In this document: piece after piece, positions 1 through 64,000 of the stretch
Numbering within the stretch: the first letter of the stretch is position 1
Layout of the letters: each line of letters opens with the position of its first letter
DNA from: Flavobacteriaceae bacterium R38
GTDB taxonomy: Bacteria > Bacteroidota > Bacteroidia > Flavobacteriales > Flavobacteriaceae
Length of the DNA: 64,000 nucleotides
Direction: 5' to 3'
NCBI GenBank assembly: GCA_009901575.1
Contig: WXYP01000001.1
Coordinates: forward strand, 186,001 to 250,000
Made by a program: the position numbers and the translations under genes
The notes under the pieces: model-generated
What the model saw: only the letters and a program-made list of their open reading frames with translations
Told to the model about the DNA's origin: nothing
The model's database searches: none

Positions 1-421
1 CTTTACTATTATAATTGTCAAGAAACGAAGCATATTGCCTGGTTTCTGCTATAAATGTATTAAAATCTTCTATGAGTTCTTGCTTAGCTCTTTTTTCTGG
101 AGTAAAGTTTAAAATGATTTCTTTGGGAAAAGAAGCTATTCTGATTTTTCTACGCGGAAGGAAATTCAGATCAAAAATAAGGTAAGCTTTGATGTTTTTA
201 GCAGGCCCTTCACTACCTGTATTGTCCAGGCATTTTTGGAAATTGGGCATCTGGTATGTTCTGGCCACACGCATAATATGATCGTAGAGTTCTGCCAAAT
301 TCCAATGATCTTCAGAAGGTTTTATATACAATTGATCTTCTGTATAATTTTTTAGGTCTGTAACCCAGGTTTCTGCAATTTTTTCAAAAGCTTTTAAACG
401 ATTTCGATTTCTGTTAAACAT
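1..421 (-). CDS. DinB-like superfamily protein (3' end outside window)
   Basis: About 140 N-terminal codons are visible, from an ATG at 421-419; the C-terminus lies beyond the left edge. The segment EDHWNLAELYDHI (about residues 37-49) looks like the first metal-ligand helix of DinB/YfiT four-helix bundles, with His48 as the likely first metal ligand. This superfamily includes thiol S-transferases and metal-dependent hydrolases. The start overlaps the end of the YpdA-type gene by 8 bp, so the two are probably translated together. A bacillithiol-linked role is suggested only by that neighbour. The DinB call rests on pattern recognition; the other two ligand histidines cannot be checked. Confidence 0.6.
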   Translation of the reverse strand, partial: MFNRNRNRLKAFEKIAETWVTDLKNYTEDQLYIKPSEDHWNLAELYDHIMRVARTYQMPNFQKCLDNTGSEGPAKNIKAYLIFDLNFLPRRKIRIASFPKEIILNFTPEKRAKQELIEDFNTFIAETRQYASFLDNYNSK

Positions 422-1394
422 TCTTTACACTTGTTTTAGAAAGAATATTATCGATAATCATTTTGGCGTGAATTCTGGAGTTCTCAATAAACCATTTATG
501 AGTTTCTGTCCCTCCGCAAATAACTCCGGCAAGGTAAAGGTTAGAAATATTAGTTTCCATGGTGTCAGGATTGTATTGAGGCAGGAGTTTATCATCATCA
601 GACAATTTGATACCAATTTCTCTAAGAAAACTAAAATTAGGTTTATACCCGGTAAGCGCTAATACAAAATCGTTATTTATTATTTTTTCCCCTTCAGGAG
701 TATTTAATATCAGCTTATCTTTTTTAACTTCTTTTACTGTAGTATTAAAAAATGCTTTAATACTTCCTTCTTCGATTCTGTTAATTATATCCGGCCTAAC
801 CCAATATTTTACACGCTTTCCTACTTCAGGCCCTCTTATTACCATAGTAACATGAGCACCTTTTCTGTAACATTCTAAAGCTGCATCTACAGCAGAGTTA
901 CTAGCTCCGACTACAGCGACTTCCTGATTAGCGTAGAAGTGAGGATCTCTGTAATAATGAGAAACTTTAGGTAAATCTTCTCCCGGAATATCTATTTTTT
1001 TAGGAATATCATAGAAACCGGTAGCAATAATGACATGATTGGCTTCATAACTTCTTTTCTCTGAAGTAATGCTAAATACATTTTCTTTAGAAGTTATTTG
1101 AGTAACTTTCTCAAAAAGCTGTATGTTGATATCATTTGACGATACAATTCTCCTGTAATATTCTAAAGCATCTGCTTTTTTTGGCTTATTTTCTTTGCTG
1201 ATAAAAGGAATATTATCAATTTCCAGTTTCTCTGAAGTGGAAAAGAACTGCATGTTGGTAGGATAGTTAAAAAGTGAATTAACTATGCATCCTTTTTCCA
1301 GTATCACATAATTTAACCCTTTCTTCTTTGCTTCTAATGCACAAGCTATTCCAATAGGACCTCCTCCAACAATCAGGATATCGTATGATTTCAT
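414..1394 (-). CDS. ypdA: YpdA-type FAD/NAD(P)-dependent oxidoreductase (putative bacillithiol disulfide reductase family)
   Basis: A 326 aa, two-dinucleotide-binding-domain flavoprotein. The FAD motif GGGPIG is at residues 10-15, the conserved NYPT and FFSTS segments follow at about 44-54, and the NAD(P)H motif VGASNSAVDAALE is near residue 165. It lacks the CxxC of thioredoxin reductase, as YpdA proteins do. Firmicute YpdA/Bdr uses NADPH to reduce bacillithiol disulfide. The cysteine known in the S. aureus enzyme (Cys14, in GGGPCG) is Ile14 here; the nearest cysteine is Cys18. The ATG directly follows the rpe stop codon (TAAATG) and the end overlaps the DinB-like gene. Family placement is firm; the disulfide reductase activity is an inference weakened by the missing cysteine. 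Confidence 0.8.
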   Translation of the reverse strand: MKSYDILIVGGGPIGIACALEAKKKGLNYVILEKGCIVNSLFNYPTNMQFFSTSEKLEIDNIPFISKENKPKKADALEYYRRIVSSNDINIQLFEKVTQITSKENVFSITSEKRSYEANHVIIATGFYDIPKKIDIPGEDLPKVSHYYRDPHFYANQEVAVVGASNSAVDAALECYRKGAHVTMVIRGPEVGKRVKYWVRPDIINRIEEGSIKAFFNTTVKEVKKDKLILNTPEGEKIINNDFVLALTGYKPNFSFLREIGIKLSDDDKLLPQYNPDTMETNISNLYLAGVICGGTETHKWFIENSRIHAKMIIDNILSKTSVKNV

Positions 1395-2054
1395 TTACGC
1401 TATAATATTTTTCAATTCCTGGATAGTAGCCGTCGGATTTTCACTTTTAAATACAAAACTTCCTGCTACTAATACATCTGCACCAGCCTCTACTAGTTTT
1501 TTTGCATTTTTTGAAGTTACGCCACCATCAATTTCAATAATAGTTTCTGCATTTTTTTCAATAATGATGTTTTTTAACTGATGTACTTTGTTATAAGTAT
1601 TCTCAATAAATGACTGTCCGCCAAACCCAGGATTTACACTCATAATACATACTAAGTCGATATCTTGTATTACATCTTTCAGTAAATCGACATTTGTATG
1701 CGGATTCAAAGCTACTCCAGCTTTCATTCCTGCATTTTTAATGGCCTGTAATGTTCTGTGTAAATGAGTACAAGCTTCATAATGCACTGTCAATACATCG
1801 GCTCCTAATGAAGCAAATGTATTTATATACCTGTCTGGGTCTACAATCATTAAATGCACATCAATTGTTTTTTTAGCGTGCCTGGAGATTGCGTCAAGAA
1901 CCGGCATTCCAAATGATATGTTAGGAACAAAAACCCCGTCCATAATGTCAATGTGAAACCAATCGGCTTCGCTTTTATTTACCATTTCAATATCACTCTG
2001 TAAATTTGCGAAGTCAGCTGCCAAGATAGAAGGAGCTATTAATTTTGAAGTCAT
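1395..2054 (-). CDS. rpe: ribulose-phosphate 3-epimerase
   Basis: Interconverts ribulose-5-phosphate and xylulose-5-phosphate in the pentose phosphate pathway; cytoplasmic TIM barrel. Family signatures in order are APSILAADF near the start, WFHIDIMDG (metal/catalytic Asp), DVHLMI, VHYEA, SVNPGFGGQSF, and IDGG followed by GADVLVAGS near the C-terminus. The frame stays open to 2078, but the ATG at 2054 gives the normal N-terminus (MTSKLIAPS) and 219 aa, the usual family length. It lies 53 bp downstream of the BLUF gene and abuts the YpdA gene, so the BLUF-rpe-ypdA-dinB set may be one transcript. Confidence 0.96.
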   Translation of the reverse strand: MTSKLIAPSILAADFANLQSDIEMVNKSEADWFHIDIMDGVFVPNISFGMPVLDAISRHAKKTIDVHLMIVDPDRYINTFASLGADVLTVHYEACTHLHRTLQAIKNAGMKAGVALNPHTNVDLLKDVIQDIDLVCIMSVNPGFGGQSFIENTYNKVHQLKNIIIEKNAETIIEIDGGVTSKNAKKLVEAGADVLVAGSFVFKSENPTATIQELKNIIA

Positions 2055-2107
2055 TTTTGCTGTTTTAGATCGATGCAAAAATAGGGATAATCAAACAATT
2101 TATTTGA

Positions 2108-2515
2108 TCATGTGTTTTTAATAAATTGCTGAAGTAATTTAACAAACCTGTTTATTTCATTTGATGGGTAATGACTTAACCAATTCAGGTATTTATTTAA
2201 CTTTTCAATATTTAATCGATCATCAATGATTGTAAATCCGTAATCATAATCTTCAAAAATTCGGTGTTCATAGCTTACAATAGGGACTTTAATGATATTA
2301 CTATGCCTGGTGTCTTTTGCAATTTTTTGATAAAGCTCATTGATTGTTTTTTTATCCCCTTCCAGTACTTGCATAAAATTACCATCTGCATGAACCAGGA
2401 TTCCCGAAACCTCTTTTTTTTGATTATTTTCTTTACTGTAGATAAATAAAGATTCTAACTCTTCTTGTTGAAGTGATGGATGAGCTGTACTAAAATAGCA
2501 AATCGTATGAATCAT
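2108..2515 (-). CDS. BLUF domain blue-light sensor (short, single domain)
   Basis: A 135 aa protein that is almost entirely a BLUF domain, which senses blue light through non-covalently bound FAD. The photocycle pair is visible: Tyr7 in ICYFS and Gln49 in FMQVLEG, with Asn30/Asn31 in the expected helix. The usual 'WxM' near the end of the domain is replaced by Tyr90-Asp-Tyr92 (EDYDYGF). No output domain is fused, so it would signal through oligomerisation or a partner protein. It sits between rpoD, which has its own terminator, and rpe on the same strand. Light sensing is expected from the family; the partner is unknown. Confidence 0.9.
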   Translation of the reverse strand: MIHTICYFSTAHPSLQQEELESLFIYSKENNQKKEVSGILVHADGNFMQVLEGDKKTINELYQKIAKDTRHSNIIKVPIVSYEHRIFEDYDYGFTIIDDRLNIEKLNKYLNWLSHYPSNEINRFVKLLQQFIKNT

Positions 2516-2545
2516 TTATAGAGAAATTAAGTTTTTAAAGAAAAA

Positions 2546-2566
2546 ACCCCGGTAATCAGCCGGGGT
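2546..2566 (-). terminator. Rho-independent terminator of rpoD
   Basis: A perfect 7-bp GC-rich stem (ACCCCGG at 2546-2552 with CCGGGGT at 2560-2566) and a 7-nt loop. On the minus strand it is followed by a T-rich run (complement of 2537-2545). It lies about 50 bp after the rpoD stop and just upstream of the BLUF gene. Confidence 0.9.
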
Positions 2567-2613
2567 CATTCATCAATCAAAAAACGAACAGTTATGATAA
2601 ACTGTTGTAAAGT

Positions 2614-3477
2614 TTAACCTAAGTATGTTTTTAATATTTTACTTCGGGAAGTATGTTTTAACCTCCTGATTGCTTTCTCTTTTATTTGTCGTACACGTTC
2701 TCTGGTTAAGTCGAAAGTTTCTCCTATTTCTTCCAAAGTCATAGGATGTTGATCTCCTAAACCAAAATATAAACGAATCACATCTGCCTCTCTTGGCGTT
2801 AATGTTTCTAAAGCACGTTCAATTTCTGTACGTAAAGATTCATGTAATAAATCTTTATCAGGGTTTGGAGATTCTCCACTTCTTAATACATCGTATAAGT
2901 TAGAATCTTCACCTTCTACCAATGGTGCATCCATAGATACATGACGTCCGGAATTCTTCATAGATTCTTTTACGTCATTAACTGTCATGTCCAGTTCTTT
3001 GGCGATCTCTTCCGCAGAAGGTACCCTTTCATGTGCCTGCTCTAAAAAGGCATATGTTTTATTGATTTTATTAATAGAACCAATCTTATTAAGCGGTAAT
3101 CTTACTATACGTGATTGCTCTGCCAATGCCTGAAGGATTGATTGTCTAATCCACCATACAGCGTACGAAATAAATTTGAATCCACGTGTTTCATCAAAAC
3201 GTTGTGCAGCTTTAATAAGACCTAAATTACCTTCATTAATAAGATCTGGTAATGTTAAACCCTGGTTTTGATATTGTTTAGCAACAGAAACAACGAAACG
3301 CAAATTAGCTTTTGTTAATTTTTCTAAAGCGATTTGATCACCAGCTTTTATACGCTGTGCTAATTCTACCTCTTCATCGGCTGTAATTAAATCAACTTTT
3401 CCAATTTCCTGTAGGTATTTGTCTAAAGAAGCAGTTTCTCTATTGGTTACCTGCTTTGTGATTTTGAGCTGTCTCAT
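2614..3477 (-). CDS. rpoD: RNA polymerase primary sigma factor (RpoD/SigA, short Bacteroidota type)
   Basis: The housekeeping sigma factor, 287 aa, without the long region 1.1 of proteobacterial sigma-70. Visible parts are region 1.2 ([10 protein letters not shown], about 17-26), region 2 ([18 protein letters not shown], the [15 protein letters not shown] helix, [13 protein letters not shown] for -10 recognition and melting), region 3 ([13 protein letters not shown] onward), and region 4 ([28 protein letters not shown], helix-turn-helix at the C-terminus). Bacteroidota RpoD reads TTTG/TAnnTTTG promoters, which fits the motifs seen across this window. It has its own terminator at 2546-2566. 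Confidence 0.97.
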
Positions 3478-3848
3478 CTATTCTTTCTCCTGTAATTTTT
3501 AATTAAACGCTGTCGCGCTATTGATTATACGTATGATGTTACCAAAATGTTACAAAAAAGAAAAATATTTTTTAGATTAAGAGTACTCTAGTGTTAAATG
3601 TAGTTTAAAATCTTGCTTTTAAATCCCTGGAAATATATTTTTATAGATAATTGTAATGATTAAATTCTTAATCAATTCCCCCCTTCAAGAGTTCAGATTT
3701 ATTTTGAATGTTTAGTACAATAACTTTAAGTTACTTGTATGGCGAATGCATTCAATGAACTCTAATAATATCTTTTTTCAGGATAGACATAAACTCTGAG
3801 TGTCTTTAAAGAAATCAGGTGTTAAATGAATCATTAATTAATTAGATT
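3478..3848. other. 371-bp divergent intergenic region between rpoD and the GG-leader peptide
   Basis: AT-rich, with no open frame of note. It must hold the promoters of rpoD (minus) and the peptide gene (plus). No perfect TAnnTTTG was found on either strand; the closest plus-strand match is TAACTTTA at 3721-3728, whose nearest upstream TTTG (3703-3706) is only 14 bp away, which is short. A small inverted repeat (TGATTAA / TTAATCA, 3657-3674, 4-bp spacer) is present. Confidence 0.5.
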
Positions 3849-4052
3849 ATGTTAAAAAAAATTTTAGAATTAGAAAGAATTCAATTATTAGACAAAAAAG
3901 AACAGAAATGGGTTAGAGGGGGAGACTCTGCTTTCTTTGGATTTCCTTGTCAAACAGATGAAGATTGTTGTGACTCAACTGCAGAAAGCTTATTTGGGGG
4001 AAGTGTTTGTGCTTTAGCAGGTAGTGTAAATGGATTTTGTGTGCCTTCATAG
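3849..4052 (+). CDS. cysteine-rich peptide precursor with double-glycine leader (bacteriocin-like)
   Basis: A 67 aa precursor. Residues 1-25 look like the Bacteroidota double-glycine leader: MLKKI start, the LLDKKEQK motif at 13-20 and GG at 24-25, where a C39-type peptidase would cut. The predicted 42-residue core (26-67) has Cys34, Cys40, Cys41, Cys54 and Cys64, spaced C-x5-CC-x12-C-x9-C, reminiscent of small disulfide-knotted peptides; five cysteines leave one unpaired or call for a dimer. It is followed at once by a strong terminator and preceded by a 371-bp gap, so it is transcribed alone. No modification enzyme, immunity gene or C39 transporter lies nearby. Secretion via the leader is an inference; bioactivity is unknown. 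Confidence 0.75.
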   Translation: MLKKILELERIQLLDKKEQKWVRGGDSAFFGFPCQTDEDCCDSTAESLFGGSVCALAGSVNGFCVPS

Positions 4053-4077
4053 GGATTAACAAAAAACATTATAAGGT

Positions 4078-4106
4078 AGGTGGGTATTATTATATCCACC
4101 TTTTTT
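4078..4106 (+). terminator. Rho-independent terminator of the GG-leader peptide gene
   Basis: A 9-bp stem (4078-4086 with 4093-4101, one G-T wobble) and 6-nt loop, followed by T4101-T4106. It begins 25 bp after the peptide stop codon and supports that small gene being a real transcription unit. Confidence 0.85.
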
Positions 4107-4126
4107 GAAATAAATAATTATTAAGC

Positions 4127-5020
4127 TTATCTGAGAATCGATTTTTGATAGCCTTTTTTATGAATGACCACGGTATTTAAAAAATCGAAAATAACCTTTA
4201 GCTTTTCTTCTGTAATTTCAAATATATCATGCTTTGCATTTTTAATACTGTATAAAAGATAATTACTATTTAATGTTTTTAACTTATCTGTGATAGATTT
4301 AGACCCGTGAAGTATCATATAACCAGACTTTTCAGGATCACAGTAATGATGTGAAGCAGTTGCATAAGGAACTAAAGGGTCTTCGGTGCCATGAAAAAAA
4401 ACTCCGGGAACGGCATTGGTTTTTGTGATTTGATCTACATTCAAGATTGCTCCTGCCAATGAAACTACGGCTACAGGTTTGATGTTTTTGTAACGATCAT
4501 TATTTTTAAAAAAAAGCGATTTATTGTATGTGGCTATTAAAATACCTTCTGCACCTGCACTACTACCCGCAAGAACTATTTTTGAAGGATCTATTTTGAA
4601 TCGCTCTTTTTTATCAGATAAAAAACAAACGGCATCCAGCAAATCTTCTCCGGCAAGTTTAAAAGCTTCTAATTTTTCTTTAACCGGTGTGTCGCAACCA
4701 AATCCTTTACCTTTTCTGGTTAGTCGATAAGATATTGAAGCAACCGGATATCCTTTTTTGGCAAAAGCTTTGGCTAGTTTTGTGATTTCAGCATCGTTTC
4801 TGTACCCGGTAGAAAATCCGCCCCCATGCATGAAAACAACTAGCGGCCTGTTTTTTAAAGAGTCATCTTTTGAAGAATAGAAATCTAATTGTAAAGACTC
4901 ACCTCCTTTATTGCTGTACTCGTATGTTGTTTTAAAGGCAGAAGGAAAAATATCATCTACATATCTTGTTTGGGAAAAGATGGTGGCAGGTAAAAAAAAT
5001 AAAAAGAGATACTTAATCAT
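4127..5020 (-). CDS. secreted alpha/beta hydrolase (carboxylesterase, HGGG family)
   Basis: A 297 aa hydrolase with an N-terminal signal peptide (about 1-16, cleavage near IFSQ). The oxyanion-hole motif HGGG is at 65-68 and the nucleophile elbow GSSAG at 152-156 (Ser154); Asp214 in GTEDPLVP and His264 in NAKHD complete a plausible triad. This is the arrangement of the hormone-sensitive-lipase/BD-FAE-like esterases. The substrate cannot be told from sequence. It is convergent with the peptide gene and lies 105 bp downstream of the M1 peptidase gene, separated from it by a bidirectional hairpin, so it is likely its own unit. Confidence 0.85.
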   Translation of the reverse strand: MIKYLFLFFLPATIFSQTRYVDDIFPSAFKTTYEYSNKGGESLQLDFYSSKDDSLKNRPLVVFMHGGGFSTGYRNDAEITKLAKAFAKKGYPVASISYRLTRKGKGFGCDTPVKEKLEAFKLAGEDLLDAVCFLSDKKERFKIDPSKIVLAGSSAGAEGILIATYNKSLFFKNNDRYKNIKPVAVVSLAGAILNVDQITKTNAVPGVFFHGTEDPLVPYATASHHYCDPEKSGYMILHGSKSITDKLKTLNSNYLLYSIKNAKHDIFEITEEKLKVIFDFLNTVVIHKKGYQKSILR

Positions 5021-5078
5021 AGCTGTACAGTGTAATTAAATATTGATTTTATATACTGTTATTAAGTGTTTGATAAAA

Positions 5079-5105
5079 CAAAAGCCCCGAAATTCGAGGC
5101 TTTTG
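5079..5105. terminator. bidirectional Rho-independent terminator
   Basis: Inverted repeat 5079-5090 / 5094-5105 (CAAAAGCC...GGCTTTTG with one internal mismatch), flanked by T-rich runs on both strands. It ends the M1 peptidase operon on the minus strand and lies about 60 bp upstream of the esterase start. Confidence 0.8.
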
Positions 5106-5125
5106 TTTTTTGAAAATAGATATTC

Positions 5126-7423
5126 TTATTTTCCTTTAACTTTTTCCTTAAACTTATCAAAGTCACTTTTAGTTTCTTTTTTAGGCCAGGAATTGTTTTC
5201 TGTATCTACATCTGCAGTTTCTAGCTTAGGGTCTACAGTGATAGAAACTATTTCTTTTTCAGAAGCAATAGACTTGCTGGTTACATTATCATTAAGTCTC
5301 CATATTTGTGCAGGATATGTTTCTGTTTTAGAAGTCCCGTCGGCATATTTATATTCTACAATGATTGGCATTACCAAACCACCTGGTTTTTCGAATGTAA
5401 TATTGTAGAAATATTTAGGATTCTTAATGTTTTTACGCTCTTCTTTAGTAAAATTATCTGCGATATACTCTTTTAATGTTGAAGATGCATTAGAAGGAGA
5501 TGTATTTCGAAGGCTTTCTTCAAAATCTTCGCTACCTTCTTCCACTAAGAATACAAAATCTTTGATATCTCTGTTGAAACGTTGCGCTATATTTTTACCG
5601 TACTCGTTTGGTTTTGACGACACATAATATTTTTTAACGTCTTTTATAGCAATATCAACATAATCTGTAGTATAGAACCATCCTCTCCAGTACCAATCTA
5701 AATCTACAGCAGATGCATCTTCCATAGTTCTAAAGAAATCTTCTGGTGTAGGGTGCTTAAATTTCCAGCGATTTGCATATTCTCTAAATGAATAGTCAAA
5801 CAATTCACGCCCCATAATAGTTTCACGAAGTATGTTTAGTGCTGTTGCTGGCTTTCCGTAAGCATTGTTACCAAATTGGTATGTATTCAATCCTTTAGTC
5901 ATGATAGGAGCAATAAAGTCTTGGTTACCTCCCATGTAAGGGATGATATTCTTTGCTGGCCCTCTACGAGATGGATAAGACTCGTGGCCTTCTGATAATG
6001 CATCAGGATACCACTCTCCAAAATCTTGCTCAGCTACATACTGTAAGAATGTATTTAATCCTTCATCCATCCATGTCCACTGACGCTCATCGCTATTTAC
6101 AATCATAGGGAAGAAGTTGTGCCCTACTTCGTGAATAATTACACTAATCATTCCGTATTTGGTACGATCACTATAGTTTCCGTTTTTGTCAGGACGACCA
6201 AAGTTAAAGCATATCATTGGATACTCCATTCCCATAGGAACGTGTACAGAAATTGCTTTGTGATATGGGTAATCAAATGTCATTCTTGAATATGATTTCA
6301 ATGTACTGGCTACAGCATTTGTAGACCACTGCTCCCAAAGCGGATTTCCTTCTTTAGAATATAATGATACCGCCATTACATCTTTACCACCTACTTTAAC
6401 AGCCATCATGTCCCAGATAAACTTTCTAGAAGATGCAAATCCGAAATCACGTACATTTTCAGCTTTTAATTTCCAGGTTTTTTTCTTTTTACTCTTTTTC
6501 TTTTCTGCAGCTTCAGCTTCTTTTTGAGTAACTATGATTACTGGTTTGTCATATGATTTTTTCGCTTTTCTGTAGCGCTCCATCATATCTTTAGTAAATA
6601 CTTCTTCTCTGTTAGTTAATCTACCAGTACCATCTACGATATGATCTGCAGGTACAGTAATATTTACTTCAAAATCTCCAAATGGTAACGCAAACTCATC
6701 ACGTCCAAAGAATTGAGAATTTTGCCAACCCTCTACGTCATTGTATACTGCCATTCTAGGATAGAACTGAGCCATTGCATAAATTCTATTATCATCTTCT
6801 TCGAAATACTCATATCCAGAACGTCCTCCGTCTTTCACGTGGTCATTAATATTATACCACCATTTAATAGAAAAAGAGAATTTGTCCCCGGTATTCATTG
6901 CTTTAGGCAATTCAATGCGCATCATAGTACCGTTGATGATGTGAGGTAAATTTTTTCCATTAGTATCTTTTACTTCAAGAACATTAAATCCTCCGTCAAA
7001 ACGTTCTTTAAAGAAAGTATTGGCAAAATTTCCTGCTGTAGTGGCCGGAGTTATTCTGCTTCCTTGAATTAGAGGAGTTTTAGAATCTCTGGCTCTCATG
7101 TTTTGATCTAATTGTACCCAAAGATAAGTCAACTGATCTGGAGAATTATTAGTATAAGTAATAGTCTCGTCACCAGATAACCTTGCTTTTTCATCGTCAA
7201 TCTCCACATTCATTTTGTAGTCTGCCTGTTGTTGATAATATGCCGGTCCCGGAGCCCCAGATCCTGTTCTAAACATATTAGGCGTTGCAAATTCATCATA
7301 CAATTGTTTGAATTTGTTTTGATTGGTGTGACCTGGCCTACGTTTAGATTGCTCTTGGTCTTGTGCAAATGCGTTAACCGAGACAAATACAAACGCAAGT
7401 AAGAAGTATTTAATAGTCTTCAT
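5126..7423 (-). CDS. M1 family metallopeptidase (aminopeptidase N-like), secreted
   Basis: A 765 aa protein with a signal peptide (1-20, ending NAFA-Q). The zinc site is HEVGH at 431-435 with the third ligand Glu454 in WMDEGLNTF. The exopeptidase motif, GAMEN in classical M1 enzymes, reads GMEYP here (398-402), as in a divergent branch of the family. A lysine-rich insert (about 302-317) separates the N-terminal beta domain from the catalytic domain. It is the last gene of the minus-strand run starting at 11168 and lies 64 bp after the DUF6702-like gene. It probably trims peptides in the periplasm or outside the cell; the substrate is unknown. Confidence 0.93.
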   Translation of the reverse strand: MKTIKYFLLAFVFVSVNAFAQDQEQSKRRPGHTNQNKFKQLYDEFATPNMFRTGSGAPGPAYYQQQADYKMNVEIDDEKARLSGDETITYTNNSPDQLTYLWVQLDQNMRARDSKTPLIQGSRITPATTAGNFANTFFKERFDGGFNVLEVKDTNGKNLPHIINGTMMRIELPKAMNTGDKFSFSIKWWYNINDHVKDGGRSGYEYFEEDDNRIYAMAQFYPRMAVYNDVEGWQNSQFFGRDEFALPFGDFEVNITVPADHIVDGTGRLTNREEVFTKDMMERYRKAKKSYDKPVIIVTQKEAEAAEKKKSKKKKTWKLKAENVRDFGFASSRKFIWDMMAVKVGGKDVMAVSLYSKEGNPLWEQWSTNAVASTLKSYSRMTFDYPYHKAISVHVPMGMEYPMICFNFGRPDKNGNYSDRTKYGMISVIIHEVGHNFFPMIVNSDERQWTWMDEGLNTFLQYVAEQDFGEWYPDALSEGHESYPSRRGPAKNIIPYMGGNQDFIAPIMTKGLNTYQFGNNAYGKPATALNILRETIMGRELFDYSFREYANRWKFKHPTPEDFFRTMEDASAVDLDWYWRGWFYTTDYVDIAIKDVKKYYVSSKPNEYGKNIAQRFNRDIKDFVFLVEEGSEDFEESLRNTSPSNASSTLKEYIADNFTKEERKNIKNPKYFYNITFEKPGGLVMPIIVEYKYADGTSKTETYPAQIWRLNDNVTSKSIASEKEIVSITVDPKLETADVDTENNSWPKKETKSDFDKFKEKVKGK

Positions 7424-7487
7424 TATAAAAAATTAAATTAATAGGAGCGGAAAATTACTCAAAAAATAGATGCGTTATCAGGAGTTG

Positions 7488-7997
7488 TTAAAAATTTAAC
7501 AATCCTTTATCATTTTCTTTGATTAGAATAAAACTTTTTTTCTTTCTTTTAAATTTAAAATGAACAATATTCTGTTGTTCTTCAAAGGTTTCAAAAAAGA
7601 GTTGATTCTCTATTTCAATGGTTTCTATGCTGTTAATATCAATATCCTCGATTTCTAAATAGCATTTTATAACATCGTTATCATATTCTTTACCCAGAAA
7701 ATTATAAGATACGTCTTTCCCGTCGATCTTCAATAAGATTTTGCTTTTTACATACCTCTCGATATAGTCTTCAGCATTTTCTAATTCGTTAGATGAAGTA
7801 AGATTTAAATCGATTTCATAGCGATCATTTAATAATTCTTCTAAATCATCAATAAATATCCTGCTTAATAATTGGATAGATTTATCTTTTTCGGAATAAT
7901 TAATTTCAGTAACACTTAAATAAAATTTATGAGCGGTAAATGATAATAACAAAGGAATAATGAGAAATAATACCGATATCTTTATAGTGTTTTTCAT
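7488..7997 (-). CDS. DUF6702-like secreted protein
   Basis: A 169 aa protein with an N-terminal hydrophobic signal (about 1-22). It has the pattern HKFYLSVTEI near 23-32 followed by SRIFIDDLEELL at about 46-57, which I associate with the flavobacterial DUF6702 family often found beside M1 peptidases. The rest is rich in charged beta-type segments. Function is unknown; co-transcription with the M1 gene (64-bp gap) suggests an accessory or structural role in the same process. The family name is from memory of the motif and should be verified by HMM. Confidence 0.65.
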   Translation of the reverse strand: MKNTIKISVLFLIIPLLLSFTAHKFYLSVTEINYSEKDKSIQLLSRIFIDDLEELLNDRYEIDLNLTSSNELENAEDYIERYVKSKILLKIDGKDVSYNFLGKEYDNDVIKCYLEIEDIDINSIETIEIENQLFFETFEEQQNIVHFKFKRKKKSFILIKENDKGLLNF

Positions 7998-8070
7998 GAG
8001 TTAACTACATATTTTTTTCAAAAATAAACAAAAAGTATTCCATAATATAGAAGATTGCAAAAGGCGATTG

Positions 8071-8844
8071 TTAATTGAGGTTATTTACTTTGCGATATTC
8101 AATACTTTTTTTTCGTAATAATTCTAGCATTAAAAAAGTGTCTTCTGTTTGTTGTACTGCTATAAAAGCATTGTCTACAGCACAGTAATAGATGAAATCG
8201 TCTATTCGATCTTCCGGGATTTTTAGAAACTCGCTATATAAAGCGGTATTAAATTGTTCTTTGGTAGCTTCTAGTTTTTTTTCTTTTCGTTCTAGTTTTA
8301 ATTGATTTTTTAATTTTTTAGTACGTCCGGTGATAGCATTAATTATAGGATTTAAAGGGAGGATACCACCTCCGCTCTTTGCTTCAAAAAGCCTTCTTTC
8401 TGTTTGTGTTTTAGGTTTTACGTACGCATTTGGTAGCCCTAATTTTGAAGGACTAATTTTTTCATAAATACTCGGATTCTCTTTTAGATCTCTTGAAAGG
8501 TTTCCTGTTAAGTTGTGCGGCCTTACCACAACTTCGTCCAGCTCTGTAATGTTAGGAATAAGTTCAACATTTAGTGTTTTGGTTTGTATTTGATCTGTAT
8601 TGAGAATTATTTTTTGAGTTTTGTACTGAATAGCTGAAATTAATACGGTATCATTGACTTTTCCATTGATCTGAAAAGTTCCGTCTTTTTTGGTAATTGT
8701 AGCCACTAAAGAAGTAAGGTTCAGAATATGAATCCCTTCTAAGTTTGCAGCTTCATTTGTTATTTTACCATTAAGGATAACACTCTCGTCTTGCGCAAAA
8801 AGAGTTAAAGGGAAACATAAAATGATTAAAAATAGTTGCTTCAT
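8071..8844 (-). CDS. CarboxypepD_reg-like domain protein (paralogue 4 of 4)
   Basis: A 257 aa secreted protein with a signal peptide (1-17, FPLTLFAQ). Residues about 23-105 form a carboxypeptidase-regulatory-like beta sandwich (GKITNEAANLEGIHILNL, then KKDGTFQINGKVNDTVLISA), ending in TELDEVVV, the motif that usually leads into a TonB plug; no plug or barrel follows. The C-terminal half is family specific, with LGLPNAYVKPKTQTER, a basic coiled segment and KIPEDRIDDFIYYC. Its ATG overlaps the upstream stop by 1 bp. It belongs to a tandem set of four paralogues; the role is unknown. Confidence 0.8.
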   Translation of the reverse strand: MKQLFLIILCFPLTLFAQDESVILNGKITNEAANLEGIHILNLTSLVATITKKDGTFQINGKVNDTVLISAIQYKTQKIILNTDQIQTKTLNVELIPNITELDEVVVRPHNLTGNLSRDLKENPSIYEKISPSKLGLPNAYVKPKTQTERRLFEAKSGGGILPLNPIINAITGRTKKLKNQLKLERKEKKLEATKEQFNTALYSEFLKIPEDRIDDFIYYCAVDNAFIAVQQTEDTFLMLELLRKKSIEYRKVNNLN

Positions 8845-9623
8845 TAGTCTTTTTCTGGATCATTAATTTTTTTGTATTCTCTACTCTTCTCTTCTAAGAA
8901 ACCTAGTAGTAATAATTTGTCTTTGGTTGCTGTAACTTCTTCAAATTTACTATCTAAAGAACAAAAGTGTATAAAATCGTCAATTTTACCTTCAGGAATT
9001 CCTAAATAATCATAGTAAATAGTATTGTCAAACTCTTCTTTTGTTGTCTCTCTTTTATAAATATCTTTTTCTAACTGAATGATTTTTTTAAGCCTTTTTC
9101 GGTTTCCGTTAATGGTGTTTATTAATAGTGCAATTGGGTTTCCTCCGGATCCCGAAGAAATTAATTTGCGTTTATTCTTTGATATTTTTTTTACATATGT
9201 ATTTGGTAACCCTAATCTTGTAGGCCTTACAGAATCATATACTGTTTTGATTGACCTTAAATCTTTTAGAATATCTCCTGTTAATTCATGAGGTTTTAAA
9301 GTAATTTCATCCAGTTCGGTAACATTGGGTAAGAGTTGGACATTTAATGTTTTTGATTGGATATGATTAGAAGACAAGACTATCTTTTTGGTCTTAAACT
9401 GAATAGCTGAAATTAATACTGTGTCATTGACTTTTCCACGTATTTGAAAAGTTCCGTCTTTTTTTGTGATGGTACCCACTAAAGAAGTAAGGTTTAAGAT
9501 GTGAATTCCCTCTTTTTCTACACCTTCGAGTTCAATAGTTATCTCGCCATTAATAAGCACCGTTTCTTCTTGTGCAAATAATACTAATGGAAATAGTAAT
9601 ATTATAGAAGAAATATATTTCAT
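8844..9623 (-). CDS. CarboxypepD_reg-like domain protein (paralogue 3 of 4)
   Basis: A 259 aa secreted paralogue of its neighbours, with a signal peptide ending FPLVLFAQ. The N-terminal half is close to paralogue 4 (EGIHILNLTSLVGTITKKDG and NDTVLISAIQFKTKKIVL), the plug-lead motif reads TELDEITLKP, and the C-terminal block keeps LGLPNTYVKK and IPEGKIDDFIHFC. It is joined to both neighbours by 1-bp TAATG overlaps, a layout typical of translational coupling. The strong N-terminal similarity to 8071-8844 points to a recent duplication. The function is unknown. Confidence 0.8.
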   Translation of the reverse strand: MKYISSIILLFPLVLFAQEETVLINGEITIELEGVEKEGIHILNLTSLVGTITKKDGTFQIRGKVNDTVLISAIQFKTKKIVLSSNHIQSKTLNVQLLPNVTELDEITLKPHELTGDILKDLRSIKTVYDSVRPTRLGLPNTYVKKISKNKRKLISSGSGGNPIALLINTINGNRKRLKKIIQLEKDIYKRETTKEEFDNTIYYDYLGIPEGKIDDFIHFCSLDSKFEEVTATKDKLLLLGFLEEKSREYKKINDPEKD

Positions 9624-10429
9624 TAGTTTTTTTCTAAATAGTTTAATTCCTGATATTCTGTGCTTTTTTCTTGAAGAAACTTTATCAAACCAAGTTTGTT
9701 TTTTGTCTTCACTGTAGTAGCAAATGTGTCATCCAAAGAACAAAAAAGTATGAAATCATCTATTTTTTCTAATGGGATTTCTAAGGTTTCTACAAAAAAA
9801 CTATTCCCGAAATGATGTTTAAATATTTCGTTTTTATCTTTAACTTGTTCAATAGCAAGTCTGTTTTTGAGCATTTTTGTTCTTCCGCTTATAACGTTAG
9901 CAATAGGATTTAAATTTACTACAAATCCTAAGCCAACTTGTATGTAAGGCTGTCCATCTGCTTCGTATAATTTTCTTTCTGTTTGTGCTTTTAATTTTAC
10001 ATGTGCGTTTGGTAAATTTAGAGAAACAGCAGATACCCGGTCTTCATTTATAACTTTTTTAGTGTCTATAATCAGATTACCTGATAAGTTGTACAGATTT
10101 AAAATTACTTCTTTTAATGCTGTCACTTGTACTTCAAGAGTAACTGATAACTCCCTTTTTTTATATGATTCTTCATCAATAATGACTGATTGTGCCCCAT
10201 ATTGAATAGCGGAAAATAATAAAGTGTCTTTCTTTTGTACAATAATCTCAAAAAAGCCTTCTTTATCTGATATTGTTGCTGTTTTAGTTCTTTTATTTAT
10301 GATGTGTACTCCTTCTACATCATTCTTCTTATTTAAAATTTTCCCTTTTAACTTAACTGAACTTGAAAATTGAGCAGTTGCAGAATAAAAAACGACAAGG
10401 AATAAGTATGTTAATATGTTATTCTTCAG
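9623..10429 (-). CDS. CarboxypepD_reg-like domain protein with apparent CTG start (paralogue 2 of 4)
   Basis: The reading frame is open far upstream of the first ordinary start (GTG at 10126). Reading back to 10429 restores a signal peptide (KNNILTYLFLVVFYSATAQ) and the whole CarboxypepD_reg-like domain (VEGVHIINKRTKTATISDKE, then KKDTLLFSAIQYG), collinear with the paralogues. No ATG, GTG or TTG lies at the natural N-terminus; the codon before KNN is CTG (10429-10427), and an in-frame TAG lies two codons further upstream. From CTG the protein is 268 aa and overlaps the preceding gene by 11 bp. Alternatives are initiation at another near-cognate codon, or a start-codon mutation making it a young pseudogene; the otherwise intact frame argues against decay. 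Confidence 0.7.
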   Translation of the reverse strand: MKNNILTYLFLVVFYSATAQFSSSVKLKGKILNKKNDVEGVHIINKRTKTATISDKEGFFEIIVQKKDTLLFSAIQYGAQSVIIDEESYKKRELSVTLEVQVTALKEVILNLYNLSGNLIIDTKKVINEDRVSAVSLNLPNAHVKLKAQTERKLYEADGQPYIQVGLGFVVNLNPIANVISGRTKMLKNRLAIEQVKDKNEIFKHHFGNSFFVETLEIPLEKIDDFILFCSLDDTFATTVKTKNKLGLIKFLQEKSTEYQELNYLEKN

Positions 10430-11168
10430 AAACTAAAGCTTTTCTATACGATTCACTTTGTTCTAAAAGGAAACCAATAAGTTCAAACTCATTAGCTCGT
10501 TGTAATAACTCCCTTGAAGGTCTTTTTTCGTCACAATAGTATAAAAACTCATTGATCTTGTTGGAAGGGACGTTTAAATCTTTTGTAAAAAAATCATCAT
10601 CATAAACCTGTCTTAAAACAGCACTTAATTTGATTTCTCTTTTCTCAGGTTCATCGGTGTTCTTTTTTTGTTTAAATATGGCTTTAAAAATATTTACAAA
10701 ATTAAGTCCGTTTTGAAGCCCTCTTTCTGAAACTGAAAGTGCAGTATTCTTTATCTCTGTACTTGCATCTTCTTCATAGTTAAATTGTTTGAATTCTTCA
10801 TTTTTAAGTTGTAAAAACGCCTGTTTATCTTCGGGACTTATCACTACTTCATCCAATTCTGTAACTTTTTCTCTCACTTCTACAACCAACCGGTTGTTTT
10901 TTAGAATTTCATCATTAATAGTAACAGAGCGTATCCTGTAATTTACAGCAGTAAACACTAATTCATCTCCACTTTTTACATAAATTTCAAATTCTCCATT
11001 TTCATTAGTAATGGTTGCTTTCTGAGTTGTAATATTTACTACATTTTCATTGGGGATAAAACTATTTCTATACAAAACCTGACCTCTTAAAATAACACGA
11101 TCATTGTCTTGAGCAGATACATGTACAGAAATAAAAACAAGAAGTAAAATGGTAAGTAAGTTTTTCAT
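10419..11168 (-). CDS. CarboxypepD_reg-like domain protein (paralogue 1 of 4, operon head)
   Basis: A 249 aa secreted protein with a signal peptide (1-19, VHVSAQ). It has the same plan as the three downstream genes: a regulatory-like beta sandwich (RGQVLYRNSFIPNENVVNITTQKATIT, about 28-90), TELDEVVISP, then a family-specific helical C-terminus (NVPSNKINEFLYYC). It is the most divergent of the four. As the first gene of the minus-strand run it should carry the promoter; TTAGTTTG (complement of 11208-11215) is a 7/8 match to TAnnTTTG. The function is unknown. The operon continues to the DUF6702-like and M1 peptidase genes. Confidence 0.78.
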   Translation of the reverse strand: MKNLLTILLLVFISVHVSAQDNDRVILRGQVLYRNSFIPNENVVNITTQKATITNENGEFEIYVKSGDELVFTAVNYRIRSVTINDEILKNNRLVVEVREKVTELDEVVISPEDKQAFLQLKNEEFKQFNYEEDASTEIKNTALSVSERGLQNGLNFVNIFKAIFKQKKNTDEPEKREIKLSAVLRQVYDDDFFTKDLNVPSNKINEFLYYCDEKRPSRELLQRANEFELIGFLLEQSESYRKALVSEE

Positions 11169-11266
11169 AACATAAAGAAATTATAAGTTTAGCATATAAA
11201 AAAATAGAACAAACTAAACTTTTGTTAAATAGTGGCATTATTTAAATTTACGAAAAAATATATGTA

Positions 11267-11968
11267 ATGAAAAAAATGATAATTGCAAGTACTTCTACAG
11301 TACACGGAAGTGGCTATCTTGAATATTTAAAAGAAGAGCTCAATACGTTTTTCTCACAGATAGAGTCAATTCTGTTTGTGCCTTATGCAAGGCCAGGAGG
11401 GATTAGTTATGATGAATATACTTCAATTGCAAAAAAAGGATTTGAATCTCTTGAAAAAGAAGTGGTTGGGATACACTCGTTTAAAGATCCTGTTCAAGCT
11501 GTTAACAAAGCCAATGGTATTTTTGTAGGGGGAGGCAATACGTTTTTACTGGTTACAGAGTTGTATAAAAATAAACTTATAACCCCTTTACGGGAGAATA
11601 TATCAAAAGGCCTCCCGTATTTAGGAACAAGTGCAGGGGCTAATATTACAGGAGTTAGTATGCAGACCACTAATGATATGCCAATTATTTACCCTCCTAG
11701 TTTTAAAACATTAGAAGCTGTTCCGTTTAATATCAATCCGCATTACCTGGATCCGATTCCGGGAAGCAAACACAAGGGAGAAACAAGAGAAACAAGAATA
11801 AAAGAATTTCATGAATTTAATACAGTTCCTGTTGTAGGTTTAAGAGAAGGAAGTTGGTTAAGTGTGACCGGAGATGAAATAACCTTAAAGGGGAATTTAG
11901 AAGCCAGGATTTTTGAAGCTGGAAAGAAACCATTTGAATTAGCAACAAACAGTAAAGTAATATTATAA
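11267..11968 (+). CDS. pepE: dipeptidase PepE (alpha-aspartyl dipeptidase, family S51)
   Basis: Hydrolyses dipeptides with N-terminal aspartate in the cytoplasm. The 233 aa length fits the family (229 aa in E. coli). The catalytic residues are in the expected places: Ser122 in GTSAGAN, Asp137 in TNDMP and His159 in NPHYLD, matching Ser120/Asp135/His157 of the Salmonella/E. coli enzyme. FVGGGNT (87-92) is the conserved glycine loop. The gene is monocistronic, divergent from the CarboxypepD_reg operon and closed by a 12-bp-stem terminator right after the stop. Confidence 0.95.
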   Translation: MKKMIIASTSTVHGSGYLEYLKEELNTFFSQIESILFVPYARPGGISYDEYTSIAKKGFESLEKEVVGIHSFKDPVQAVNKANGIFVGGGNTFLLVTELYKNKLITPLRENISKGLPYLGTSAGANITGVSMQTTNDMPIIYPPSFKTLEAVPFNINPHYLDPIPGSKHKGETRETRIKEFHEFNTVPVVGLREGSWLSVTGDEITLKGNLEARIFEAGKKPFELATNSKVIL

Positions 11969-11969
11969 A

Positions 11970-11996
11970 AAAAGCCTATCTTAAAGATAGGCTTTT
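11970..11996 (+). terminator. Rho-independent terminator of pepE
   Basis: A perfect 12-bp stem (11970-11981 with 11985-11996), 3-nt loop and terminal TTTT, starting directly after the pepE stop. The minus-strand tRNA-Gly gene ends a few bases to the right, so the hairpin may also close that transcript. Confidence 0.9.
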
Positions 11997-12001
11997 ACAA
12001 G

Positions 12002-12074
12002 AGCGAGAGACGAGGGTCGAACTCGCGACATTCAGCTTGGAAGGCTGACGCTCTACCAACTGAGCTACTCTCGC
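12002..12074 (-). tRNA. tRNA-Gly (anticodon TCC)
   Basis: Read on the minus strand, a 73-nt cloverleaf: acceptor GCGAGAG / CTCTCGC, D arm GCTCAGTTGGTAGAGC, anticodon stem TCAGC/GCTGA around loop CTTCCAA (anticodon TCC), and T arm GCGAG-TTCGACC-CTCGT. The discriminator base is U, as in bacterial tRNA-Gly. The 3' CCA is not encoded. Confidence 0.96.
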
Positions 12075-12085
12075 ATTTCCGGATG

Positions 12086-12117
12086 CAAATATAAATAAAT
12101 AGTTAAGTTTATTCAAA
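12086..12117 (-). promoter_or_regulatory. promoter of tRNA-Gly (Bacteroidota type)
   Basis: On the minus strand, TTTG (complement of 12114-12117), a 20-bp spacer, then TATATTTG (complement of 12086-12093), a full match to TTTG/TAnnTTTG. The -7 element ends 11 bp before the mature tRNA 5' end. Confidence 0.75.
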
Positions 12118-12236
12118 GAAAAAAATGAAGAAAATTTAATATTTTTTATATCTGCTTAATTAAGAGCTACTTTAGTAGAGAGATAAGTAAAGTAAAATTA
12201 TAAGAGAATAAAGATTTTTGTTTTACGATATAAGAA

Positions 12237-12761
12237 ATGGAAGGTTTTAATGTAATAATAGAGACAGATCGGCTTTTTTTACGTGAATTTGTAGATCAGG
12301 ATGCAGAAAATTTTGAGAAAATAAATAGTGATCCGAATGTAATTAAATATACAAGTGACCATGACAGCTCTCCTAAAGAAGCTATTAAACGCTTTATCAA
12401 TACTAGTAATGAATACAAGAAATATGGTATGGGGAGATGGGCGGTTGTGCGTAAAAATGATGGTAAATTTTTAGGTTGGTGCGGACTTAAATATCATGAA
12501 GACGATAAAATAGTAGATGTAGGGTATAGATTTTATAAAGAGTTTTGGGGTAATGGGTATGCAACAGAAGCAGCAAAAGCTTCTCTGGAATATGGTTTTA
12601 ATACTTTAAAATTAAAAGAAATATATGCACATGCGCATCCTGATAATTCTTCTTCTGAGAACGTGTTGATAAAGTGCGGATTAAGTTTTAAAAGAGAAGT
12701 CATTTATAAAAATATAAAGGTTAAACTTTTTAAAATAAGTAAAAGTGTTGAAAATGAATAA
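12237..12761 (+). CDS. GNAT family N-acetyltransferase (RimJ/RimL-like)
   Basis: A 174 aa acetyl-CoA-dependent N-acyltransferase. TDRLFLREF (about 9-17) is the typical RimJ/L start, and the acetyl-CoA loop is in FWGNGYATEAAKA (about 102-114), a variant of the Q/RxxGxG/A motif. The segment KIVDVGYRF (beta 4) precedes it. These enzymes acetylate ribosomal protein N-termini or small amines; the acceptor cannot be told. The stop codon overlaps the start of the VanY-like gene by 8 bp. Confidence 0.85.
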   Translation: MEGFNVIIETDRLFLREFVDQDAENFEKINSDPNVIKYTSDHDSSPKEAIKRFINTSNEYKKYGMGRWAVVRKNDGKFLGWCGLKYHEDDKIVDVGYRFYKEFWGNGYATEAAKASLEYGFNTLKLKEIYAHAHPDNSSSENVLIKCGLSFKREVIYKNIKVKLFKISKSVENE

Positions 12762-13497
12762 ATTATGTGTCAAGATGCCTGCTTCTTTTCATAAGAGTAC
12801 TCTTTTTATTATTGTTTTTGTAATGATGATTCCAATTTCATTAATTGCACAGAATTTTTCTGGAGATGAATTGATAGGTAAAGGAAATCCGGAGCTTTTT
12901 GGAGAAGGAATAGGTTTAAGAAAAGAAGCGTATGAAGCATTTCTTAAAATGAAGGCAGCAGCTAAAAAGGAAGGGATTAATATAAAAGTAGTATCCGGTT
13001 ATCGTAATTTTGACAGGCAAAAAGCTATTTATGAATCTAAATATCGCCGATTTACGAATTCAGGCTTATCTCCGGAAAAAAGCATCAGAAAAATAATTGA
13101 ATATTCTACAATACCGGGTACATCAAGACATCATTGGGGCACAGATATAGATGTTATAGATGATAATGGAAAATATTCCGGAGATGTTTTAATTGCAGAT
13201 AAGTTTCATGGAAATGGTCCGTTTTGTAAGTTTAAAGAATGGATGGATCTTCATGCGAATTCATTCGGATTTTACCTGGTGTATACTGATAATGCAAATA
13301 GAAAAGGATTTGAATATGAGCCATGGCACTACAGTTATAGGGCGTTATCAAAACAGATGTTAACTGAGTATATAAAGATTGATATAAAAAAAGTACTTTT
13401 TGATGAACAACTATTAGGAAAGGAGTATTTAGATGATGAATTCATAAATACTTATCACCGTGATCACATTTTGGGCATAAATCCTGAATTATATTGA
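12754..13497 (+). CDS. D-alanyl-D-alanine carboxypeptidase family protein (VanY/M15B)
   Basis: A zinc peptidase acting on peptidoglycan stem peptides in the periplasm. With the ATG at 12754 it is 247 aa with a signal-anchor (about 15-32, ending LIAQ); a GTG at 12745 is a less likely start. SGYR is at 81-84, the zinc motif SxHxxGxxxD is SRHHWGTDID (Ser124, His126, Asp133), and the third ligand is His192 in EPWHY. It overlaps the acetyltransferase gene by 8 bp, so the two are probably co-translated, and lies 34 bp before the M48 gene, making a short cell-envelope cluster. Confidence 0.9.
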   Translation: MNKLCVKMPASFHKSTLFIIVFVMMIPISLIAQNFSGDELIGKGNPELFGEGIGLRKEAYEAFLKMKAAAKKEGINIKVVSGYRNFDRQKAIYESKYRRFTNSGLSPEKSIRKIIEYSTIPGTSRHHWGTDIDVIDDNGKYSGDVLIADKFHGNGPFCKFKEWMDLHANSFGFYLVYTDNANRKGFEYEPWHYSYRALSKQMLTEYIKIDIKKVLFDEQLLGKEYLDDEFINTYHRDHILGINPELY

Positions 13498-13531
13498 TAT
13501 TTTGTAACTTTAAGCAGAACTAATTATTTTC

Positions 13532-14299
13532 ATGAGAAGAGGTAATTTAAAAATAAGGCTTTTAATAGGGTTGGCAATTGTAGCTTTTGCTTTTATAAGG
13601 AAATGTAATAATAAAGAAACCAATCCTTATACAGGGAGAGTGCAAAATATAGATATTAGCTCGGAAGAAGAAATAGCTATTGGGTTGCAAAGTGCTCCTC
13701 AGATGGCACAACAACATGGAGGATTATATCCCGATGATCGTTACCAGGCCATTGTAGATGCAGTAGGTAATAAATTAGTTCAAAATAGCATAGCCAGGGA
13801 AACACCTTACCGTTATGAATTTCATTTACTGGCAGATGCAAAAACAATTAATGCGTTCGCGCTTCCGGGTGGACAAATATTTATTACTTATGCGCTTTAT
13901 TCACAACTAGAAAACGAAAGTCAATTGGCCGGAGTGCTAGGGCATGAAATAGGCCATGTAATAGGGAGGCATTCTGCCGAAAGGATAGCTGAAAGTAATT
14001 TTTGGAAAACAGTTTCTATGGGTGCGTCTGTTGGTGCTGATGCCGGAGGCCTTGTAAATGGGATAGGACAAAATACGCTTTTAAAAAATGGAAGAGGTGA
14101 TGAATTAGAAAGTGATGATTTAGGGGTGCTTTTTATGCTGAAAGCAGGTTATGACCCGGAAGAAATGATTGGAGTCATGAATATTTTAAAAGCTGCTGCA
14201 GGTCCTAATAGAGTTCCTGAATTTCAAAGTACACATCCTGATCCTGACAATAGGATACAAAAAATCAAAGAAGCTATTGTAAAATACAGGGGAAGGTAA
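13532..14299 (+). CDS. M48 family metalloprotease (periplasmic, BepA/LoiP-like)
   Basis: A 255 aa zinc protease with an N-terminal hydrophobic segment (about 8-22) followed by Cys25, so it may be membrane-tethered. The zinc site is HEIGH at 138-142 with the third ligand Glu193 in DELESDDLG, the normal M48 spacing. NAFALPGGQIFI (107-118) is the conserved beta strand before the active site. Such proteases degrade misassembled outer-membrane proteins in proteobacteria; that role is inferred here. It lacks the TPR tail of BepA. Confidence 0.9.
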   Translation: MRRGNLKIRLLIGLAIVAFAFIRKCNNKETNPYTGRVQNIDISSEEEIAIGLQSAPQMAQQHGGLYPDDRYQAIVDAVGNKLVQNSIARETPYRYEFHLLADAKTINAFALPGGQIFITYALYSQLENESQLAGVLGHEIGHVIGRHSAERIAESNFWKTVSMGASVGADAGGLVNGIGQNTLLKNGRGDELESDDLGVLFMLKAGYDPEEMIGVMNILKAAAGPNRVPEFQSTHPDPDNRIQKIKEAIVKYRGR

Positions 14300-14563
14300 G
14301 TGTCGATTTTATACTCGTGCTTTAATTTTTTGTATTAAAATTGCACATTATCTATATTTTTAGTGTTTCGTCTTTTTTAATGTATTGGGGGAGAAAGAAT
14401 TTTTAATTTTGTTGAAAGTTTATCCCCTAAAGCTATTTTCTACTACTTATTGCTACTAAACGTAGCCCCGTTTATTACATTGATAAGGTTTTTGTGCTGA
14501 ATATAACTTCACTTTTGATTATGGTTAAACAATAGTTTTTGTGTTTAATATAATTAATAGCGT

Positions 14564-14734
14564 ATGAGGATATTTTTACTATTTAGAGAACTTTATGTTG
14601 ATGCTTTTAAGGGGATTGGAGGTAACCCTCAGGTAGCAATTCTTAAATCCATGAGTTGGTTGTGTTTTGCAGGTATTAGCATTGTTGTATATGCATTTAT
14701 ATATAGAATGATGACAGGTTACCCGTTTTTTTAA
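14564..14734 (+). CDS. small membrane protein (56 aa, DUF6747-like)
   Basis: ATG at 14564, TAA at 14732-14734; 56 codons, too short for many gene callers. The N-terminus reads LFRELYVDAFKGIGG, followed by one hydrophobic helix (about 31-47, SWLCFAGISIVVYAFIY) and a short tail RMMTGYPFF. The pattern, an amphipathic start then W-CF...YAFIYR-TG, recalls the flavobacterial DUF6747 family as I remember it. A terminator follows 24 bp after the stop. The function is unknown. Confidence 0.65.
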   Translation: MRIFLLFRELYVDAFKGIGGNPQVAILKSMSWLCFAGISIVVYAFIYRMMTGYPFF

Positions 14735-14757
14735 TTCAGAGCATTAAGAAAAGTTAA

Positions 14758-14784
14758 AAAGCCCTATCCAAAAGATAGGGCTTT
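14758..14784. terminator. bidirectional terminator
   Basis: An 11-bp perfect stem (AAAGCCCTATC at 14758-14768 with GATAGGGCTTT at 14774-14784), 5-nt loop, T-rich on both outgoing strands. It separates the plus-strand small membrane protein gene from the minus-strand ankyrin gene. Confidence 0.88.
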
Positions 14785-14808
14785 ATTTATTTAAACAGTC
14801 TTTTGATT

Positions 14809-15213
14809 TTAACTATTAAGAGCATTTTTAATAACTCTCATGGCTTCTTTTGAATCTGAAGCTTTTGCGTAATGAGCTGCTTTATAGCCTAATTTGCATT
14901 TAGCTTTAAGATCGGCTCCGTGTTCAATTAACAGTTCTAGAATTTCTACACGATTATAGCGAGCAGCATACATGGCCGGTGTCATTCCTGATGTTGTTTT
15001 TTGATTTACGTTTTCCCCAAATTCAATAAGTTTCTTAACGGTGTTTATGTCTCCTTTAGCTACGGCCATAAAAAAGGAGTTGATACTAAAATTACTTGAG
15101 ATTTCTGTATCAGTTGTGTTTGAATTAGGTGTGAATGTGGTGATGTCTGATGCATTTACATTGCTGATGAATGCAACGAATGCAAAGGTTAAAATAAAAA
15201 CAGTTTTTTTCAT
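14809..15213 (-). CDS. secreted ankyrin-repeat protein
   Basis: A 134 aa protein with a signal peptide (1-21, ending SNVNA). After a Thr/Ser-rich linker it has about three ankyrin units: FFMAVAKGDINTVKKLIEFG (about 47-66), GMTPAMYAARYNRVEILELLIEHGAD (about 75-100) and LGYKAAHYAKASDSKEAMRVI (about 107-127). It has no catalytic domain, so it is likely a periplasmic binding or inhibitor protein. It stands alone, facing away from gpmI. Confidence 0.88.
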   Translation of the reverse strand: MKKTVFILTFAFVAFISNVNASDITTFTPNSNTTDTEISSNFSINSFFMAVAKGDINTVKKLIEFGENVNQKTTSGMTPAMYAARYNRVEILELLIEHGADLKAKCKLGYKAAHYAKASDSKEAMRVIKNALNS

Positions 15214-15443
15214 GATGAATAATTATTAGAATTGATTTGTTAAAAAATGAAAGATGGTTTGTGAAATGACTGTTTAAATACTTGTATTAAAGTGACGACA
15301 TTATTTTGATTGTGTAACAGAAAAAAATGATAAATAACAAAAAATTAACTTTTTAACTAAATTTAATGTTAAAAAATAAGCAATATGTTGATGAATTTTA
15401 ATATTTAATAACATTTTATTAAAATATCGATAATGGTATTTTG

Positions 15444-15477
15444 TTTGATTGGCTAAGAACTAACATTAGTATCTTTG
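15444..15477 (+). promoter_or_regulatory. putative promoter of gpmI
   Basis: TTTG at 15444-15447, a 22-bp spacer (slightly long) and TATCTTTG at 15470-15477, a full TAnnTTTG match ending 14 bp before the gpmI ATG. Confidence 0.6.
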
Positions 15478-15491
15478 AAAAAAAATAAAAA

Positions 15492-17009
15492 ATGAATAAA
15501 AAAGCCATTTTAATAATCTTAGATGGTTGGGGAAAATCTCCAGATCCAAAAATCTCTGCTATAGATCAGGCTAATACTCCTTTTATAGATTCTTTATATC
15601 GTAAATATGCAAATGCTAATTTACTAACCGATGGGATGAATGTTGGTTTGCCTGAAGGGCAAATGGGAAATAGTGAAGTTGGTCATATGAATCTTGGAGC
15701 GGGAAGGGTAGTTTATCAGGATTTGGCTAAAATTAACCTTGCTGTAAAAAATGATACCCTTAAATCAGAAAAAGTAGTGCAAGATGCTTTCAATTATGCA
15801 AAACAGAAAGGTAAAAAAGTACATTTTTTAGGATTGTTAAGTGATGGAGGGGTGCATTCACATATCAATCATTTAAAAAGCCTGGTAGACGCAGCAGATA
15901 GTTTTGATCTTAAAGAAGTGTATGTCCATGCATTTACAGATGGTAGAGATGTCGATCCAAAAAGTGGTAAAAAATATATTGAAGATCTTGAAAATCACCT
16001 TTCGCACAGTAATGCAAGATTAGCTTCTGTAATAGGCAGATATTATGCGATGGACAGGGATAAGCGATGGGAACGTGTAAAATTAGCTTATGAGTTGTTA
16101 GTACATGGTAAAGGAGAAATTACTAATAATATCCTTGATTCATTGCAACGTAATTATGAAGAAGGAATAACAGATGAATTTATTAAACCCATTGTTGTTA
16201 GTGAGAATGATAATAAGCCCATTGCTACAATTGATGAAGATGATGTAATTGTCTTTTTTAATTTTAGGACAGATAGAGGGAGGGAGTTAACTGAAGTCTT
16301 GAGTCAAAAAGATTTCCCGGAATATCAAATGAAAAAACTTCCATTGTATTATGTTACTATGACAAATTATGATGAAACTTTTAATCATGTTCATGTCATT
16401 TACAATAAAGACAATATTGAAAAAACATTGGGAGAAGTACTTTCTGATGCAGGGAAAATGCAAATACGAATAGCGGAGACTGAAAAGTATCCTCATGTTA
16501 CTTTCTTCTTCAATGGAGGGAGGGAAACACCTTTTGAAGGAGAAGAACGTTTGCTTTGCCCTTCTCCTAAAGTAGCAACATACGACCTTAAGCCGGAAAT
16601 GAGTGCATATGATATTAGAGATGCTATTGTTCCTGAAATAAAAAAGGGAGAGGTGGATTTTATTTGTTTAAATTTTGCTAACCCGGATATGGTAGGGCAT
16701 ACAGGTGTAATGGAAGCAGCAATAAAAGCTTGTGAGACGGTAGATGAATGTGCAAAAGATGTAGTAACAGCCGGGATAGAAAATGGATATACTTCTATGA
16801 TTATAGCAGACCATGGAAATTGTGATACCATGGTTAATCCGGATGGTAGTCCTAATACAGCACATACTACAAATCCGGTTCCGTTGATCTTAGTGGATGA
16901 TGATATTAAGACCATCAACAATGGAATTTTGGGAGATATAGCTCCAACAATCCTTAAACTGCTTGGAATAGAACAGCCAAAAGAAATGACTTGTAAATCA
17001 TTGGTATAG
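15492..17009 (+). CDS. gpmI: 2,3-bisphosphoglycerate-independent phosphoglycerate mutase
   Basis: Converts 3-phosphoglycerate and 2-phosphoglycerate in glycolysis/gluconeogenesis, using two Mn ions and a phosphoserine. It is 505 aa, the normal length. Metal ligand Asp11 is in ILDGWG and the nucleophile Ser61 in GNSEVGH. Other family blocks are DGRDVDPKSG, RYYAMDRDKRWER, FFNFRTDRGREL, FANPDMVGHTG and ADHGNCDTM near the C-terminus. It is monocistronic, with its own promoter and a long perfect-stem terminator. Confidence 0.97.
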   Translation: MNKKAILIILDGWGKSPDPKISAIDQANTPFIDSLYRKYANANLLTDGMNVGLPEGQMGNSEVGHMNLGAGRVVYQDLAKINLAVKNDTLKSEKVVQDAFNYAKQKGKKVHFLGLLSDGGVHSHINHLKSLVDAADSFDLKEVYVHAFTDGRDVDPKSGKKYIEDLENHLSHSNARLASVIGRYYAMDRDKRWERVKLAYELLVHGKGEITNNILDSLQRNYEEGITDEFIKPIVVSENDNKPIATIDEDDVIVFFNFRTDRGRELTEVLSQKDFPEYQMKKLPLYYVTMTNYDETFNHVHVIYNKDNIEKTLGEVLSDAGKMQIRIAETEKYPHVTFFFNGGRETPFEGEERLLCPSPKVATYDLKPEMSAYDIRDAIVPEIKKGEVDFICLNFANPDMVGHTGVMEAAIKACETVDECAKDVVTAGIENGYTSMIIADHGNCDTMVNPDGSPNTAHTTNPVPLILVDDDIKTINNGILGDIAPTILKLLGIEQPKEMTCKSLV

Positions 17010-17030
17010 AGTGTTCTAAATTATAATTTT

Positions 17031-17068
17031 AACAAAAAAACCGATGCTTTACCATCGGTTTTTTTGTT
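17031..17068 (+). terminator. Rho-independent terminator of gpmI
   Basis: A 16-bp perfect stem (17031-17046 with 17053-17068) and 6-nt loop (17047-17052), with seven T inside the descending arm. It ends just upstream of the next promoter. Confidence 0.92.
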
Positions 17069-17083
17069 AAAACAATACTAATA

Positions 17084-17116
17084 TTTGCATAATTGATAGT
17101 AATACTATTATTTTTG
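17084..17116 (+). promoter_or_regulatory. promoter of the TetR-ABC-HlyD-TolC operon
   Basis: TTTG at 17084-17087, a 21-bp spacer and TATTTTTG at 17109-17116, a full TTTG/TAnnTTTG match. It lies between the gpmI terminator and the regulator ATG at 17135, so it serves the exporter operon. Confidence 0.7.
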
Positions 17117-17134
17117 CATGTAAAATATTTGGTA

Positions 17135-17809
17135 ATGCATAGAATACTATCTGAATTAAAAATCAAAGTCAACGAAAAGATCTATTTGAAAGATCCTGAG
17201 TCTTCAGATTTAGGGAAAAAAGTAATAGAGAACAGTATTTCGATGATTTACGAATTGGGTTTTGAGAACTTTACATTTAAAAAGCTAGGAGAAAAAATTG
17301 GCTCTAATGAAAGTTCTATATATCGGTATTTTGAAAATAAACACAAGTTGTTATTGTATCTGACTTCCTGGTATTGGGGTTGGGTTGAGTATAAACTGGT
17401 GTTTGCTACTCACAGTATCTCAGATCCTGAACTTAAATTAAAAGTTGCATTAGAGATGGTAACAAAGACAACCGAGAAAGACAGTACTTTTTCTCATATT
17501 AATGAAGTCTTACTTAATAAAATTATCATCTCAGAATATTCTAAATCCTATTTAACAAAAGAAGTTGACTCAGAAAATAAAGAAGGCTTTTTTGCTATTT
17601 ATAAACGTTTGATTAATAGATTATCAGAAATGGTATCCGAGTTGAATCCGGATTATCCTTATGCAAAAAGTCTGATGTCAACTGTTGTTGAAGGTGCATT
17701 GCATCAACATTTTTTAAAAGAGCATTTTAATTCTATAACAGATTGTGATGCTTCATTAACCCCTACAAGTTTTTTTACAGATTTAGTTTTTTCAACATTG
17801 AAGAAATAA
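17135..17809 (+). CDS. TetR/AcrR family transcriptional regulator (exporter operon head)
   Basis: A 224 aa regulator from the ATG at 17135. An upstream TTG at 17093 would put the start inside the promoter and is rejected. The helix-turn-helix is at about 30-70 (MIYELGFENFTFKKLGEKIG, then SNESSIYRYFENKHKLL). The C-terminal ligand domain has no recognisable signature. It is first in the run and 16 bp before the ABC gene, so it probably regulates its own operon in response to an exported or envelope-derived ligand. That role is inferred from position. Confidence 0.85.
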   Translation: MHRILSELKIKVNEKIYLKDPESSDLGKKVIENSISMIYELGFENFTFKKLGEKIGSNESSIYRYFENKHKLLLYLTSWYWGWVEYKLVFATHSISDPELKLKVALEMVTKTTEKDSTFSHINEVLLNKIIISEYSKSYLTKEVDSENKEGFFAIYKRLINRLSEMVSELNPDYPYAKSLMSTVVEGALHQHFLKEHFNSITDCDASLTPTSFFTDLVFSTLKK

Positions 17810-17825
17810 AACAATCAATCACGCT

Positions 17826-19499
17826 ATGGAAAAAGAAAAACGTTCTCCAATTAACAGATTTTGGAGTTTATTACAGCTGGACAAAAGAGATGTGTTACAA
17901 GTTTTTTATTATGCAATTTTTGCTGGAATTGTGAGCTTGTCATTACCGTTGGGTATCCAGGCAATTATTAATTTGATTCAGAGTGCTCAAATTAGCACCT
18001 CCTGGATAGTCCTGGTCGTTCTCGTGACTTTAGGTGTTGGATTTGTAGGAGCCCTGGAGCTAATGCAGATGCGTATCATAGAGAATATACAACAGAAAAT
18101 ATTTACACGATCTTCATTTGAATTTGCTTATAGATTTCCTAAAATCGAAATGAGTGAGTTGCGTAATTATTATCCGCCGGAATTGGCAAACCGCTTTTTT
18201 GATACACTTACAATTCAGAAAGGTTTATCAAAAGTTTTAATAGACTTTCCGGCTGCTATACTGCAAATTATTTTCGGATTATTGCTGTTATCTTTTTATC
18301 ATCCGTTTTTTATTCTGTATGGACTTTTGTTGCTATTCCTTGTTTATGTAGTATTTAAATTAACGGCGCGGCGCGGATTACAAACTAGTTTGGACGAATC
18401 TAAGAATAAATATAAAGTAGCACATTGGCTACAGGAAGTAGCACGTACTATTGTTAGTTTTAAGTTGTCAGGAAAGACAAAACATGCCCTGGGAAAAACA
18501 GATAATTTGGTATCTGGTTACCTGGAAGCAAGGGAAGGACACTTTAAGGTGCTGGTACTGCAGTTTATTCAAATGATTGGTTTTAAAATTCTCATCACAG
18601 TTGGTTTGCTTTTAATTGGAGGGATTTTGGTATTAAATCAGAGAATGAATATTGGTCAGTTTGTAGCAGCAGAGATTATCATATTATTAATTATAAATTC
18701 TGTTGAGAAAATGATCAAAGGGTTAGAGTCTTTTTATGATGTTCTAACTTCACTGGAGAAATTAGGACAGGTAGTTGATAAAGAGCTGGAACCTCAAACT
18801 GGTGAGAAACCATTTAGCGAGTCAGAAAGCTTTACGTTAGAATTGGATAAGGTTAGTTTTAAAGTTCCAGAAGGCAAACAAATCCTTGAGAATATCTCAT
18901 TAAAAATTAACCCTGAATGTAATATCTTGTTAAACGGATCAAATAGCTCCGGGAAAACTACATTATTACGATTAATAGCTGGGTTAATAACTCCAACTAC
19001 TGGAAAAATCTATGTGAATAATACTTCAATAGGCTCTATCAACCTTAATTATTACCGATCGTTTTTAGGGCAATCTCTTACAGAAGAATCTCCGTTTGAA
19101 GGGACAATACTTGAAAATATAACGTTTGGGAACAAAGATATTTCGAGAGAAGACGTGTATTGGGCAATAGAAAAAACCGGGCTTACCGAGTTTGTTAAAG
19201 AACAACCGGAAGGACTAAATACCATCATTTATCCTGAAGGAAAACAAATGTCATATACGATAACGAAAAAAATAGTACTGGCAAGAAGTATAGTAGAAAA
19301 GCCAAAGTTATTGCTCTTAAAAAATCCGTTAGATCAGTTTGAAGAATCAGAAACTACAAGGATTATTGATTTTTTAACCGATCCTTCAAATCCGTGGGCT
19401 CTAATTGTTATTAGCAATAATAAAAGATGGAAGAAAGGATGTAGTAGAGTAATTACCATAGAAAATGGTCAAATCATAAACGATAACGAAAATGCTTAA
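17826..19499 (+). CDS. ABC exporter-like membrane protein with degenerate ATPase domain
   Basis: A 557 aa fusion of a six-helix exporter domain (about 22-310) and a nucleotide-binding domain (about 335-557). There is no C39 peptidase domain. Walker A is present (GSNSSGKTT, 371-379) and a Q-loop Gln416 is possible. The signature LSGGQ is replaced by MSYTI (475-479), the Walker B Asp and catalytic Glu by Lys499-Asn500 in LLLLKNP, and the H-loop His by Asn531 in VISNN. Such a domain may bind ATP but is unlikely to hydrolyse it by the normal mechanism. It overlaps the HlyD-like gene by 8 bp, so it is the inner-membrane part of a tripartite system. The frame is intact; it is not a pseudogene. Confidence 0.88.
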   Translation: MEKEKRSPINRFWSLLQLDKRDVLQVFYYAIFAGIVSLSLPLGIQAIINLIQSAQISTSWIVLVVLVTLGVGFVGALELMQMRIIENIQQKIFTRSSFEFAYRFPKIEMSELRNYYPPELANRFFDTLTIQKGLSKVLIDFPAAILQIIFGLLLLSFYHPFFILYGLLLLFLVYVVFKLTARRGLQTSLDESKNKYKVAHWLQEVARTIVSFKLSGKTKHALGKTDNLVSGYLEAREGHFKVLVLQFIQMIGFKILITVGLLLIGGILVLNQRMNIGQFVAAEIIILLIINSVEKMIKGLESFYDVLTSLEKLGQVVDKELEPQTGEKPFSESESFTLELDKVSFKVPEGKQILENISLKINPECNILLNGSNSSGKTTLLRLIAGLITPTTGKIYVNNTSIGSINLNYYRSFLGQSLTEESPFEGTILENITFGNKDISREDVYWAIEKTGLTEFVKEQPEGLNTIIYPEGKQMSYTITKKIVLARSIVEKPKLLLLKNPLDQFEESETTRIIDFLTDPSNPWALIVISNNKRWKKGCSRVITIENGQIINDNENA

Positions 19500-20847
19500 T
19501 ATATCTCATAATAAATTAAATCGTAAGGTAGATTTAAAAGAATACCGCGCGATGCAAAAAATATCTCATAAAAGAGATTACAGGTTTTTTAATAGGCTTT
19601 TAATGATATTCGCAGGAATTGTTTTAATTGTCTTGTTATTGCCGTGGACCCAAAATATTTCAGGAAAAGGATATGTAACTACATTAAAACCAGATCATCG
19701 TCCGCAAACTATTCAATCACCTATCCCGGGAAAGATTGAGAAATGGTATGTTAAAGAAGGGGATTTCGTAAATAAAGGAGATACGATCTTATTTATCTCT
19801 GAGATCAAAAATGAATATTTTGATCCAAATTTGCTTTCCAGAACAGAAGATCAAATAAATGCAAAAAGCAGGGCGGTAAATTCATATGAAGAAAAAGTAA
19901 AAGCCCTTAATTTACAGATAGGCGCCCTTCAGAATGAACGTCGATTAAAATTAGAACAGGCGAATAATAAATTATTGCAATCTAAATTAAAAGTTCAAAG
20001 TGATAGCATTGATTTTGAGGCTGCTAAAACAAACATAAGCATAGCTGAAAAACAATATAACCGAGTTTCTCAATTAAATAAAGAAGGGTTAAAGTCATTG
20101 ACAGATGTTGAAGAGAAGAAATTAAAACTCCAGGAAACGCAAGCAAAATTAGTATCTCAGCAAAATAAGTTATTGGCAAGTAAAAATGAAGTCATTAATG
20201 CCGAAATTGAGATCAATAGAACTGTAGCTGCATTTACAGATAAAATATCGAAGGCACAAAGCGATAAGTTTACAGCAGAGTCCAGTCAATACGATACAGA
20301 AGCTCAGGTAACCAAATTAAAAAACCAATATACCAATTACGAGTATAGAAGTGATTTACATTATATAAGAGCACCGCAAAGTGGCTTTATCAATAAAGCT
20401 ATAAGAGCAGGAGTAGGAGAGACTTTTAAAGAAGGGGAACGATTGGTAGGTATCATGCCTTCAAATTATGAATTGGCAGTAGAAACTTATGTAAGGCCAA
20501 TAGATTTGCCTTTAATTCATCTTGGAGAAAAAGTCAGAGTTCAATTTGATGGGTGGCCTGCTATTGTTTTTAGTGGGTGGCCTAACGTATCCTATGGAAC
20601 TTATGGCGCAAAAGTGGTAGCAATTGAAACATTTATTAGTGACAATGGAGGGTATAGGATTTTGTTGGCCCCGGATGAAGAAGACCATGAGTGGCCTACA
20701 GATATCAGAGTAGGATCTGGTGCAGCTACCATAGCGCTGCTGGAAGATGTTCCTATTTGGTTTGAATTATGGAGACAGTTGAATGGTTTTCCACCTAATT
20801 ATTATCAACCGACAAATGCGGTAAATACCAAAACAGCAAAAAAATGA
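19492..20847 (+). CDS. HlyD-family periplasmic adaptor (membrane fusion protein)
   Basis: A 451 aa adaptor linking the inner-membrane exporter to the TolC-like channel. It has one transmembrane helix (about 36-53), a lipoyl-like half motif (SPIPGKIEKWYVKEGDFVNKGD at about 74-95), a long coiled-coil hairpin (about 115-285, rich in K/E/Q/L), the second lipoyl half (RAPQSGFINKAI near 290-300) and a beta-barrel region. The C-terminal part contains GWP repeats (DGWPAIVFSGWP). It overlaps the ABC gene by 8 bp and the TolC-like gene by 4 bp, so the three subunits are translationally coupled. Confidence 0.92.
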   Translation: MLNISHNKLNRKVDLKEYRAMQKISHKRDYRFFNRLLMIFAGIVLIVLLLPWTQNISGKGYVTTLKPDHRPQTIQSPIPGKIEKWYVKEGDFVNKGDTILFISEIKNEYFDPNLLSRTEDQINAKSRAVNSYEEKVKALNLQIGALQNERRLKLEQANNKLLQSKLKVQSDSIDFEAAKTNISIAEKQYNRVSQLNKEGLKSLTDVEEKKLKLQETQAKLVSQQNKLLASKNEVINAEIEINRTVAAFTDKISKAQSDKFTAESSQYDTEAQVTKLKNQYTNYEYRSDLHYIRAPQSGFINKAIRAGVGETFKEGERLVGIMPSNYELAVETYVRPIDLPLIHLGEKVRVQFDGWPAIVFSGWPNVSYGTYGAKVVAIETFISDNGGYRILLAPDEEDHEWPTDIRVGSGAATIALLEDVPIWFELWRQLNGFPPNYYQPTNAVNTKTAKK

Positions 20848-22271
20848 GAAAAATTCTTTTGTTATTGTTTATTATTTTGTCAGCTTCTTTGAAAGCTCAG
20901 GAAGAAATAATAGATGGGATTCAAGCAACATTTGATTTTGAAGAGTACCTCACTATAGTTAAGAAGTTTCACCCAATAGCAAAACAAGCCGATTTATTGG
21001 TAAACTCTGCCAGGGCTGAGGTGTTGAAGGCAAGAGGCGGATTTGATCCAAAACTGGAAATTGGATATGATGGAAAAGAATTTTTAGGATCTGATTATTT
21101 TGACATCCTTAATGCTACTTTGAAAATACCTACATGGTATGGGGTAGAGTTTAAAGCTGGTTTTGATGATAACGACGGATCTTTTTTGAATCCTGAGAAT
21201 TTCATTCCGGGAGATGGTCAGCTTTTTAGTGCGGGAGTGTCTGTTTCTTTAGGAGAGGGATTGTTTATTAATAAACGAATGGCGACTCTAAAAAAAGCAA
21301 AAATATTTAGAGAATTGTCCCAGGCAGAACGAACACTGCAAGTCAATCAAATTTTAACAGATGCAAGTATTGCCTATTTTGAATGGTTAAAATCATATAA
21401 AGAGTTTACCGTTTTTCAACGCTTTTTGGAAAATTCAAGAATACGATATGAAGGGATACGTTCTCAGGTTATTCGTGGTGATAAAGCTGCTATAGATACC
21501 ATAGAAGCTGGGATTACTATCAGAAACAGGCAACTGGAACTGGAACAATCCGAATTAAAATACCTGAAATCAAAATTAGCATTGTCAAATTTTTTGTGGA
21601 TCAAAGATAATATCCCTGTAGAATTGGAGGATAATGTAGTTCCGGATGAAAACTTAGATGTTTCTATAGATCAGACATTACAAATCAATAACAATTTAGG
21701 ATCTGAGGTTAGACTGGATCAACACCCGAAAATAATCGCATTACAGCAAAAAATTAAGTCCCTCGAAGTAGATAAAAAATTTAAAGCAGATAAGCTGAAA
21801 CCCAGGTTAGATGCTAATTATAATTTTCTTTCCAGTGATGGAGATCAGTTAAATACCTTTAATACCAGGGATTTTAAAGCCGGATTTAAATTTAGTTTTG
21901 ATCTTTTTCTTAGAAAAGAACGGGGAGATTTGAAGCTGGCAAAATATAAAGTTCAGGATGCAGAACTCAATTATAGATCAGAACGATTGCAGCTGCAAAA
22001 TAAAATAGAAGCCAACTATAGAGAATTGTTATCTTTTAATGATCAGATCATTTTAATTGATCAAATCACCAGGGATTATGATGTATTGCTGAAAGCAGAA
22101 GAACGAAAGTTTGGGGTTGGGGAAAGCTCTGTGTTTTTGATTAATTCCAGAGAACGTAAACTTATAGATTCTCAACTTAAGCAAATAGAAATACAGAATA
22201 AGCTTTTTAAAACCAAAGTAAAACTGTTTAATAGTTTAGCAATAGATCCGGATACTGTAGTAAATCCATAA
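20844..22271 (+). CDS. TolC-family outer-membrane channel protein
   Basis: A 475 aa outer-membrane efflux protein with a signal peptide (1-18, SASLKAQ). It has the duplicated TolC plan: long alpha-helical coiled-coil halves (about 150-260 and 300-465) around short beta segments (LEIGYDGKEF, LDANYNFLSS). The ATGA overlap with the HlyD-like gene shows it belongs to the same exporter. It is more divergent than E. coli TolC but typical in length for Bacteroidota. Confidence 0.9.
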   Translation: MRKILLLLFIILSASLKAQEEIIDGIQATFDFEEYLTIVKKFHPIAKQADLLVNSARAEVLKARGGFDPKLEIGYDGKEFLGSDYFDILNATLKIPTWYGVEFKAGFDDNDGSFLNPENFIPGDGQLFSAGVSVSLGEGLFINKRMATLKKAKIFRELSQAERTLQVNQILTDASIAYFEWLKSYKEFTVFQRFLENSRIRYEGIRSQVIRGDKAAIDTIEAGITIRNRQLELEQSELKYLKSKLALSNFLWIKDNIPVELEDNVVPDENLDVSIDQTLQINNNLGSEVRLDQHPKIIALQQKIKSLEVDKKFKADKLKPRLDANYNFLSSDGDQLNTFNTRDFKAGFKFSFDLFLRKERGDLKLAKYKVQDAELNYRSERLQLQNKIEANYRELLSFNDQIILIDQITRDYDVLLKAEERKFGVGESSVFLINSRERKLIDSQLKQIEIQNKLFKTKVKLFNSLAIDPDTVVNP

Positions 22272-22284
22272 AAATGTAAGAACA

Positions 22285-23199
22285 ATGAAATCCATAGGGA
22301 ATAGAAAACGAGTACTTAAATTACTATCTGAATATTTCCAGATTGCATTAGGAGTTTTATTTGCCAGTATAGGGTTGAAAGCTTTTTTGTTGCCTAACGG
22401 ATTTATGGAAGGAGGTATTACAGGGATATCTATTTTGATAAATACTCAAACGCAATGGAATGTTTCAATTCTTTTAATAGTGTTGAGTATCCCCGCATTG
22501 TTGTTAATGTATTTTACAATGGCCAGAAGAACATTAGTAAAATCTATAATCAGTATAATAGCACTTGCTGTTTCTATCCATTTCGAAACGTTTAGTATAA
22601 TTACAACCGATAAGCTTCTTATTGCTATTTTCGGAGGACTTTTTATGGGATTGGGAATTGGTATTACCATACGCAATGGTGCTGTACTCGATGGTTCTGA
22701 AGTACTTGGTATTTATTTAAATGATCGTTATGGGATTAGTATAGGAAAAGTAGTACTGGTGTTTAATGTAGTGTTATTTAGTATTACAGCTTTGATACTT
22801 TCGGTCGAAATAGCAATGTATTCTATTCTCACTTTTATGGTGACGGCCAAGGTTACCGATATTATGATAGAAGGTTTTGAAGATTTTATCGGATTGATGG
22901 TAGTTTCAAAAAAGAATAGTCAGATTAAAGAAAGTATTCTTAAAAGTATGGGAACCGGTATTACAGTTTATAAAGGCGTACACGGATATGGGAATAATGG
23001 AGAGATTAAAGATTTTGATATTATTCATACTGTCATAAATCGTATAGATATCCGGAAAGCTTATAAAGTCATAGATCAAATAGATACAGAAGCATTTGTA
23101 ATGGAATTTGATGTCAATCATATAAAAGGAGGCGTGTTGAGAAGGTATTTGAATAAAGAAAAGAATAAACAGTTGGCTCCTGAATTGTTGAAAAACTAA
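22285..23199 (+). CDS. YitT family membrane protein (DUF161/DUF2179)
   Basis: A 304 aa protein with about five transmembrane helices in the first 210 residues (FQIALGVLFASIGLKAFLLP, then GGITGISILI) and a cytosolic C-terminal DUF2179 domain (about 225-300: SMGTGITVYKGVHGYG, DTEAFVMEFDVNHIKGG). The transported substrate of this widespread family is not established. It follows the TolC-like gene by 13 bp and probably shares the exporter transcript. Confidence 0.9.
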   Translation: MKSIGNRKRVLKLLSEYFQIALGVLFASIGLKAFLLPNGFMEGGITGISILINTQTQWNVSILLIVLSIPALLLMYFTMARRTLVKSIISIIALAVSIHFETFSIITTDKLLIAIFGGLFMGLGIGITIRNGAVLDGSEVLGIYLNDRYGISIGKVVLVFNVVLFSITALILSVEIAMYSILTFMVTAKVTDIMIEGFEDFIGLMVVSKKNSQIKESILKSMGTGITVYKGVHGYGNNGEIKDFDIIHTVINRIDIRKAYKVIDQIDTEAFVMEFDVNHIKGGVLRRYLNKEKNKQLAPELLKN

Positions 23200-23212
23200 A
23201 AAATCATGTGAC

Positions 23213-23533
23213 ATGGTACTCGTACATATTATAGTAGAAAAACAAGATGAAGTTACTGCAATCACTAATCTGTTAGTTAATGAAAAATTGATTGTAGAGA
23301 GTTATAGTATAGAGAAAGTATCATATAAAAAGCGAGCTGCAGATGCTAAACAATTATCAGAATCAAAACAGGTATTGATTATTGCCAGGACTAAAGCCTT
23401 ATTATTTGCAGAGATCAATAAAAAAATAAAAGAAATGTACAGAGATAAAATGCCTGTGATTTATGCTTTACCCATAGTTTACATGGATGCAGATCAAACA
23501 GAATTTTTGCTTCAGAATACAAAAACAGTTTAA
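23213..23533 (+). CDS. CutA/PII-like small protein
   Basis: A 106 aa cytosolic protein. The pattern of an N-terminal strand MVLVHIIVEKQDEV, then a helix with INKKIKEMYRDKMPVIYALPIVYMDADQTEFLL, resembles CutA/PII ferredoxin-like trimers, in which the ...P..LPV...D..YL.WL segment closes the trimer. The similarity is weak; DUF190 or another PII-like fold are alternatives. It follows the YitT gene by 13 bp. PII-like proteins often regulate a neighbouring membrane protein, so a regulatory tie to YitT is possible but unproven. Confidence 0.55.
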   Translation: MVLVHIIVEKQDEVTAITNLLVNEKLIVESYSIEKVSYKKRAADAKQLSESKQVLIIARTKALLFAEINKKIKEMYRDKMPVIYALPIVYMDADQTEFLLQNTKTV

Positions 23534-23565
23534 CAATCAATCTCTACAAAATTCATAAGAATGTG

Positions 23566-23573
23566 TACCTTTG
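23566..23573 (+). promoter_or_regulatory. -7 element of the map promoter
   Basis: TACCTTTG, a full TAnnTTTG match ending 6 bp before the map ATG. No TTTG is seen at the right distance upstream. A very short leader would result. Confidence 0.5.
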
Positions 23574-23579
23574 TAGCTT

Positions 23580-24398
23580 ATGATTAAAACAAAGACATTA
23601 GAAGAAATTGAGTTAATGCGGGAGAGTGCATTAATTGTTTCTAAAACCTTAGGAATGTTGGCTAAAGAAGTGCAACCGGGAGTTACTACTTTGCAACTGG
23701 ATAAATTAGCCGAAGAATTTATTAGAGATCATGGAGCTGTTCCCGGATTTTTAGGATTATATGATTTTCCAAATACCTTGTGTATGAGTCCGAATGCACA
23801 GGTAGTGCACGGTATTCCAAACGACACACCTTTAGAAGAAGGAGATATTATTTCTATTGATTGTGGGGCTTTGAAAAATGAGTTTTATGGAGATCATGCT
23901 TATACTTTTGAAGTAGGAGAGGTAGATAAAGCAACAAAGGAGTTATTAAAAGTAACCAAAGAATCCCTTTATGTAGGAATTCGTGAATTTAAAACCGGGA
24001 ATAGGGTAGGAGATGTAGGATATGCTATTCAGAACTATTGTGAAAGTCATGGGTATGGTGTAGTAAGAGAATTAGTTGGTCATGGATTAGGAAGAAAAAT
24101 GCATGAAGATCCGGAAATGCCTAATTATGGAAGAAGAGGAAGAGGAAAGAAATTTTCGGAAGGAATGGTTGTGGCTATAGAGCCTATGATCAATTTGGGA
24201 ACACATAGAATTAAGCAACTTCGTGACGGATGGACAATATTAACTGCAGACGGAAAGCCTAGTGCACATTTTGAACACGATGTCGCTATTGTAAACGGAA
24301 AACCGGAATTACTATCCACTTTTAAATACATATACGAAGCATTAGGGATAGAAAGTGATGAAGAAGACGAATTCAGGCAGAAGACATTAGTTTCTTAA
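23580..24398 (+). CDS. map: methionine aminopeptidase, type I
   Basis: Removes the N-terminal methionine from nascent proteins. It is 272 aa, pita-bread fold. All five metal ligands are in place: Asp94 in SIDCGA, Asp105 in YGDHAYTF, His168 in GHGLGR, Glu201 in AIEPM and Glu232 in FEHDVAI; His78 is in VVHGIP. There is no zinc-binding extension at the N-terminus. It is 7 bp upstream of a methyltransferase gene, so the two are likely co-transcribed. Confidence 0.97.
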   Translation: MIKTKTLEEIELMRESALIVSKTLGMLAKEVQPGVTTLQLDKLAEEFIRDHGAVPGFLGLYDFPNTLCMSPNAQVVHGIPNDTPLEEGDIISIDCGALKNEFYGDHAYTFEVGEVDKATKELLKVTKESLYVGIREFKTGNRVGDVGYAIQNYCESHGYGVVRELVGHGLGRKMHEDPEMPNYGRRGRGKKFSEGMVVAIEPMINLGTHRIKQLRDGWTILTADGKPSAHFEHDVAIVNGKPELLSTFKYIYEALGIESDEEDEFRQKTLVS

Positions 24399-24405
24399 AA
24401 CATCA

Positions 24406-25170
24406 ATGAAAAAGCTGTTTAAATTTTTTCTGAACTTAATTCCGAGACCATTTTTAATCAGGATCAGTTATTTTGTAAAGCCTGTATTTAGTTTATTTCT
24501 TCGGGGAAGTCGCTATACAGATCCTATAGATAATAAAAGTTTCAGAACTTTTTTGCCTTACGGATATGAGTATCCGAGAGACAATGTGTTGTCTCCCGGG
24601 ACTCTTTCATTAGAGCGTCATCGTCTTTTATGGCTTTATCTTAAGAATGAAACCGATTTTTTTTCATCTGCTAAAAAAGTATTGCACTTTGCACCGGAGC
24701 AAGCATTTTATAAACGTTTTAGAAAACAACAAAATCTAGAGTATATAACAACAGATCTCAATTCACCTTTAGCAGACGTAAAAGCAGATATTTGCGATTT
24801 GCCTTTTAAAGATGATGAGTTTGATGTTATTCTGTGTAATCATGTATTGGAGCATATCCCTGATGATACTAAAGCTATGCGGGAATTATACAGAATTTTA
24901 AAACCTGGTGGAATGGGAATCTTTCAAATTCCGCAAGACCTGAACAGAGAAGTTACTTTTGAAGACGATACCATTACAGATCCTGCAGAAAGAGCTAAAA
25001 TATTTGGTCAATACGACCATGTTCGTGTATACGGCCGTGATTATTTTGATAAATTAAGAAGCATTGGATTTCAAGTAAATGAAATTGATTATTCTGCTAC
25101 ACTATCCGAAGAAAAAATAGATCAATACCGTTTAGCAAAAGGAGAGATACTTCCTGTTTGTAGTAAATAA
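24406..25170 (+). CDS. class I SAM-dependent methyltransferase
   Basis: A 254 aa methyltransferase-11-type enzyme. The SAM-binding core reads LHFAPEQAFYKRFRKQ (motif I region, about 86-101; the usual GxGxG is altered), TTDLN (acidic strand 2), ADICDLPFKDDEFDVILCNHVLEHIPD (about 123-149) and ILKPGGMGIF. The N-terminal 70 residues include PRPFLIRI and FLRGSRYTDP, a zinc-free lead typical of flavobacterial homologues. The acceptor is unknown. It is paired with map. Confidence 0.88.
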   Translation: MKKLFKFFLNLIPRPFLIRISYFVKPVFSLFLRGSRYTDPIDNKSFRTFLPYGYEYPRDNVLSPGTLSLERHRLLWLYLKNETDFFSSAKKVLHFAPEQAFYKRFRKQQNLEYITTDLNSPLADVKADICDLPFKDDEFDVILCNHVLEHIPDDTKAMRELYRILKPGGMGIFQIPQDLNREVTFEDDTITDPAERAKIFGQYDHVRVYGRDYFDKLRSIGFQVNEIDYSATLSEEKIDQYRLAKGEILPVCSK

Positions 25171-25205
25171 TCATTTTTCCAAAAAATAAATAGGAGTAAT
25201 AAGTC

Positions 25206-25742
25206 TTATGAACGATTATTCATTAAATCTGAAACTATTTTTTTGATACGTAAAACAGGCTCCTGACTCCTGAATAATTGACTCTCAATAATGGCATTTT
25301 CAAATAAGGAATATACAGTATAAGCCAATTCGGAATCTTCTAATTCTGTTTTAAAAAATAAAAGCAACCCTCTCTTGTGTTGTTGCATTTGATTAAAAAT
25401 TTCTTTTTTATCCGGTGAGGTCTCAGAGAGCATATTAAGAAAACTACACCCCCGAAAATCGAAGGTGTTGTTATTCTCTATTAAAAAATCGAAAGCGGCA
25501 AGTACTTTATCATCTCTTTCTTTAGTGTAATTATAGAGGCTTTCATTCCAGACTGTATTACGTTGCTCCAGATATGCTATACACAAATCATCTTTGGTTT
25601 TAAAATGATAGTATAAACTGGCTTTTGCGACATTAGCTTCCTTTATAATCTGGTTAATACCAGTATTGTTATACCCTTGTTTATGAAAGAGTGCTTCTGC
25701 TGCTTTTAATATTCTTGATTTTGCTTCCTGATGATTTTGCAT
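25206..25742 (-). CDS. TetR/AcrR family transcriptional regulator
   Basis: A 178 aa repressor-type regulator with an N-terminal helix-turn-helix (about 8-55: ILKAAEALFHKQGYNNTGINQII, then ANVAKASLYYHFKTKDDLC). The C-terminal domain has the CSFLNMLSE pattern of the TetR_C_11-like group that senses small electrophiles or lipophiles. It lies 35 bp downstream of the lipoprotein hydrolase gene and probably represses both through the inverted repeat at 26816-26837. Confidence 0.88.
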   Translation of the reverse strand: MQNHQEAKSRILKAAEALFHKQGYNNTGINQIIKEANVAKASLYYHFKTKDDLCIAYLEQRNTVWNESLYNYTKERDDKVLAAFDFLIENNNTFDFRGCSFLNMLSETSPDKKEIFNQMQQHKRGLLLFFKTELEDSELAYTVYSLFENAIIESQLFRSQEPVLRIKKIVSDLMNNRS

Positions 25743-25777
25743 GTTTCAAATATAATTGAAAACTTCTATTCTCAGCG

Positions 25778-26755
25778 TTAGAGTTTACTTAAAAACTCGC
25801 GCATTTTTTTAATAATGGCATCACCATCTTCCTCTAGTGCAAAATGTCCTGTATTGTATATATTATAGTCTACGTTTTTAAGATCTTTTTTAAAAGCAGC
25901 TGCTCCCGGTTCTGGGAAAAAAGCATCGTTTTTACCCCAGACAATAAGCATAGGAGGTTGGTGATCTCTCATATATTTTTGCCATGTAGGATATAGTTTG
26001 ACATTATTCTGGTAATCATAGAAAATATCAGTGTTAATTTTGTGAGCGTTTGGCCTGGAAAGACGCGCATAATCCAATTGCCAGGTGTCTGGATTAATGT
26101 TTTCCGGATTACGTGTACCGTGGGTATATTGCCATTTAAGTCCTTCCAAAGAAAATACAGGTAAAATAACTTGCCTATGTGCTTCTGTATCTTCTTTCCA
26201 TAGATCAAAAATAGGAGCCCAGGCTTCTCCTAATCCTTCTTCATACGCATTCCCGTTTTGATTGATAATAGCAGTAACTTTTTCAGGATGAGCAGTAGCT
26301 ATTCTAAAGCCTATCGGAGAACCATAATCTTGTATCATTAAAGAATAATGTTCTAAATTAAAACTTTGTACAAAAGCATCCATTACAGCTGCAATATTAT
26401 CAAAAGTATAAGTGAATTCATCTTCAGAAGGAAAATCACTTTCTCCAAAACCCGGATAATCAGGAGCAATCATATGATATTCATCACTTAATTGATTTAA
26501 TACTTTTCGGTACTGATGAGAAGAAGCAGGAAAACCATGCAGTAAAATTAAAGTAGGATTCTTAGGATTCCCGGATTCTCTATAAAAAATATTGATACCG
26601 TTAATTTTTTTAGTACGGGATTTTACCGGAGTTGTTTCTGTTGAATTTGTTTCTAATGCTATCATTGATGCTTTATTTGTTTTTCGTGGTTCATTATTAT
26701 TTCCACAACTTATTAGCACTAATGCCAATAAGAATGTATAAATATTGTTTTTCAT
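25778..26755 (-). CDS. lipoprotein alpha/beta hydrolase with Asp nucleophile (epoxide hydrolase/dehalogenase-like)
   Basis: A 325 aa protein with a lipobox (LISC, Cys17). The alpha/beta-hydrolase core has the oxyanion motif HGFP at 73-76, the nucleophile elbow QDYGSP with Asp143, and a likely acid Asp277 (WGKNDAFF) and base His304 (TGHFALEE). An Asp instead of Ser nucleophile is typical of epoxide hydrolases and haloalkane dehalogenases, so a hydrolytic detoxification role is likely; the substrate is open. It shares a promoter and operator with the TetR gene downstream. Confidence 0.85.
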   Translation of the reverse strand: MKNNIYTFLLALVLISCGNNNEPRKTNKASMIALETNSTETTPVKSRTKKINGINIFYRESGNPKNPTLILLHGFPASSHQYRKVLNQLSDEYHMIAPDYPGFGESDFPSEDEFTYTFDNIAAVMDAFVQSFNLEHYSLMIQDYGSPIGFRIATAHPEKVTAIINQNGNAYEEGLGEAWAPIFDLWKEDTEAHRQVILPVFSLEGLKWQYTHGTRNPENINPDTWQLDYARLSRPNAHKINTDIFYDYQNNVKLYPTWQKYMRDHQPPMLIVWGKNDAFFPEPGAAAFKKDLKNVDYNIYNTGHFALEEDGDAIIKKMREFLSKL

Positions 26756-26795
26756 TTTCTTACTTTTTTATTTTATGAATCAATTTTATTGGGTT

Positions 26796-26837
26796 CAAAA
26801 GTAGGTATATTTAATATATTCAGACAAGTCTGTATAT
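26796..26837 (-). promoter_or_regulatory. promoter with TetR-type operator upstream of the hydrolase-tetR operon
   Basis: The -7 element TACTTTTG (complement of 26796-26803), a 21-bp spacer and CTTG (complement of 26825-26828) as -33. The -33 lies inside an inverted repeat at 26816-26837: arms ATATTCAGAC and GTCTGTATAT around AA, with one mismatch in ten pairs. A repressor bound here would block the polymerase. The core CAGAC-N2-GTCTG is like operators known for other TetR proteins. Confidence 0.7.
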
Positions 26838-26964
26838 ATATTTTAACAAAAAATTAGTATTTTGAATTTAGGCAAAGCTATACGTGTTTATCAAGATGTA
26901 GCTTCAAATAAATAAGAAGAATACAGTGATTTTTTAAAATTGAAAATTAGAATTTAGCAGAAGT

Positions 26965-28023
26965 TTAATTTATAAGTAACTTCTTAAACCCTTCTGTAGT
27001 AAAGATTTCTATATCATCGTCATTTCCAGCGATAAGAATATACGCTTCTATATTCGGCAACTTAGAAAGTAAATTTTTAGTGTCTTCTAAATCCATAGCC
27101 ATAAATGCAGTGGCGTAAGCATCTGCTTCCATACAGGTTGAAGCTATAACAGAGGTGGCCAGAATGTTACTTTTTTGAGTATAACCGGTTATAGGGTTTA
27201 TGGTATGCACATAGCGCTCTCCACTATCCTGATCTATTCTGAATTTTCGATAATTCCCCGAGCTAGCCATGGCTTTATTTTCCAGTTTTAAAGCTGCTAT
27301 AAAAGGACGTTCCGGATTAGAATCATCTTGCCTGGGGTCATCAATCGCTACAACCCAACTTTTTAATGTTGACGGATTTTTACCCTTAGCGAGTATTTCA
27401 CCACCCAATTCGATGAGGTAATTTTCTATCCCGTTTTTATGGAACATTCTGCCAATTAAATCTATGGTATAACCTTTGGCTAAGGCATTGAAATCCAGGA
27501 AAATTTCTGGATGTTGTTTTAAAATCTTTCCTTGTGGCGTAAGTGTAAGTTTATCTAAACCAACATAATTAAGGATACTATCTATTTGTTCTTTGGTAAT
27601 ATTATTTAATTGTTTTTCAGGCCCGAACCCCCATGCATTGACAAGACTACCCACAGTCGGATCAAAATTCCCTTTGGTTTTTTTCCAAACCTCTTTAGAT
27701 TTTAAGAATACCTCTTTGAAATAGGCATCAATAACAATTGTTGAATCTCCTTGATTTATTTTTGAAATATCAGAGGTAGGGATATAGGTAGACATAGATT
27801 TATTTACCTTTTCTATAATGTTTTCAATTTCTTTTTTTATGACGACATCAGTATTGACTCCTTCATATTTTATTTGATAAGTAGTGCCCAATGCAAAGCC
27901 GGTTTCAACTTTTAATTTTTCTTCTTGTTGTTGTTTACAAGAAATTAAAGAAAGAACTAAGATACATATAGCCAGACGGTTAAATTTCAATAAGTCCTGT
28001 ATATTCAACAACATATTTTTCAT
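26965..28023 (-). CDS. apbE: FAD:protein FMN transferase (ApbE), lipoprotein
   Basis: Attaches FMN covalently to threonine in target flavoproteins, here most likely NqrB and NqrC encoded just upstream. From the ATG at 28023 it is 352 aa; an earlier TTG at 28044 is less likely. A lipobox (LSLISC) anchors it at the periplasmic face, where the acceptor sites lie. Family motifs are MGTTY-like ALGTTYQI, SMSTYIPTSDISKIN, FDPTVGSLVNAWGFG, DFNALAKGYTIDLIG, GGEILAKG and CMEADAYATAFM. It overlaps the upstream 118-aa gene by 44 bp. Confidence 0.95.
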   Translation of the reverse strand: MKNMLLNIQDLLKFNRLAICILVLSLISCKQQQEEKLKVETGFALGTTYQIKYEGVNTDVVIKKEIENIIEKVNKSMSTYIPTSDISKINQGDSTIVIDAYFKEVFLKSKEVWKKTKGNFDPTVGSLVNAWGFGPEKQLNNITKEQIDSILNYVGLDKLTLTPQGKILKQHPEIFLDFNALAKGYTIDLIGRMFHKNGIENYLIELGGEILAKGKNPSTLKSWVVAIDDPRQDDSNPERPFIAALKLENKAMASSGNYRKFRIDQDSGERYVHTINPITGYTQKSNILATSVIASTCMEADAYATAFMAMDLEDTKNLLSKLPNIEAYILIAGNDDDIEIFTTEGFKKLLIN

Positions 28024-28336
28024 TTTTATAAACTGGTTTTTCAAAATCTTTAGCGTTGCTTAATCTTACTCCTGCATAATATGTTTTGGCTTCAAATTTT
28101 AATGCGTGTTCTTTTATGGTTTCCATGTACACGACATCATAAGTTGTTGGATCATCAGGGTGTGAAATGGCTTTAACAACAACAAAATGCTTTTTTTTGT
28201 CTTTAAGACAAACAAATTGCGGATCTTTTTTAAGCTTACTATTTACAGTAATAAATTCAAAGCCATCTTTTTCCAGCTCTTTACCTACAATATTCATGGC
28301 TAAATAATGCAATTCCTGTTCTGTAAGTACTTCCAT
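27980..28336 (-). CDS. small NQR-associated protein
   Basis: A 118 aa cytosolic protein from the ATG at 28336; an upstream TTG at 28363 would lie within the terminator stem. It begins MEVLTEQELHYLAMNIVG and carries a compact alpha/beta region (KDPQFVCLKDKKKHFVVVKAI, then YDVVYMETIKEHALKFEAKTYYAGV). Homologues in this gene order are sometimes labelled as NqrF-related, but it has no ferredoxin or flavin domain. It lies between nqrF and apbE and overlaps apbE by 44 bp, so a role in NQR assembly is plausible but inferred. Confidence 0.7.
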   Translation of the reverse strand: MEVLTEQELHYLAMNIVGKELEKDGFEFITVNSKLKKDPQFVCLKDKKKHFVVVKAISHPDDPTTYDVVYMETIKEHALKFEAKTYYAGVRLSNAKDFEKPVYKNEKYVVEYTGLIEI

Positions 28337-28350
28337 AGTTTGATTAGTAC

Positions 28351-28385
28351 AAAAAAAGGTCAAGTAATTATTACCCGACCTTTTT
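28351..28385 (-). terminator. terminator between nqrF and the ApbE pair
   Basis: Hairpin with outer stem AAAAAGGTC / GACCTTTTT (28353-28361 with 28377-28385) and inner GTAA/TTAC (28364-28367, 28371-28374), then a T run on the minus strand. It starts 23 bp past the nqrF stop and ends 15 bp before the next ATG, so apbE expression may depend on read-through. Confidence 0.8.
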
Positions 28386-28407
28386 ATATTATAACTCTAA
28401 TTTCATT

Positions 28408-29724
28408 TTAACCTCCAAAGTCATCAAATCTGATGTTTTCATCAGGAATACCGTAATCTTCCCCCATTTTCTGAACAGCCTGGTTCATTAATGGTGGTCC
28501 GCAGAAATACAATTCGATATCTTCAGGAGCTTCATGCTTACTTAGATAATTGTCAATTACACATTGGTGTACAAAACCTACAAAACCATCTCCTTCACCA
28601 TCCAGACTTTCTCTAACGGTCCAGTTGTCTTCAGGTAACGGCTCAGAAAGTGCTAAGTAGAATTTAAAATTAGGGAAGTTTTTCTCTAATTCTAAGAAAT
28701 GATCTAAATAGAACAATTCTCTTTTAGAACGTCCACCGTACCAATAAGTAACTTTTCTGTTGGTCTGAAGTGTTTTGAATAAGTGGTATAAATGAGATCT
28801 CATTGGTGCCATTCCAGCTCCACCACCTACGTATAGCATTTCTGCTTCAGAAGGGTTGATAAAGAATTCACCATAAGGTCCAGAGATGATAACTTTATCT
28901 CCTGGTTTTTTTGAGAAAATGTATGAAGAAGCAATTCCAGGATTCACATCCATCCAACCGTTTTTAGCACGATCCCATGGTGGAGTTGCAATACGTACGT
29001 TAAGCATTACTTCTCTTCCTTCTGCAGGGTAAGAAGCCATAGAATAAGCACGTTCTACTACTTCTGTATTCTTCATTTTTAAATCCCATAAACCAAACTT
29101 ATCCCATTCCAATTGGAATTTATCCGGAGTTTCATGTTCTTCAGGGTGTGCAGTAATATCCATATCTGAATACTTTACTTCACATTCAGGAATTTCAATC
29201 TGGATATAACCTCCAGCTTTGTAATCCATATCTTCAGGTAACTCAACAACGAATTCTTTGATAAAAGATGCTACATTGTAATTACGTACAACAGTAGCTT
29301 CCCATTTTTTGATACCAAATACCTCTTCAGGAATAGTGATATTCATATCTTGTTTTACCTTCACCTGGCAAGCTAAACGTGCTCCGTGCTGTAGTTCTTT
29401 TCTTGAGAAATGTGGTGTTTCTGTAGGTAATGCTTCTCCACCACCAGAATTTACATGACATTCGCATTGAATACATGTACCACCACCTCCACATGCAGAA
29501 GGTAAAAATATCTTTTGAGATCCTAACGTAGATAATAAACTATCTCCGGAAGCAACCTCGATCTCACGTTCTCCGTTAATGGTTATTTTAACAGGTCCTG
29601 AAGGTGATAATTTTTGTTTGACAAATAATAGCAATCCCACTAGTGCCAGTGTAATTACCATAAAGGCAGCAACAGTTGCAGCAACGGTTCCTGCAGTACT
29701 TAATGAGAATATCATACTATTCAT
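28408..29724 (-). CDS. nqrF: Na+-translocating NADH:quinone reductase subunit F
   Basis: The NADH-oxidising entry subunit. It is 438 aa with one N-terminal membrane helix (about 16-35), a 2Fe-2S ferredoxin domain (Cys78, Cys84, Cys87, Cys119) and a ferredoxin-reductase module: RAYSMASYP for FAD (about 228-236), GPYGEFF, and VGGGAGMAPMRSHL for NADH. The C-terminus DENIRFDDFGG is typical. It overlaps nqrE by 8 bp and ends the nqrABCDEF run before a terminator. Confidence 0.97.
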   Translation of the reverse strand: MNSMIFSLSTAGTVAATVAAFMVITLALVGLLLFVKQKLSPSGPVKITINGEREIEVASGDSLLSTLGSQKIFLPSACGGGGTCIQCECHVNSGGGEALPTETPHFSRKELQHGARLACQVKVKQDMNITIPEEVFGIKKWEATVVRNYNVASFIKEFVVELPEDMDYKAGGYIQIEIPECEVKYSDMDITAHPEEHETPDKFQLEWDKFGLWDLKMKNTEVVERAYSMASYPAEGREVMLNVRIATPPWDRAKNGWMDVNPGIASSYIFSKKPGDKVIISGPYGEFFINPSEAEMLYVGGGAGMAPMRSHLYHLFKTLQTNRKVTYWYGGRSKRELFYLDHFLELEKNFPNFKFYLALSEPLPEDNWTVRESLDGEGDGFVGFVHQCVIDNYLSKHEAPEDIELYFCGPPLMNQAVQKMGEDYGIPDENIRFDDFGG

Positions 29725-30436
29725 TTATTTCGATTGTATTTTGTGATACAGTTTCTTTTAAATCTTCTTTTTTGATTTCAACTTTAGCAGCTTCAGGTGT
29801 TTGTTCTGCTCCTTCGTCTCCTCCGGTAAGCATTCCACCAAAACTCATGAAACCAATAGCCATCAATCCTGTAATTATAAAAGTGATTCCTAAGCCTCTA
29901 AGAGGGGCAGGAACGTTAGAGTATCTGATTTTCTCTCTAATAGCGGCAATTGCTAAAATAGCAAGGAACCAACCGATACCAGAACTAATACCATAATTAA
30001 AAGCTAATCCAAAAGAAGGAATCTCTCTGGACTGCATAAATAATGACCCACCTAAAATAGCACAGTTTACAGCGATAAGCGGTAGAAAAATCCCCAGTGA
30101 ATTATAAAGAGATGGAGAGAATTTCTCCACTACAATTTCTACTAACTGTACCATGGTTGCAATAGTTGCAATAAATAAGATGAATGATAAAAAGCTTAGA
30201 TCATATGATGCGTACTCAGGGCCTAACCATGCTAATGCACCATCTCTCAAAATATATTGATCTAATAACCAGTTGAAGGGTACTGTAATTGCCATTACAA
30301 AGATGACAGCGGCTCCTAACCCTACCGCAGTAGTTACCTTTTTAGAAACAGCAAGGTAAGAACACATTCCTAAGAACGTGGCAAATACCATATTGTCAAT
30401 AAAAATCGATTTAAAAAATAATTCTACGTGCTCCAT
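29717..30436 (-). CDS. nqrE: Na+-translocating NADH:quinone reductase subunit E
   Basis: An integral membrane subunit, 239 aa, with six helices, holding half of the intramembrane iron centre with NqrD; the key cysteines are in FLGMCSYLAVS (about 18-28) and AVNCAILGGSLF (about 122-133). Gammaproteobacterial NqrE is near 200 aa; the difference here is a charged C-terminal tail (about 205-239, Glu/Lys-rich) not needed for the fold. The 5' end is 53 bp after nqrD and the 3' end overlaps nqrF. Confidence 0.96.
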   Translation of the reverse strand: MEHVELFFKSIFIDNMVFATFLGMCSYLAVSKKVTTAVGLGAAVIFVMAITVPFNWLLDQYILRDGALAWLGPEYASYDLSFLSFILFIATIATMVQLVEIVVEKFSPSLYNSLGIFLPLIAVNCAILGGSLFMQSREIPSFGLAFNYGISSGIGWFLAILAIAAIREKIRYSNVPAPLRGLGITFIITGLMAIGFMSFGGMLTGGDEGAEQTPEAAKVEIKKEDLKETVSQNTIEINE

Positions 30437-30489
30437 ATTTTTTTAATTTCCGTTTTTAGTTGAATTAACTGCTAACCGATAATATTTTT

Positions 30490-31137
30490 TTAATTTTCTT
30501 CTATTAATGCTTTATTTCTGGAACGTTGAATCCATATAATGATTCCAACTGTTATCAATGCCATAGGCGACAGTAGCATAAAACCATTATTTTCATACCC
30601 CAGAGCGTATAGTCCAGTCTTAGCAATAGGATCTCCTAAAACTTTGTAACCCCAAAGTGTACCAGAACCTAATAATTCTCTAAAGAATCCAACTATGATT
30701 AAGATAACTCCGTATCCAAGTGCATTTCCGATTCCGTCTAAGAAAGATTTCCATGGACCATTACCTAAAGCAAAGGCTTCAAAACGTCCCATGATAATAC
30801 AGTTCGTAATAATTAAACCAACAAATACAGATAAGGTTTTACTAAGTTCATAAGAAAATGCCTTTAATACCTGGTCTACTATAATTACTAAAGTTGCTAC
30901 TACTACTAATTGTACTATAATCCTGATTTTTGACGGAATAATATTTCTCATTAAAGAAATAACTACGTTTCCAACTCCAAGCACAAATAATACAGATACT
31001 GTCATTACCACAGAAGCTTTTAATTGCGCTGTAATTGCAAGTGCAGAACAAATACCAAGTACCTGGATAGTAATAGGATTGTTATCTGCTAAAGGATCTA
31101 ATATTAATTTACTGTCTTTCTTTGATAATAATCCCAT
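30490..31137 (-). CDS. nqrD: Na+-translocating NADH:quinone reductase subunit D
   Basis: An integral membrane subunit, 215 aa, six helices, a pseudo-symmetric partner of NqrE. Cysteines in QVLGICSALAIT (about 25-36) and ITNCIIMGRFEAFAL (about 109-123) match the positions that bind the NqrD/E iron site. DGIGNALGYG is another family block. It sits 3 bp after nqrC. Confidence 0.96.
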   Translation of the reverse strand: MGLLSKKDSKLILDPLADNNPITIQVLGICSALAITAQLKASVVMTVSVLFVLGVGNVVISLMRNIIPSKIRIIVQLVVVATLVIIVDQVLKAFSYELSKTLSVFVGLIITNCIIMGRFEAFALGNGPWKSFLDGIGNALGYGVILIIVGFFRELLGSGTLWGYKVLGDPIAKTGLYALGYENNGFMLLSPMALITVGIIIWIQRSRNKALIEEN

Positions 31138-31140
31138 TGC

Positions 31141-31893
31141 TTAATTTTTTAATGAATTGAAATATGGTAAATACATTCTTAGATCTTTTTTGATCATTGC
31201 AGTAACTCCATTACCTGTAATAGTCGCACCTGCAATAGCATCTACCTGATTATCTGATTTATCTTTATTTAAAGGATCTGCATTTCCTTTTGCTACATCT
31301 ATCCCCACAAAAGAAGTGCCATTAAACAAATTTTCTCCTTTAAAATCGTCCATAAAGAAACGTTCTTTGATATTAGAACCTAAACCAGGAGTTTCTCCTT
31401 TATGATCAAAAAATGCGCCTTGAACTACCATTTCTTCATCTACAGAAACATAACCCCAAATAGCATCCCAAAGCCCTTTTCCTCTCATTGGAACAATGTA
31501 AAATGTTTTTCCATCTTTTTCTCCAACAAATAAAGGTAAGCGTCTTTCGTAACTTTCATCTTTTGCTAATGCTTCTTCTTTCTTCAGATCAATAAGATAA
31601 GCCTGATCATCTTCTGTAACGTTATCACCCTGGATAATCAATTGTTTTGTGATATATGTTTTAAATTCTGCTGCTACTTTATCAGTAGAGATAAAGTTTA
31701 CGCTTCCCGGATCATCTCCATTTTCATCAACACCCATAGCGTAGAGTATATTCTGTTGCTTCTCTAAACGTTCATTTTCTTTAATGTTTGGTTTTAAGCC
31801 GGAAGCAACAAAAGCCAATAAAGAACCTACAACTATTACCATTCCAATGGCAAAGAATAAGGTGTACGAGTTTTTTTCTGTGTTAATTGCCAT
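31141..31893 (-). CDS. nqrC: Na+-translocating NADH:quinone reductase subunit C
   Basis: A 250 aa subunit with one N-terminal helix (about 11-31) and a periplasmic FMN-binding domain. The covalent FMN site is Thr224 in DAIAGATITG (218-227); the motif usually reads SGAT, so the residue at 221 is Ala instead of Ser/Thr. Other blocks are PMRGKGLWDAIWGY (135-148) and GETPGLGSNI (167-176). ApbE encoded downstream would flavinylate Thr224. It lies between nqrB (4-bp gap) and nqrD (3-bp gap). Confidence 0.97.
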   Translation of the reverse strand: MAINTEKNSYTLFFAIGMVIVVGSLLAFVASGLKPNIKENERLEKQQNILYAMGVDENGDDPGSVNFISTDKVAAEFKTYITKQLIIQGDNVTEDDQAYLIDLKKEEALAKDESYERRLPLFVGEKDGKTFYIVPMRGKGLWDAIWGYVSVDEEMVVQGAFFDHKGETPGLGSNIKERFFMDDFKGENLFNGTSFVGIDVAKGNADPLNKDKSDNQVDAIAGATITGNGVTAMIKKDLRMYLPYFNSLKN

Positions 31894-31897
31894 AATA

Positions 31898-33097
31898 TTA
31901 AGCAGTTTTAAGTTTTAGACGTTTCATTCTTCTCTTAATGTTGCCTTGTAACACATAATGGTCTATGGTAGGAGCAAAAACATTCATCAATAGAATTGCT
32001 AACATAACTCCTTCCGGATATGCCGGGTTAAAGACTCTGATTAAGATAGAAATGAATCCGATTAAAAATCCGTAAATCCATTTTCCTTTATTGGTTTGTG
32101 AAGCGGTTACAGGATCGGTTGCCATAAAGACCACACCAAAGGCAAAACCTCCTATGATTAAGTGGTGCCAGAACTCTGTACTCATCAATCCGTAAAACTT
32201 GCTTGATTCTGTGATCCATCCGGCATTAACAACACCGTTAAAAATGAGTCCCATTACCAATGCGCCTAATGTGGCTGAAAGCATAATTCTCCAGCTTCCT
32301 ATTTTGGTGAAAATCAAAAATAATCCTCCTAATAATATAAGTAGAGTAGAAGTTTCTCCTACAGAACCTGGGATAAACCCAAAAAACATATCGGCTACAT
32401 CATAACCCGGAGCATTATTTTGAGCTAAACTTCCTAAGATAGTTTCTCCCGAAATTGCATCAACATCCTGACCTGCTGCCATTTGATTTGCTCTTTCCAC
32501 AGCACCGTGAACCCATACTTTATCACCACTCATCCAGGTAGGATAAGCAAAGAATAAAAAAGCTCTTACGGTAAGTGCCGGATTCAAAATATTCATCCCG
32601 GTACCTCCAAATACCTCTTTTCCTATCACTACTCCAAAAATAACTGCCACTGCCAACATCCACAGTGGAATATCAACAGGAACAATTAAAGGAATTAGCA
32701 TCCCTGAAACTAAATATCCTTCTTCTACTTCATGACCTTTTATCATTGCGAAAATGAACTCTACAGCCAATCCTACACCATAAGAGATGATTACTAAAGG
32801 CAATATTTTTTTGAGTCCGATTAAAAAAGCATCCATCGATAGAAAATCTACCGGAGTACCCAATGCATTAAAATGTTGGTATCCCGCATTGAACATTCCA
32901 AAAATCAAACAAGGAACCATGGCCATAATTACCGTGTTCATTGTTCTCTTTAAATCGTCTGCCATTCTTATGTGGCCTCCCGAATGTGTTGTTTCGTTAG
33001 GCGTATATAAAAAAGTATGTATAGCGTTAAAAGCAGGTGCCATTTTGGTGCCTTTATATTTTTCTTTTAACTGATGTAAATTATTTTTTAAGCCCAT
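31898..33097 (-). CDS. nqrB: Na+-translocating NADH:quinone reductase subunit B
   Basis: The central membrane subunit that binds riboflavin and covalent FMN and forms the Na+ path. It is 399 aa with about ten helices. The flavinylation motif is Ser216-Gly-Glu-Thr219 (DAISGETILG) where most NqrB have SGAT; Thr219 is the expected FMN attachment site. GGTGMNILNPALTVRAF (165-181) and ATDPVTASQTNKGKW are family signatures. It follows nqrA by 3 bp. Confidence 0.97.
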   Translation of the reverse strand: MGLKNNLHQLKEKYKGTKMAPAFNAIHTFLYTPNETTHSGGHIRMADDLKRTMNTVIMAMVPCLIFGMFNAGYQHFNALGTPVDFLSMDAFLIGLKKILPLVIISYGVGLAVEFIFAMIKGHEVEEGYLVSGMLIPLIVPVDIPLWMLAVAVIFGVVIGKEVFGGTGMNILNPALTVRAFLFFAYPTWMSGDKVWVHGAVERANQMAAGQDVDAISGETILGSLAQNNAPGYDVADMFFGFIPGSVGETSTLLILLGGLFLIFTKIGSWRIMLSATLGALVMGLIFNGVVNAGWITESSKFYGLMSTEFWHHLIIGGFAFGVVFMATDPVTASQTNKGKWIYGFLIGFISILIRVFNPAYPEGVMLAILLMNVFAPTIDHYVLQGNIKRRMKRLKLKTA

Positions 33098-33100
33098 TGT

Positions 33101-34456
33101 TTAACCTATTTCTTTATACATTAAGTCTAAACCTTCTCTTATAATTTGCTGATGTGGTTGTTTTGATACACAAACAAACTCAGTTAAAGCAAAATCTTCG
33201 GGAGCAACTTCATACATTCCTAATTGTTCCATTTGATCAAGATCTTTAACCATACTCGCTTTTAAAAGCTGTAACGGATAAATATCTAATGGAAATACTT
33301 CTTCATAGTTTCCTGTTACCACAAAGGCTCTATGTTCACCGTTGGTGTTAGTATTTAGGTCGTACTTTTTATTTGGAAATAACCATGAAAATGTTAAAGC
33401 TCTGGAAGTAGATACTTTATTTAACACAGGTTTGTTCCAACCGAAGAATTCATAGTCGTTTCCTTCCGGAATGGCAGTAACTGTATTTTCATAATATCCT
33501 AAATAACCATCAGGAGTAATTTTTGAACCTGTCAAAACATTTCCGTTGATGACTCTGATATTATTGTCTTTTACTCCGGCATCATACAAAAAGGTTGAAA
33601 CTTCTGCTCCTACTTTTGTTTTGTAATACTTAGGCGCTTTTACAGAAGAACCAGCTAAAGCTACTATTCGCTCAGCATTAAACTTACCTGTAAGTAACAA
33701 TTCTCCTATTATTACAAGATCTTGCGGGTTTAATGTCCAGACAATTTCTCCTTTGTTAATAGGGTCTACTTTAGCTATTAAAGTACTTACATTTCCTGAA
33801 GGATGTGGTCCGGAAACTCTATGAACCGTTACATCATTTAGATTAGCAAGTGGAGATGCTGTAGATTTCTTTGAAACAGAAACATGAACTTTCCCATCTG
33901 TAAGCTTGGAAAGAGCTGTTACTGCTGCTTGTAATTCTTTTTCTTTACCTGCCAGTACATAATCGTAATTAGCGGCTAAAGGTGCACTTGCGTACCCTGA
34001 TATGAAAATGGCTTTTGGCTTATTTTCCGGATTAGCAATGATATCATATGGCCTTTGTTTTATAAAGGGCCAGCAACCTGCACTTAATAAATGTTTTTTA
34101 ATGCTTTCTTCTGAAGCACTTTCTAGGTTAAAAGCACTTTGATTTGCATAAACCTGCTCCTTGTCTGCCTGGATTTTAATCGTTAAAATCTTTCTTCTTG
34201 CACCTCTCTCTATTTCGGTAATAATACCGCTTACCGGAGATACAAAAAGCATATCCTCATTAGATTTGTTGAAGAAAATTGCCTGTCCGGCTTTTACTTT
34301 ATCATCAACTTTTAAAAGCATTTTTGGAGTAATACTATGAAAATCTGAGAGCTTAATAGCGTAGATGTTACTTGGTACAGCCTCTTCTGTTGTTTCTTCT
34401 GCTTGACCAATTAACTTAATATCCAGCCCCTTCTTGATACGGATGTCATTTGACAT
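33101..34456 (-). CDS. nqrA: Na+-translocating NADH:quinone reductase subunit A
   Basis: A peripheral cytoplasmic subunit, 451 aa, first gene of the operon. Family features are the N-terminal KKGLDIKLIGQ, a hammerhead/lipoyl-like region (KVDDKVKAGQAIFFNK, then VSPVSGIITEIERGARR), the Rossmann-like centre (HRVSGPHPSGN and VWTLNPQDLVIIGELLLTG) and the C-terminal YEVAPEDFALTEFVC. It contacts NqrB near the quinone site. The promoter candidate is at 34490-34497. Confidence 0.97.
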   Translation of the reverse strand: MSNDIRIKKGLDIKLIGQAEETTEEAVPSNIYAIKLSDFHSITPKMLLKVDDKVKAGQAIFFNKSNEDMLFVSPVSGIITEIERGARRKILTIKIQADKEQVYANQSAFNLESASEESIKKHLLSAGCWPFIKQRPYDIIANPENKPKAIFISGYASAPLAANYDYVLAGKEKELQAAVTALSKLTDGKVHVSVSKKSTASPLANLNDVTVHRVSGPHPSGNVSTLIAKVDPINKGEIVWTLNPQDLVIIGELLLTGKFNAERIVALAGSSVKAPKYYKTKVGAEVSTFLYDAGVKDNNIRVINGNVLTGSKITPDGYLGYYENTVTAIPEGNDYEFFGWNKPVLNKVSTSRALTFSWLFPNKKYDLNTNTNGEHRAFVVTGNYEEVFPLDIYPLQLLKASMVKDLDQMEQLGMYEVAPEDFALTEFVCVSKQPHQQIIREGLDLMYKEIG

Positions 34457-34489
34457 ATTGGATCTTTGTTAGTTAACTAAAAATTCGTG

Positions 34490-34497
34490 CAAATTTA
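34490..34497 (-). promoter_or_regulatory. candidate -7 element of the nqr operon
   Basis: TAAATTTG on the minus strand (complement of 34490-34497), a full TAnnTTTG match 33 bp upstream of the nqrA ATG. No clear TTTG lies at the matching upstream distance. Confidence 0.45.
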
Positions 34498-34580
34498 ATG
34501 ATTTAAAAAAAAGTTTCCCTAATAAAATTGCATAAATTTATAGAAGGAATAGTTAAAAATAATTAGGCATACATTTTGTT

Positions 34581-34588
34581 TATCTTTA
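34581..34588 (+). promoter_or_regulatory. candidate -7 element of the T9SS plug-type gene
   Basis: TATCTTTA, 7 of 8 to TAnnTTTG, ending 29 bp before the ATG at 34618. It argues against the TTG at 34576, which would begin translation upstream of the likely transcript start. Confidence 0.45.
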
Positions 34589-34617
34589 CCCAAAAGAATT
34601 CGAGAGAATATACAGAT

Positions 34618-35862
34618 ATGATTAAACAAATAATTTTTTTTCTTTTTTTAAGTACGGGTAGTCTTTTTGGCCAGATTGAAGAAGAAATTAGCCCACCGTC
34701 TTATATTAAATCAATAGTTTTTAAAGGAGAAAATGAGGGGGATCAATTCCCGATTGTTCGCTTAAGGGAGTCTTTTACTTTATCTTTTGATGACATCAGA
34801 GCTAAAGAAGCAGATTACTACTATAAAATTATACATTGTAATTATGACTGGACGCCTTCAAGACTTTCTAAGCCTCAATATTTAAATGGAGCAGACAATC
34901 AGCGTATTGTAAATTATCAGAATTCATATAATACACTTCAACCGTATTCAAATTATCAACTGACATTTCCTAATAATTTAACACGATTAAAGCTTACAGG
35001 AAACTATATGTTAAAGATTTACGATAGTAATGATGAGTTACAATTCTCACGTAGGTTTATAGTATTTAGTGATGCAGTAACTGTGGGCCCATATTTAAAA
35101 AGAACAAGAGACTTAAGTGAGATTTATCAAAAACAGGTTGTTCAATTTACCATTAATACTAATGGTTTTCGTTTGGTGAATCCGCAACAGGAAGTGAAAG
35201 TAACCATTCTTCAAAATCACAACTGGCAATCTGTTATAACAGGAGTGAAACCACAGTTTTTCTCCGGGAATCAACTGATCTATAAATATGATAAAGAAAC
35301 ATCTTTTGATGGGTTGAATGAATTTTTATTCTTTGATAATAAGACGATAAGGACTGTGGGAAACGGAATTTTAAGTGTCGAACTTAACGATCTCTACAAT
35401 CATTATCTGTACAATGATGTGAATAGAAGAAATTTAGAATACACTTTTAATCCGGATATTAACGGAGATTTTGTAGTTAGAACCCTGGATGGAGAAGATA
35501 ATGATACGGAAGCCGATTATGCACGTGTACACTTTGCACTTGAATACGACAATAGTATCGGATTGGATAAAGTATATGTGTATGGGAAGTTTAATAATTA
35601 TGAGCTGGGAGAAGAAAATGAGCTTAGGTATAATGAAGAAAGTAAACTTTTGGAAACCTCAATTCTTTTAAAACAAGGCTTTTATAATTACAGATATGCT
35701 GTGTTGAATAATGAAGGAGAACTAGACTTTGTAAGAGTAACCGGGAATCATTTTCAAACTGAAAACAACTATTTAGTCATTGTTTACTATCGTAAATTTG
35801 GAGATATGTACGATAGTATTATTGGTATTGGAAGTGCCAGTTCTGTAAATATTTCTAACTAG
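34618..35862 (+). CDS. type IX secretion system plug-type protein (DUF5103)
   Basis: A 414 aa secreted beta-rich protein. The ATG at 34618 gives a clean signal peptide (MIKQIIFFLFLSTGSLFGQ). Typical segments are YIKSIVFKG, YYKIIHCNYDWTPS (about 75-88), YQNSYNTLQPYSNY, FSRRFIVFSD, and a C-terminal YVYGKFNNYELGEENEL. In Flavobacterium johnsoniae a protein of this family plugs the SprA translocon channel when the substrate-binding partner is absent. The role is taken from that family; no other T9SS gene is nearby except possibly porT at the right edge. Confidence 0.85.
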   Translation: MIKQIIFFLFLSTGSLFGQIEEEISPPSYIKSIVFKGENEGDQFPIVRLRESFTLSFDDIRAKEADYYYKIIHCNYDWTPSRLSKPQYLNGADNQRIVNYQNSYNTLQPYSNYQLTFPNNLTRLKLTGNYMLKIYDSNDELQFSRRFIVFSDAVTVGPYLKRTRDLSEIYQKQVVQFTINTNGFRLVNPQQEVKVTILQNHNWQSVITGVKPQFFSGNQLIYKYDKETSFDGLNEFLFFDNKTIRTVGNGILSVELNDLYNHYLYNDVNRRNLEYTFNPDINGDFVVRTLDGEDNDTEADYARVHFALEYDNSIGLDKVYVYGKFNNYELGEENELRYNEESKLLETSILLKQGFYNYRYAVLNNEGELDFVRVTGNHFQTENNYLVIVYYRKFGDMYDSIIGIGSASSVNISN

Positions 35863-36014
35863 AAAATCCTTTTTAATTTATTAAATAACAATAGTTTAAG
35901 AGATTTTTATCAAAGAAGTTAATACATCGCATTAATAAAATGTGTATTTTTGAGTTTCCCACTTCTTTTTTGAACGTATTATACAATTGTATTTAAAAAA
36001 ATTAAATATAAGTT

Positions 36015-36401
36015 ATGATTCAACAAGTAACTAAAGGCATTAAAATTTCTGTAGAAACTAATTTTGAAGGTACATTCTTTAAAAATTATAAGATGCATTA
36101 TGCTTTTGGTTACAGGATTACCATAGAAAATCAAAGTAAAGACTCGGTACAACTTACTGCAAGACACTGGAAAATTTACGATTCATTAAATGATATTGAA
36201 ACAGTAGATGGGGAAGGAGTGATTGGAAAAAAACCTGTTTTAAAACCGGGAGAGTCTCATACCTATAACTCCGGATGTCTTTTGTCTTCACCTATAGGCT
36301 CTATGAAGGGTTTCTACAAGATGGTTAACTTTACTACTACTAAACGTTTTAAAGTAACCATACCTACTTTTAAACTCTGTGCTCCTTTTGCAGTTAATTA
36401 A
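36015..36401 (+). CDS. apaG: ApaG protein (Co2+/Mg2+ efflux-associated, FN3-like)
   Basis: A 128 aa cytosolic beta-sandwich protein. Family blocks are KGIKISVETNFEG, FGYRITIENQSKDSVQLTARHWKIYD (about 34-59), GVIGKKPVLKPGESHTYNSGC (about 68-88) and GSMKGFYKM. It has been linked to cobalt resistance and magnesium efflux in enterobacteria; its molecular role is not settled. It stands 153 bp after the plug-type gene and upstream of pruA, with which it has no evident functional link. Confidence 0.93.
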   Translation: MIQQVTKGIKISVETNFEGTFFKNYKMHYAFGYRITIENQSKDSVQLTARHWKIYDSLNDIETVDGEGVIGKKPVLKPGESHTYNSGCLLSSPIGSMKGFYKMVNFTTTKRFKVTIPTFKLCAPFAVN

Positions 36402-36446
36402 GATACTTTTAGATTAAATTATATTCGAAAACGGTTTCGTATTTAT

Positions 36447-36454
36447 TACCTTTG
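36447..36454 (+). promoter_or_regulatory. -7 element of the pruA promoter
   Basis: TACCTTTG, a full TAnnTTTG match 32 bp before the pruA ATG. No convincing TTTG at -33. Confidence 0.5.
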
Positions 36455-36486
36455 ACAAAATTTAATCTAAAAACATATTTCATATC

Positions 36487-38115
36487 ATGGGAAAAGGTTT
36501 TTTTCAGGTTCCAACAGCGATAAATGAGCCAGTAAAATCATACGCTCCGGGAACACCAGAAAGAGAACAGGTTTTAAAACAATATAAAACATATTTTGAA
36601 GGAAATGTAGATGTGCCAATGTATATCAATGGTGAAGAAGTTCGCACAGGAAATACGCGCACAATGTCGCCTCCACATGATCATAAGAATGTGGTAGGAA
36701 CATATCATTTAGCAGAAAAATCTCATGTTGAAACAGCAATTTCAACAGCATTAGAAGCTAGAAATGCATGGGCTTCTTTGAGTTGGGAACAACGCGCAGC
36801 AATCTTTTTAAAAGCTGCAGAATTAATTGCAGGCCCTTACAGAGCTAAGATTAATGCAGCTACAATGATAGCTCAGTCTAAAACCATTCATCAGGCAGAA
36901 ATAGATGCAGCTTGTGAACTTATCGACTTTTTACGATTTAATGTCGAATTTATGTCGCAAATTTATGAAGAACAACCAGATTCTGCAGAAGGGATATGGA
37001 ATAGAGTAGAATACAGACCACTTGAAGGATTTGTATATGCAATTACCCCATTCAATTTTACAGCCATTGCAGCAAATTTACCAGCTAGTGCAGCTATGAT
37101 GGGGAATGTAGTCGTATGGAAACCTAGTGATAGCCAGGTGTTTTCTGCAAAAGTTATTGTAGATGTTTTCAAAGAAGCAGGGGTGCCAGATGGTGTGATT
37201 AATGTTGTTTACGGAGACCCTGTGATGGTTACAGATACTGTATTGGCGAGCCCGGATTTTTCAGGAATTCACTATACAGGTTCTACTTTTGTGTTTAAAG
37301 AACTTTGGAAGAAAATAGGAAACAATATTAACACTTATAAAACATACCCAAGAATCGTAGGAGAGACAGGAGGGAAAGATTTTATAGTTGCACACCCATC
37401 TGCAAATCCTAAGCAAGTTGCTACAGGAATTACCAGGGGAGCTTTTGAGTTCCAGGGGCAAAAATGTAGCGCAGCTTCAAGAGTGTATTTGCCAAAATCT
37501 ATTGCAGATGAGGTATTAGGATATGTAAAAGAAGATTTAGCTTCGTTCAATAAACCAGGATCGCCGGAAGATATGAGCAATTTTATTACTGCAGTGATTC
37601 ATGAAGGTTCTTTTGATAAACTGGCAAGTTATATTGACCAGGTAAAAGAAGATGATAATGCAAGCATATTTGCAGGGGGGAACTATGATAAATCTAAAGG
37701 ATATTTTGTAGAGCCTACAGTAGTATTGACTACAGACCCTCAATACAAAACAATGTGTACGGAGTTATTTGGCCCTGTAGTTACTGTATATGTTTATGAA
37801 GATGAAAAATGGAATGAAACATTAACATTAGTAGATTCAACTTCAGAATATGCATTAACCGGAGCTATCTTTTCTCAAGACCGTTATGCTATTGAAGAAG
37901 CAACCAAAGCTTTGGAAAATAGTGCAGGAAACTTCTACATCAATGACAAACCTACAGGTGCTGTTGTTGGACAGCAACCTTTTGGTGGCGCCAGAGCATC
38001 TGGAACAAATGATAAAGCAGGTTCTGCACAAAACTTAATGCGTTGGGTATCTCCGCGTTTAATTAAAGAGACATTTGTAACACCAGTAGATTACAGATAT
38101 CCTTTCTTAGGGTAA
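36487..38115 (+). CDS. pruA: L-glutamate gamma-semialdehyde (1-pyrroline-5-carboxylate) dehydrogenase
   Basis: Oxidises glutamate semialdehyde to glutamate with NAD+, the second step of proline catabolism. It is a 542 aa monofunctional enzyme of the aldehyde dehydrogenase superfamily, not fused to proline dehydrogenase. Catalytic Cys327 is in GQKCSAAS and the general base Glu293 in VGETGGKDF; TPFNFTAIAANLPA (187-200) lines the cofactor site and QPFGGARASGTNDK is the P5CDH C-terminal signature. It is monocistronic, followed by a 17-bp-stem terminator. Confidence 0.97.
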   Translation: MGKGFFQVPTAINEPVKSYAPGTPEREQVLKQYKTYFEGNVDVPMYINGEEVRTGNTRTMSPPHDHKNVVGTYHLAEKSHVETAISTALEARNAWASLSWEQRAAIFLKAAELIAGPYRAKINAATMIAQSKTIHQAEIDAACELIDFLRFNVEFMSQIYEEQPDSAEGIWNRVEYRPLEGFVYAITPFNFTAIAANLPASAAMMGNVVVWKPSDSQVFSAKVIVDVFKEAGVPDGVINVVYGDPVMVTDTVLASPDFSGIHYTGSTFVFKELWKKIGNNINTYKTYPRIVGETGGKDFIVAHPSANPKQVATGITRGAFEFQGQKCSAASRVYLPKSIADEVLGYVKEDLASFNKPGSPEDMSNFITAVIHEGSFDKLASYIDQVKEDDNASIFAGGNYDKSKGYFVEPTVVLTTDPQYKTMCTELFGPVVTVYVYEDEKWNETLTLVDSTSEYALTGAIFSQDRYAIEEATKALENSAGNFYINDKPTGAVVGQQPFGGARASGTNDKAGSAQNLMRWVSPRLIKETFVTPVDYRYPFLG

Positions 38116-38138
38116 TCTGATTTATTGTCGATAATACT

Positions 38139-38175
38139 AAAAAAGTCTGTTGATTATTAATCAACAGACTTTTTT
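38139..38175 (+). terminator. Rho-independent terminator of pruA
   Basis: A perfect 17-bp stem (38139-38155 with 38159-38175) with a 3-nt loop and a T run, 23 bp after the pruA stop. Confidence 0.92.
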
Positions 38176-38342
38176 TATGATCCCATCTTGTTATAAACAT
38201 ATTAATATCTGTTATAAAATATAAGGATACAGATGATATCATATTCTCAACAAATTACGTCACAAGAAAAAATGGATTCATCACATTGACACTCTATTCA
38301 ATAGTAATAATACCGAATTTTAAAGTACTAAAAATAAGCGTG

Positions 38343-38843
38343 ATGAAAAATTTTGTTTTATTATTATCAATTGTAACTTTTTTGATGTTTTCTTCCTGCA
38401 GTGAAGAAAATGAAATTGAACCCGATGTAGATGTGAATAATAGTGACGATGCGGTCACTGCTATAATCAATACCGAACAATTTGAAATGCTCTCAGGAGA
38501 TTGGGTTTTAAATACGATTAACCTAAGCTCTGGAACTGAATTGACGCCTCCTTCTCTTGTAAGTATTAGTTTTTCCAAAGAGGAAAGTGATACTGTAACC
38601 TATGAGTTAAACGGAGTTTCAACTTGTAATTTGTATGGAGGAGAACTGCTTTCTCTTAATAATGATAAAATTTCTTTTGAAGAATTATATTCGACGGACC
38701 AATTGTGCGAAGAAGAATTAAATAATTTCGAAGCGACATATTTCGAATTGTTATATCGATCAGAAAGATATACTATTAATAATGATCAACTCATCTTATT
38801 CATTGAAGATGGAGTATCAATTAATTTTGAGAGATCTAATTGA
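38343..38843 (+). CDS. META-domain lipoprotein (HslJ-like)
   Basis: A 166 aa lipoprotein; the ATG at 38343 puts the lipobox FSSC at Cys19, whereas the frame's earlier TTG at 38286 would add an unlikely leader. The mature part has the META/DUF306 pattern: LSGDWVLNTINL, VSISFSKEES, CNLYGGELLSLNNDKISFEEL and the acidic LCEEELNNFEATYFELL with a final NNDQLILFI. META-domain proteins are envelope stress-related; the molecular role is unknown. It is a single-gene unit with its own terminator. Confidence 0.8.
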   Translation: MKNFVLLLSIVTFLMFSSCSEENEIEPDVDVNNSDDAVTAIINTEQFEMLSGDWVLNTINLSSGTELTPPSLVSISFSKEESDTVTYELNGVSTCNLYGGELLSLNNDKISFEELYSTDQLCEEELNNFEATYFELLYRSERYTINNDQLILFIEDGVSINFERSN

Positions 38844-38861
38844 TAGATGTTTGGTTAGAAT

Positions 38862-38896
38862 AAGCCTCTAATTATGAATAGTGATTAGAGGCTTTT
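38862..38896 (+). terminator. terminator of the META-domain lipoprotein gene
   Basis: An 11-bp stem (AAGCCTCTAAT at 38862-38872 with ATTAGAGGCTT at 38884-38894) and an 11-nt loop, followed by TTTTG. Confidence 0.82.
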
Positions 38897-38933
38897 GTAT
38901 TGATCATATATTATAGTTATTTTTATTCAAAAT

Positions 38934-39113
38934 ATGAAGATGATGAAAAAGAAAAATATAGAAAGTTACGGATCAAAACTCGGAATTATCTTGGTTGTTT
39001 TAGGAATAACTTCCTTTAGTAACCACCCTGTTTTGGGGAAATTAGTGACACTTTTTGGAACTGTTTTAATAGTTGTTGAGGTCTTCAAAAAATGGAAACT
39101 CCATAAGCAATAG
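38934..39113 (+). CDS. small membrane protein (59 aa), unrecognised
   Basis: ATG at 38934, TAG at 39111-39113. A basic N-terminus (MKMMKKKN), then two short hydrophobic stretches (about 17-26 and 36-50: GIILVVLGIT and LVTLFGTVLIVVEV) joined by a turn, and a basic tail FKKWKLHKQ. It looks like a two-helix membrane miniprotein. I do not recognise the family. It sits between a terminator and the tautomerase remnant. Confidence 0.5.
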   Translation: MKMMKKKNIESYGSKLGIILVVLGITSFSNHPVLGKLVTLFGTVLIVVEVFKKWKLHKQ

Positions 39114-39133
39114 CTTTATAAATAAAACTAAAA

Positions 39134-39343
39134 ATACCACAAATCAAAGTTTATGGACTGCGAACTCATCTGGATCAAATCAAATCCAAACTATCTGAAG
39201 TAATACATGAATGTATTGTCACAACACTAAATTTTCCGGTTGAAAAACGTACTCATCGATTTATTAATCTTGATAAAGCAGATTTTTATTATCCTGAAGG
39301 AAAAAAGATGATAGAGATTTTAATGCTCCGAGTTCATTTTTGA
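39134..39343 (+). pseudogene. remnant of a tautomerase-family gene
   Basis: An open frame resembling the tautomerase_2 family: IPQIKVYGLRTHLDQIKSKL, LSEVIHECIV, FPVEKRTHRFINLDKADFYY and PEGKK. The position of the start methionine holds ATA (39134-39136). The usual segment after PEG (RxxxYT) is missing before MIEILM, and the frame stops at 39341-39343 after about 69 codons, whereas full members are near 115-130 aa. The end runs 24 bp into the tail of the response regulator gene on the other strand. Loss of start, middle and C-terminus mark it as a decayed gene. Confidence 0.7.
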
Positions 39344-40015
39344 AATTAGCTTATTTTTATATTGTGAACCTATAGGAAGTTTATTTGCTCTTATAGTGAT
39401 AAAATCTGTTTCAATAGTTTCGATTTTTTTGAAATTTACGATATATGATTTCTGAATTTGAATGAAATCGCCTGTAAGATTTTGTAGCGCTTCGGCAATT
39501 GTTTCTCTTGCCATGATTTTAGTATCTGCAGTAACATAATAAATATAATTACCATCTTTTTCAAGATAACTAATATCTTGTAATGCAACTTGATGCGTCA
39601 CTAAACCACTTTTGATAAAAATAGTTTTAGATTCAGTATTAACAGGAACAATAGTGTTTTTTGTATTAAATTTTGCTGTGAGTTTTGAAATGGTTTTGGA
39701 AAAACGTTCTAAACTAATGGGTTTTAAGAGATAATCAAAAGCATTGATGGTGTAACTCTCTACAGCATATTCAGCATAAGCTGTTGTAAAAACAATAGCG
39801 GTATCCTTAGGAATCATTTTAGAGATGGAGAGCCCACTTAAATGTGGCATATTGATGTCAAGAAAAATAACATCAACAGCATTAGTATTTAAAAACTCCA
39901 GGGCTTTTAGTCCATTCCTAAAAGTCTGTACCAACTCAAAATCTGAAAAATGTGATAAATACGAACTGATAAGTGTTATGGCTTTAGGTTCATCATCTAC
40001 TATAATTACTTTCAT
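39320..40015 (-). CDS. LytTR-type response regulator
   Basis: A 231 aa two-component regulator with an N-terminal receiver (acidic pair DDE at 7-9, phospho-acceptor Asp53 in FLDINMP, Thr/Lys switch in FTTAYAEYAV and LLKP) and a C-terminal LytTR DNA-binding domain (about 130-228: IFIKSG, ISYLEKDGNYIYYVT, FIQIQKSYIVNFKKIE). It overlaps the sensor kinase gene by 4 bp. LytTR proteins bind paired direct repeats; the region at 41160-41227 is a natural place to look for its sites. Confidence 0.94.
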   Translation of the reverse strand: MKVIIVDDEPKAITLISSYLSHFSDFELVQTFRNGLKALEFLNTNAVDVIFLDINMPHLSGLSISKMIPKDTAIVFTTAYAEYAVESYTINAFDYLLKPISLERFSKTISKLTAKFNTKNTIVPVNTESKTIFIKSGLVTHQVALQDISYLEKDGNYIYYVTADTKIMARETIAEALQNLTGDFIQIQKSYIVNFKKIETIETDFITIRANKLPIGSQYKNKLISKMNSEH

Positions 40016-41097
40016 TTGCTCATAATTTTTAGTTGGACTTTATAGGTTTCACTTTCTTTTGTAGTTAGTGAATATTGAATTTCTGTTGTTAACGAATATT
40101 GATCAGGATAGATTAAATCTAAACGCTCTTTATTAGCTTTTACCCCAAAGCCACCCTCTTCTCTTTGTAAAGGATTTTTTTGAATAGAGTTTTCTATTTC
40201 AAAATGAATGAAATTCTCTTTAGAGATGTCTATATTAATATGAATAAACGCTTTTTCTTCGGGTTGTACCCCGTGTTTAAATGCATTTTCAACATAACAT
40301 AAAAAGATACCGGGTTCCAGGGTTTGAGAATCATGGTCACCTGTAACGTTTAGTTTAAAATCGATTTCATCTTCTTCAAAACGCAAAAGATGTAATTCTG
40401 CAAAGTTTCTGATAAATTCAATCTCCCTGGCTATTGTTACTTTTTGATATTGTTGCGTATCATATACCACATAGCGTAATAAACCCGAGAGTTTGTCAAT
40501 ACTTTGTGCTAATTTAGGATTATCACTTTGGTTCACCATGGCCATTAGGTTATTCATGGTATTGAATAAAAAATGTGGCTGTAATTGCTGACGGAGTAAG
40601 TTGAGTTCGGCTTGGTTTTTAACCAATTCCAATTGCTGTTTCTCTCGTTCATGTTGTATCCATTTTTTAGTAAAACCGTAGCAAATTGCTACAGCGATAT
40701 AAAAAATATTCATAATTGCATAAGCATTGAAACTGTTAGCGTCTTTTAACTCATCTAATCTATTGTAATAAGTATAAAATAAAAAAACAGTAATAGTCTG
40801 AATAGTGAAGGTTACAAAGAAAAGAAATATAGATTTTAGTATAAAATTTCTAACAGCTTTAGGTTTTTTTAAGCGATGTATAAAATACAACTCTATGTAA
40901 ATAAATAGAATGCTAAGGACTTGTAATGTCATAAATGTATAGAGCTTGACATAGTTTCGCTCTAATACTTTCTGTTTTTTTCCATCAATGATCTCAAAAC
41001 TAACAACATCCATTGTGGTATTATTAAAAACAAAAAGCCAGGTAAAGAATACCCAAAACAGAATATTTAATAGTATTTCTATTTTACTAAACCGCAT
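40012..41097 (-). CDS. LytS/YehU-type sensor histidine kinase
   Basis: A 361 aa kinase with about four transmembrane helices (10-25, 52-73, 88-110, 125-142), a short coiled coil and the His_kinase domain. Phospho-acceptor His175 lies in LRQQLQPHFLFNTMNNLMAM, and the N-box/ATP site is FLCYVENAFKHGV and GGFGVKANKERL near the C-terminus. No periplasmic sensor domain is seen, so the signal is probably sensed in the membrane. It is the first gene of the kinase-regulator pair and divergent from the DUF3887 hydrolase gene. Confidence 0.93.
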   Translation of the reverse strand: MRFSKIEILLNILFWVFFTWLFVFNNTTMDVVSFEIIDGKKQKVLERNYVKLYTFMTLQVLSILFIYIELYFIHRLKKPKAVRNFILKSIFLFFVTFTIQTITVFLFYTYYNRLDELKDANSFNAYAIMNIFYIAVAICYGFTKKWIQHEREKQQLELVKNQAELNLLRQQLQPHFLFNTMNNLMAMVNQSDNPKLAQSIDKLSGLLRYVVYDTQQYQKVTIAREIEFIRNFAELHLLRFEEDEIDFKLNVTGDHDSQTLEPGIFLCYVENAFKHGVQPEEKAFIHINIDISKENFIHFEIENSIQKNPLQREEGGFGVKANKERLDLIYPDQYSLTTEIQYSLTTKESETYKVQLKIMSK

Positions 41098-41159
41098 CTT
41101 TCAAAGATAATGCTCTTATTTTCAAAAGAGTGATACCTGTTATGAAACACTATTTTTTT

Positions 41160-41227
41160 GGTATAAAACAAGGTATAATTATTATATCATAAATTTCCAA
41201 ATACTCATCACATAGCTGTACAGCTAT
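41160..41227. promoter_or_regulatory. repeat cluster in the divergent kinase/hydrolase region
   Basis: Direct repeats GGTATAA at 41160-41166 and 41172-41178 (12 bp apart, about one helical turn) and a perfect 16-bp palindrome at 41212-41227 (half-site ATAGCTGT). They lie between the LytS-type kinase gene and the DUF3887 hydrolase gene and could be binding sites for the LytTR regulator or another factor. Confidence 0.4.
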
Positions 41228-41294
41228 ATCACACCTTGGATAAAAGAACATTGCTTTGAATTTACTTAGTAGTATCATTTAAATAATTATAATC

Positions 41295-42404
41295 ATGAAA
41301 ACGATAAGTATATTTATACTAACAGCTTTTTTAGTTATTTTCAATCTTAAAGCACAAGACTACAATAAACAATTTGACGCATTTCAAAAAGCTGTTCAGG
41401 CAAAAAATAGTCAGGCATTACAACCATTTATAAGTACTGAAATGTCAATTCCATCTCTTCTCACAAAAGAGCAATTGAGACCAGAACTCTTAGAACAAAT
41501 TTTTGCAGATGTATTTAAAAGAATTGACAAGGTTATTTTAAAAGAATACAATGCAAATGAAATTGTTGTTTTCTATGATTTTAAAGATGAAAAAACAAAA
41601 GATAGGTCTTCTTCTATTATTTTAGATCCTAAAGGAAAAATAAAAGAGATCAAAATCATAGCCGAGCTGATTAAAGAAGAACGGGAAAAAACAGCAAGTA
41701 AGGATGCTGAGCAGCCTATAGCCGATGAATTCACAAAAAAATATCCTGCAAAGAAAGTTGAATTTAAGACTCCGGATGATAGAGTAATTGTAGGTAATTT
41801 ATACGATATAGGAATAAATAAACCCGTGATATTATTAGGTCATCAGGCAGGCTCCAATAAGTATGAATATGCTGATATCGCCCCTAAACTAAATGAAATG
41901 GGATATAACGCTTTGGCAATAGATCTAAGCGGAGGAGGAAAATTTGCAGCTCATGATAATGAAACACTAGGCAGAGGGACAGATGTAGGAAATGATAGAG
42001 GGTTGATTCAAAGAAGAACAGGGCAAGAGATAAACGTAGCTGTTGACTATTTATTCAAAAAATACAATCAAAAGGTAATCATTTGGGGAAGTTCCTTATC
42101 TGCTAATTTTGCCATTCTCGTAGCTTCTAGAAATGAGAATACAAAAGCAGTCATAAGCTTTAGTGGTTTGGCCAGTCAATTATCCAGGGTAATACCTCAA
42201 ATAAAAGAACCGATCTTCATGACCTCTTCTTTAGAAGAAGTGCCTAGAGTAAATCAACTCTTAAAGGATAACTCAAAAGAGAACGTCACACACTTTATTC
42301 CTAAAGGTGAAGGAGACCATGGTTCCAGGGTCTTGTGGAATGGACAACCCTATGCAGAAGAATATTGGGTAGCAGTAAAAGCTTTTTTGAATAAACTAAA
42401 ATAA
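41295..42404 (+). CDS. secreted alpha/beta hydrolase with N-terminal DUF3887-like domain
   Basis: A 369 aa protein with a signal peptide (1-20, IFNLKAQ). Residues about 22-120 form a small cystatin/NTF2-like unit (FQKAVQAKNSQALQPFIS, then DRSSSIILDPKGKIKEIKI). Residues 150-369 are an alpha/beta hydrolase core with LLGHQAGSNKYEY as oxyanion region, WGSSLSAN as nucleophile elbow and GDHGS with the likely catalytic His. The nucleophile is Ser in GSSLSA. It is the first gene of a plus-strand run of membrane proteins and divergent from the LytS/LytT pair, which may regulate it. The substrate is unknown. Confidence 0.8.
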   Translation: MKTISIFILTAFLVIFNLKAQDYNKQFDAFQKAVQAKNSQALQPFISTEMSIPSLLTKEQLRPELLEQIFADVFKRIDKVILKEYNANEIVVFYDFKDEKTKDRSSSIILDPKGKIKEIKIIAELIKEEREKTASKDAEQPIADEFTKKYPAKKVEFKTPDDRVIVGNLYDIGINKPVILLGHQAGSNKYEYADIAPKLNEMGYNALAIDLSGGGKFAAHDNETLGRGTDVGNDRGLIQRRTGQEINVAVDYLFKKYNQKVIIWGSSLSANFAILVASRNENTKAVISFSGLASQLSRVIPQIKEPIFMTSSLEEVPRVNQLLKDNSKENVTHFIPKGEGDHGSRVLWNGQPYAEEYWVAVKAFLNKLK

Positions 42405-42410
42405 CCATCG

Positions 42411-42959
42411 ATGATTCTGAGAATGAATGCCTTCAAATTTACATTGAAATGGGCAGTTATTAGCGGAGCTGTTTTGATTGTACATCGAATCGCCCTTCTG
42501 GTATTAGAAATGGATAAAGCACGTGAGGTTCTTGTTCAACAAATATTATTGTTTCTTATAAGTATTGTAGTCACAAGTATCATTGCAATTTATAGATATA
42601 AGAAAGCGAATAACTCTTCTTTGACATTAAAAAAAGCACTTCAAATAGGGTTTTTAATTACTATTATAACTACTGTTTTAATTACGATATATGATGCTGT
42701 TTTTTTGATAATCATAGAGCCTGATTATTATCAATCCTATTACGAATTAAATTGGGATGCCGAACTTGAACATTACATTTCCCTGAACCCGGAAGAACGT
42801 ACAGAAGAAACTTTTCAAGCTTTTGTTAAAGAAAGAAATATAGATCACTTTAAAAGAGTCGCTCCGGCACTTTTACTATATGGTACTATCTCAAATTTGA
42901 TTATTTCTCTAATTGCCGGATTAATTATGAGAACCAAACAACATAAAATTAAAAATTAA
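42411..42959 (+). CDS. DUF4199 family membrane protein (copy 1)
   Basis: A 182 aa protein with four predicted helices (about 13-32, 40-60, 76-100, 150-170). The pattern FKFTLKWAVISGAVLIV at the start, RYKKANNSSLTLKKALQIGFLIT in the middle and a long acidic periplasmic loop (YYELNWDAELEHYIS) matches DUF4199. It is 6 bp after the hydrolase gene and 1 bp before a second DUF4199 gene. The function of the family is not known. Confidence 0.8.
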   Translation: MILRMNAFKFTLKWAVISGAVLIVHRIALLVLEMDKAREVLVQQILLFLISIVVTSIIAIYRYKKANNSSLTLKKALQIGFLITIITTVLITIYDAVFLIIIEPDYYQSYYELNWDAELEHYISLNPEERTEETFQAFVKERNIDHFKRVAPALLLYGTISNLIISLIAGLIMRTKQHKIKN

Positions 42960-42960
42960 T

Positions 42961-43518
42961 ATGGATTTAGAAAGACTATCATTGTCCAGATTTGCATTAA
43001 AATATGGACTCATCCTGGCTGCCATTCCCACGATTTATAATATCATACTAATCATAATGGGATTGCATTTGGATTATAATTACTACGGAGATGGTTTAGG
43101 TGAGTCGTATGCCACAGCAAGAGCATACCTTCTACCAATTGTACTCTTTATCTCGATATACCACTATAAAAAGATTTCTACACCGCCTTTAACATTAAAA
43201 AGAATCATTAGACTTGGGCTTTGGGTTTTTGTTGCGAGCTCTGCCTTAATCATCGTTTACAATCTAATTTTCAGATTTATCATAGAACCGGATTTCAGCA
43301 CTAAATTCTATGAGATTAACAGGGAACAGATTTATAATATTTTGTTGGAAGGACATCAGGAAATAGGAAGAGACTATACTGAAGCAGATATGGATAGCCA
43401 TATAGTGACCAATGGAAGTGTATGGAATATGCTCTTTGCAAATCTTGTTCTCAACTTCGTTTTTACTTTATTTTTCTCTGTAGTGTTCGGACTCGTAATG
43501 AGAAAAAAAGATAAATGA
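42961..43518 (+). CDS. DUF4199 family membrane protein (copy 2)
   Basis: A 185 aa paralogue of the preceding gene, with the same plan: FALKYGLILAAIPTIYNII, YHYKKISTPPLTLKRIIRLGLWVF, a periplasmic acidic loop (FYEINREQIYNILLEG) and a last helix. Tandem duplication with divergence is the simplest reading. It overlaps the next gene by 4 bp. The function is unknown. Confidence 0.8.
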   Translation: MDLERLSLSRFALKYGLILAAIPTIYNIILIIMGLHLDYNYYGDGLGESYATARAYLLPIVLFISIYHYKKISTPPLTLKRIIRLGLWVFVASSALIIVYNLIFRFIIEPDFSTKFYEINREQIYNILLEGHQEIGRDYTEADMDSHIVTNGSVWNMLFANLVLNFVFTLFFSVVFGLVMRKKDK

Positions 43519-44063
43519 AAAGAACCTTAGAAGAACAACGTATAGAATTTTCTAATCGAAAATTCCTTGCTACTCCATTAGCCGGATTAATCGTTTGGTT
43601 GATAATCGGATTAATTGGAGTTTTTTTCTCAGAGTTGATTACTGTTTGGGTAACTTTTATAGGAACTGGAAGTATCGTATATCTAGGATTGTTTATCTCA
43701 AAATTCACCGGTGAAAATTACCTTGATAAAAAGAAACCTAAGAACGAATTTGATTCGCTATTCCTTTTTGTGATTGGACAATCCGTTTTGGTATATGCTA
43801 TAGCAATTCCATTTTTCCAGATTGATCATACATCTCTACCATTATCTGTGGGTGTTTTGACAGGGTTAATGTGGATTCCGTTTTCATGGATTATAAATCA
43901 TTGGATTGAAATTTTTCATATGCTAACAAGAACCATTTTGATTGTATTTCTATGGTACTTGCTTCCTGAGTATAGATTCATCACAATACCTTTTAGTATA
44001 GTGTTAATTTATATCATTACCCTAATAGTATTGAAAAAAGAAACAAACCGGGTAAAGCTATAA
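43515..44063 (+). CDS. membrane protein, possibly DUF7010 family
   Basis: A 182 aa protein with five to six helices (about 20-40, 46-62, 82-102, 108-125, 138-155, 158-175). It begins MKRTLEEQRIEFSNRKFLATPLAG and ends in a short basic tail. The overall pattern recalls DUF7010 membrane proteins; this is a weak identification. The ATGA overlap with the second DUF4199 gene places it in the same operon. Confidence 0.6.
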   Translation: MKRTLEEQRIEFSNRKFLATPLAGLIVWLIIGLIGVFFSELITVWVTFIGTGSIVYLGLFISKFTGENYLDKKKPKNEFDSLFLFVIGQSVLVYAIAIPFFQIDHTSLPLSVGVLTGLMWIPFSWIINHWIEIFHMLTRTILIVFLWYLLPEYRFITIPFSIVLIYIITLIVLKKETNRVKL

Positions 44064-44158
44064 AAATAAAACCTTGAATAAGATGACTTAAAGTAAAAAG
44101 GTGTAACAAAAAGATTTTTTGATAATCTATAACCATGTAAACAACCATTACCAATATC

Positions 44159-45190
44159 ATGAAAAAATATACAGTATTAATTTTCATATTAACCTCTTTT
44201 GTTTCATGTTCTTCAAGAGGAGTTGACGCTAATTTTCAAATAGGACAAAAATCAATAACATATGTTGACAAATCCAGAGATCGCCCTTTAATTACAGAAA
44301 TATGGTACCCGACTTTGGATACTTTAAAAGAAAATAATACTTCAGAGAAACAGAGAGAGCCTTTTGTCAGTATTGAAACAATTCCTGATGCGAGCATGCC
44401 AAATCAAAAATTTCCACTTTTAATGGTGTCACATGGTACCGGAGGAAATCGGTTTTCGCTAACCTGGTTTGTTGAAAAGATGGTTAAGGAAGGTTATATT
44501 GTAATAACTGTAGATCACTACGGAAACTCTTCTTTCAATAAAATTCCGAGGGAATTTTTAAAATGGTGGGAAAGAGCTATTGATATTCAATTTCTCCTTA
44601 CCCAGGTTATTAATGATTCAAAAATAGGGGCTAAAATTGATATTTCAAGGATTGGAGGTGTTGGATTTTCATTAGGAGGATACACAAATATAGCTCTGGC
44701 AGGCGGACATGTAGACAGGTATAGTGATACGGCATCAGATTCAGGACTACCTCCGGAATTTCCTGAAACTGATGAAGTTATTAATTTTAGTACCGATAGT
44801 TTAATCATAGCATCTTATAACAAATATAAAGACCGGGTTAAAGACGAAAGAATAAAGGCATTTTTTACGATGGCTCCGGCGGTAGGTTTCGGATTTTATT
44901 CTAATGAGCAAACTAAAGAGATTACAGCTCCTGTTTTTATAGTAGCAGGAAAAGGAGATCAGAACACACCAATTCAAAATAATGCACAAAATTACCATCA
45001 ATTAATAACAACCAGTGAACTGCATCTTTTTGATGAAAATGTCGGGCATTACGTTTTTTTAAATGAAGGCACAGAATTTGGGAAGAAAATATTACCGCAA
45101 CTTACGGTAGACCATCCTAATGTAAATAGAAAAGAAATTCATGAGAAGACTTTAGAAATGGCTATTGATTTTTTTAATAAAAATCTATGA
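44159..45190 (+). CDS. lipoprotein alpha/beta hydrolase (dienelactone/PAF-acetylhydrolase-like)
   Basis: A 343 aa lipoprotein (lipobox FVSC, Cys17). After RPLITEIWYPT (typical of the predicted dienelactone hydrolase group) come the oxyanion motif SHGTGGNR (about 91-98), the nucleophile elbow GFSLGGY (about 168-174), an acid in GKGDQNTP and a terminal His in NVGHYVF. The lid region (about 180-220) is variable. It closes the hydrolase/DUF4199 run and is followed by a terminator. The substrate is unknown, though related enzymes cleave short acyl esters. Confidence 0.82.
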   Translation: MKKYTVLIFILTSFVSCSSRGVDANFQIGQKSITYVDKSRDRPLITEIWYPTLDTLKENNTSEKQREPFVSIETIPDASMPNQKFPLLMVSHGTGGNRFSLTWFVEKMVKEGYIVITVDHYGNSSFNKIPREFLKWWERAIDIQFLLTQVINDSKIGAKIDISRIGGVGFSLGGYTNIALAGGHVDRYSDTASDSGLPPEFPETDEVINFSTDSLIIASYNKYKDRVKDERIKAFFTMAPAVGFGFYSNEQTKEITAPVFIVAGKGDQNTPIQNNAQNYHQLITTSELHLFDENVGHYVFLNEGTEFGKKILPQLTVDHPNVNRKEIHEKTLEMAIDFFNKNL

Positions 45191-45217
45191 GTTATAAAGG
45201 AGATTTCTTTTTAGGAT

Positions 45218-45260
45218 AACAAAAAAAGCCTGTTGATTAATGACGACAGGTTTTTTTGTT
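45218..45260 (+). terminator. terminator after the lipoprotein hydrolase gene
   Basis: Hairpin with arms AACAAAAAAA and CCTGT pairing with ACAGG and TTTTTTTGTT (45218-45233 with 45246-45260), one bulged G at 45228, and a 12-nt loop. It starts 28 bp after the hydrolase stop. Confidence 0.8.
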
Positions 45261-45316
45261 TTGTAACTTTTTTATAAACTTAGAGGCATCTATTTTAAAA
45301 TTAAAAAAAAATAAAA

Positions 45317-45763
45317 ATGGTAACAGAAAAATTAGAAGAGCTGGGATATAATTATGAACCGGCGGGTTTAAAAGTATTAGATTTTCATCAGGCAGTCCGG
45401 TCAGGAAATTTAATTTTTACTTCCGGACAAGTCTCGTTATTAGGAGAAACAGGAATCAAAGGAAAAGTTGGGGAAGATGTAGATCTTGAAACGGCATATA
45501 AAGCTGCCGAAATATGTGCTTATAAATGCCTTCAGGCAGTTGGAGCTATAGCCGATGTCAATGATATTGTAAAGGTTGTAAAAGTATTAGGAATGGTAAA
45601 TGTAGGTGCCGGATTTGATAATACTTCTGGTGTTATTAACGGAGCTACCCATTTTTTAAATAAGATATTTGAAAATGGAAGTCATGCTAGATCTGCTGTC
45701 GGAATGGTAATTCCCGGAAACTGGGCAGTCGAAATTGAAATGGTGGTTGAGATGAAATCTTAG
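45317..45763 (+). CDS. RidA family protein (enamine/imine deaminase-like)
   Basis: A 148 aa protein of the YjgF/YER057c/UK114 fold. It belongs to the longer, XRE-less subgroup starting EKLEELGYNYEPAG. Blocks are VRSGNLIFTSGQVSL (about 29-42), NDIVKVVKVLGMVN and HARSAVGMVIPGNWAVEIEM; the arginine in ARSAVG is the residue that binds the substrate carboxylate in active RidA. It likely clears reactive enamines formed by PLP enzymes. It is monocistronic. Confidence 0.9.
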   Translation: MVTEKLEELGYNYEPAGLKVLDFHQAVRSGNLIFTSGQVSLLGETGIKGKVGEDVDLETAYKAAEICAYKCLQAVGAIADVNDIVKVVKVLGMVNVGAGFDNTSGVINGATHFLNKIFENGSHARSAVGMVIPGNWAVEIEMVVEMKS

Positions 45764-45837
45764 AAATAGATTATTTCTGATTAAAATGAAACTTCTTAGA
45801 ATTAAGAAATAAATTAAATACTGTTTTATAATAATAT

Positions 45838-45845
45838 TATTTTTG
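45838..45845 (+). promoter_or_regulatory. candidate -7 element of the RDD gene
   Basis: TATTTTTG, a full TAnnTTTG match 41 bp before the RDD ATG. No TTTG at -33. Confidence 0.4.
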
Positions 45846-45886
45846 AAAACATTTTCCTACTTTTAATTAATTAATTAATAAAAAGT

Positions 45887-46309
45887 ATGAGAGAGGAAGT
45901 ATACGAATCTAACAGAGGATTACGAGCAATAGCAACGATTATCGATTATATTATTATTTGGTCTTTCTTTATTATTTACATCTATGAATTCGGAGAACTT
46001 CAGGAAGACGGATCTTACTCTGCTTCAGGCTTAAAGGGACTAGCCCCTTTTATTTTTTGGTTTTTATATTTACCAATTTCTGAATGGAAGTTTAAAACTA
46101 CCCTTGGGCACTGGACAGTAGGGTTAGAAATTATTTCTGAAAATCAAGATGAATTAACATTATGGAGAACTATAAAAAGAAGAATTGTTGATCCGATAGA
46201 TATTCATTGGTGTTTTGGACTACTCGCATTTATTATTGTTACCAGTACTGACAAAAAACAAAGGCTAGGAGATATTTTAGCAAAAACACTAGTGGTAAAA
46301 AAGAAATAA
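45887..46309 (+). CDS. RDD family membrane protein
   Basis: A 140 aa protein with three helices. It starts with RGLRAIATIIDYIIIWSFF (RDD motif altered to R..A..ID), then FWFLYLPISEW and a C-terminal LGHWTVGLEIISE and RRIVDPIDI with a final QRLGDILAKTLVV. RDD proteins have been tied to sodium/proton antiport or are uncharacterised. It is followed by a short membrane-protein gene 25 bp downstream. Confidence 0.85.
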   Translation: MREEVYESNRGLRAIATIIDYIIIWSFFIIYIYEFGELQEDGSYSASGLKGLAPFIFWFLYLPISEWKFKTTLGHWTVGLEIISENQDELTLWRTIKRRIVDPIDIHWCFGLLAFIIVTSTDKKQRLGDILAKTLVVKKK

Positions 46310-46334
46310 TTTTTTTAGACCTAAACAATCCACA

Positions 46335-46853
46335 TTGATTAAAATAAATAAAAGACAATTAGTTTATCTTATAGGTATTGGAGCCTTTATAATAAGCACA
46401 TTAAATGTATTGACTTATTTAATTAAGATGGGGGTTCGGGATTTTCAAATTTTAATAGGAATAGAACCTTCTTTGAATTTTTGGATTACTGAACTATCAG
46501 TATTATTAATATTTATTATTGCTGAGATTGTTATATTAAAATGGTTTATAAAAAATGATAATTACTCTAAGGAAAATATTAAAAAGATCTTTGTTTTTTG
46601 GATAATTAGTTTTTTAGGTATTGAAATATTACAATTCATTTACCCAATTGTTGCGACCCCGTTTATATTGAAGAATTATGAAGATGTGTACTTTAGCTAT
46701 TTTAACCGTTTGAATTCAAATAGATTGATAACAATTATGGGATCAGTATTTGCTATTTTACGTTATTTTATTTTTGGATTAATACTTTACATAGGACAAA
46801 AATTATTTATAAAGAATAGATATGAATTGTCAGAAATAGGTAAAAAAGAATAA
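46335..46853 (+). CDS. membrane protein of unknown function (TTG start)
   Basis: A 172 aa protein with four predicted helices (about 9-28, 46-66, 78-98, 130-155). The only start near the N-terminus is TTG at 46335; the next Met is at residue 33, after the first helix, so TTG is preferred. The charged tail FIKNRYELSEIGKKE is cytosolic. I do not recognise the family. It lies 25 bp after the RDD gene and is probably co-transcribed. Confidence 0.65.
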   Translation: MIKINKRQLVYLIGIGAFIISTLNVLTYLIKMGVRDFQILIGIEPSLNFWITELSVLLIFIIAEIVILKWFIKNDNYSKENIKKIFVFWIISFLGIEILQFIYPIVATPFILKNYEDVYFSYFNRLNSNRLITIMGSVFAILRYFIFGLILYIGQKLFIKNRYELSEIGKKE

Positions 46854-46914
46854 ATTTCAGCCTCTTAATTACTTATAAAAAATCACCTAATCGATAATAA
46901 AAAAATACGTTACA

Positions 46915-47292
46915 ATGACAAAAAAAGAGATCGCTATTAAGTATATAGAATATCTTGAAAAAGGAAATATTGATGAGGTAATAGCGCTATTCAATGAAAA
47001 TGGAGTTGTCGATTCTCCGGTTTATGGAACTAAGAAAGCCGATGAATTTTACCGTGAACTAGATAACGATACTACAAATTCCAAATTGAGTGTATTGGGG
47101 ATCTTTGAAGAAGAAACTTCAAATAGTTTAGCGCTTTATTTTAAATACGAATGGACTTTAAAAAATAATGAGGAAGTAGCATTTGATGTTGTTGATATTA
47201 TAGAATTTGATCCTCAAAATAAGATTAATAAACTCAAAATTATATATGACACAGTAGTTTCAAGAGAATTAGTCAAGCAGTTAGAGAAATAA
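46915..47292 (+). CDS. SnoaL/NTF2-like protein
   Basis: A 125 aa cytosolic protein of the NTF2-like alpha+beta barrel type. KKEIAIKYIEYLEKGNIDEVIALF (about 3-26) is the opening helix pair and DSPVYGTKKADEFYRELD the following cone entrance; YFKYEWTLKNNEEVAFDVVDIIEFD forms the curved sheet. Such folds serve as isomerases, cyclases or binding proteins, and no catalytic pair can be assigned. A 34-bp palindrome lies just after the stop. Confidence 0.7.
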   Translation: MTKKEIAIKYIEYLEKGNIDEVIALFNENGVVDSPVYGTKKADEFYRELDNDTTNSKLSVLGIFEEETSNSLALYFKYEWTLKNNEEVAFDVVDIIEFDPQNKINKLKIIYDTVVSRELVKQLEK

Positions 47293-47314
47293 AATTAATT
47301 AAAAATATATTTTA

Positions 47315-47348
47315 AACTAAATAATTAGTTATAACTAATTATTTAGTT
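47315..47348. repeat. perfect 34-bp AT-rich palindrome
   Basis: Two 17-base arms without spacer (47315-47331 and 47332-47348); the right arm is the exact reverse complement of the left (half begins AACTAAATAATTAG). It lies 22 bp after the SnoaL-like stop and 29 bp before the next ATG. No GC core or T-run, so not a standard terminator; a regulatory site or cruciform is possible. Confidence 0.75.
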
Positions 47349-47377
47349 ATATTTGATTGTTATTAAAATGTAATATT

Positions 47378-48607
47378 ATGCAATCAAAAAACATTTTTAA
47401 AATAATTCTTGTAAAACTGGTTTTAGTTGGAATTTTAAGCTGCGGTAAAGATGTCAGAAAAATTGAGAAAATAGATTATACAACTGAATATAAATTTAAC
47501 TCAGAAATTGAAAATAAAGTAGCTCTGGATACTACTCCATGGAAATATCAATATTCAGCTTCAGATTATGCAGCAAAAGGGGATTATAAAAACGCATTAA
47601 GACACTGGGATTTAGGGTTTAGAAGAAATCCGATAACATTCTCACAAAAAGAAGTTGACTCTATTAATAATAAATACAGAATTGAATCGGCTGCAGATTA
47701 TATATTAGAAGAGTCAAAATCAAACCAGATAATAATAATTAATGAAGCACATCATAACTCTTTTCATCGGATGTTTTCAAAATCATTGCTTCAAAGATTG
47801 TATGACAATGGCTATAGAAATTTAGGCCTTGAAGCTCTAGGAAATGGAGAACGTTTTGATTCATTACTTTTAAAAAGAAAATACCCTGTTTTAGATACAG
47901 GATATTATATTAAAGACCCTCAGTTTGGAGATTTAATACGAACTGCTTTAGAGATAGGATATAATGTTTTTCCGTATGAACAAACTAAAAATGTAAACAG
48001 GAAATTAAGAGAAATTGAGCAAGCAAAAAACATACAAAAGGTTATTGAAACTAAGCCTGGTGAAAAATTTATAATTCATTGTGGTTTTGACCATGTTTTA
48101 GAAGGGAAGCATAGTTCATGGGAAAAAGCGATGGCAGAAAGGTTAAAAGAGTATACAGGAATAGATCCATTTACAATTAATCAAGTTGTCTACAGTGAGA
48201 AAAGCAAACCGGAATTAAATCATCCATTTTTAAAATCATTAGATATACAAGAGCCATCTATTCTTATAGATGAAAAAAATAAACCTTTTAGTTATAAAAG
48301 AGGAGAAGCCTGGGCAGATATTGCAGTTTTTCATCCTAATACTCAATATGTAAATAAAAGACCAAATTGGTTGTTTGAAAATGAGAATAAGAATGTGGAG
48401 ATAATATTAAATGATATCGATATTACTTTTCCCGTGATGATTTTAGCATATAAAGAAGGGGAAGATGTAAATCAAGCTATACCATTTGATATAACTGAAA
48501 TAAGTAACAAATCTGAAAATGGCTATCTTGGATTAAAGCAAGGGAAATATAAAATCATAGTAACTGATGGAAAGGGTTCTTATAAGTTTAATAAAAAAGT
48601 AAACTAA
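47378..48607 (+). CDS. ChaN/Tiki-like lipoprotein
   Basis: A 409 aa lipoprotein from the ATG at 47378 (lipobox LVGILSC; an earlier TTG at 47357 is less likely). A TPR-like start (YAAKGDYKNALRHWDLGFRRNP, about 65-86) leads into a domain with IIIINEAHHNSFHRMF (about 127-142), NLGLEALG and IIHCGFDHVLEG. The E-AHH start and later HCGFDH resemble the ChaN/EreA/TraB (Tiki) superfamily of metal-dependent hydrolases and haem-binding proteins. The C-terminal 100 residues are a separate beta domain. The substrate is unknown, and the superfamily call is by motif only. Confidence 0.65.
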   Translation: MQSKNIFKIILVKLVLVGILSCGKDVRKIEKIDYTTEYKFNSEIENKVALDTTPWKYQYSASDYAAKGDYKNALRHWDLGFRRNPITFSQKEVDSINNKYRIESAADYILEESKSNQIIIINEAHHNSFHRMFSKSLLQRLYDNGYRNLGLEALGNGERFDSLLLKRKYPVLDTGYYIKDPQFGDLIRTALEIGYNVFPYEQTKNVNRKLREIEQAKNIQKVIETKPGEKFIIHCGFDHVLEGKHSSWEKAMAERLKEYTGIDPFTINQVVYSEKSKPELNHPFLKSLDIQEPSILIDEKNKPFSYKRGEAWADIAVFHPNTQYVNKRPNWLFENENKNVEIILNDIDITFPVMILAYKEGEDVNQAIPFDITEISNKSENGYLGLKQGKYKIIVTDGKGSYKFNKKVN

Positions 48608-48660
48608 TTAGGTATTGAGATTCTCATTTTCAGTAAAAACATAAATACGAGTGTTAACAT

Positions 48661-49242
48661 ATGAAGAAGCTGTTTCTTGTTACGTTCATAATTTTTATCA
48701 AAGTTTGTTTAGGGCAAGCTGATACTTCTAAAGTTAAATTATCTGATTGTGCCCTGGAATTAATTGAACAAAAAGTAACTTATGATCCTAGTTATTTTTC
48801 AATCGATTATCCAAATGGAGATGTACCAGCCGATAAAGGTGTGTGTACAGATGTGATAATAAGAGCATACAGAAAAATTGGAATTGATTTACAAAAGAAA
48901 GTTCATGAAGATATGAAAGCTAACTTTGGTTTATACCCAAAAATATGGGGGTTGAAAACCACAGATAAAAATATTGATCATAGAAGAGTCCCAAACCTGA
49001 TGACCTTTTTTAAGAGAAAAGGTGTAGAAAAAGAGATTACAAAAAATCCGAATGATTATTTACCGGGAGATATTGTCTGTTGGAACTTAGGTGGAGGAAT
49101 AACTCATATAGGGATTGTTGTTGACAAGAAATCTAATGATGGAAAACGAAATTTAATAGTACATAACATAGGAAACGGTCAAGTATTACAAGACTGCCTC
49201 TTTGATTATAGAATTATTGGACATTACAGCTATAAAATTTAA
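48661..49242 (+). CDS. DUF1287 family secreted protein (NlpC/P60-like cysteine hydrolase fold)
   Basis: A 193 aa protein with a signal peptide (1-19, KVCLGQA). DUF1287 marks are TYDPSYFSIDYPNGDVPADKG (about 40-60), VCTDVIIRAYRKIGIDLQ with probable catalytic Cys62, DHRRVPNLMTFFKRKG, and PGDIVCWNLGGGITHIGIV with His149. The Cys/His arrangement points to a papain-like amidase acting on the cell wall; this is inferred from the fold family. It follows the ChaN-like gene by 53 bp. Confidence 0.88.
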   Translation: MKKLFLVTFIIFIKVCLGQADTSKVKLSDCALELIEQKVTYDPSYFSIDYPNGDVPADKGVCTDVIIRAYRKIGIDLQKKVHEDMKANFGLYPKIWGLKTTDKNIDHRRVPNLMTFFKRKGVEKEITKNPNDYLPGDIVCWNLGGGITHIGIVVDKKSNDGKRNLIVHNIGNGQVLQDCLFDYRIIGHYSYKI

Positions 49243-49257
49243 TACAGGTAAAAACTA

Positions 49258-49731
49258 ATGCCAAAAATTGAACTTCAGACAAAAATAAAAGCTGATAAAA
49301 GAATTGTTTTTGACCTTTCCAGGAGTATTGATCTTCATAAGATTTCTACAAAACATACTAATGAGGAAGCAATTGCAGGTAGAACAAGTGGTTTAATTGA
49401 ATTAAATGAGAGTGTTACCTGGAAAGCAAAACATTTTGGTGTTACTCAAAAATTAACTTCTAAGATTATAGAATTTGAAAAACCAAATCATTTCACTGAT
49501 GAAATGGTAGAAGGAGTTTTTAAAAAATTCAGACATGAACATCATTTTTCATCATTTGAAAATGGAACATTAATGATAGATATCTTTGATTATGAATCTC
49601 CTTTTAGAATTTTAGGTCAAATAGCAGATAAACTATTCTTGAAAAAATACATGATAAACCTACTTAACAAACGAAATCTGGTGATAAAGGATTTTACAGA
49701 ATCTGAAAAATGGAAAGAAATCATTGATTAA
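49258..49731 (+). CDS. SRPBCC family protein
   Basis: A 157 aa START/Bet v1-like protein. It begins IELQTKIKADKRIVFDLSRSIDLHKIS, the usual first strand and helix, then VTWKAKHFGVTQKLTSKI, FVEGVFKKFRHEHHFSSFENGT and a long C-terminal helix (about 120-150, LFLKKYMINLLNKRN). These proteins bind hydrophobic ligands in a deep cavity. It is 15 bp after the DUF1287 gene. The ligand is unknown. Confidence 0.88.
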   Translation: MPKIELQTKIKADKRIVFDLSRSIDLHKISTKHTNEEAIAGRTSGLIELNESVTWKAKHFGVTQKLTSKIIEFEKPNHFTDEMVEGVFKKFRHEHHFSSFENGTLMIDIFDYESPFRILGQIADKLFLKKYMINLLNKRNLVIKDFTESEKWKEIID

Positions 49732-49936
49732 AAGCTGATACAATAACACTTTATTGTATTACAAAACTACACTGTTTGATTACCTAATTGCCTTATCACA
49801 TTAAATTCATCTATTCATACACGCTAACAGATAGTTATTTTTATTTTGTAATTTACTATCTGGAAAAATTATTGCGATTGATATAAGAAAACAACCAAAC
49901 AAGTTCATTAATAACCAATAACTAAAAACAACAAAA

Positions 49937-50623
49937 ATGAGAAAATTAATTGCAGAATTTATCGGAACCTTATGGTTAGTGCTGGGAGGATGTGGAAGCG
50001 CTGTTTTAGCAGCAGGATATCCCGAATTAGGAATCGGTTTTGTAGGTGTAGCTATTGCTTTCGGATTAACAGTCGTTACTATGGCCTATGCTATAGGGCA
50101 CATTTCGGGCTGTCACCTTAATCCGGCAGTATCTGTAGGACTATGGATTGGAGGACGTTTTGATAAAAAAGAGTTATTGCCATATATCATAGCACAGGTT
50201 TTAGGAGGAATTGCCGGCGCAGGTATTTTGTATCTGATTGTAAGTGGAAAATCAGGTTTTGAAATAGGAGGTTTTGCCGCTAATGGTTATGGAGAACATT
50301 CACCGGATGGATACAATGTGACTTCTGCTTTAGTTACCGAAATAGTGATGACATTTATGTTCCTGATCATTATTCTAGGGGCAACACATTCAAAAGCTCC
50401 AAAAGGTTTTGCTGGCCTGGCTATAGGATTGGGGTTAACATTGATTCACCTGATAAGTATACCGGTAACCAATACTTCTGTAAACCCTGCGAGAAGTACC
50501 AGTCAGGCGTTATTTGTAGGAGATTGGGCTATGGGGCAATTATGGCTATTCTGGGTAGCTCCAATAGTCGGAGCAGTTTTAGCCGGATTGGTATATAAAT
50601 TTATAGCCCCCGAAAAGAACTAG
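49937..50623 (+). CDS. aqpZ: aquaporin Z
   Basis: A 228 aa inner-membrane water channel with six helices and two half-helices. Both pore motifs are intact: NPA in [11 protein letters not shown] (about 58-68) and NPA in [11 protein letters not shown] (about 178-188). Arg after the second NPA and His in [14 protein letters not shown] are selectivity-filter residues of the water-specific AqpZ group. The gene is monocistronic with a long upstream gap (49732-49936) that shows no other feature. Confidence 0.96.
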
Positions 50624-50908
50624 GACATAGAGATTAACAAGAATACAACTGTATTTTGGATGTAAAAATAATAGGCTGTTAACTTATTAATTATAACAGA
50701 TTATATAAAGTTTATTATTTCTGATTTTTCTCATGTAAAACTCCGTTTTAACAAGGTTCAAATTTGTGTTTTTTCATTAATTTAGTTGGCAAATCGATAT
50801 GTAATTCGATGTAAAGTCTATTGAATAGCTCATAAGAAATAAAGTTTAATTCAAAGATTGATCAACACACATAACTAGAGTAATAAAATTTTGAACAAAG
50901 AATATAAA

Positions 50909-51967
50909 ATGGATATTAAAATTACAAAAACTGAAAATTCGAAGTTAAAAGATATTGATTTTGATAATATTCCTTTTGGAAAGTATACATCAGACCATAT
51001 GTTTGTAATGGACTATGCAGAAGGACAATGGAATAATTTCAGGATTGTTCCTTATCAGGGATTTACAGTTGATCCTCAGTCTAAAGCTTTACAATATTGT
51101 CAATGTATTTTTGAAGGAATGAAAGCGACAATAGGTACAGACGGGATTCCAAAATTATTGCGCCCGGATTTAAATATAGAACGGTTTAATCTTTCGGCAG
51201 AACGTATGTGTATGCCAAAGGTTCCGGAAGATATTTTTTTAAAAGCCTTGAAAGCCATAGTAGGAACAGAAATTGATTGGATTCCAAAAGCAGAGGGAAG
51301 TGCTTTGTATGTGCGTCCTACCATGTTTGCTACAGAGAACACTTTATCTGTAGTGCCTTCCAGTACCTATACATTTTATATTTATACGGCTCCTGCTCAG
51401 CCTTATTTTTCAACACCGGTAAAATTAGTTACAGAACAAGAATTAATAAGAGCTGTACCCGGAGGCACCGGAGAAGCAAAAACAGGAGGTAATTATGCAG
51501 GATCATTAATGGCAAGCCAATTGGCAAAACAAAAAGGATTTGATCAAATAGTTTGGCTGGAAGGTCCGGAATTTAAAAAAGTTCAGGAAGCTGGGATGAT
51601 GAATTTATTTTTTGTCATAGGAGATACCGTTTTGACCCCGAAACTCTCAGGAGCTATATTAAAAGGAACAACGCGCAACTATTTTCTTGATATCTTAAAA
51701 GAGAAGAATATTAAAGTTGAGGTAAGGGACATCTTTATCGATGAGGTTGTAGAGGCTTATAAAAGAGGAGATTTAAAAGAAGCATTTGGTTCGGGAACAG
51801 CGGCGGTGGTTTCACATATTTCAGAAATTACGCATAATGATACACAAATGGTGCTGCCAAATATAGATGAGTCAAGTATAAGCAAGATGCTTCACAATGA
51901 AATTAATGGACTGAGATCAGGAAGAATTGAAGATAAACGCAATTGGTTAGTGCCTGTAGAAGTTTAA
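50909..51967 (+). CDS. ilvE: branched-chain amino acid aminotransferase
   Basis: Transfers the amino group between glutamate and branched-chain 2-oxo acids; PLP fold type IV. The ATG at 50909 gives 352 aa, the length of eukaryote-like BCATs; the TTG at 50891 is not needed. The PLP lysine is Lys191 in GTGEAKTGGNYA. Other blocks are CQCIFEGMKA (64-73), RPDLNIERFN, and FGSGTAAVVSHIS near the C-terminus. It is followed 16 bp later by a DUF1801 gene. Confidence 0.95.
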   Translation: MDIKITKTENSKLKDIDFDNIPFGKYTSDHMFVMDYAEGQWNNFRIVPYQGFTVDPQSKALQYCQCIFEGMKATIGTDGIPKLLRPDLNIERFNLSAERMCMPKVPEDIFLKALKAIVGTEIDWIPKAEGSALYVRPTMFATENTLSVVPSSTYTFYIYTAPAQPYFSTPVKLVTEQELIRAVPGGTGEAKTGGNYAGSLMASQLAKQKGFDQIVWLEGPEFKKVQEAGMMNLFFVIGDTVLTPKLSGAILKGTTRNYFLDILKEKNIKVEVRDIFIDEVVEAYKRGDLKEAFGSGTAAVVSHISEITHNDTQMVLPNIDESSISKMLHNEINGLRSGRIEDKRNWLVPVEV

Positions 51968-51983
51968 TAATCAAAACTATGTA

Positions 51984-52328
51984 ATGAGAGAAATAGATAA
52001 CTTTTATTTGGATAAAAAAGAACCGGTTAAAAGTTGTCTATTGACTCTTAAAATAATTATCCAAAATTACAATAAGGATTTTGAACCTCAATGGAAATAT
52101 CGTCTCCCTTGTTTTATGTATAAAAACCAGATATTCTGTTATTTGTGGATAGATAAGAGAACACAATTTCCATATATCGCAATTGGTAAAGGTGTGAAAA
52201 TTGAACACCCTGATTTGATACAAGGAAACCGAACCTTTGTCAAATTATTGATGATTGACCCTAATAAAGATATCCCCCTGGAGAAAATCCATACTATTTT
52301 TGATATGGCGATGAAGCTATATGATTAA
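51984..52328 (+). CDS. DUF1801 family protein
   Basis: A 114 aa cytosolic protein with the DUF1801/YdhG pattern: an opening helix LTLKIIIQNYNKDFEPQWKYRLPCF (about 20-44), a strand pair QIFCYLWID and FPYIAIGKGV, and a closing helix. The family may bind nucleic acid or act as a small stress protein, but no function is established. It directly follows ilvE, so co-transcription is likely. Confidence 0.8.
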   Translation: MREIDNFYLDKKEPVKSCLLTLKIIIQNYNKDFEPQWKYRLPCFMYKNQIFCYLWIDKRTQFPYIAIGKGVKIEHPDLIQGNRTFVKLLMIDPNKDIPLEKIHTIFDMAMKLYD

Positions 52329-52416
52329 TTGAGCTTTATAGTATTTAAAAGAATTATAAATTTTTTTAGCAATTTCATATCTTTAACAAAATAGATACTA
52401 ATTAAGATAACCAAAT

Positions 52417-52812
52417 ATGAACAACCAACCTAATAACCTGGATACATTTAGAATACTTTATATAGTTAAAGGTATTTTAACTTCTCTTTTTGCTTTATTC
52501 TTTATAGCATATGGATTGATAGGTGTTTTTATAGGAAATATAGAAGGTTTTATAGATGATACAGGGGCTGAACCTTTTAATCCCGGAATTGTTTTTATCA
52601 TTATAGGAGGGATAGGACTAATAATCACTGTTATCATAGCTATATTCACTTTTCTTACCGCAAAGTATATAAAGGAAAGAAGGCATTATAATTTTATTTT
52701 TGTCGTAGCCATTTTAAATTGTTTAACTGGAGTGCTTGGAATCCTCTTAGGAATATTTACTATTATTGAAATCACCAAACCACATGTTAAAGAGTTATTT
52801 GACAGACACTAA
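52417..52812 (+). CDS. small membrane protein of unknown function
   Basis: A 131 aa protein with three strong helices (about 12-35, 48-72 and 85-110). The loop IGNIEGFIDDTGAEPFNPG lies between helices 1 and 2. No catalytic motif and no family that I recognise. It is 17 bp before the methyltransferase-like gene and probably shares its transcript. Confidence 0.6.
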   Translation: MNNQPNNLDTFRILYIVKGILTSLFALFFIAYGLIGVFIGNIEGFIDDTGAEPFNPGIVFIIIGGIGLIITVIIAIFTFLTAKYIKERRHYNFIFVVAILNCLTGVLGILLGIFTIIEITKPHVKELFDRH

Positions 52813-52829
52813 ACTTTTGAAATATAGGC

Positions 52830-53603
52830 ATGGGGAGACTACATTTATTTGAATTTGAAGATCAAAAGTGGTTGCCAGGCTTCTTAAGAAATTATGGGAC
52901 AGATTTTTTACAATTCTTGTCCAATAAAACTAAACTTTACAAACCTGTAATTCCTGTAATTAAGAAAGGATTGGAAATGTCCCAAACGAATCAAATAATA
53001 GACCTGGCCTCAGGTGGAGGTGGCGGATTATTATGGTTGAATTCTGAATTAAAAAAGAGCATTCCCGAATTAAAAATACTTTTAACAGATTATTTCCCAA
53101 ATATCAAAGCGTTTGAATATTGTAAAAAACAATCAGATAATTTTGAATATGTTATTAATCCGGTTGATGCAAGAGATGTTCCTAAAAACTTAAGAGGATT
53201 TAGAACTCAATTTTTGTCTTTTCACCATTTTAGAGTTGATGATGCCAGACAGATTCTTCAAAATGCTGTAAACTCAGAACAATCTATAGCTATATTTGAA
53301 GCTCAGGAGAGAAGCATCCCTAGTTTAATAGCAATGTTTTTCTCTCCTTTGACAGTATTGTTTACAACACCTTTTATACGGCCTTTTAATATTGGAAGGA
53401 TTATTTTTACATACTTGATTCCTATTGTACCATTAATTGTTTGGTGGGATGGTATAGTTTCATCACTAAGAACATATTCTGTAAAAGAAATGCATGATCT
53501 TATCGATAGTTTAGAGAATAAAGAAAGTTATGTATGGGAGATAAACAAGTTAAAATCTGGCCCGGGAATTATTCTATATCTAATGGGAACTAAAAAGAAA
53601 TAA
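52830..53603 (+). CDS. methyltransferase-like protein with hydrophobic C-terminal segment
   Basis: A 257 aa protein. The middle (about 55-155) has the SAM-methyltransferase outline: QIIDLASGGGGGLLWL (motif I), LLTDYFPN (acidic strand), INPVDARDVPKNLRGF and TQFLSFHHFRVDDA. After it lie two strongly hydrophobic stretches (about 165-185 and 193-215, including LIAMFFSPLTVLFTT and FTYLIPIVPLIVWW) that could hold it at the membrane. The substrate may be a lipid or lipid-linked compound; this is inferred. Confidence 0.7.
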   Translation: MGRLHLFEFEDQKWLPGFLRNYGTDFLQFLSNKTKLYKPVIPVIKKGLEMSQTNQIIDLASGGGGGLLWLNSELKKSIPELKILLTDYFPNIKAFEYCKKQSDNFEYVINPVDARDVPKNLRGFRTQFLSFHHFRVDDARQILQNAVNSEQSIAIFEAQERSIPSLIAMFFSPLTVLFTTPFIRPFNIGRIIFTYLIPIVPLIVWWDGIVSSLRTYSVKEMHDLIDSLENKESYVWEINKLKSGPGIILYLMGTKKK

Positions 53604-53644
53604 AAATAGTAGGAAACGCTACTGTTAACTAAGTAATATCGTAT

Positions 53645-55180
53645 ATGCAAAAAACACTGTGTTTAATAATGACAATTTTCTTGATTATCGGCTGTAAACA
53701 GGAAAAAAAGCAAGCAGAAGAAAAAGAGATTGAATTGGATGAACTTACCATTTCTGCTATACATGAAAATTATAAAAATGGAGTGTATACCAGTGAAGAG
53801 TTGGTAGTAGCCTATTTAAACCGGATTAAATTATCAGATGATAAATTGAACGCAATAACAACGGTGAATCCTGACGCGTTAAAAATTGCAAAAGCGTTAG
53901 ATAAAGAATATCAGGAAACAGGAGTTTTTAGGCCTCTTCATGGTATTCCGTTAATAGTTAAAGATAATATCAATACCAAAGGACTTCCCACGACTGCAGG
54001 AGCATTGGCACTTCGTGATTTTATTCCGGATGAAGATGCATTTATCATAAAAAAACTTGTTGAAGCCGGAGCTATCATCATTGCAAAATCAAATATGGCA
54101 GAATGGGCTTTTAGTCCCATGCACTCTGAAAGCTCAACACACGGAACTACAAGGAATCCATATAATTTAGAACATGTTCCTGCGGGTTCTAGCGGAGGAA
54201 CAGGAGCAGCTGTAGCAGCCAATTTTGGAACAGTTGGATTAGGTACAGATACAGGGAATTCTATAAGAGGACCATCATCTCATGGTGGGCTAGTAGGATT
54301 TAGAACTACATTAGGATTGATAAGCAGGGAAGGAATTGTTCCGTTGTACCTTCGAAACGATGTAGTAGGTCCGATGTGTAGGACAGTAGAAGATGCAACC
54401 AGAGTAATGGAAGTGATGGTGGGATATGATACGGATGATAAGATTACAGAGTATTCTAAAGGAAAAACGCATAAAGACTACAAACAGTTTCTTTTAAAAG
54501 ACGGACTTAAAGGAGCAAGGATAGGAGTACTGAGAGAACTGAGTGATGATGATCCGGACCCCGAAATCAACACTTTATTTGAAAATGCTATAAGTGATAT
54601 TAAATCTTTAGGTGCAGTAATTGTTGATACTTTAGAAATTCCTGATTTCTCGAATTTAAGACAGAATCAATGGTGTTCAGAATTTAGAGAAGATGTAGAA
54701 GCTTTTCTGGCTACCTATGTTAAAAGAGATACTATTAAAACATTAGAAGACATTATTCGGATAGGTACCAAATCAGAATATGCAAAAAACGGATTAGAAA
54801 GTTTTGTCAACAGTAACGGAAGAGCTGTAAATCCTGAAATAGAATGTGGAGATCCTTATACAGATCTAAGACGGATTGCATTCCGGGAAGCAATAGAGAA
54901 TAAGATGGATGAATTAAAACTTGATGCAATTATTTATCCTAGCTGGAATCATAAACCTGCAAAAATAGATTCGTTTATCGAAGGATACAAAGGTGATAAT
55001 AGCCAGGTGATTTCACCGCATACTGGTCAACCGGCATTTACAGTGCCAATGGGTTTCTCCAAAGAGAATTTGCCTGCCGGACTTCAGTTTTTAGGAAGAA
55101 TGTATGACGAAGCTACACTAATTAAATTAGTGTATTCATATGAACAGGGTACTAAGCATAGAAAAACTCCTGAATTTTAG
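53645..55180 (+). CDS. amidase signature family lipoprotein
   Basis: A 511 aa amidase with a lipobox (LIIGC, Cys17). The Ser-cisSer-Lys triad is visible: Lys106 in IVKDNI, Ser182 in AGSSGGTGAAVA and Ser206 in GTDTGNSIRGP, where most members have GGSIR. HGIPLIVKDN and NPYNLEHVPAGS are family blocks. Envelope-located amidases of this type hydrolyse peptide amides or aryl amides; the substrate is unknown. It stands alone with a 257-bp gap after it (55181-55437) in which no feature was seen. Confidence 0.9.
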   Translation: MQKTLCLIMTIFLIIGCKQEKKQAEEKEIELDELTISAIHENYKNGVYTSEELVVAYLNRIKLSDDKLNAITTVNPDALKIAKALDKEYQETGVFRPLHGIPLIVKDNINTKGLPTTAGALALRDFIPDEDAFIIKKLVEAGAIIIAKSNMAEWAFSPMHSESSTHGTTRNPYNLEHVPAGSSGGTGAAVAANFGTVGLGTDTGNSIRGPSSHGGLVGFRTTLGLISREGIVPLYLRNDVVGPMCRTVEDATRVMEVMVGYDTDDKITEYSKGKTHKDYKQFLLKDGLKGARIGVLRELSDDDPDPEINTLFENAISDIKSLGAVIVDTLEIPDFSNLRQNQWCSEFREDVEAFLATYVKRDTIKTLEDIIRIGTKSEYAKNGLESFVNSNGRAVNPEIECGDPYTDLRRIAFREAIENKMDELKLDAIIYPSWNHKPAKIDSFIEGYKGDNSQVISPHTGQPAFTVPMGFSKENLPAGLQFLGRMYDEATLIKLVYSYEQGTKHRKTPEF

Positions 55181-55437
55181 GGAAATCAGCTTACGGGATA
55201 GGATTAATTTAGGTAATAAGCAATTTGAAGTTTTTAATTATGCCATTATTGTTACCTGATTTTACTGTATAAATCCTTGAAAAAAGATTAGTTTTTGACG
55301 CTATCAAAGAATCTTCATTTATAAAGATTGTTTTTTATCGAATTCAAGTTATATATTAATATTAAGTATCAAAGCTTGCAAATAAACACTCAATAAAATC
55401 AAATGAATAACTTGAACAATTATTAGTATATTTAAAA

Positions 55438-56319
55438 ATGATGAGGTTTTTTAGAAAGTTTGAATATATATCACCATCAAAACAAAGTATTGCTATAATT
55501 GTGTTTATTGTAGTACTGGCAATTACTTTTGAAACATTTCAGCAAATTTTCTATATCGAAAGGTTTAATTTAGGTGAAGCTTCATTTACGGTAATACTTA
55601 AAAGGCAGGTGTTAAGCTGGGGTATTTGGGTAATTGCTTCTTTTTTCCTGGTACAATATGCTAAAAGAAATGCTCAAAAAGAAAAATACACCTTTAATGC
55701 TCTTATACAATACATGATATTTATCCTGTTTTTGGTTTGTCTATGTATTTTAATAATAGCAAATATTCGATTATTTTTTAATGGAGAAATTTTTTCATTC
55801 TCTTTGTTGTTTAAGGAATATGTAACATTTTACATGTTTCAGAAAATGCCAATTTTTACATTAGGTTATTTTACAATAGCTATTATTTTACATTTATACT
55901 TTATCAATGAAAAATTACAAGTAAAAGTACACCAGTTGATAGAGTTAAAAAATACAAACGAAACTCTCTATCAGCAATTACGGCCTAAGCTTAGCGATAA
56001 AACAGATATTTTAAATATTAAAATAGGGAATAAACGTAAAATTATACCTGTAGCAGATATTAATTGGATTGAAGCAGATGATTATTGTGTAAAAGTTCAT
56101 TTGGTCAATGGAGATAATTATACGATGCGAAGTACTCTAAAAGCTTTAGAAGAAAAATTAAAAGGCAATTTTTTAAGAGTACATAGAAAAGCTATTGTCA
56201 ATATGAACATGACAAAAGAATTTAATTTGTCGAATTCTCCGAGTCTTACTTTAAATAACGAAACCGAAATTCCGGTTTCAAAAAGTAACTTAAAAAGTGT
56301 AAAAGATTTTCTTTCCTGA
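55438..56319 (+). CDS. membrane-bound LytTR transcription regulator
   Basis: A 293 aa protein joining four transmembrane helices (about 17-36, 55-72, 83-105, 130-155) to a C-terminal LytTR DNA-binding domain (about 190-290: ILNIKIGNKRKIIPVADINWIEADDY, NYTMRSTLKALEEKL, FLRVHRKAIVNM). It has no receiver domain, so it would respond to a membrane signal without phosphorylation. The start is ATG at 55438; an ATG directly after it is equivalent. It lies 113 bp upstream of a secreted protein gene it may regulate. Confidence 0.88.
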   Translation: MMRFFRKFEYISPSKQSIAIIVFIVVLAITFETFQQIFYIERFNLGEASFTVILKRQVLSWGIWVIASFFLVQYAKRNAQKEKYTFNALIQYMIFILFLVCLCILIIANIRLFFNGEIFSFSLLFKEYVTFYMFQKMPIFTLGYFTIAIILHLYFINEKLQVKVHQLIELKNTNETLYQQLRPKLSDKTDILNIKIGNKRKIIPVADINWIEADDYCVKVHLVNGDNYTMRSTLKALEEKLKGNFLRVHRKAIVNMNMTKEFNLSNSPSLTLNNETEIPVSKSNLKSVKDFLS

Positions 56320-56432
56320 ATTCAATTTATAAATTCTTTAACCTGATTTACTGCAAAGAAGTGTTTGTTCTCTGCATTTCAGTAGAAAGCTGATTGATTT
56401 TTTCATTGATTTGAAGAAAAACAATCAGTACC

Positions 56433-57011
56433 ATGAAAATTAAACAAATCACTTTCAGTATCTTTTTTTTAATCCCATTATTCGTTTTTTCACAATACGA
56501 TTATGAACCATCAAAAGAATTTCCTTATGGAAGGGCCAACCCGGAAGCCGCGCAGCAAATCAAAGATTTTGAACCCTTGTTGGGAGTTTGTGATTGTAAA
56601 TCTGTAAACAGGAAACCAGATCAAAGCTGGGCAGAACCAGTAGACATGAAATGGACCTTTAAGTACATTATGAATGGAAAAGGAATACAAGATGAAACGT
56701 TAAAATCTGATGGAGGGCATTCGGGAAGTATCAGGCAATATATAGCAGATAGTAGCCGCTGGTATGTTCATTATTATTCTTCAAATGCTCCAACGGCAAC
56801 ACTAGGAACCTGGGAAGGAAATAAAAAAGATGGAAAACTTGTTTTTTATCGGGAACAGGCAGCACCTAACGGAATGGAAGGTTATTATCGATTAACATTC
56901 TATGATATCTCTAAAAAAGGATATAAATGGATTGGAGAATGGGTTGATAAAACCGAAAAAATAGTATTCCCTACCTGGAAAATTACGTGTTTAAGAGAAG
57001 AGACAGAATAA
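56433..57011 (+). CDS. secreted protein, DUF1579-like
   Basis: A 192 aa protein with a signal peptide (1-20, LFVFSQ). The mature part holds a lipocalin-like series: FEPLLGVCDCKSVNR, MKWTFKYIMNGKGIQDE (about 72-88), GSIRQYIADSSRWYVHYYSS (about 97-116), TLGTWEGNKKDGKLVFYRE and the closing YKWIGEWVDKTEKIVFPTWKI. The strand pattern with WxG-type turns is as in DUF1579/lipocalin-like proteins; the ligand is unknown. It follows the LytTR gene. Confidence 0.6.
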   Translation: MKIKQITFSIFFLIPLFVFSQYDYEPSKEFPYGRANPEAAQQIKDFEPLLGVCDCKSVNRKPDQSWAEPVDMKWTFKYIMNGKGIQDETLKSDGGHSGSIRQYIADSSRWYVHYYSSNAPTATLGTWEGNKKDGKLVFYREQAAPNGMEGYYRLTFYDISKKGYKWIGEWVDKTEKIVFPTWKITCLREETE

Positions 57012-57036
57012 GAAACTACAGGTTATGTCTTAATCT

Positions 57037-57666
57037 TTAAGGCTTGTATTTTATAGATAGATAAACAACTTTTTTGGTGTCAAAAAAATCTTCTTCAAAA
57101 TATTGATTAAGCTCAAACTGTTGAACACTTTTAAATAATTTTAATTCTTCATCGAGATCTCCTCCTTTAAGGTATAGAATTCCGTTTCTGAGCTCGTGTT
57201 TTGACTCTTTTTTAATTTTTTTTCGAACCCATTTTACAAAATCGGGCATATTGGTTACGGCTCGACTGACAATGAAATCAAAATGATCTTTGACTTTTTC
57301 TACACGAGTGTGTTCGGCTTTTACATTTTTTAAATCCAGAGCAGTAGCAACTTCATTGACTACTTTAATTTTTTTTCCGATAGCATCGACTAAAAAGAAC
57401 TGAGTCTCAGGAAATAGAATTGCTAATGGAATACCGGGAAAACCACCTCCGGTACCTACATCTAAAACAGAAGATCCGGGTAAGAAAGACTGTACTTTGG
57501 CAATTCCTAAAGAATGTAACACATGGCGAAGATATAATTGATCAATATCTTTTCTTGAAATTACATTGATTTTTGTATTCCAGTCTTTATAAAGTGTGTC
57601 CAATAGTTCAAACTTCTTTAATTGGTCTGGAGACAGGCTTGGAAAATAGTTGCGAATACGATCCAT
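57037..57666 (-). CDS. rsmG: 16S rRNA (guanine527-N7)-methyltransferase RsmG
   Basis: Methylates G527 of 16S rRNA using SAM. It is 209 aa, the normal length. Marks are INVISRKDIDQLYLRHVLHSLGI (about 34-56), the SAM loop VLDVGTGGGFPGIPLAI (about 68-84), FFLVDAIGKKIKVVNEVA, and FIVSRAVTNMP (about 131-141). It is monocistronic, convergent with the DUF1579-like gene 26 bp away without an obvious hairpin between them, and divergent from the desaturase gene. Confidence 0.95.
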   Translation of the reverse strand: MDRIRNYFPSLSPDQLKKFELLDTLYKDWNTKINVISRKDIDQLYLRHVLHSLGIAKVQSFLPGSSVLDVGTGGGFPGIPLAILFPETQFFLVDAIGKKIKVVNEVATALDLKNVKAEHTRVEKVKDHFDFIVSRAVTNMPDFVKWVRKKIKKESKHELRNGILYLKGGDLDEELKLFKSVQQFELNQYFEEDFFDTKKVVYLSIKYKP

Positions 57667-57750
57667 TTAAGAGTGTTAAATTTCCACAAAAATAGCTTTT
57701 TTGTGAACTTATTTATACGATGTTAACAGAATCATCAAAACATAAATACT

Positions 57751-57758
57751 TACCTTTG
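57751..57758 (+). promoter_or_regulatory. -7 element of the desaturase promoter
   Basis: TACCTTTG, a full TAnnTTTG match, 74 bp before the desaturase ATG, which leaves a 5' leader of about 65-70 nt. No TTTG at the right distance upstream. Confidence 0.45.
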
Positions 57759-57832
57759 CATAAAAAGTATACTTTTTCGCTTTAATGCGTTATATAAAAA
57801 GAAAGATTAAAGAAAATATACAGAATATATAG

Positions 57833-58936
57833 ATGTCCAATACAACAATACGATTTTCAAGAAAAGATCCCGCCCAATTCTTTAAAACACTTAACCAAAG
57901 GGTAAACTCCTATTTTAAAGAAAACAAAATTAAAAAAACAGGAAACTGGAAACTGCACCTTAAAACAGTAATCATGTTTTCTATCTTTTTAACTCCATAT
58001 TTTTTAATCCTGACTCTTGATATTAATGAATGGATTAAATTATTACTGACTATTGTGATTGGAGTTGGAATGGCCGGGGTAGGGATGAATGTGATGCATG
58101 ATGGAAATCACGGTTCTTATTCTTCAAAACCCTGGATTAATAAATTAATGGGGGCCAGTATTTATATTTTAGCAGGAAACGTGTATAATTGGAAAGTTCA
58201 GCATAACGTACTTCATCATACTTATACTAATATACATGGACATGATGAAGATTTAGATGCGGGTAGAATAATGCGCTTTTCAAGGCATGCAGAATGGCAT
58301 CGTTTTCATAAGTTTCAACACTTTTATTCTGTTTTATTGTATGGTTTATTGACTATTAACTGGGCAATTACAACAGATTTTAAACAAATGAGAGGTTATC
58401 TTAAAAGAAAGCTTTCATATGGTAAATTCCCTAATCCGGTAAAAGAATGGAGTTTATTGATCGTGACAAAGATTATTTACCTTTCAATTTGGATAGTATT
58501 ACCTATGATAGTTTTAGATATTGCCTGGTGGAAAGTTCTTATTGGCTTCTTCGTGATGCATTATACAGCAGGCTTAATCTTAAGTATTGTCTTTCAATTG
58601 GCACATGTTATAGAAGATGTAGATACCATGGTTCCGGACAAATCCGGAACTATGAAAAATACCTGGGCGATACATCAGTTATTCACAACAGCTAATTTTT
58701 CTACTAAAAATAAAGTAGTAAATTGGTTTACCGGAGGATTGAACCATCAGGTTGAACATCATATTTTCCCTAATATCAGTCATATACACTACACTAAAAT
58801 TTCTAAAATTGTAAAAGATACTGCCAGGGAATTTAACTTGCCTTATTTTGAACATAAAACAACCAGAAAAGCAGTAGCTTCTCATTTTAAACATTTAAAA
58901 GAATTAGGTAAAAAACCAACCGTTCAATTTTCATAA
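57833..58936 (+). CDS. fatty acid desaturase (acyl-CoA/acyl-lipid type)
   Basis: A membrane di-iron desaturase, 367 aa, which introduces a double bond in membrane fatty acids. Three histidine boxes are present: HDGNH at 89-93, HNVLHH at 124-129, and HQVEHHIFP near the C-terminus; the N-terminal side has helices at about 44-62 and 68-87. The first box with HxxxH and the QVEHH third box are typical of the front-end/delta desaturase branch. No cytochrome b5 domain is fused. It lies 21 bp before the aminotransferase gene. Confidence 0.92.
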   Translation: MSNTTIRFSRKDPAQFFKTLNQRVNSYFKENKIKKTGNWKLHLKTVIMFSIFLTPYFLILTLDINEWIKLLLTIVIGVGMAGVGMNVMHDGNHGSYSSKPWINKLMGASIYILAGNVYNWKVQHNVLHHTYTNIHGHDEDLDAGRIMRFSRHAEWHRFHKFQHFYSVLLYGLLTINWAITTDFKQMRGYLKRKLSYGKFPNPVKEWSLLIVTKIIYLSIWIVLPMIVLDIAWWKVLIGFFVMHYTAGLILSIVFQLAHVIEDVDTMVPDKSGTMKNTWAIHQLFTTANFSTKNKVVNWFTGGLNHQVEHHIFPNISHIHYTKISKIVKDTAREFNLPYFEHKTTRKAVASHFKHLKELGKKPTVQFS

Positions 58937-58957
58937 ATAACTAAATAATTCGCCAGA

Positions 58958-60145
58958 ATGAATAATCAATTATCCGATAGAATTGTAAATATGTCTATGT
59001 CGGCTACCTTGGCTATGGCTGCCAAAGCAAGGGAGCTTAGAGGACAAGGGAAAGATATTATAGGACTTAGTCTTGGTGAACCGGATTTTAATATACCCGA
59101 TTTTATAAAAGATGCTGCCATACAGGCAATTAATGATAATTACAGTAGTTATCCGCCGGTTGATGGATATGGAGATTTAAAAGAGGCTATCATTAATAAA
59201 TTTAAAAGAGATAACGGGTTAACCTATCAACCAAGTCAGATTGTAGTGTCTACAGGAGCTAAGCAATCTTTATCTAATGTGGCAATGGTAATGATTAATC
59301 CCGGTGATGAGGTGATTTTACCTGCTCCTTATTGGGTGAGTTATTCAGATATTGTAAAGCTGGCAGGAGGTGTTCCGGTAGAGGTGCCAACTTCAATTGA
59401 AAATGATTTTAAAATGACTCCGGAACAATTGGAAGCAGCAATTACACCAAAAACTAAAATGCTTTGGTATAGCTCTCCATGTAATCCTAGTGGTTCTGTT
59501 TATTCTAAATCAGAATTAGAGGCATTAGCGGCTGTCTTGAAAAAGCATGATAATATCTATGTAGTTTCAGATGAAATTTATGAGCACATTAATTTTGTTG
59601 GAGATCATGTTAGTATAGCAGGTATTGAAGGGATGTACGATAGGTCTATTACTGTAAATGGAGTGTCAAAAGCGTTTGCAATGACAGGGTGGCGTATCGG
59701 TTTTATTGGAGCTCCGGAATGGATTGCAAGAGCTTGTAACAAGATGCAGGGGCAAGTAACCAGTGGAGCTAATGCAATAGGACAAAGAGCTACTATAGCA
59801 GCTTTGGAGGCTCCAAAAAGTAAAATTCAATACATGATTGATGAGTTCCATAAGCGTAGAGATATGGTTTTGGAATTACTTGGAGCGATAGAAGGTTTTA
59901 AATTAAATGTGCCTGAAGGAGCATTTTATATTTTCCCGGATGTTACTTCTTTCTTTGGAAAAGAATTAAGAGGTAAAACCATAAATAATGCTTCAGATTT
60001 TTCAATGTACTTATTGGAAGAGGCAAACGTAGCTACAGTTACAGGGGAAGCTTTTGGAAATCCGAATTGTATTCGTATTTCATATGCTGCTTCAGAAGAT
60101 GAATTAAAAGAAGCTGTAAAAAGAATAAAAGAGGTACTTAATTAA
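58958..60145 (+). CDS. pyridoxal phosphate-dependent aminotransferase (aspartate aminotransferase-like)
   Basis: A 395 aa class I/II aminotransferase of the AspC-1b type. PLP Lys238 is in GVSKAFAMTGWRIGF; the phosphate and ring contacts are STGAKQSL (98-105), CNPSGS (175-180), SDEIYEH (204-210) and the C-terminal NCIRISYAAS carries the carboxylate-binding Arg. It most likely moves the amino group between aspartate and glutamate; related enzymes also use prephenate. It ends before a bidirectional terminator. Confidence 0.93.
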   Translation: MNNQLSDRIVNMSMSATLAMAAKARELRGQGKDIIGLSLGEPDFNIPDFIKDAAIQAINDNYSSYPPVDGYGDLKEAIINKFKRDNGLTYQPSQIVVSTGAKQSLSNVAMVMINPGDEVILPAPYWVSYSDIVKLAGGVPVEVPTSIENDFKMTPEQLEAAITPKTKMLWYSSPCNPSGSVYSKSELEALAAVLKKHDNIYVVSDEIYEHINFVGDHVSIAGIEGMYDRSITVNGVSKAFAMTGWRIGFIGAPEWIARACNKMQGQVTSGANAIGQRATIAALEAPKSKIQYMIDEFHKRRDMVLELLGAIEGFKLNVPEGAFYIFPDVTSFFGKELRGKTINNASDFSMYLLEEANVATVTGEAFGNPNCIRISYAASEDELKEAVKRIKEVLN

Positions 60146-60165
60146 GTTTACCTGAAAAGTATATT

Positions 60166-60198
60166 AAAAAAGCTCTAAATAATCTTTAGAGCTTTTTT
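60166..60198. terminator. bidirectional terminator between aminotransferase and trkH
   Basis: A 14-bp perfect stem (60166-60179 with 60185-60198), 5-nt loop, A/T runs on both sides. It closes the plus-strand aminotransferase gene and the minus-strand trkA-trkH operon, which converge here. Confidence 0.92.
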
Positions 60199-60202
60199 TA
60201 TG

Positions 60203-61693
60203 TTAAGCTTTTTTCCAGAAATAAGGGGTGAATAAAATAAGTACTGTAAATAGTTCAAGCCTGCCTAATAGCATTAAGAAAGAACACCACCATTTCCCTA
60301 AAACCGGTAGAGCATCGTAATTGTCAAGAGGTCCCAGCATTCCAAAAGCAGGACCTACGTTTCCTAAAGAAGACGCAGCACCTCCGATTGCCGATTCAAA
60401 ATCTAAACCAAGAAGACCAAGAACTAAAGCTCCAATAATAAACATCAACATGTATAGGATAAAGAATCCCAGGATATTATATACGATTTCTCCGGGAACA
60501 GACTTATTATTATACCTGACAGGAATTACAGCATTGGGGTGTAGCGCTCTTTTAAATTCTAAAATACCATTACGTACCATTAGCATATGACGAACTATTT
60601 TTACTCCTCCTGCAGTGGAACCTGCAGACCCTCCTAAAAACATTAAAACAAAAAACAATACGGTTAGAAAAGGAGTCCAGGCTGTAAAGTCGGCAGTTAC
60701 AAAACCGGTAGTTGTAATAATAGCTAAAACCTGGAAAAGAGAATGCCTTAATGAACTCTCTAATGGTCCTAAGACTGAAGGATGATAATCTGTAGCTGCT
60801 GTATTTGTTTGGAAATAAACGACGATTAAAGCAATGATTGTGAAGAAAATAGTTCCCCTGAAATAAAACTTAAATTCATCATCTTTAATCACTTTTTGAA
60901 CTTTCCCCTTAAAAGCAAAATAGCTAAGAATAAAATTGGCTCCTGCTAAAAACATAAACAGAATAACGATATATTGTATCACAGGAGTGTCGTTCCAATG
61001 TGCTAAACTGGCATTTTTTGTTGAAAACCCTCCGGTAGATAACGTTGCCATAGAATGATTAATAGCGTCAAAGAAAGACATTCCGGCTATGCTTAATAAA
61101 ATAGTTTCTGCTGCTGTGTATCCTACATAAATTAGCCACAATCTTTTTGCAGTATCTGTAATTCTTGGATGAAGTTTATCTGCACTAGGCCCTGGAGCTT
61201 CAGCGGTAAATAATTGCATACCTCCAATACCCAGTAATGGTAAAATAGCTATGGCGAGAACGATAATTCCCATTCCTCCGATCCAATGCGTAGTGCTTCT
61301 CCAGAATAAAATTCCTTCAGGAAGTGATTCAATATCATTTAAAATAGAGGCTCCGGTAGTTGTATAACCAGACATGGTTTCGAAAAATGCATTGGTGATA
61401 TCAGGAATACTATCAGAAAAAATATAGGGGAGTGTGCCCGAAATGGACATGATTATCCACCCAAAAGCTACAATAATATATCCTTCTTTTTTCTTTACCT
61501 CTCTTTGATGATCTCTTGTGACAAACATCAATAATGTTCCGGAGAGAATAGTAGTAATGCCAGCCAGGGAAATCTCTAAGGTTACACCATCTTTATAAAT
61601 CCCGCTAATGAGAGCGGCAATGAGCATAAAACCTCCATTAAACAGGAGTAATAAGCCCATGATATGAAAGATGATTTTGGTATTGAGTTTCAT
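60203..61693 (-). CDS. trkH: TrkH family potassium uptake protein
   Basis: The membrane channel-like part of the Trk K+ system, 496 aa. It has the four pore loops with filter sequences TTGASI (about 111-116), TGGFST (about 219-224), TTTGFVTAD (about 326-334) and GNVGPAFG (about 454-461), each ending the selectivity glycine series, and about ten helices. It is 5 bp after trkA on the minus strand, so the two form one operon. TrkA gates it by nucleotide binding. Confidence 0.95.
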   Translation of the reverse strand: MKLNTKIIFHIMGLLLLFNGGFMLIAALISGIYKDGVTLEISLAGITTILSGTLLMFVTRDHQREVKKKEGYIIVAFGWIIMSISGTLPYIFSDSIPDITNAFFETMSGYTTTGASILNDIESLPEGILFWRSTTHWIGGMGIIVLAIAILPLLGIGGMQLFTAEAPGPSADKLHPRITDTAKRLWLIYVGYTAAETILLSIAGMSFFDAINHSMATLSTGGFSTKNASLAHWNDTPVIQYIVILFMFLAGANFILSYFAFKGKVQKVIKDDEFKFYFRGTIFFTIIALIVVYFQTNTAATDYHPSVLGPLESSLRHSLFQVLAIITTTGFVTADFTAWTPFLTVLFFVLMFLGGSAGSTAGGVKIVRHMLMVRNGILEFKRALHPNAVIPVRYNNKSVPGEIVYNILGFFILYMLMFIIGALVLGLLGLDFESAIGGAASSLGNVGPAFGMLGPLDNYDALPVLGKWWCSFLMLLGRLELFTVLILFTPYFWKKA

Positions 61694-61698
61694 GGAGG

Positions 61699-63048
61699 TT
61701 ATAAAAATAGTTTTTCAACTTTAGAAATAGAGCGAGGTAAACTACCTACAACAACCCTGTCTCCTGCTTTAATTTCAAAATCACCTAATGCTATTATACC
61801 TTTTCCATCTCGTATCACGCCTCCGATTATTGCAGAACGGGGAAAATCGATATCTTTTATTATTTTTCCTTTTACTGCAGATGAAGGTTTAACTATAAAT
61901 TCTAAGATTTCTGCATTTAAATTATTCAGGCGTGTTAAAGCAACAACTTCTCCTTTTCTGATGTGTCTGAAGATATTGTTGGCTGCCAATAATTTTTTAT
62001 TAATGAGAGTATCTATACCTATGGAATGAGATAGCTGAAAATAATTCATATTCTCTACCAGGGCGATAGTTTTTTTTATGTTCTTGGATTTTGCTACAAG
62101 GCAAGACATTATATTAGTCTCAGAATTTCCGGTAACCGCAATAAAAGCATCCATTTCGTTAATACTTTCCTCTTCCAGTAATTCAACATTACGTCCGTCC
62201 CCATTAATGATAAGAGCATTTGGTAAATCGTCTGCAAGATCTAATGCCTTATTTTTATCTGTTTCAATAAGTTTTACTCTAAACTTATTATGACATAACT
62301 GCCGGGCAGCCTTATAACCAATTTTACTCCCGCCAAGAATCATAATATTTTTTATGTCTTCTTTGGTTTTTCCGGTAAGTTTGTAAAGTTCATCAACCCC
62401 TTCTTTTGAAGTGATAAAATAAACCTGATCTCCTTCTTTAAATATGGTATCTCCTCTTGGAATTAAGGTGTATTGCGTTCCAAAACGTTGAATAGCAATG
62501 GGAACAAAATGCAATTCAGGGAAAATGTTTGCCGCTTCTTTTACAGATTTACCAACAAAAGGTGCTGTTCTTTGGAGCGAAGTACCTACCATAATAAGTG
62601 CTCCATGCTCAAACTCATAACTATCATTAAAAGCAGATTGATCTAATAATAACTGAATTTCTTCGGCTGCCAATTCTTCAGGAGAAATAAGCTCGTCTAT
62701 TCCCATATCTGTGAAGCGAATTTCCTCTTTATTATCAATAAACTCTGTATTTGATATTCTGGCAATAGTTCTTTTACATCCTAATTGTTTAGCTAATACA
62801 CACAATGTAATGTTTGTCGTTTCTGAAGAAGTAACACCAATTACTAAATCAGAGTTAGAGACATTTGCTTCCTTTAATACATTTATTGAAGTAGCATCAC
62901 CTTTTAATACCTTAATATCCAGATGAGTATCAGCGTAGTTGAGACTTTCTTTATTTGTATCGATAAGGATGATGTCCTGAGATTCATATGAAAGAAGTTT
63001 TGCTAAATGAAATCCCACCTCACCGGCGCCTGCAATTATTATTTTCAT
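61699..63048 (-). CDS. trkA: Trk system potassium transport regulatory protein TrkA
   Basis: A 449 aa cytosolic gating subunit with two tandem RCK units. Each starts with an NAD-binding Rossmann loop: GAGEVGFHLAKLL (6-18) and GGSKIGYKAARQL (about 236-248), followed by acidic residues (LIDTN and LIETDKN) that hold the ribose. Two TrkA_C domains follow each unit (about 140-220 and 370-449). It is the first gene of the trkA-trkH operon. Confidence 0.96.
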   Translation of the reverse strand: MKIIIAGAGEVGFHLAKLLSYESQDIILIDTNKESLNYADTHLDIKVLKGDATSINVLKEANVSNSDLVIGVTSSETTNITLCVLAKQLGCKRTIARISNTEFIDNKEEIRFTDMGIDELISPEELAAEEIQLLLDQSAFNDSYEFEHGALIMVGTSLQRTAPFVGKSVKEAANIFPELHFVPIAIQRFGTQYTLIPRGDTIFKEGDQVYFITSKEGVDELYKLTGKTKEDIKNIMILGGSKIGYKAARQLCHNKFRVKLIETDKNKALDLADDLPNALIINGDGRNVELLEEESINEMDAFIAVTGNSETNIMSCLVAKSKNIKKTIALVENMNYFQLSHSIGIDTLINKKLLAANNIFRHIRKGEVVALTRLNNLNAEILEFIVKPSSAVKGKIIKDIDFPRSAIIGGVIRDGKGIIALGDFEIKAGDRVVVGSLPRSISKVEKLFL

Positions 63049-63152
63049 TAAAAATCAACTGTTTCCTTATACAAATATAATGTAAAATTAGATTAATGGT
63101 ACATTAGAATTTTAAGCTAAGTAATCTTCACCTAATAAAAGTTTGATTATAC

Positions 63153-63160
63153 TATCTTTG
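63153..63160 (+). promoter_or_regulatory. -7 element of the ubiE promoter
   Basis: TATCTTTG, a full TAnnTTTG match ending 13 bp before the ubiE ATG. No clear TTTG at the proper distance upstream. Confidence 0.5.
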
Positions 63161-63173
63161 CGAAAAAAAATAA

Positions 63174-63902
63174 ATGTCGAAAAAAACCACTCCCTATAAA
63201 AATTCAACATTAGGTAAGAAAGAACAGGTTACGCAAATGTTCGATACGATATCTGAAAATTATGACGGACTGAATAGGGTAATCTCTTTTGGGATTGATG
63301 TTAAATGGCGAAAAAAGGTGGTTAGAATAGTAGAAAATGCGAAGCCAGATTCTATTTTAGACATAGCTACAGGGACCGGAGATTTGGCAATTAACCTGGT
63401 AAAAACAGGAGCAAAAAAGATTGTAGGTTTAGATATTTCTCCGGGAATGTTAGAAGTAGGAAAACAAAAGGTGATTGATGCAAAACTTAATAATGTGATT
63501 AGTATGATCATAGGAGATAGTGAACAATTGCCTTTTGAAGAAAACACATTTGATGCAGTTACGGTAGCTTTTGGAGTTCGAAATTTTGAAAATTTAGAAA
63601 AGGGCTTATCAGAAATTTATAAAGTTTTAAAACCCGGAGGAACTTTTGTGGTTTTGGAAACCTCTGTGCCTACTAAAACTCCTTATAAACAAGGTTATAA
63701 AACATACTGCAAATTTATCTTGCCAACCATTGGTAAAATCTTCTCAAAAGACAGGTCTGCCTATAAATATTTATCAGAATCTGCTTCTATTTTTCCATAT
63801 GGAGAAAAATTCAACAATATTTTACGTAAAATTGGGTTTATAAATGTGGAGGATAGACCCCAAACATTTGGAGTGTCTACTATTTACATTGCATCAAAGT
63901 AA
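63174..63902 (+). CDS. ubiE: demethylmenaquinone methyltransferase (UbiE/MenG)
   Basis: Adds the last methyl group in menaquinone synthesis with SAM. It is 242 aa, the normal length. UbiE signatures are [18 protein letters not shown] (about 29-46), the SAM loop [19 protein letters not shown] (about 62-80), [18 protein letters not shown] (about 108-125), [15 protein letters not shown] and the C-terminal [15 protein letters not shown]. In a bacterium that uses menaquinone this is MenG in function. It supplies the electron acceptor of the NQR complex encoded at 28-34 kb. Confidence 0.96.
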
Positions 63903-63974
63903 TGGTATGAGATGAGTATAAACAAATTTAATTCTTTGCTTGATCAACAAAAGGATAAAAATTTTTTAAAATAA

Positions 63975-64000
63975 ATGAAAAAACTGCTTTTTTTAATCCT
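63975..64000 (+). CDS. start of a secreted protein gene (possibly PorT), cut by the window edge
   Basis: Only eight codons and two bases are visible: MKKLLFLI, the start of a signal peptide, from the ATG at 63975. In many flavobacteria the gene after ubiE is the porin-like T9SS protein PorT; that placement is from memory of gene order, not from the sequence seen here. Confidence 0.35.

Follow-up and report, generated by a model that had tools for sequence, protein, structure and literature searches.

Gene arrangement and predicted fold

The window examined here is a 64,000-nucleotide stretch of the Flavobacteriaceae bacterium R38 genome (GenBank accession number WXYP01000001.1; positions 186,001 to 250,000). 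A gene for a half-transporter of the ABC exporter type was found in it, preceded by a regulatory gene and followed by genes for a membrane fusion protein (MFP) of the HlyD type and an outer membrane protein of the TolC type (Table 1). The first-pass annotation, made from the sequence alone, had described an intact gene coupled to HlyD- and TolC-like genes, and this description holds, as the frame at 17826-19499 is unbroken throughout and translates to 557 aa. Both overlaps given there are also borne out: the ABC gene overlaps the MFP gene by 8 bp (ABC stop codon ending at 19499, MFP ATG from 19492), and the MFP gene overlaps the TolC gene by 4 bp (MFP stop codon ending at 20847, TolC ATG from 20844). 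Among 80 named loci of the Flavobacteriaceae type (L031-L110), some of which run to contig ends, a TetR relative adjoins the ABC gene in 78, an MFP gene is present in 77 and a TolC gene in 76.

Table 1. Features of the exporter locus, with positions in the window
Feature	Position	Strand	Basis
TetR-family regulator, upstream of ABC gene	17093..17809	+	Pfam TetR_N, E 1.6e-07
ABC exporter half-transporter, 557 aa, with catalytically degenerate nucleotide-binding domain (NBD)	17826..19499	+	Translation, Pfam, alignment
Transmembrane domain (TMD), residues 8-317, six long helices	17847..18776	+	AlphaFold2 model, Pfam ABC_membrane
Glu86 (TM2), family-specific ionisable residue	18081..18083	+	Glu in 120/120 rows with degenerate NBD and 25/25 NBD-free rows
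Coupling helix 2 region, residues 204-222	18435..18491	+	Model helix 209-215; loss of constraint
His239 (TM5, cytoplasmic part), family-specific	18540..18542	+	174/175 with degenerate NBD, 25/25 NBD-free
Lys254 (TM5), Lys/Arg throughout the Bacteroidota family	18585..18587	+	174/175 with degenerate NBD, 25/25 NBD-free
Glu283 (TM6), family-specific acidic residue	18672..18674	+	Glu in 172/175 with degenerate NBD (3 Asp), 25/25 NBD-free
NBD, residues 338-554, with only Walker A left of its motifs	18837..19487	+	Pfam, AlphaFold2 model, alignment
Walker A GSNSSGKTT, residues 371-379, kept	18936..18962	+	Alignment to control exporter
Thr419 where control has Q-loop Gln	19080..19082	+	Alignment
MSYTI, residues 475-479, in place of LSGGQ	19248..19262	+	Alignment
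Lys499-Asn500 in place of Walker B Asp and catalytic Glu	19320..19325	+	Alignment
Asn531 in place of H-loop His	19416..19418	+	Alignment
HlyD-type MFP	19492..20847	+	Pfam HlyD_3, Biotin_lipoyl_2
TolC-type outer membrane protein	20844..22271	+	Pfam OEP, E 1.7e-38

Pfam placed ABC_membrane at residues 29-292 and ABC_tran at residues 354-501 of the window protein. The AlphaFold2 model, a monomer computed from a 67-row alignment (mean pLDDT 84.4, pTM 0.71), predicts a complete type IV exporter half, with a six-helix TMD fused to an NBD fold. Its top structural match by VIA-align was HlyB (8dck_B; Z 29.9, rmsd 3.1, 548 residues, 20% identity). TmrAB (6rai_B) had a VIA-align Z of 29.6, and TmrAB was first by E-value in Foldseek. 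SbmA does not figure among the 50 fold matches listed, an absence that is uninformative.

An N-terminal extension of ~140-250 aa, which the window protein does not have, is present in many relatives (ORFs of 690-832 aa; L147-L155, L157-L160, L180 and L211). No Pfam match was found for it in five extension-bearing proteins among nine proteins scanned, and a comparison with the PDB returned two weak matches (E 0.1).

Catalytic motifs of the nucleotide-binding domain

The motifs of the window protein were located by alignment to an MsbA-like exporter with canonical motifs encoded in the same genome (L221). The motif names are those in general use, and the positions rest on the alignment. Lys377 of Walker A is present, and the LSGGQ signature, the Walker B Asp, the catalytic Glu, the H-loop His and the Q-loop Gln are all absent. 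The alignment bears out the first-pass annotation on the kept Walker A and on all four losses that it named. That annotation had placed Walker A at 371-379, MSYTI at the LSGGQ position, Lys499-Asn500 at the positions of the Walker B Asp and catalytic Glu, and Asn531 at that of the H-loop His; it had overlooked the fifth lost motif, the Q-loop Gln, replaced by Thr419.

An orthologue was found in 30 of 60 genomes, that of R38 included, with E-values no higher than 7e-122 (the best of all remaining matches was at 2.2e-35), and LSGGQ and the Walker B Asp are missing from all 30. A larger set of 175 fetched full-length relatives was also examined, which includes near-duplicates between collections and leaves 12 less degenerate outgroup proteins and one split gene, L188, to be counted apart. 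In this set Lys377 is kept in 166, Asp499 in 8, Glu500 in 24 and His531 in 2, and catalytic position 500 is Asp in 136. The orthologues of the control exporter, found in 10 of 19 genomes searched and taken together with that of R38, have Lys377, Gln419, Asp499, Glu500, His531 and the signature GGQ in 11 of 11.

The first-pass annotation had allowed that decay might be confined to this strain, should homologues retain the motifs. This is ruled out, because Asp499, Glu500 and His531 occur together in none of the 175 full-length relatives, and alignment of these relatives shows the NBD to be catalytically degenerate, as judged from its motifs, across the family. One relative of the same family (L026, in genome G034) has lost Walker A as well, in a full-length frame that is still unbroken.

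Selection on the two domains

Mean amino acid identity was compared in the same 11 genomes. In the family it is 74.8% for the TMD and 48.8% for the NBD, whereas in the control exporter it is 74.2% and 78.9%, respectively; TMD identity exceeds NBD identity in 55 of 55 family pairs and in 6 of 55 control pairs. NG86 estimates of dN/dS for 11 full-length pairs range from 0.015 to 0.129 for the TMD and from 0.032 to 0.252 for the NBD and are higher for the NBD in all 11, the values being rough as many dS exceed 1 and 9 of the 20 pairs run were left uncounted (dS saturated in a domain, or no NBD). Purifying selection acts on the NBD of full-length members too, at about half the strength seen on the TMD, indicating that the NBD keeps some role. 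This role would be one other than that of an ordinary ATPase. The earlier statement that the gene is being kept agrees with the purifying selection and with a decay of the NBD that is common to its relatives. A pseudogene is ruled out by the open frame together with the dN/dS of both domains.

Relatives without a nucleotide-binding domain

When 395 genomes of the phylum were searched with a profile, six genes matched it over the TMD alone. Searches of the three families concerned covered 301, 200 and 150 genomes and, with counts taken from match listings by TMD-only coverage, gave NBD-free forms in 69, at least 38 and 32 of them, respectively, or at least 139 of 651 in all. Twenty-six such loci were fetched with their flanks, and L188, a split gene, was set aside. 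The remaining 25 encode open frames of 332-369 aa (the typical form is ~335 aa) that stop after the last TM helix. The start of the MFP gene falls, in all 25, within a span from 35 bp ahead of the TMD stop codon to 66 bp beyond it, and the TolC gene comes next. In a TMD tree of 157 rows the 25 proteins group as a single clade (SH-aLRT 100) that lies among proteins with degenerate NBDs. The NBD has been deleted in this one clade, whose operon still comprises the TMD, MFP and TolC. That the NBD-free genes arose by assembly error is ruled out by the MFP gene lying directly behind in 25 of 25 loci and by the single clade.

No NBD gene lies inside the operon in any of the 25 loci; outside it, 5 of the 25 fetched stretches contain other NBD genes, at no conserved place. 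No recurrent partner gene was found in these loci beyond those for the TMD, MFP and TolC, save a TetR gene (8 of 25), and the other recurrent ORFs mostly appear antisense to the TMD, MFP and TolC genes. One genome (G640, contig C3) carries two NBD-free copies ~22 kb apart. L188, a sister of the NBD-free clade, has its TMD and NBD split between two ORFs that overlap on the minus strand (5843-6553 and 6529-8025); the NBD ORF has its own ATG, and the arrangement represents either gene fission in progress or a frameshift.

Rooting with other exporters placed 11 proteins of a less degenerate outgroup before all Bacteroidota proteins with a degenerate NBD or none. The 12 proteins of this outgroup retain the Walker B Asp (12), the catalytic Glu (11) and the H-loop His (8), and none has the Q-loop Gln. 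Three relatives on Sphingomonadales plasmids (L233-L235), examined from 14 alphaproteobacterial plasmid matches, branch earlier still; HlyD and TolC genes accompany them, and their NBDs have decayed further still, Walker A included. The rooted order suggests that catalytic decay took place in two branches and that the NBD was lost once, at a deep node, an order that is provisional because long branches meet at the root (a warning given by the program). Decay in the separate Sphingomonadales branch suggests, in turn, that the TMD of this family is prone to losing its motor. In L234 (1362-3914), on a Sphingobium plasmid, a DUF2309 gene is located 43 bp upstream of the exporter gene with the degenerate NBD.

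Coupling helices and ionisable residues

The NBD-free proteins were compared for variability with 30 subsets of proteins with degenerate NBDs, matched for identity. The largest gain in variability was at coupling helix 2 (residues 204-222), a docking site for the NBD; it ranked first of 297 alignment windows (19 columns). Relaxation had also been expected at the tip of coupling helix 1, but this is no more variable in the NBD-free proteins (rank 225 of 305), and in the ICL1 region E119 and N122RFFD126 are 100% conserved in them. Something could still dock at these residues where the NBD is gone.

The family NBD was also sought as a separate gene, with the NBD of a full-length sister (L211) as the query, and was absent from 14 of 14 NBD-free genomes. 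The best E-values there, 1.8e-24 to 2.1e-16, correspond to background exporters or ATPases, and the positive comparison, another full-length sister genome, gave 1.9e-66. As coupling helix 2 is relaxed and the family's own NBD is gone from these 14 genomes, docking of an ordinary NBD on the NBD-free TMD seems unlikely, although a shared ATPase might act through other contacts.

Four ionisable residues in the membrane helices distinguish the family (Table 1). They were compared with 22 other exporters from related genomes, of which 4 carry Asp instead of the catalytic Glu and 1 is without the H-loop His; none of the 22 has Asp or Glu at position 86, His at 239 (one has Lys), Lys or Arg at 254, or Asp or Glu at 283 (one has Arg). 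Glu283 is also found in all 12 outgroup proteins and is the one residue kept in all three Sphingomonadales relatives, which have Tyr at position 254 (3 of 3) and Ala at position 86 (2 of 3). As the same ionisable residues are present in the 12 less degenerate outgroup proteins, they predate the decay of the NBD, and E86, H239, K/R254 and E283 may bind substrate rather than couple to an ion.

Proposed mode of operation and alternatives

With an ATP motor that is long broken, and deleted in some relatives, the drive is probably another energy source such as an ion gradient. On balance, it is fairly probable that the locus encodes a tripartite exporter derived from type IV ABC exporters that has given up ATP hydrolysis and would instead be driven by an ion gradient. 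In such an assembly, the inner-membrane TMD would be joined through the HlyD-type adaptor to the TolC-type duct, and two TMD chains would form an alternating-access exporter. The gradient, most likely one of protons, would act via E86 in TM2, H239 and K/R254 in TM5 and E283 in TM6, and a small substrate, with export under TetR regulation, would be passed into the MFP-TolC duct. The pseudo-NBD of full-length members, that of the window protein included, may be a retained structural domain or a regulatory domain that senses nucleotide. For the energy source, the substrate and the role of the pseudo-NBD, this is what we infer from the evidence above.

The first-pass annotation had offered three ways in which such a protein might be powered or used, namely by a separate ATPase, by a heterodimer partner, or as an envelope bridge not driven by ATP. 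A stand-alone or shared NBD encoded elsewhere could power the TMD in trans; NBD-free genomes encode numerous further ABC ATPases, some of which have no TMD and which include short ORFs of ~210-390 aa matched at 1e-10 to 1e-17, the ICL1 residues are fully conserved in proteins without an NBD, and the L188 sister genome encodes its NBD as a separate overlapping ORF, whether by fission or by frameshift. However, the operon holds an NBD gene in 0 of 25 loci, NBD genes elsewhere in the fetched stretches (5 of 25) have no conserved place, no gene other than the occasional TetR gene recurs beside those for the TMD, MFP and TolC, the family's own NBD is gone from all 14 genomes and coupling helix 2 has lost constraint. 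Powering in trans is rendered less likely by these results and is considered rather unlikely. The part of the earlier proposal closest to the evidence is that the system is not driven by ATP, with an ion-gradient-driven exporter favoured over a passive bridge. A passive or regulated bridge, in which the TMD, MFP and TolC serve as a gated conduit or scaffold and perform no uphill transport, would explain the loss of the ATP motor alongside retention of the envelope-spanning parts. Strong constraint on intramembrane and intracellular-loop residues, seen with a degenerate NBD and with none, would nevertheless suit a moving transporter better, and the bridge is judged improbable.

Full-length members may alternatively run a non-canonical but working ATP cycle that was lost later and in the NBD-free clade alone. 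Asp at the catalytic position in most full-length members, the kept Walker A and the purifying selection on the NBD are in keeping with this. Against it, the Q-loop, signature, Walker B and H-loop residues were lost together and vary freely between relatives, and identity has fallen to 49% in this NBD compared with 79% in a working one, making residual ATPase activity very unlikely. Known heterodimeric exporter pairs are usually encoded by adjacent genes. The least likely of the readings considered is that the degenerate half pairs with an active half-transporter and contributes a degenerate site, the arrangement of TM287/288 and TmrAB. In its favour, 166 of 175 relatives retain Walker A, and degenerate sites are reported to be common in heterodimeric exporters (PMC7756269). 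Yet no second half-transporter recurs beside the gene, leaving the earlier suggestion of a partner without support; of the 80 named loci, just 1 has a further ABC ORF in the stretch fetched, and there it does not adjoin the gene. As the signature and Walker B sides are both lost, pairing with an active half would leave no more than one site in partial working order, and NBD-free members could offer no site at all.

The preferred reading, an exporter driven by an ion gradient, bears on the conversion between primary (ATP-driven) and secondary (ion-driven) transporters, an open question for which there are few natural cases. As one and the same operon persists through the decay and final loss of the motor, the question becomes testable on close relatives with and without the NBD. 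If this reading is true, many Bacteroidota annotations of 'ABC transporter ATP-binding protein' have been given to proteins that possess no ATPase and require none, and a TolC pump can be powered by ABC-type TMDs without ATP.

Comparison with known systems

No account of this exporter family was present among the full-text matches listed, a set that lay mostly outside the subscription literature. Among the closest known systems are the type I secretion exporters, such as HlyB/D-TolC, with which the family shares the HlyB fold and HlyD- and TolC-like genes in one operon. It differs from them in that the catalytic motifs are lost and, in one clade, the NBD is deleted. The window protein is also without a C39-like N-terminal domain and falls far below the NCBIfam cut-offs for type I secretion (TIGR03375, 180.9 versus 693.1 bits). 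Heterodimeric exporters (TmrAB, TM287/288 and BmrCD) resemble it in fold, in the case of TmrAB, and in their degenerate catalytic residues, whereas here there is no linked partner half, the catalytic and signature sides are both lost, and relatives free of the NBD exist.

The TMD alone has been studied in engineered proteins, which serve as precedents for the proposed ion coupling. The proton coupling of LmrA and MsbA has been debated. LmrA truncated of its NBD is reported to be a proton-coupled transporter that needs Glu314 in TM6 (PMC2704374), and MsbA without its NBD is reported to be a proton-dependent transporter (PMC4979069). The E314 of LmrA and the E283 found here are both Glu residues of TM6, a correspondence that is only putative. 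While LmrA-MD and MsbA-MD are engineered, the NBD-free clade is natural, vertically kept and accompanied by its tripartite partners.

SbmA is described as proton-driven and as a proposed descendant of a full-length ABC transporter or exporter by loss of the NBD (PMC13316013), and the SLiPTs (SbmA/BacA) are described as peptide importers found only in Pseudomonadota (PMC12003926). By analogy, the NBD-free clade may be likened to SbmA/BacA as an ABC-exporter TMD working without an NBD. SbmA/BacA has lost both coupling helices and has a glutamate ladder, whereas the NBD-free clade shows relaxation at coupling helix 2 and none at coupling helix 1. SbmA/BacA has no NBD, as is also true of the NBD-free clade in all 25 of the 25 members checked, whereas the window protein has a pseudo-NBD. 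No match to the SbmA_BacA family was obtained at the cut-offs used, and the window protein and two NBD-free members match ABC_membrane (PF00664). SbmA/BacA performs peptide import, whereas the gene of this family sits with those for an MFP and TolC.

A less degenerate ATPase, a conserved dead ATPase, as in the window protein, and no ATPase domain at all survive as a series within this family. The chances are about even that the series represents a second natural route, apart from that of SbmA, from an ABC exporter to an ion-driven exporter within an MFP-TolC pump, with living intermediates. The precedent for an ABC TMD without an NBD is SbmA; different here are the separate origin, the MFP/TolC export operon and the surviving intermediates.
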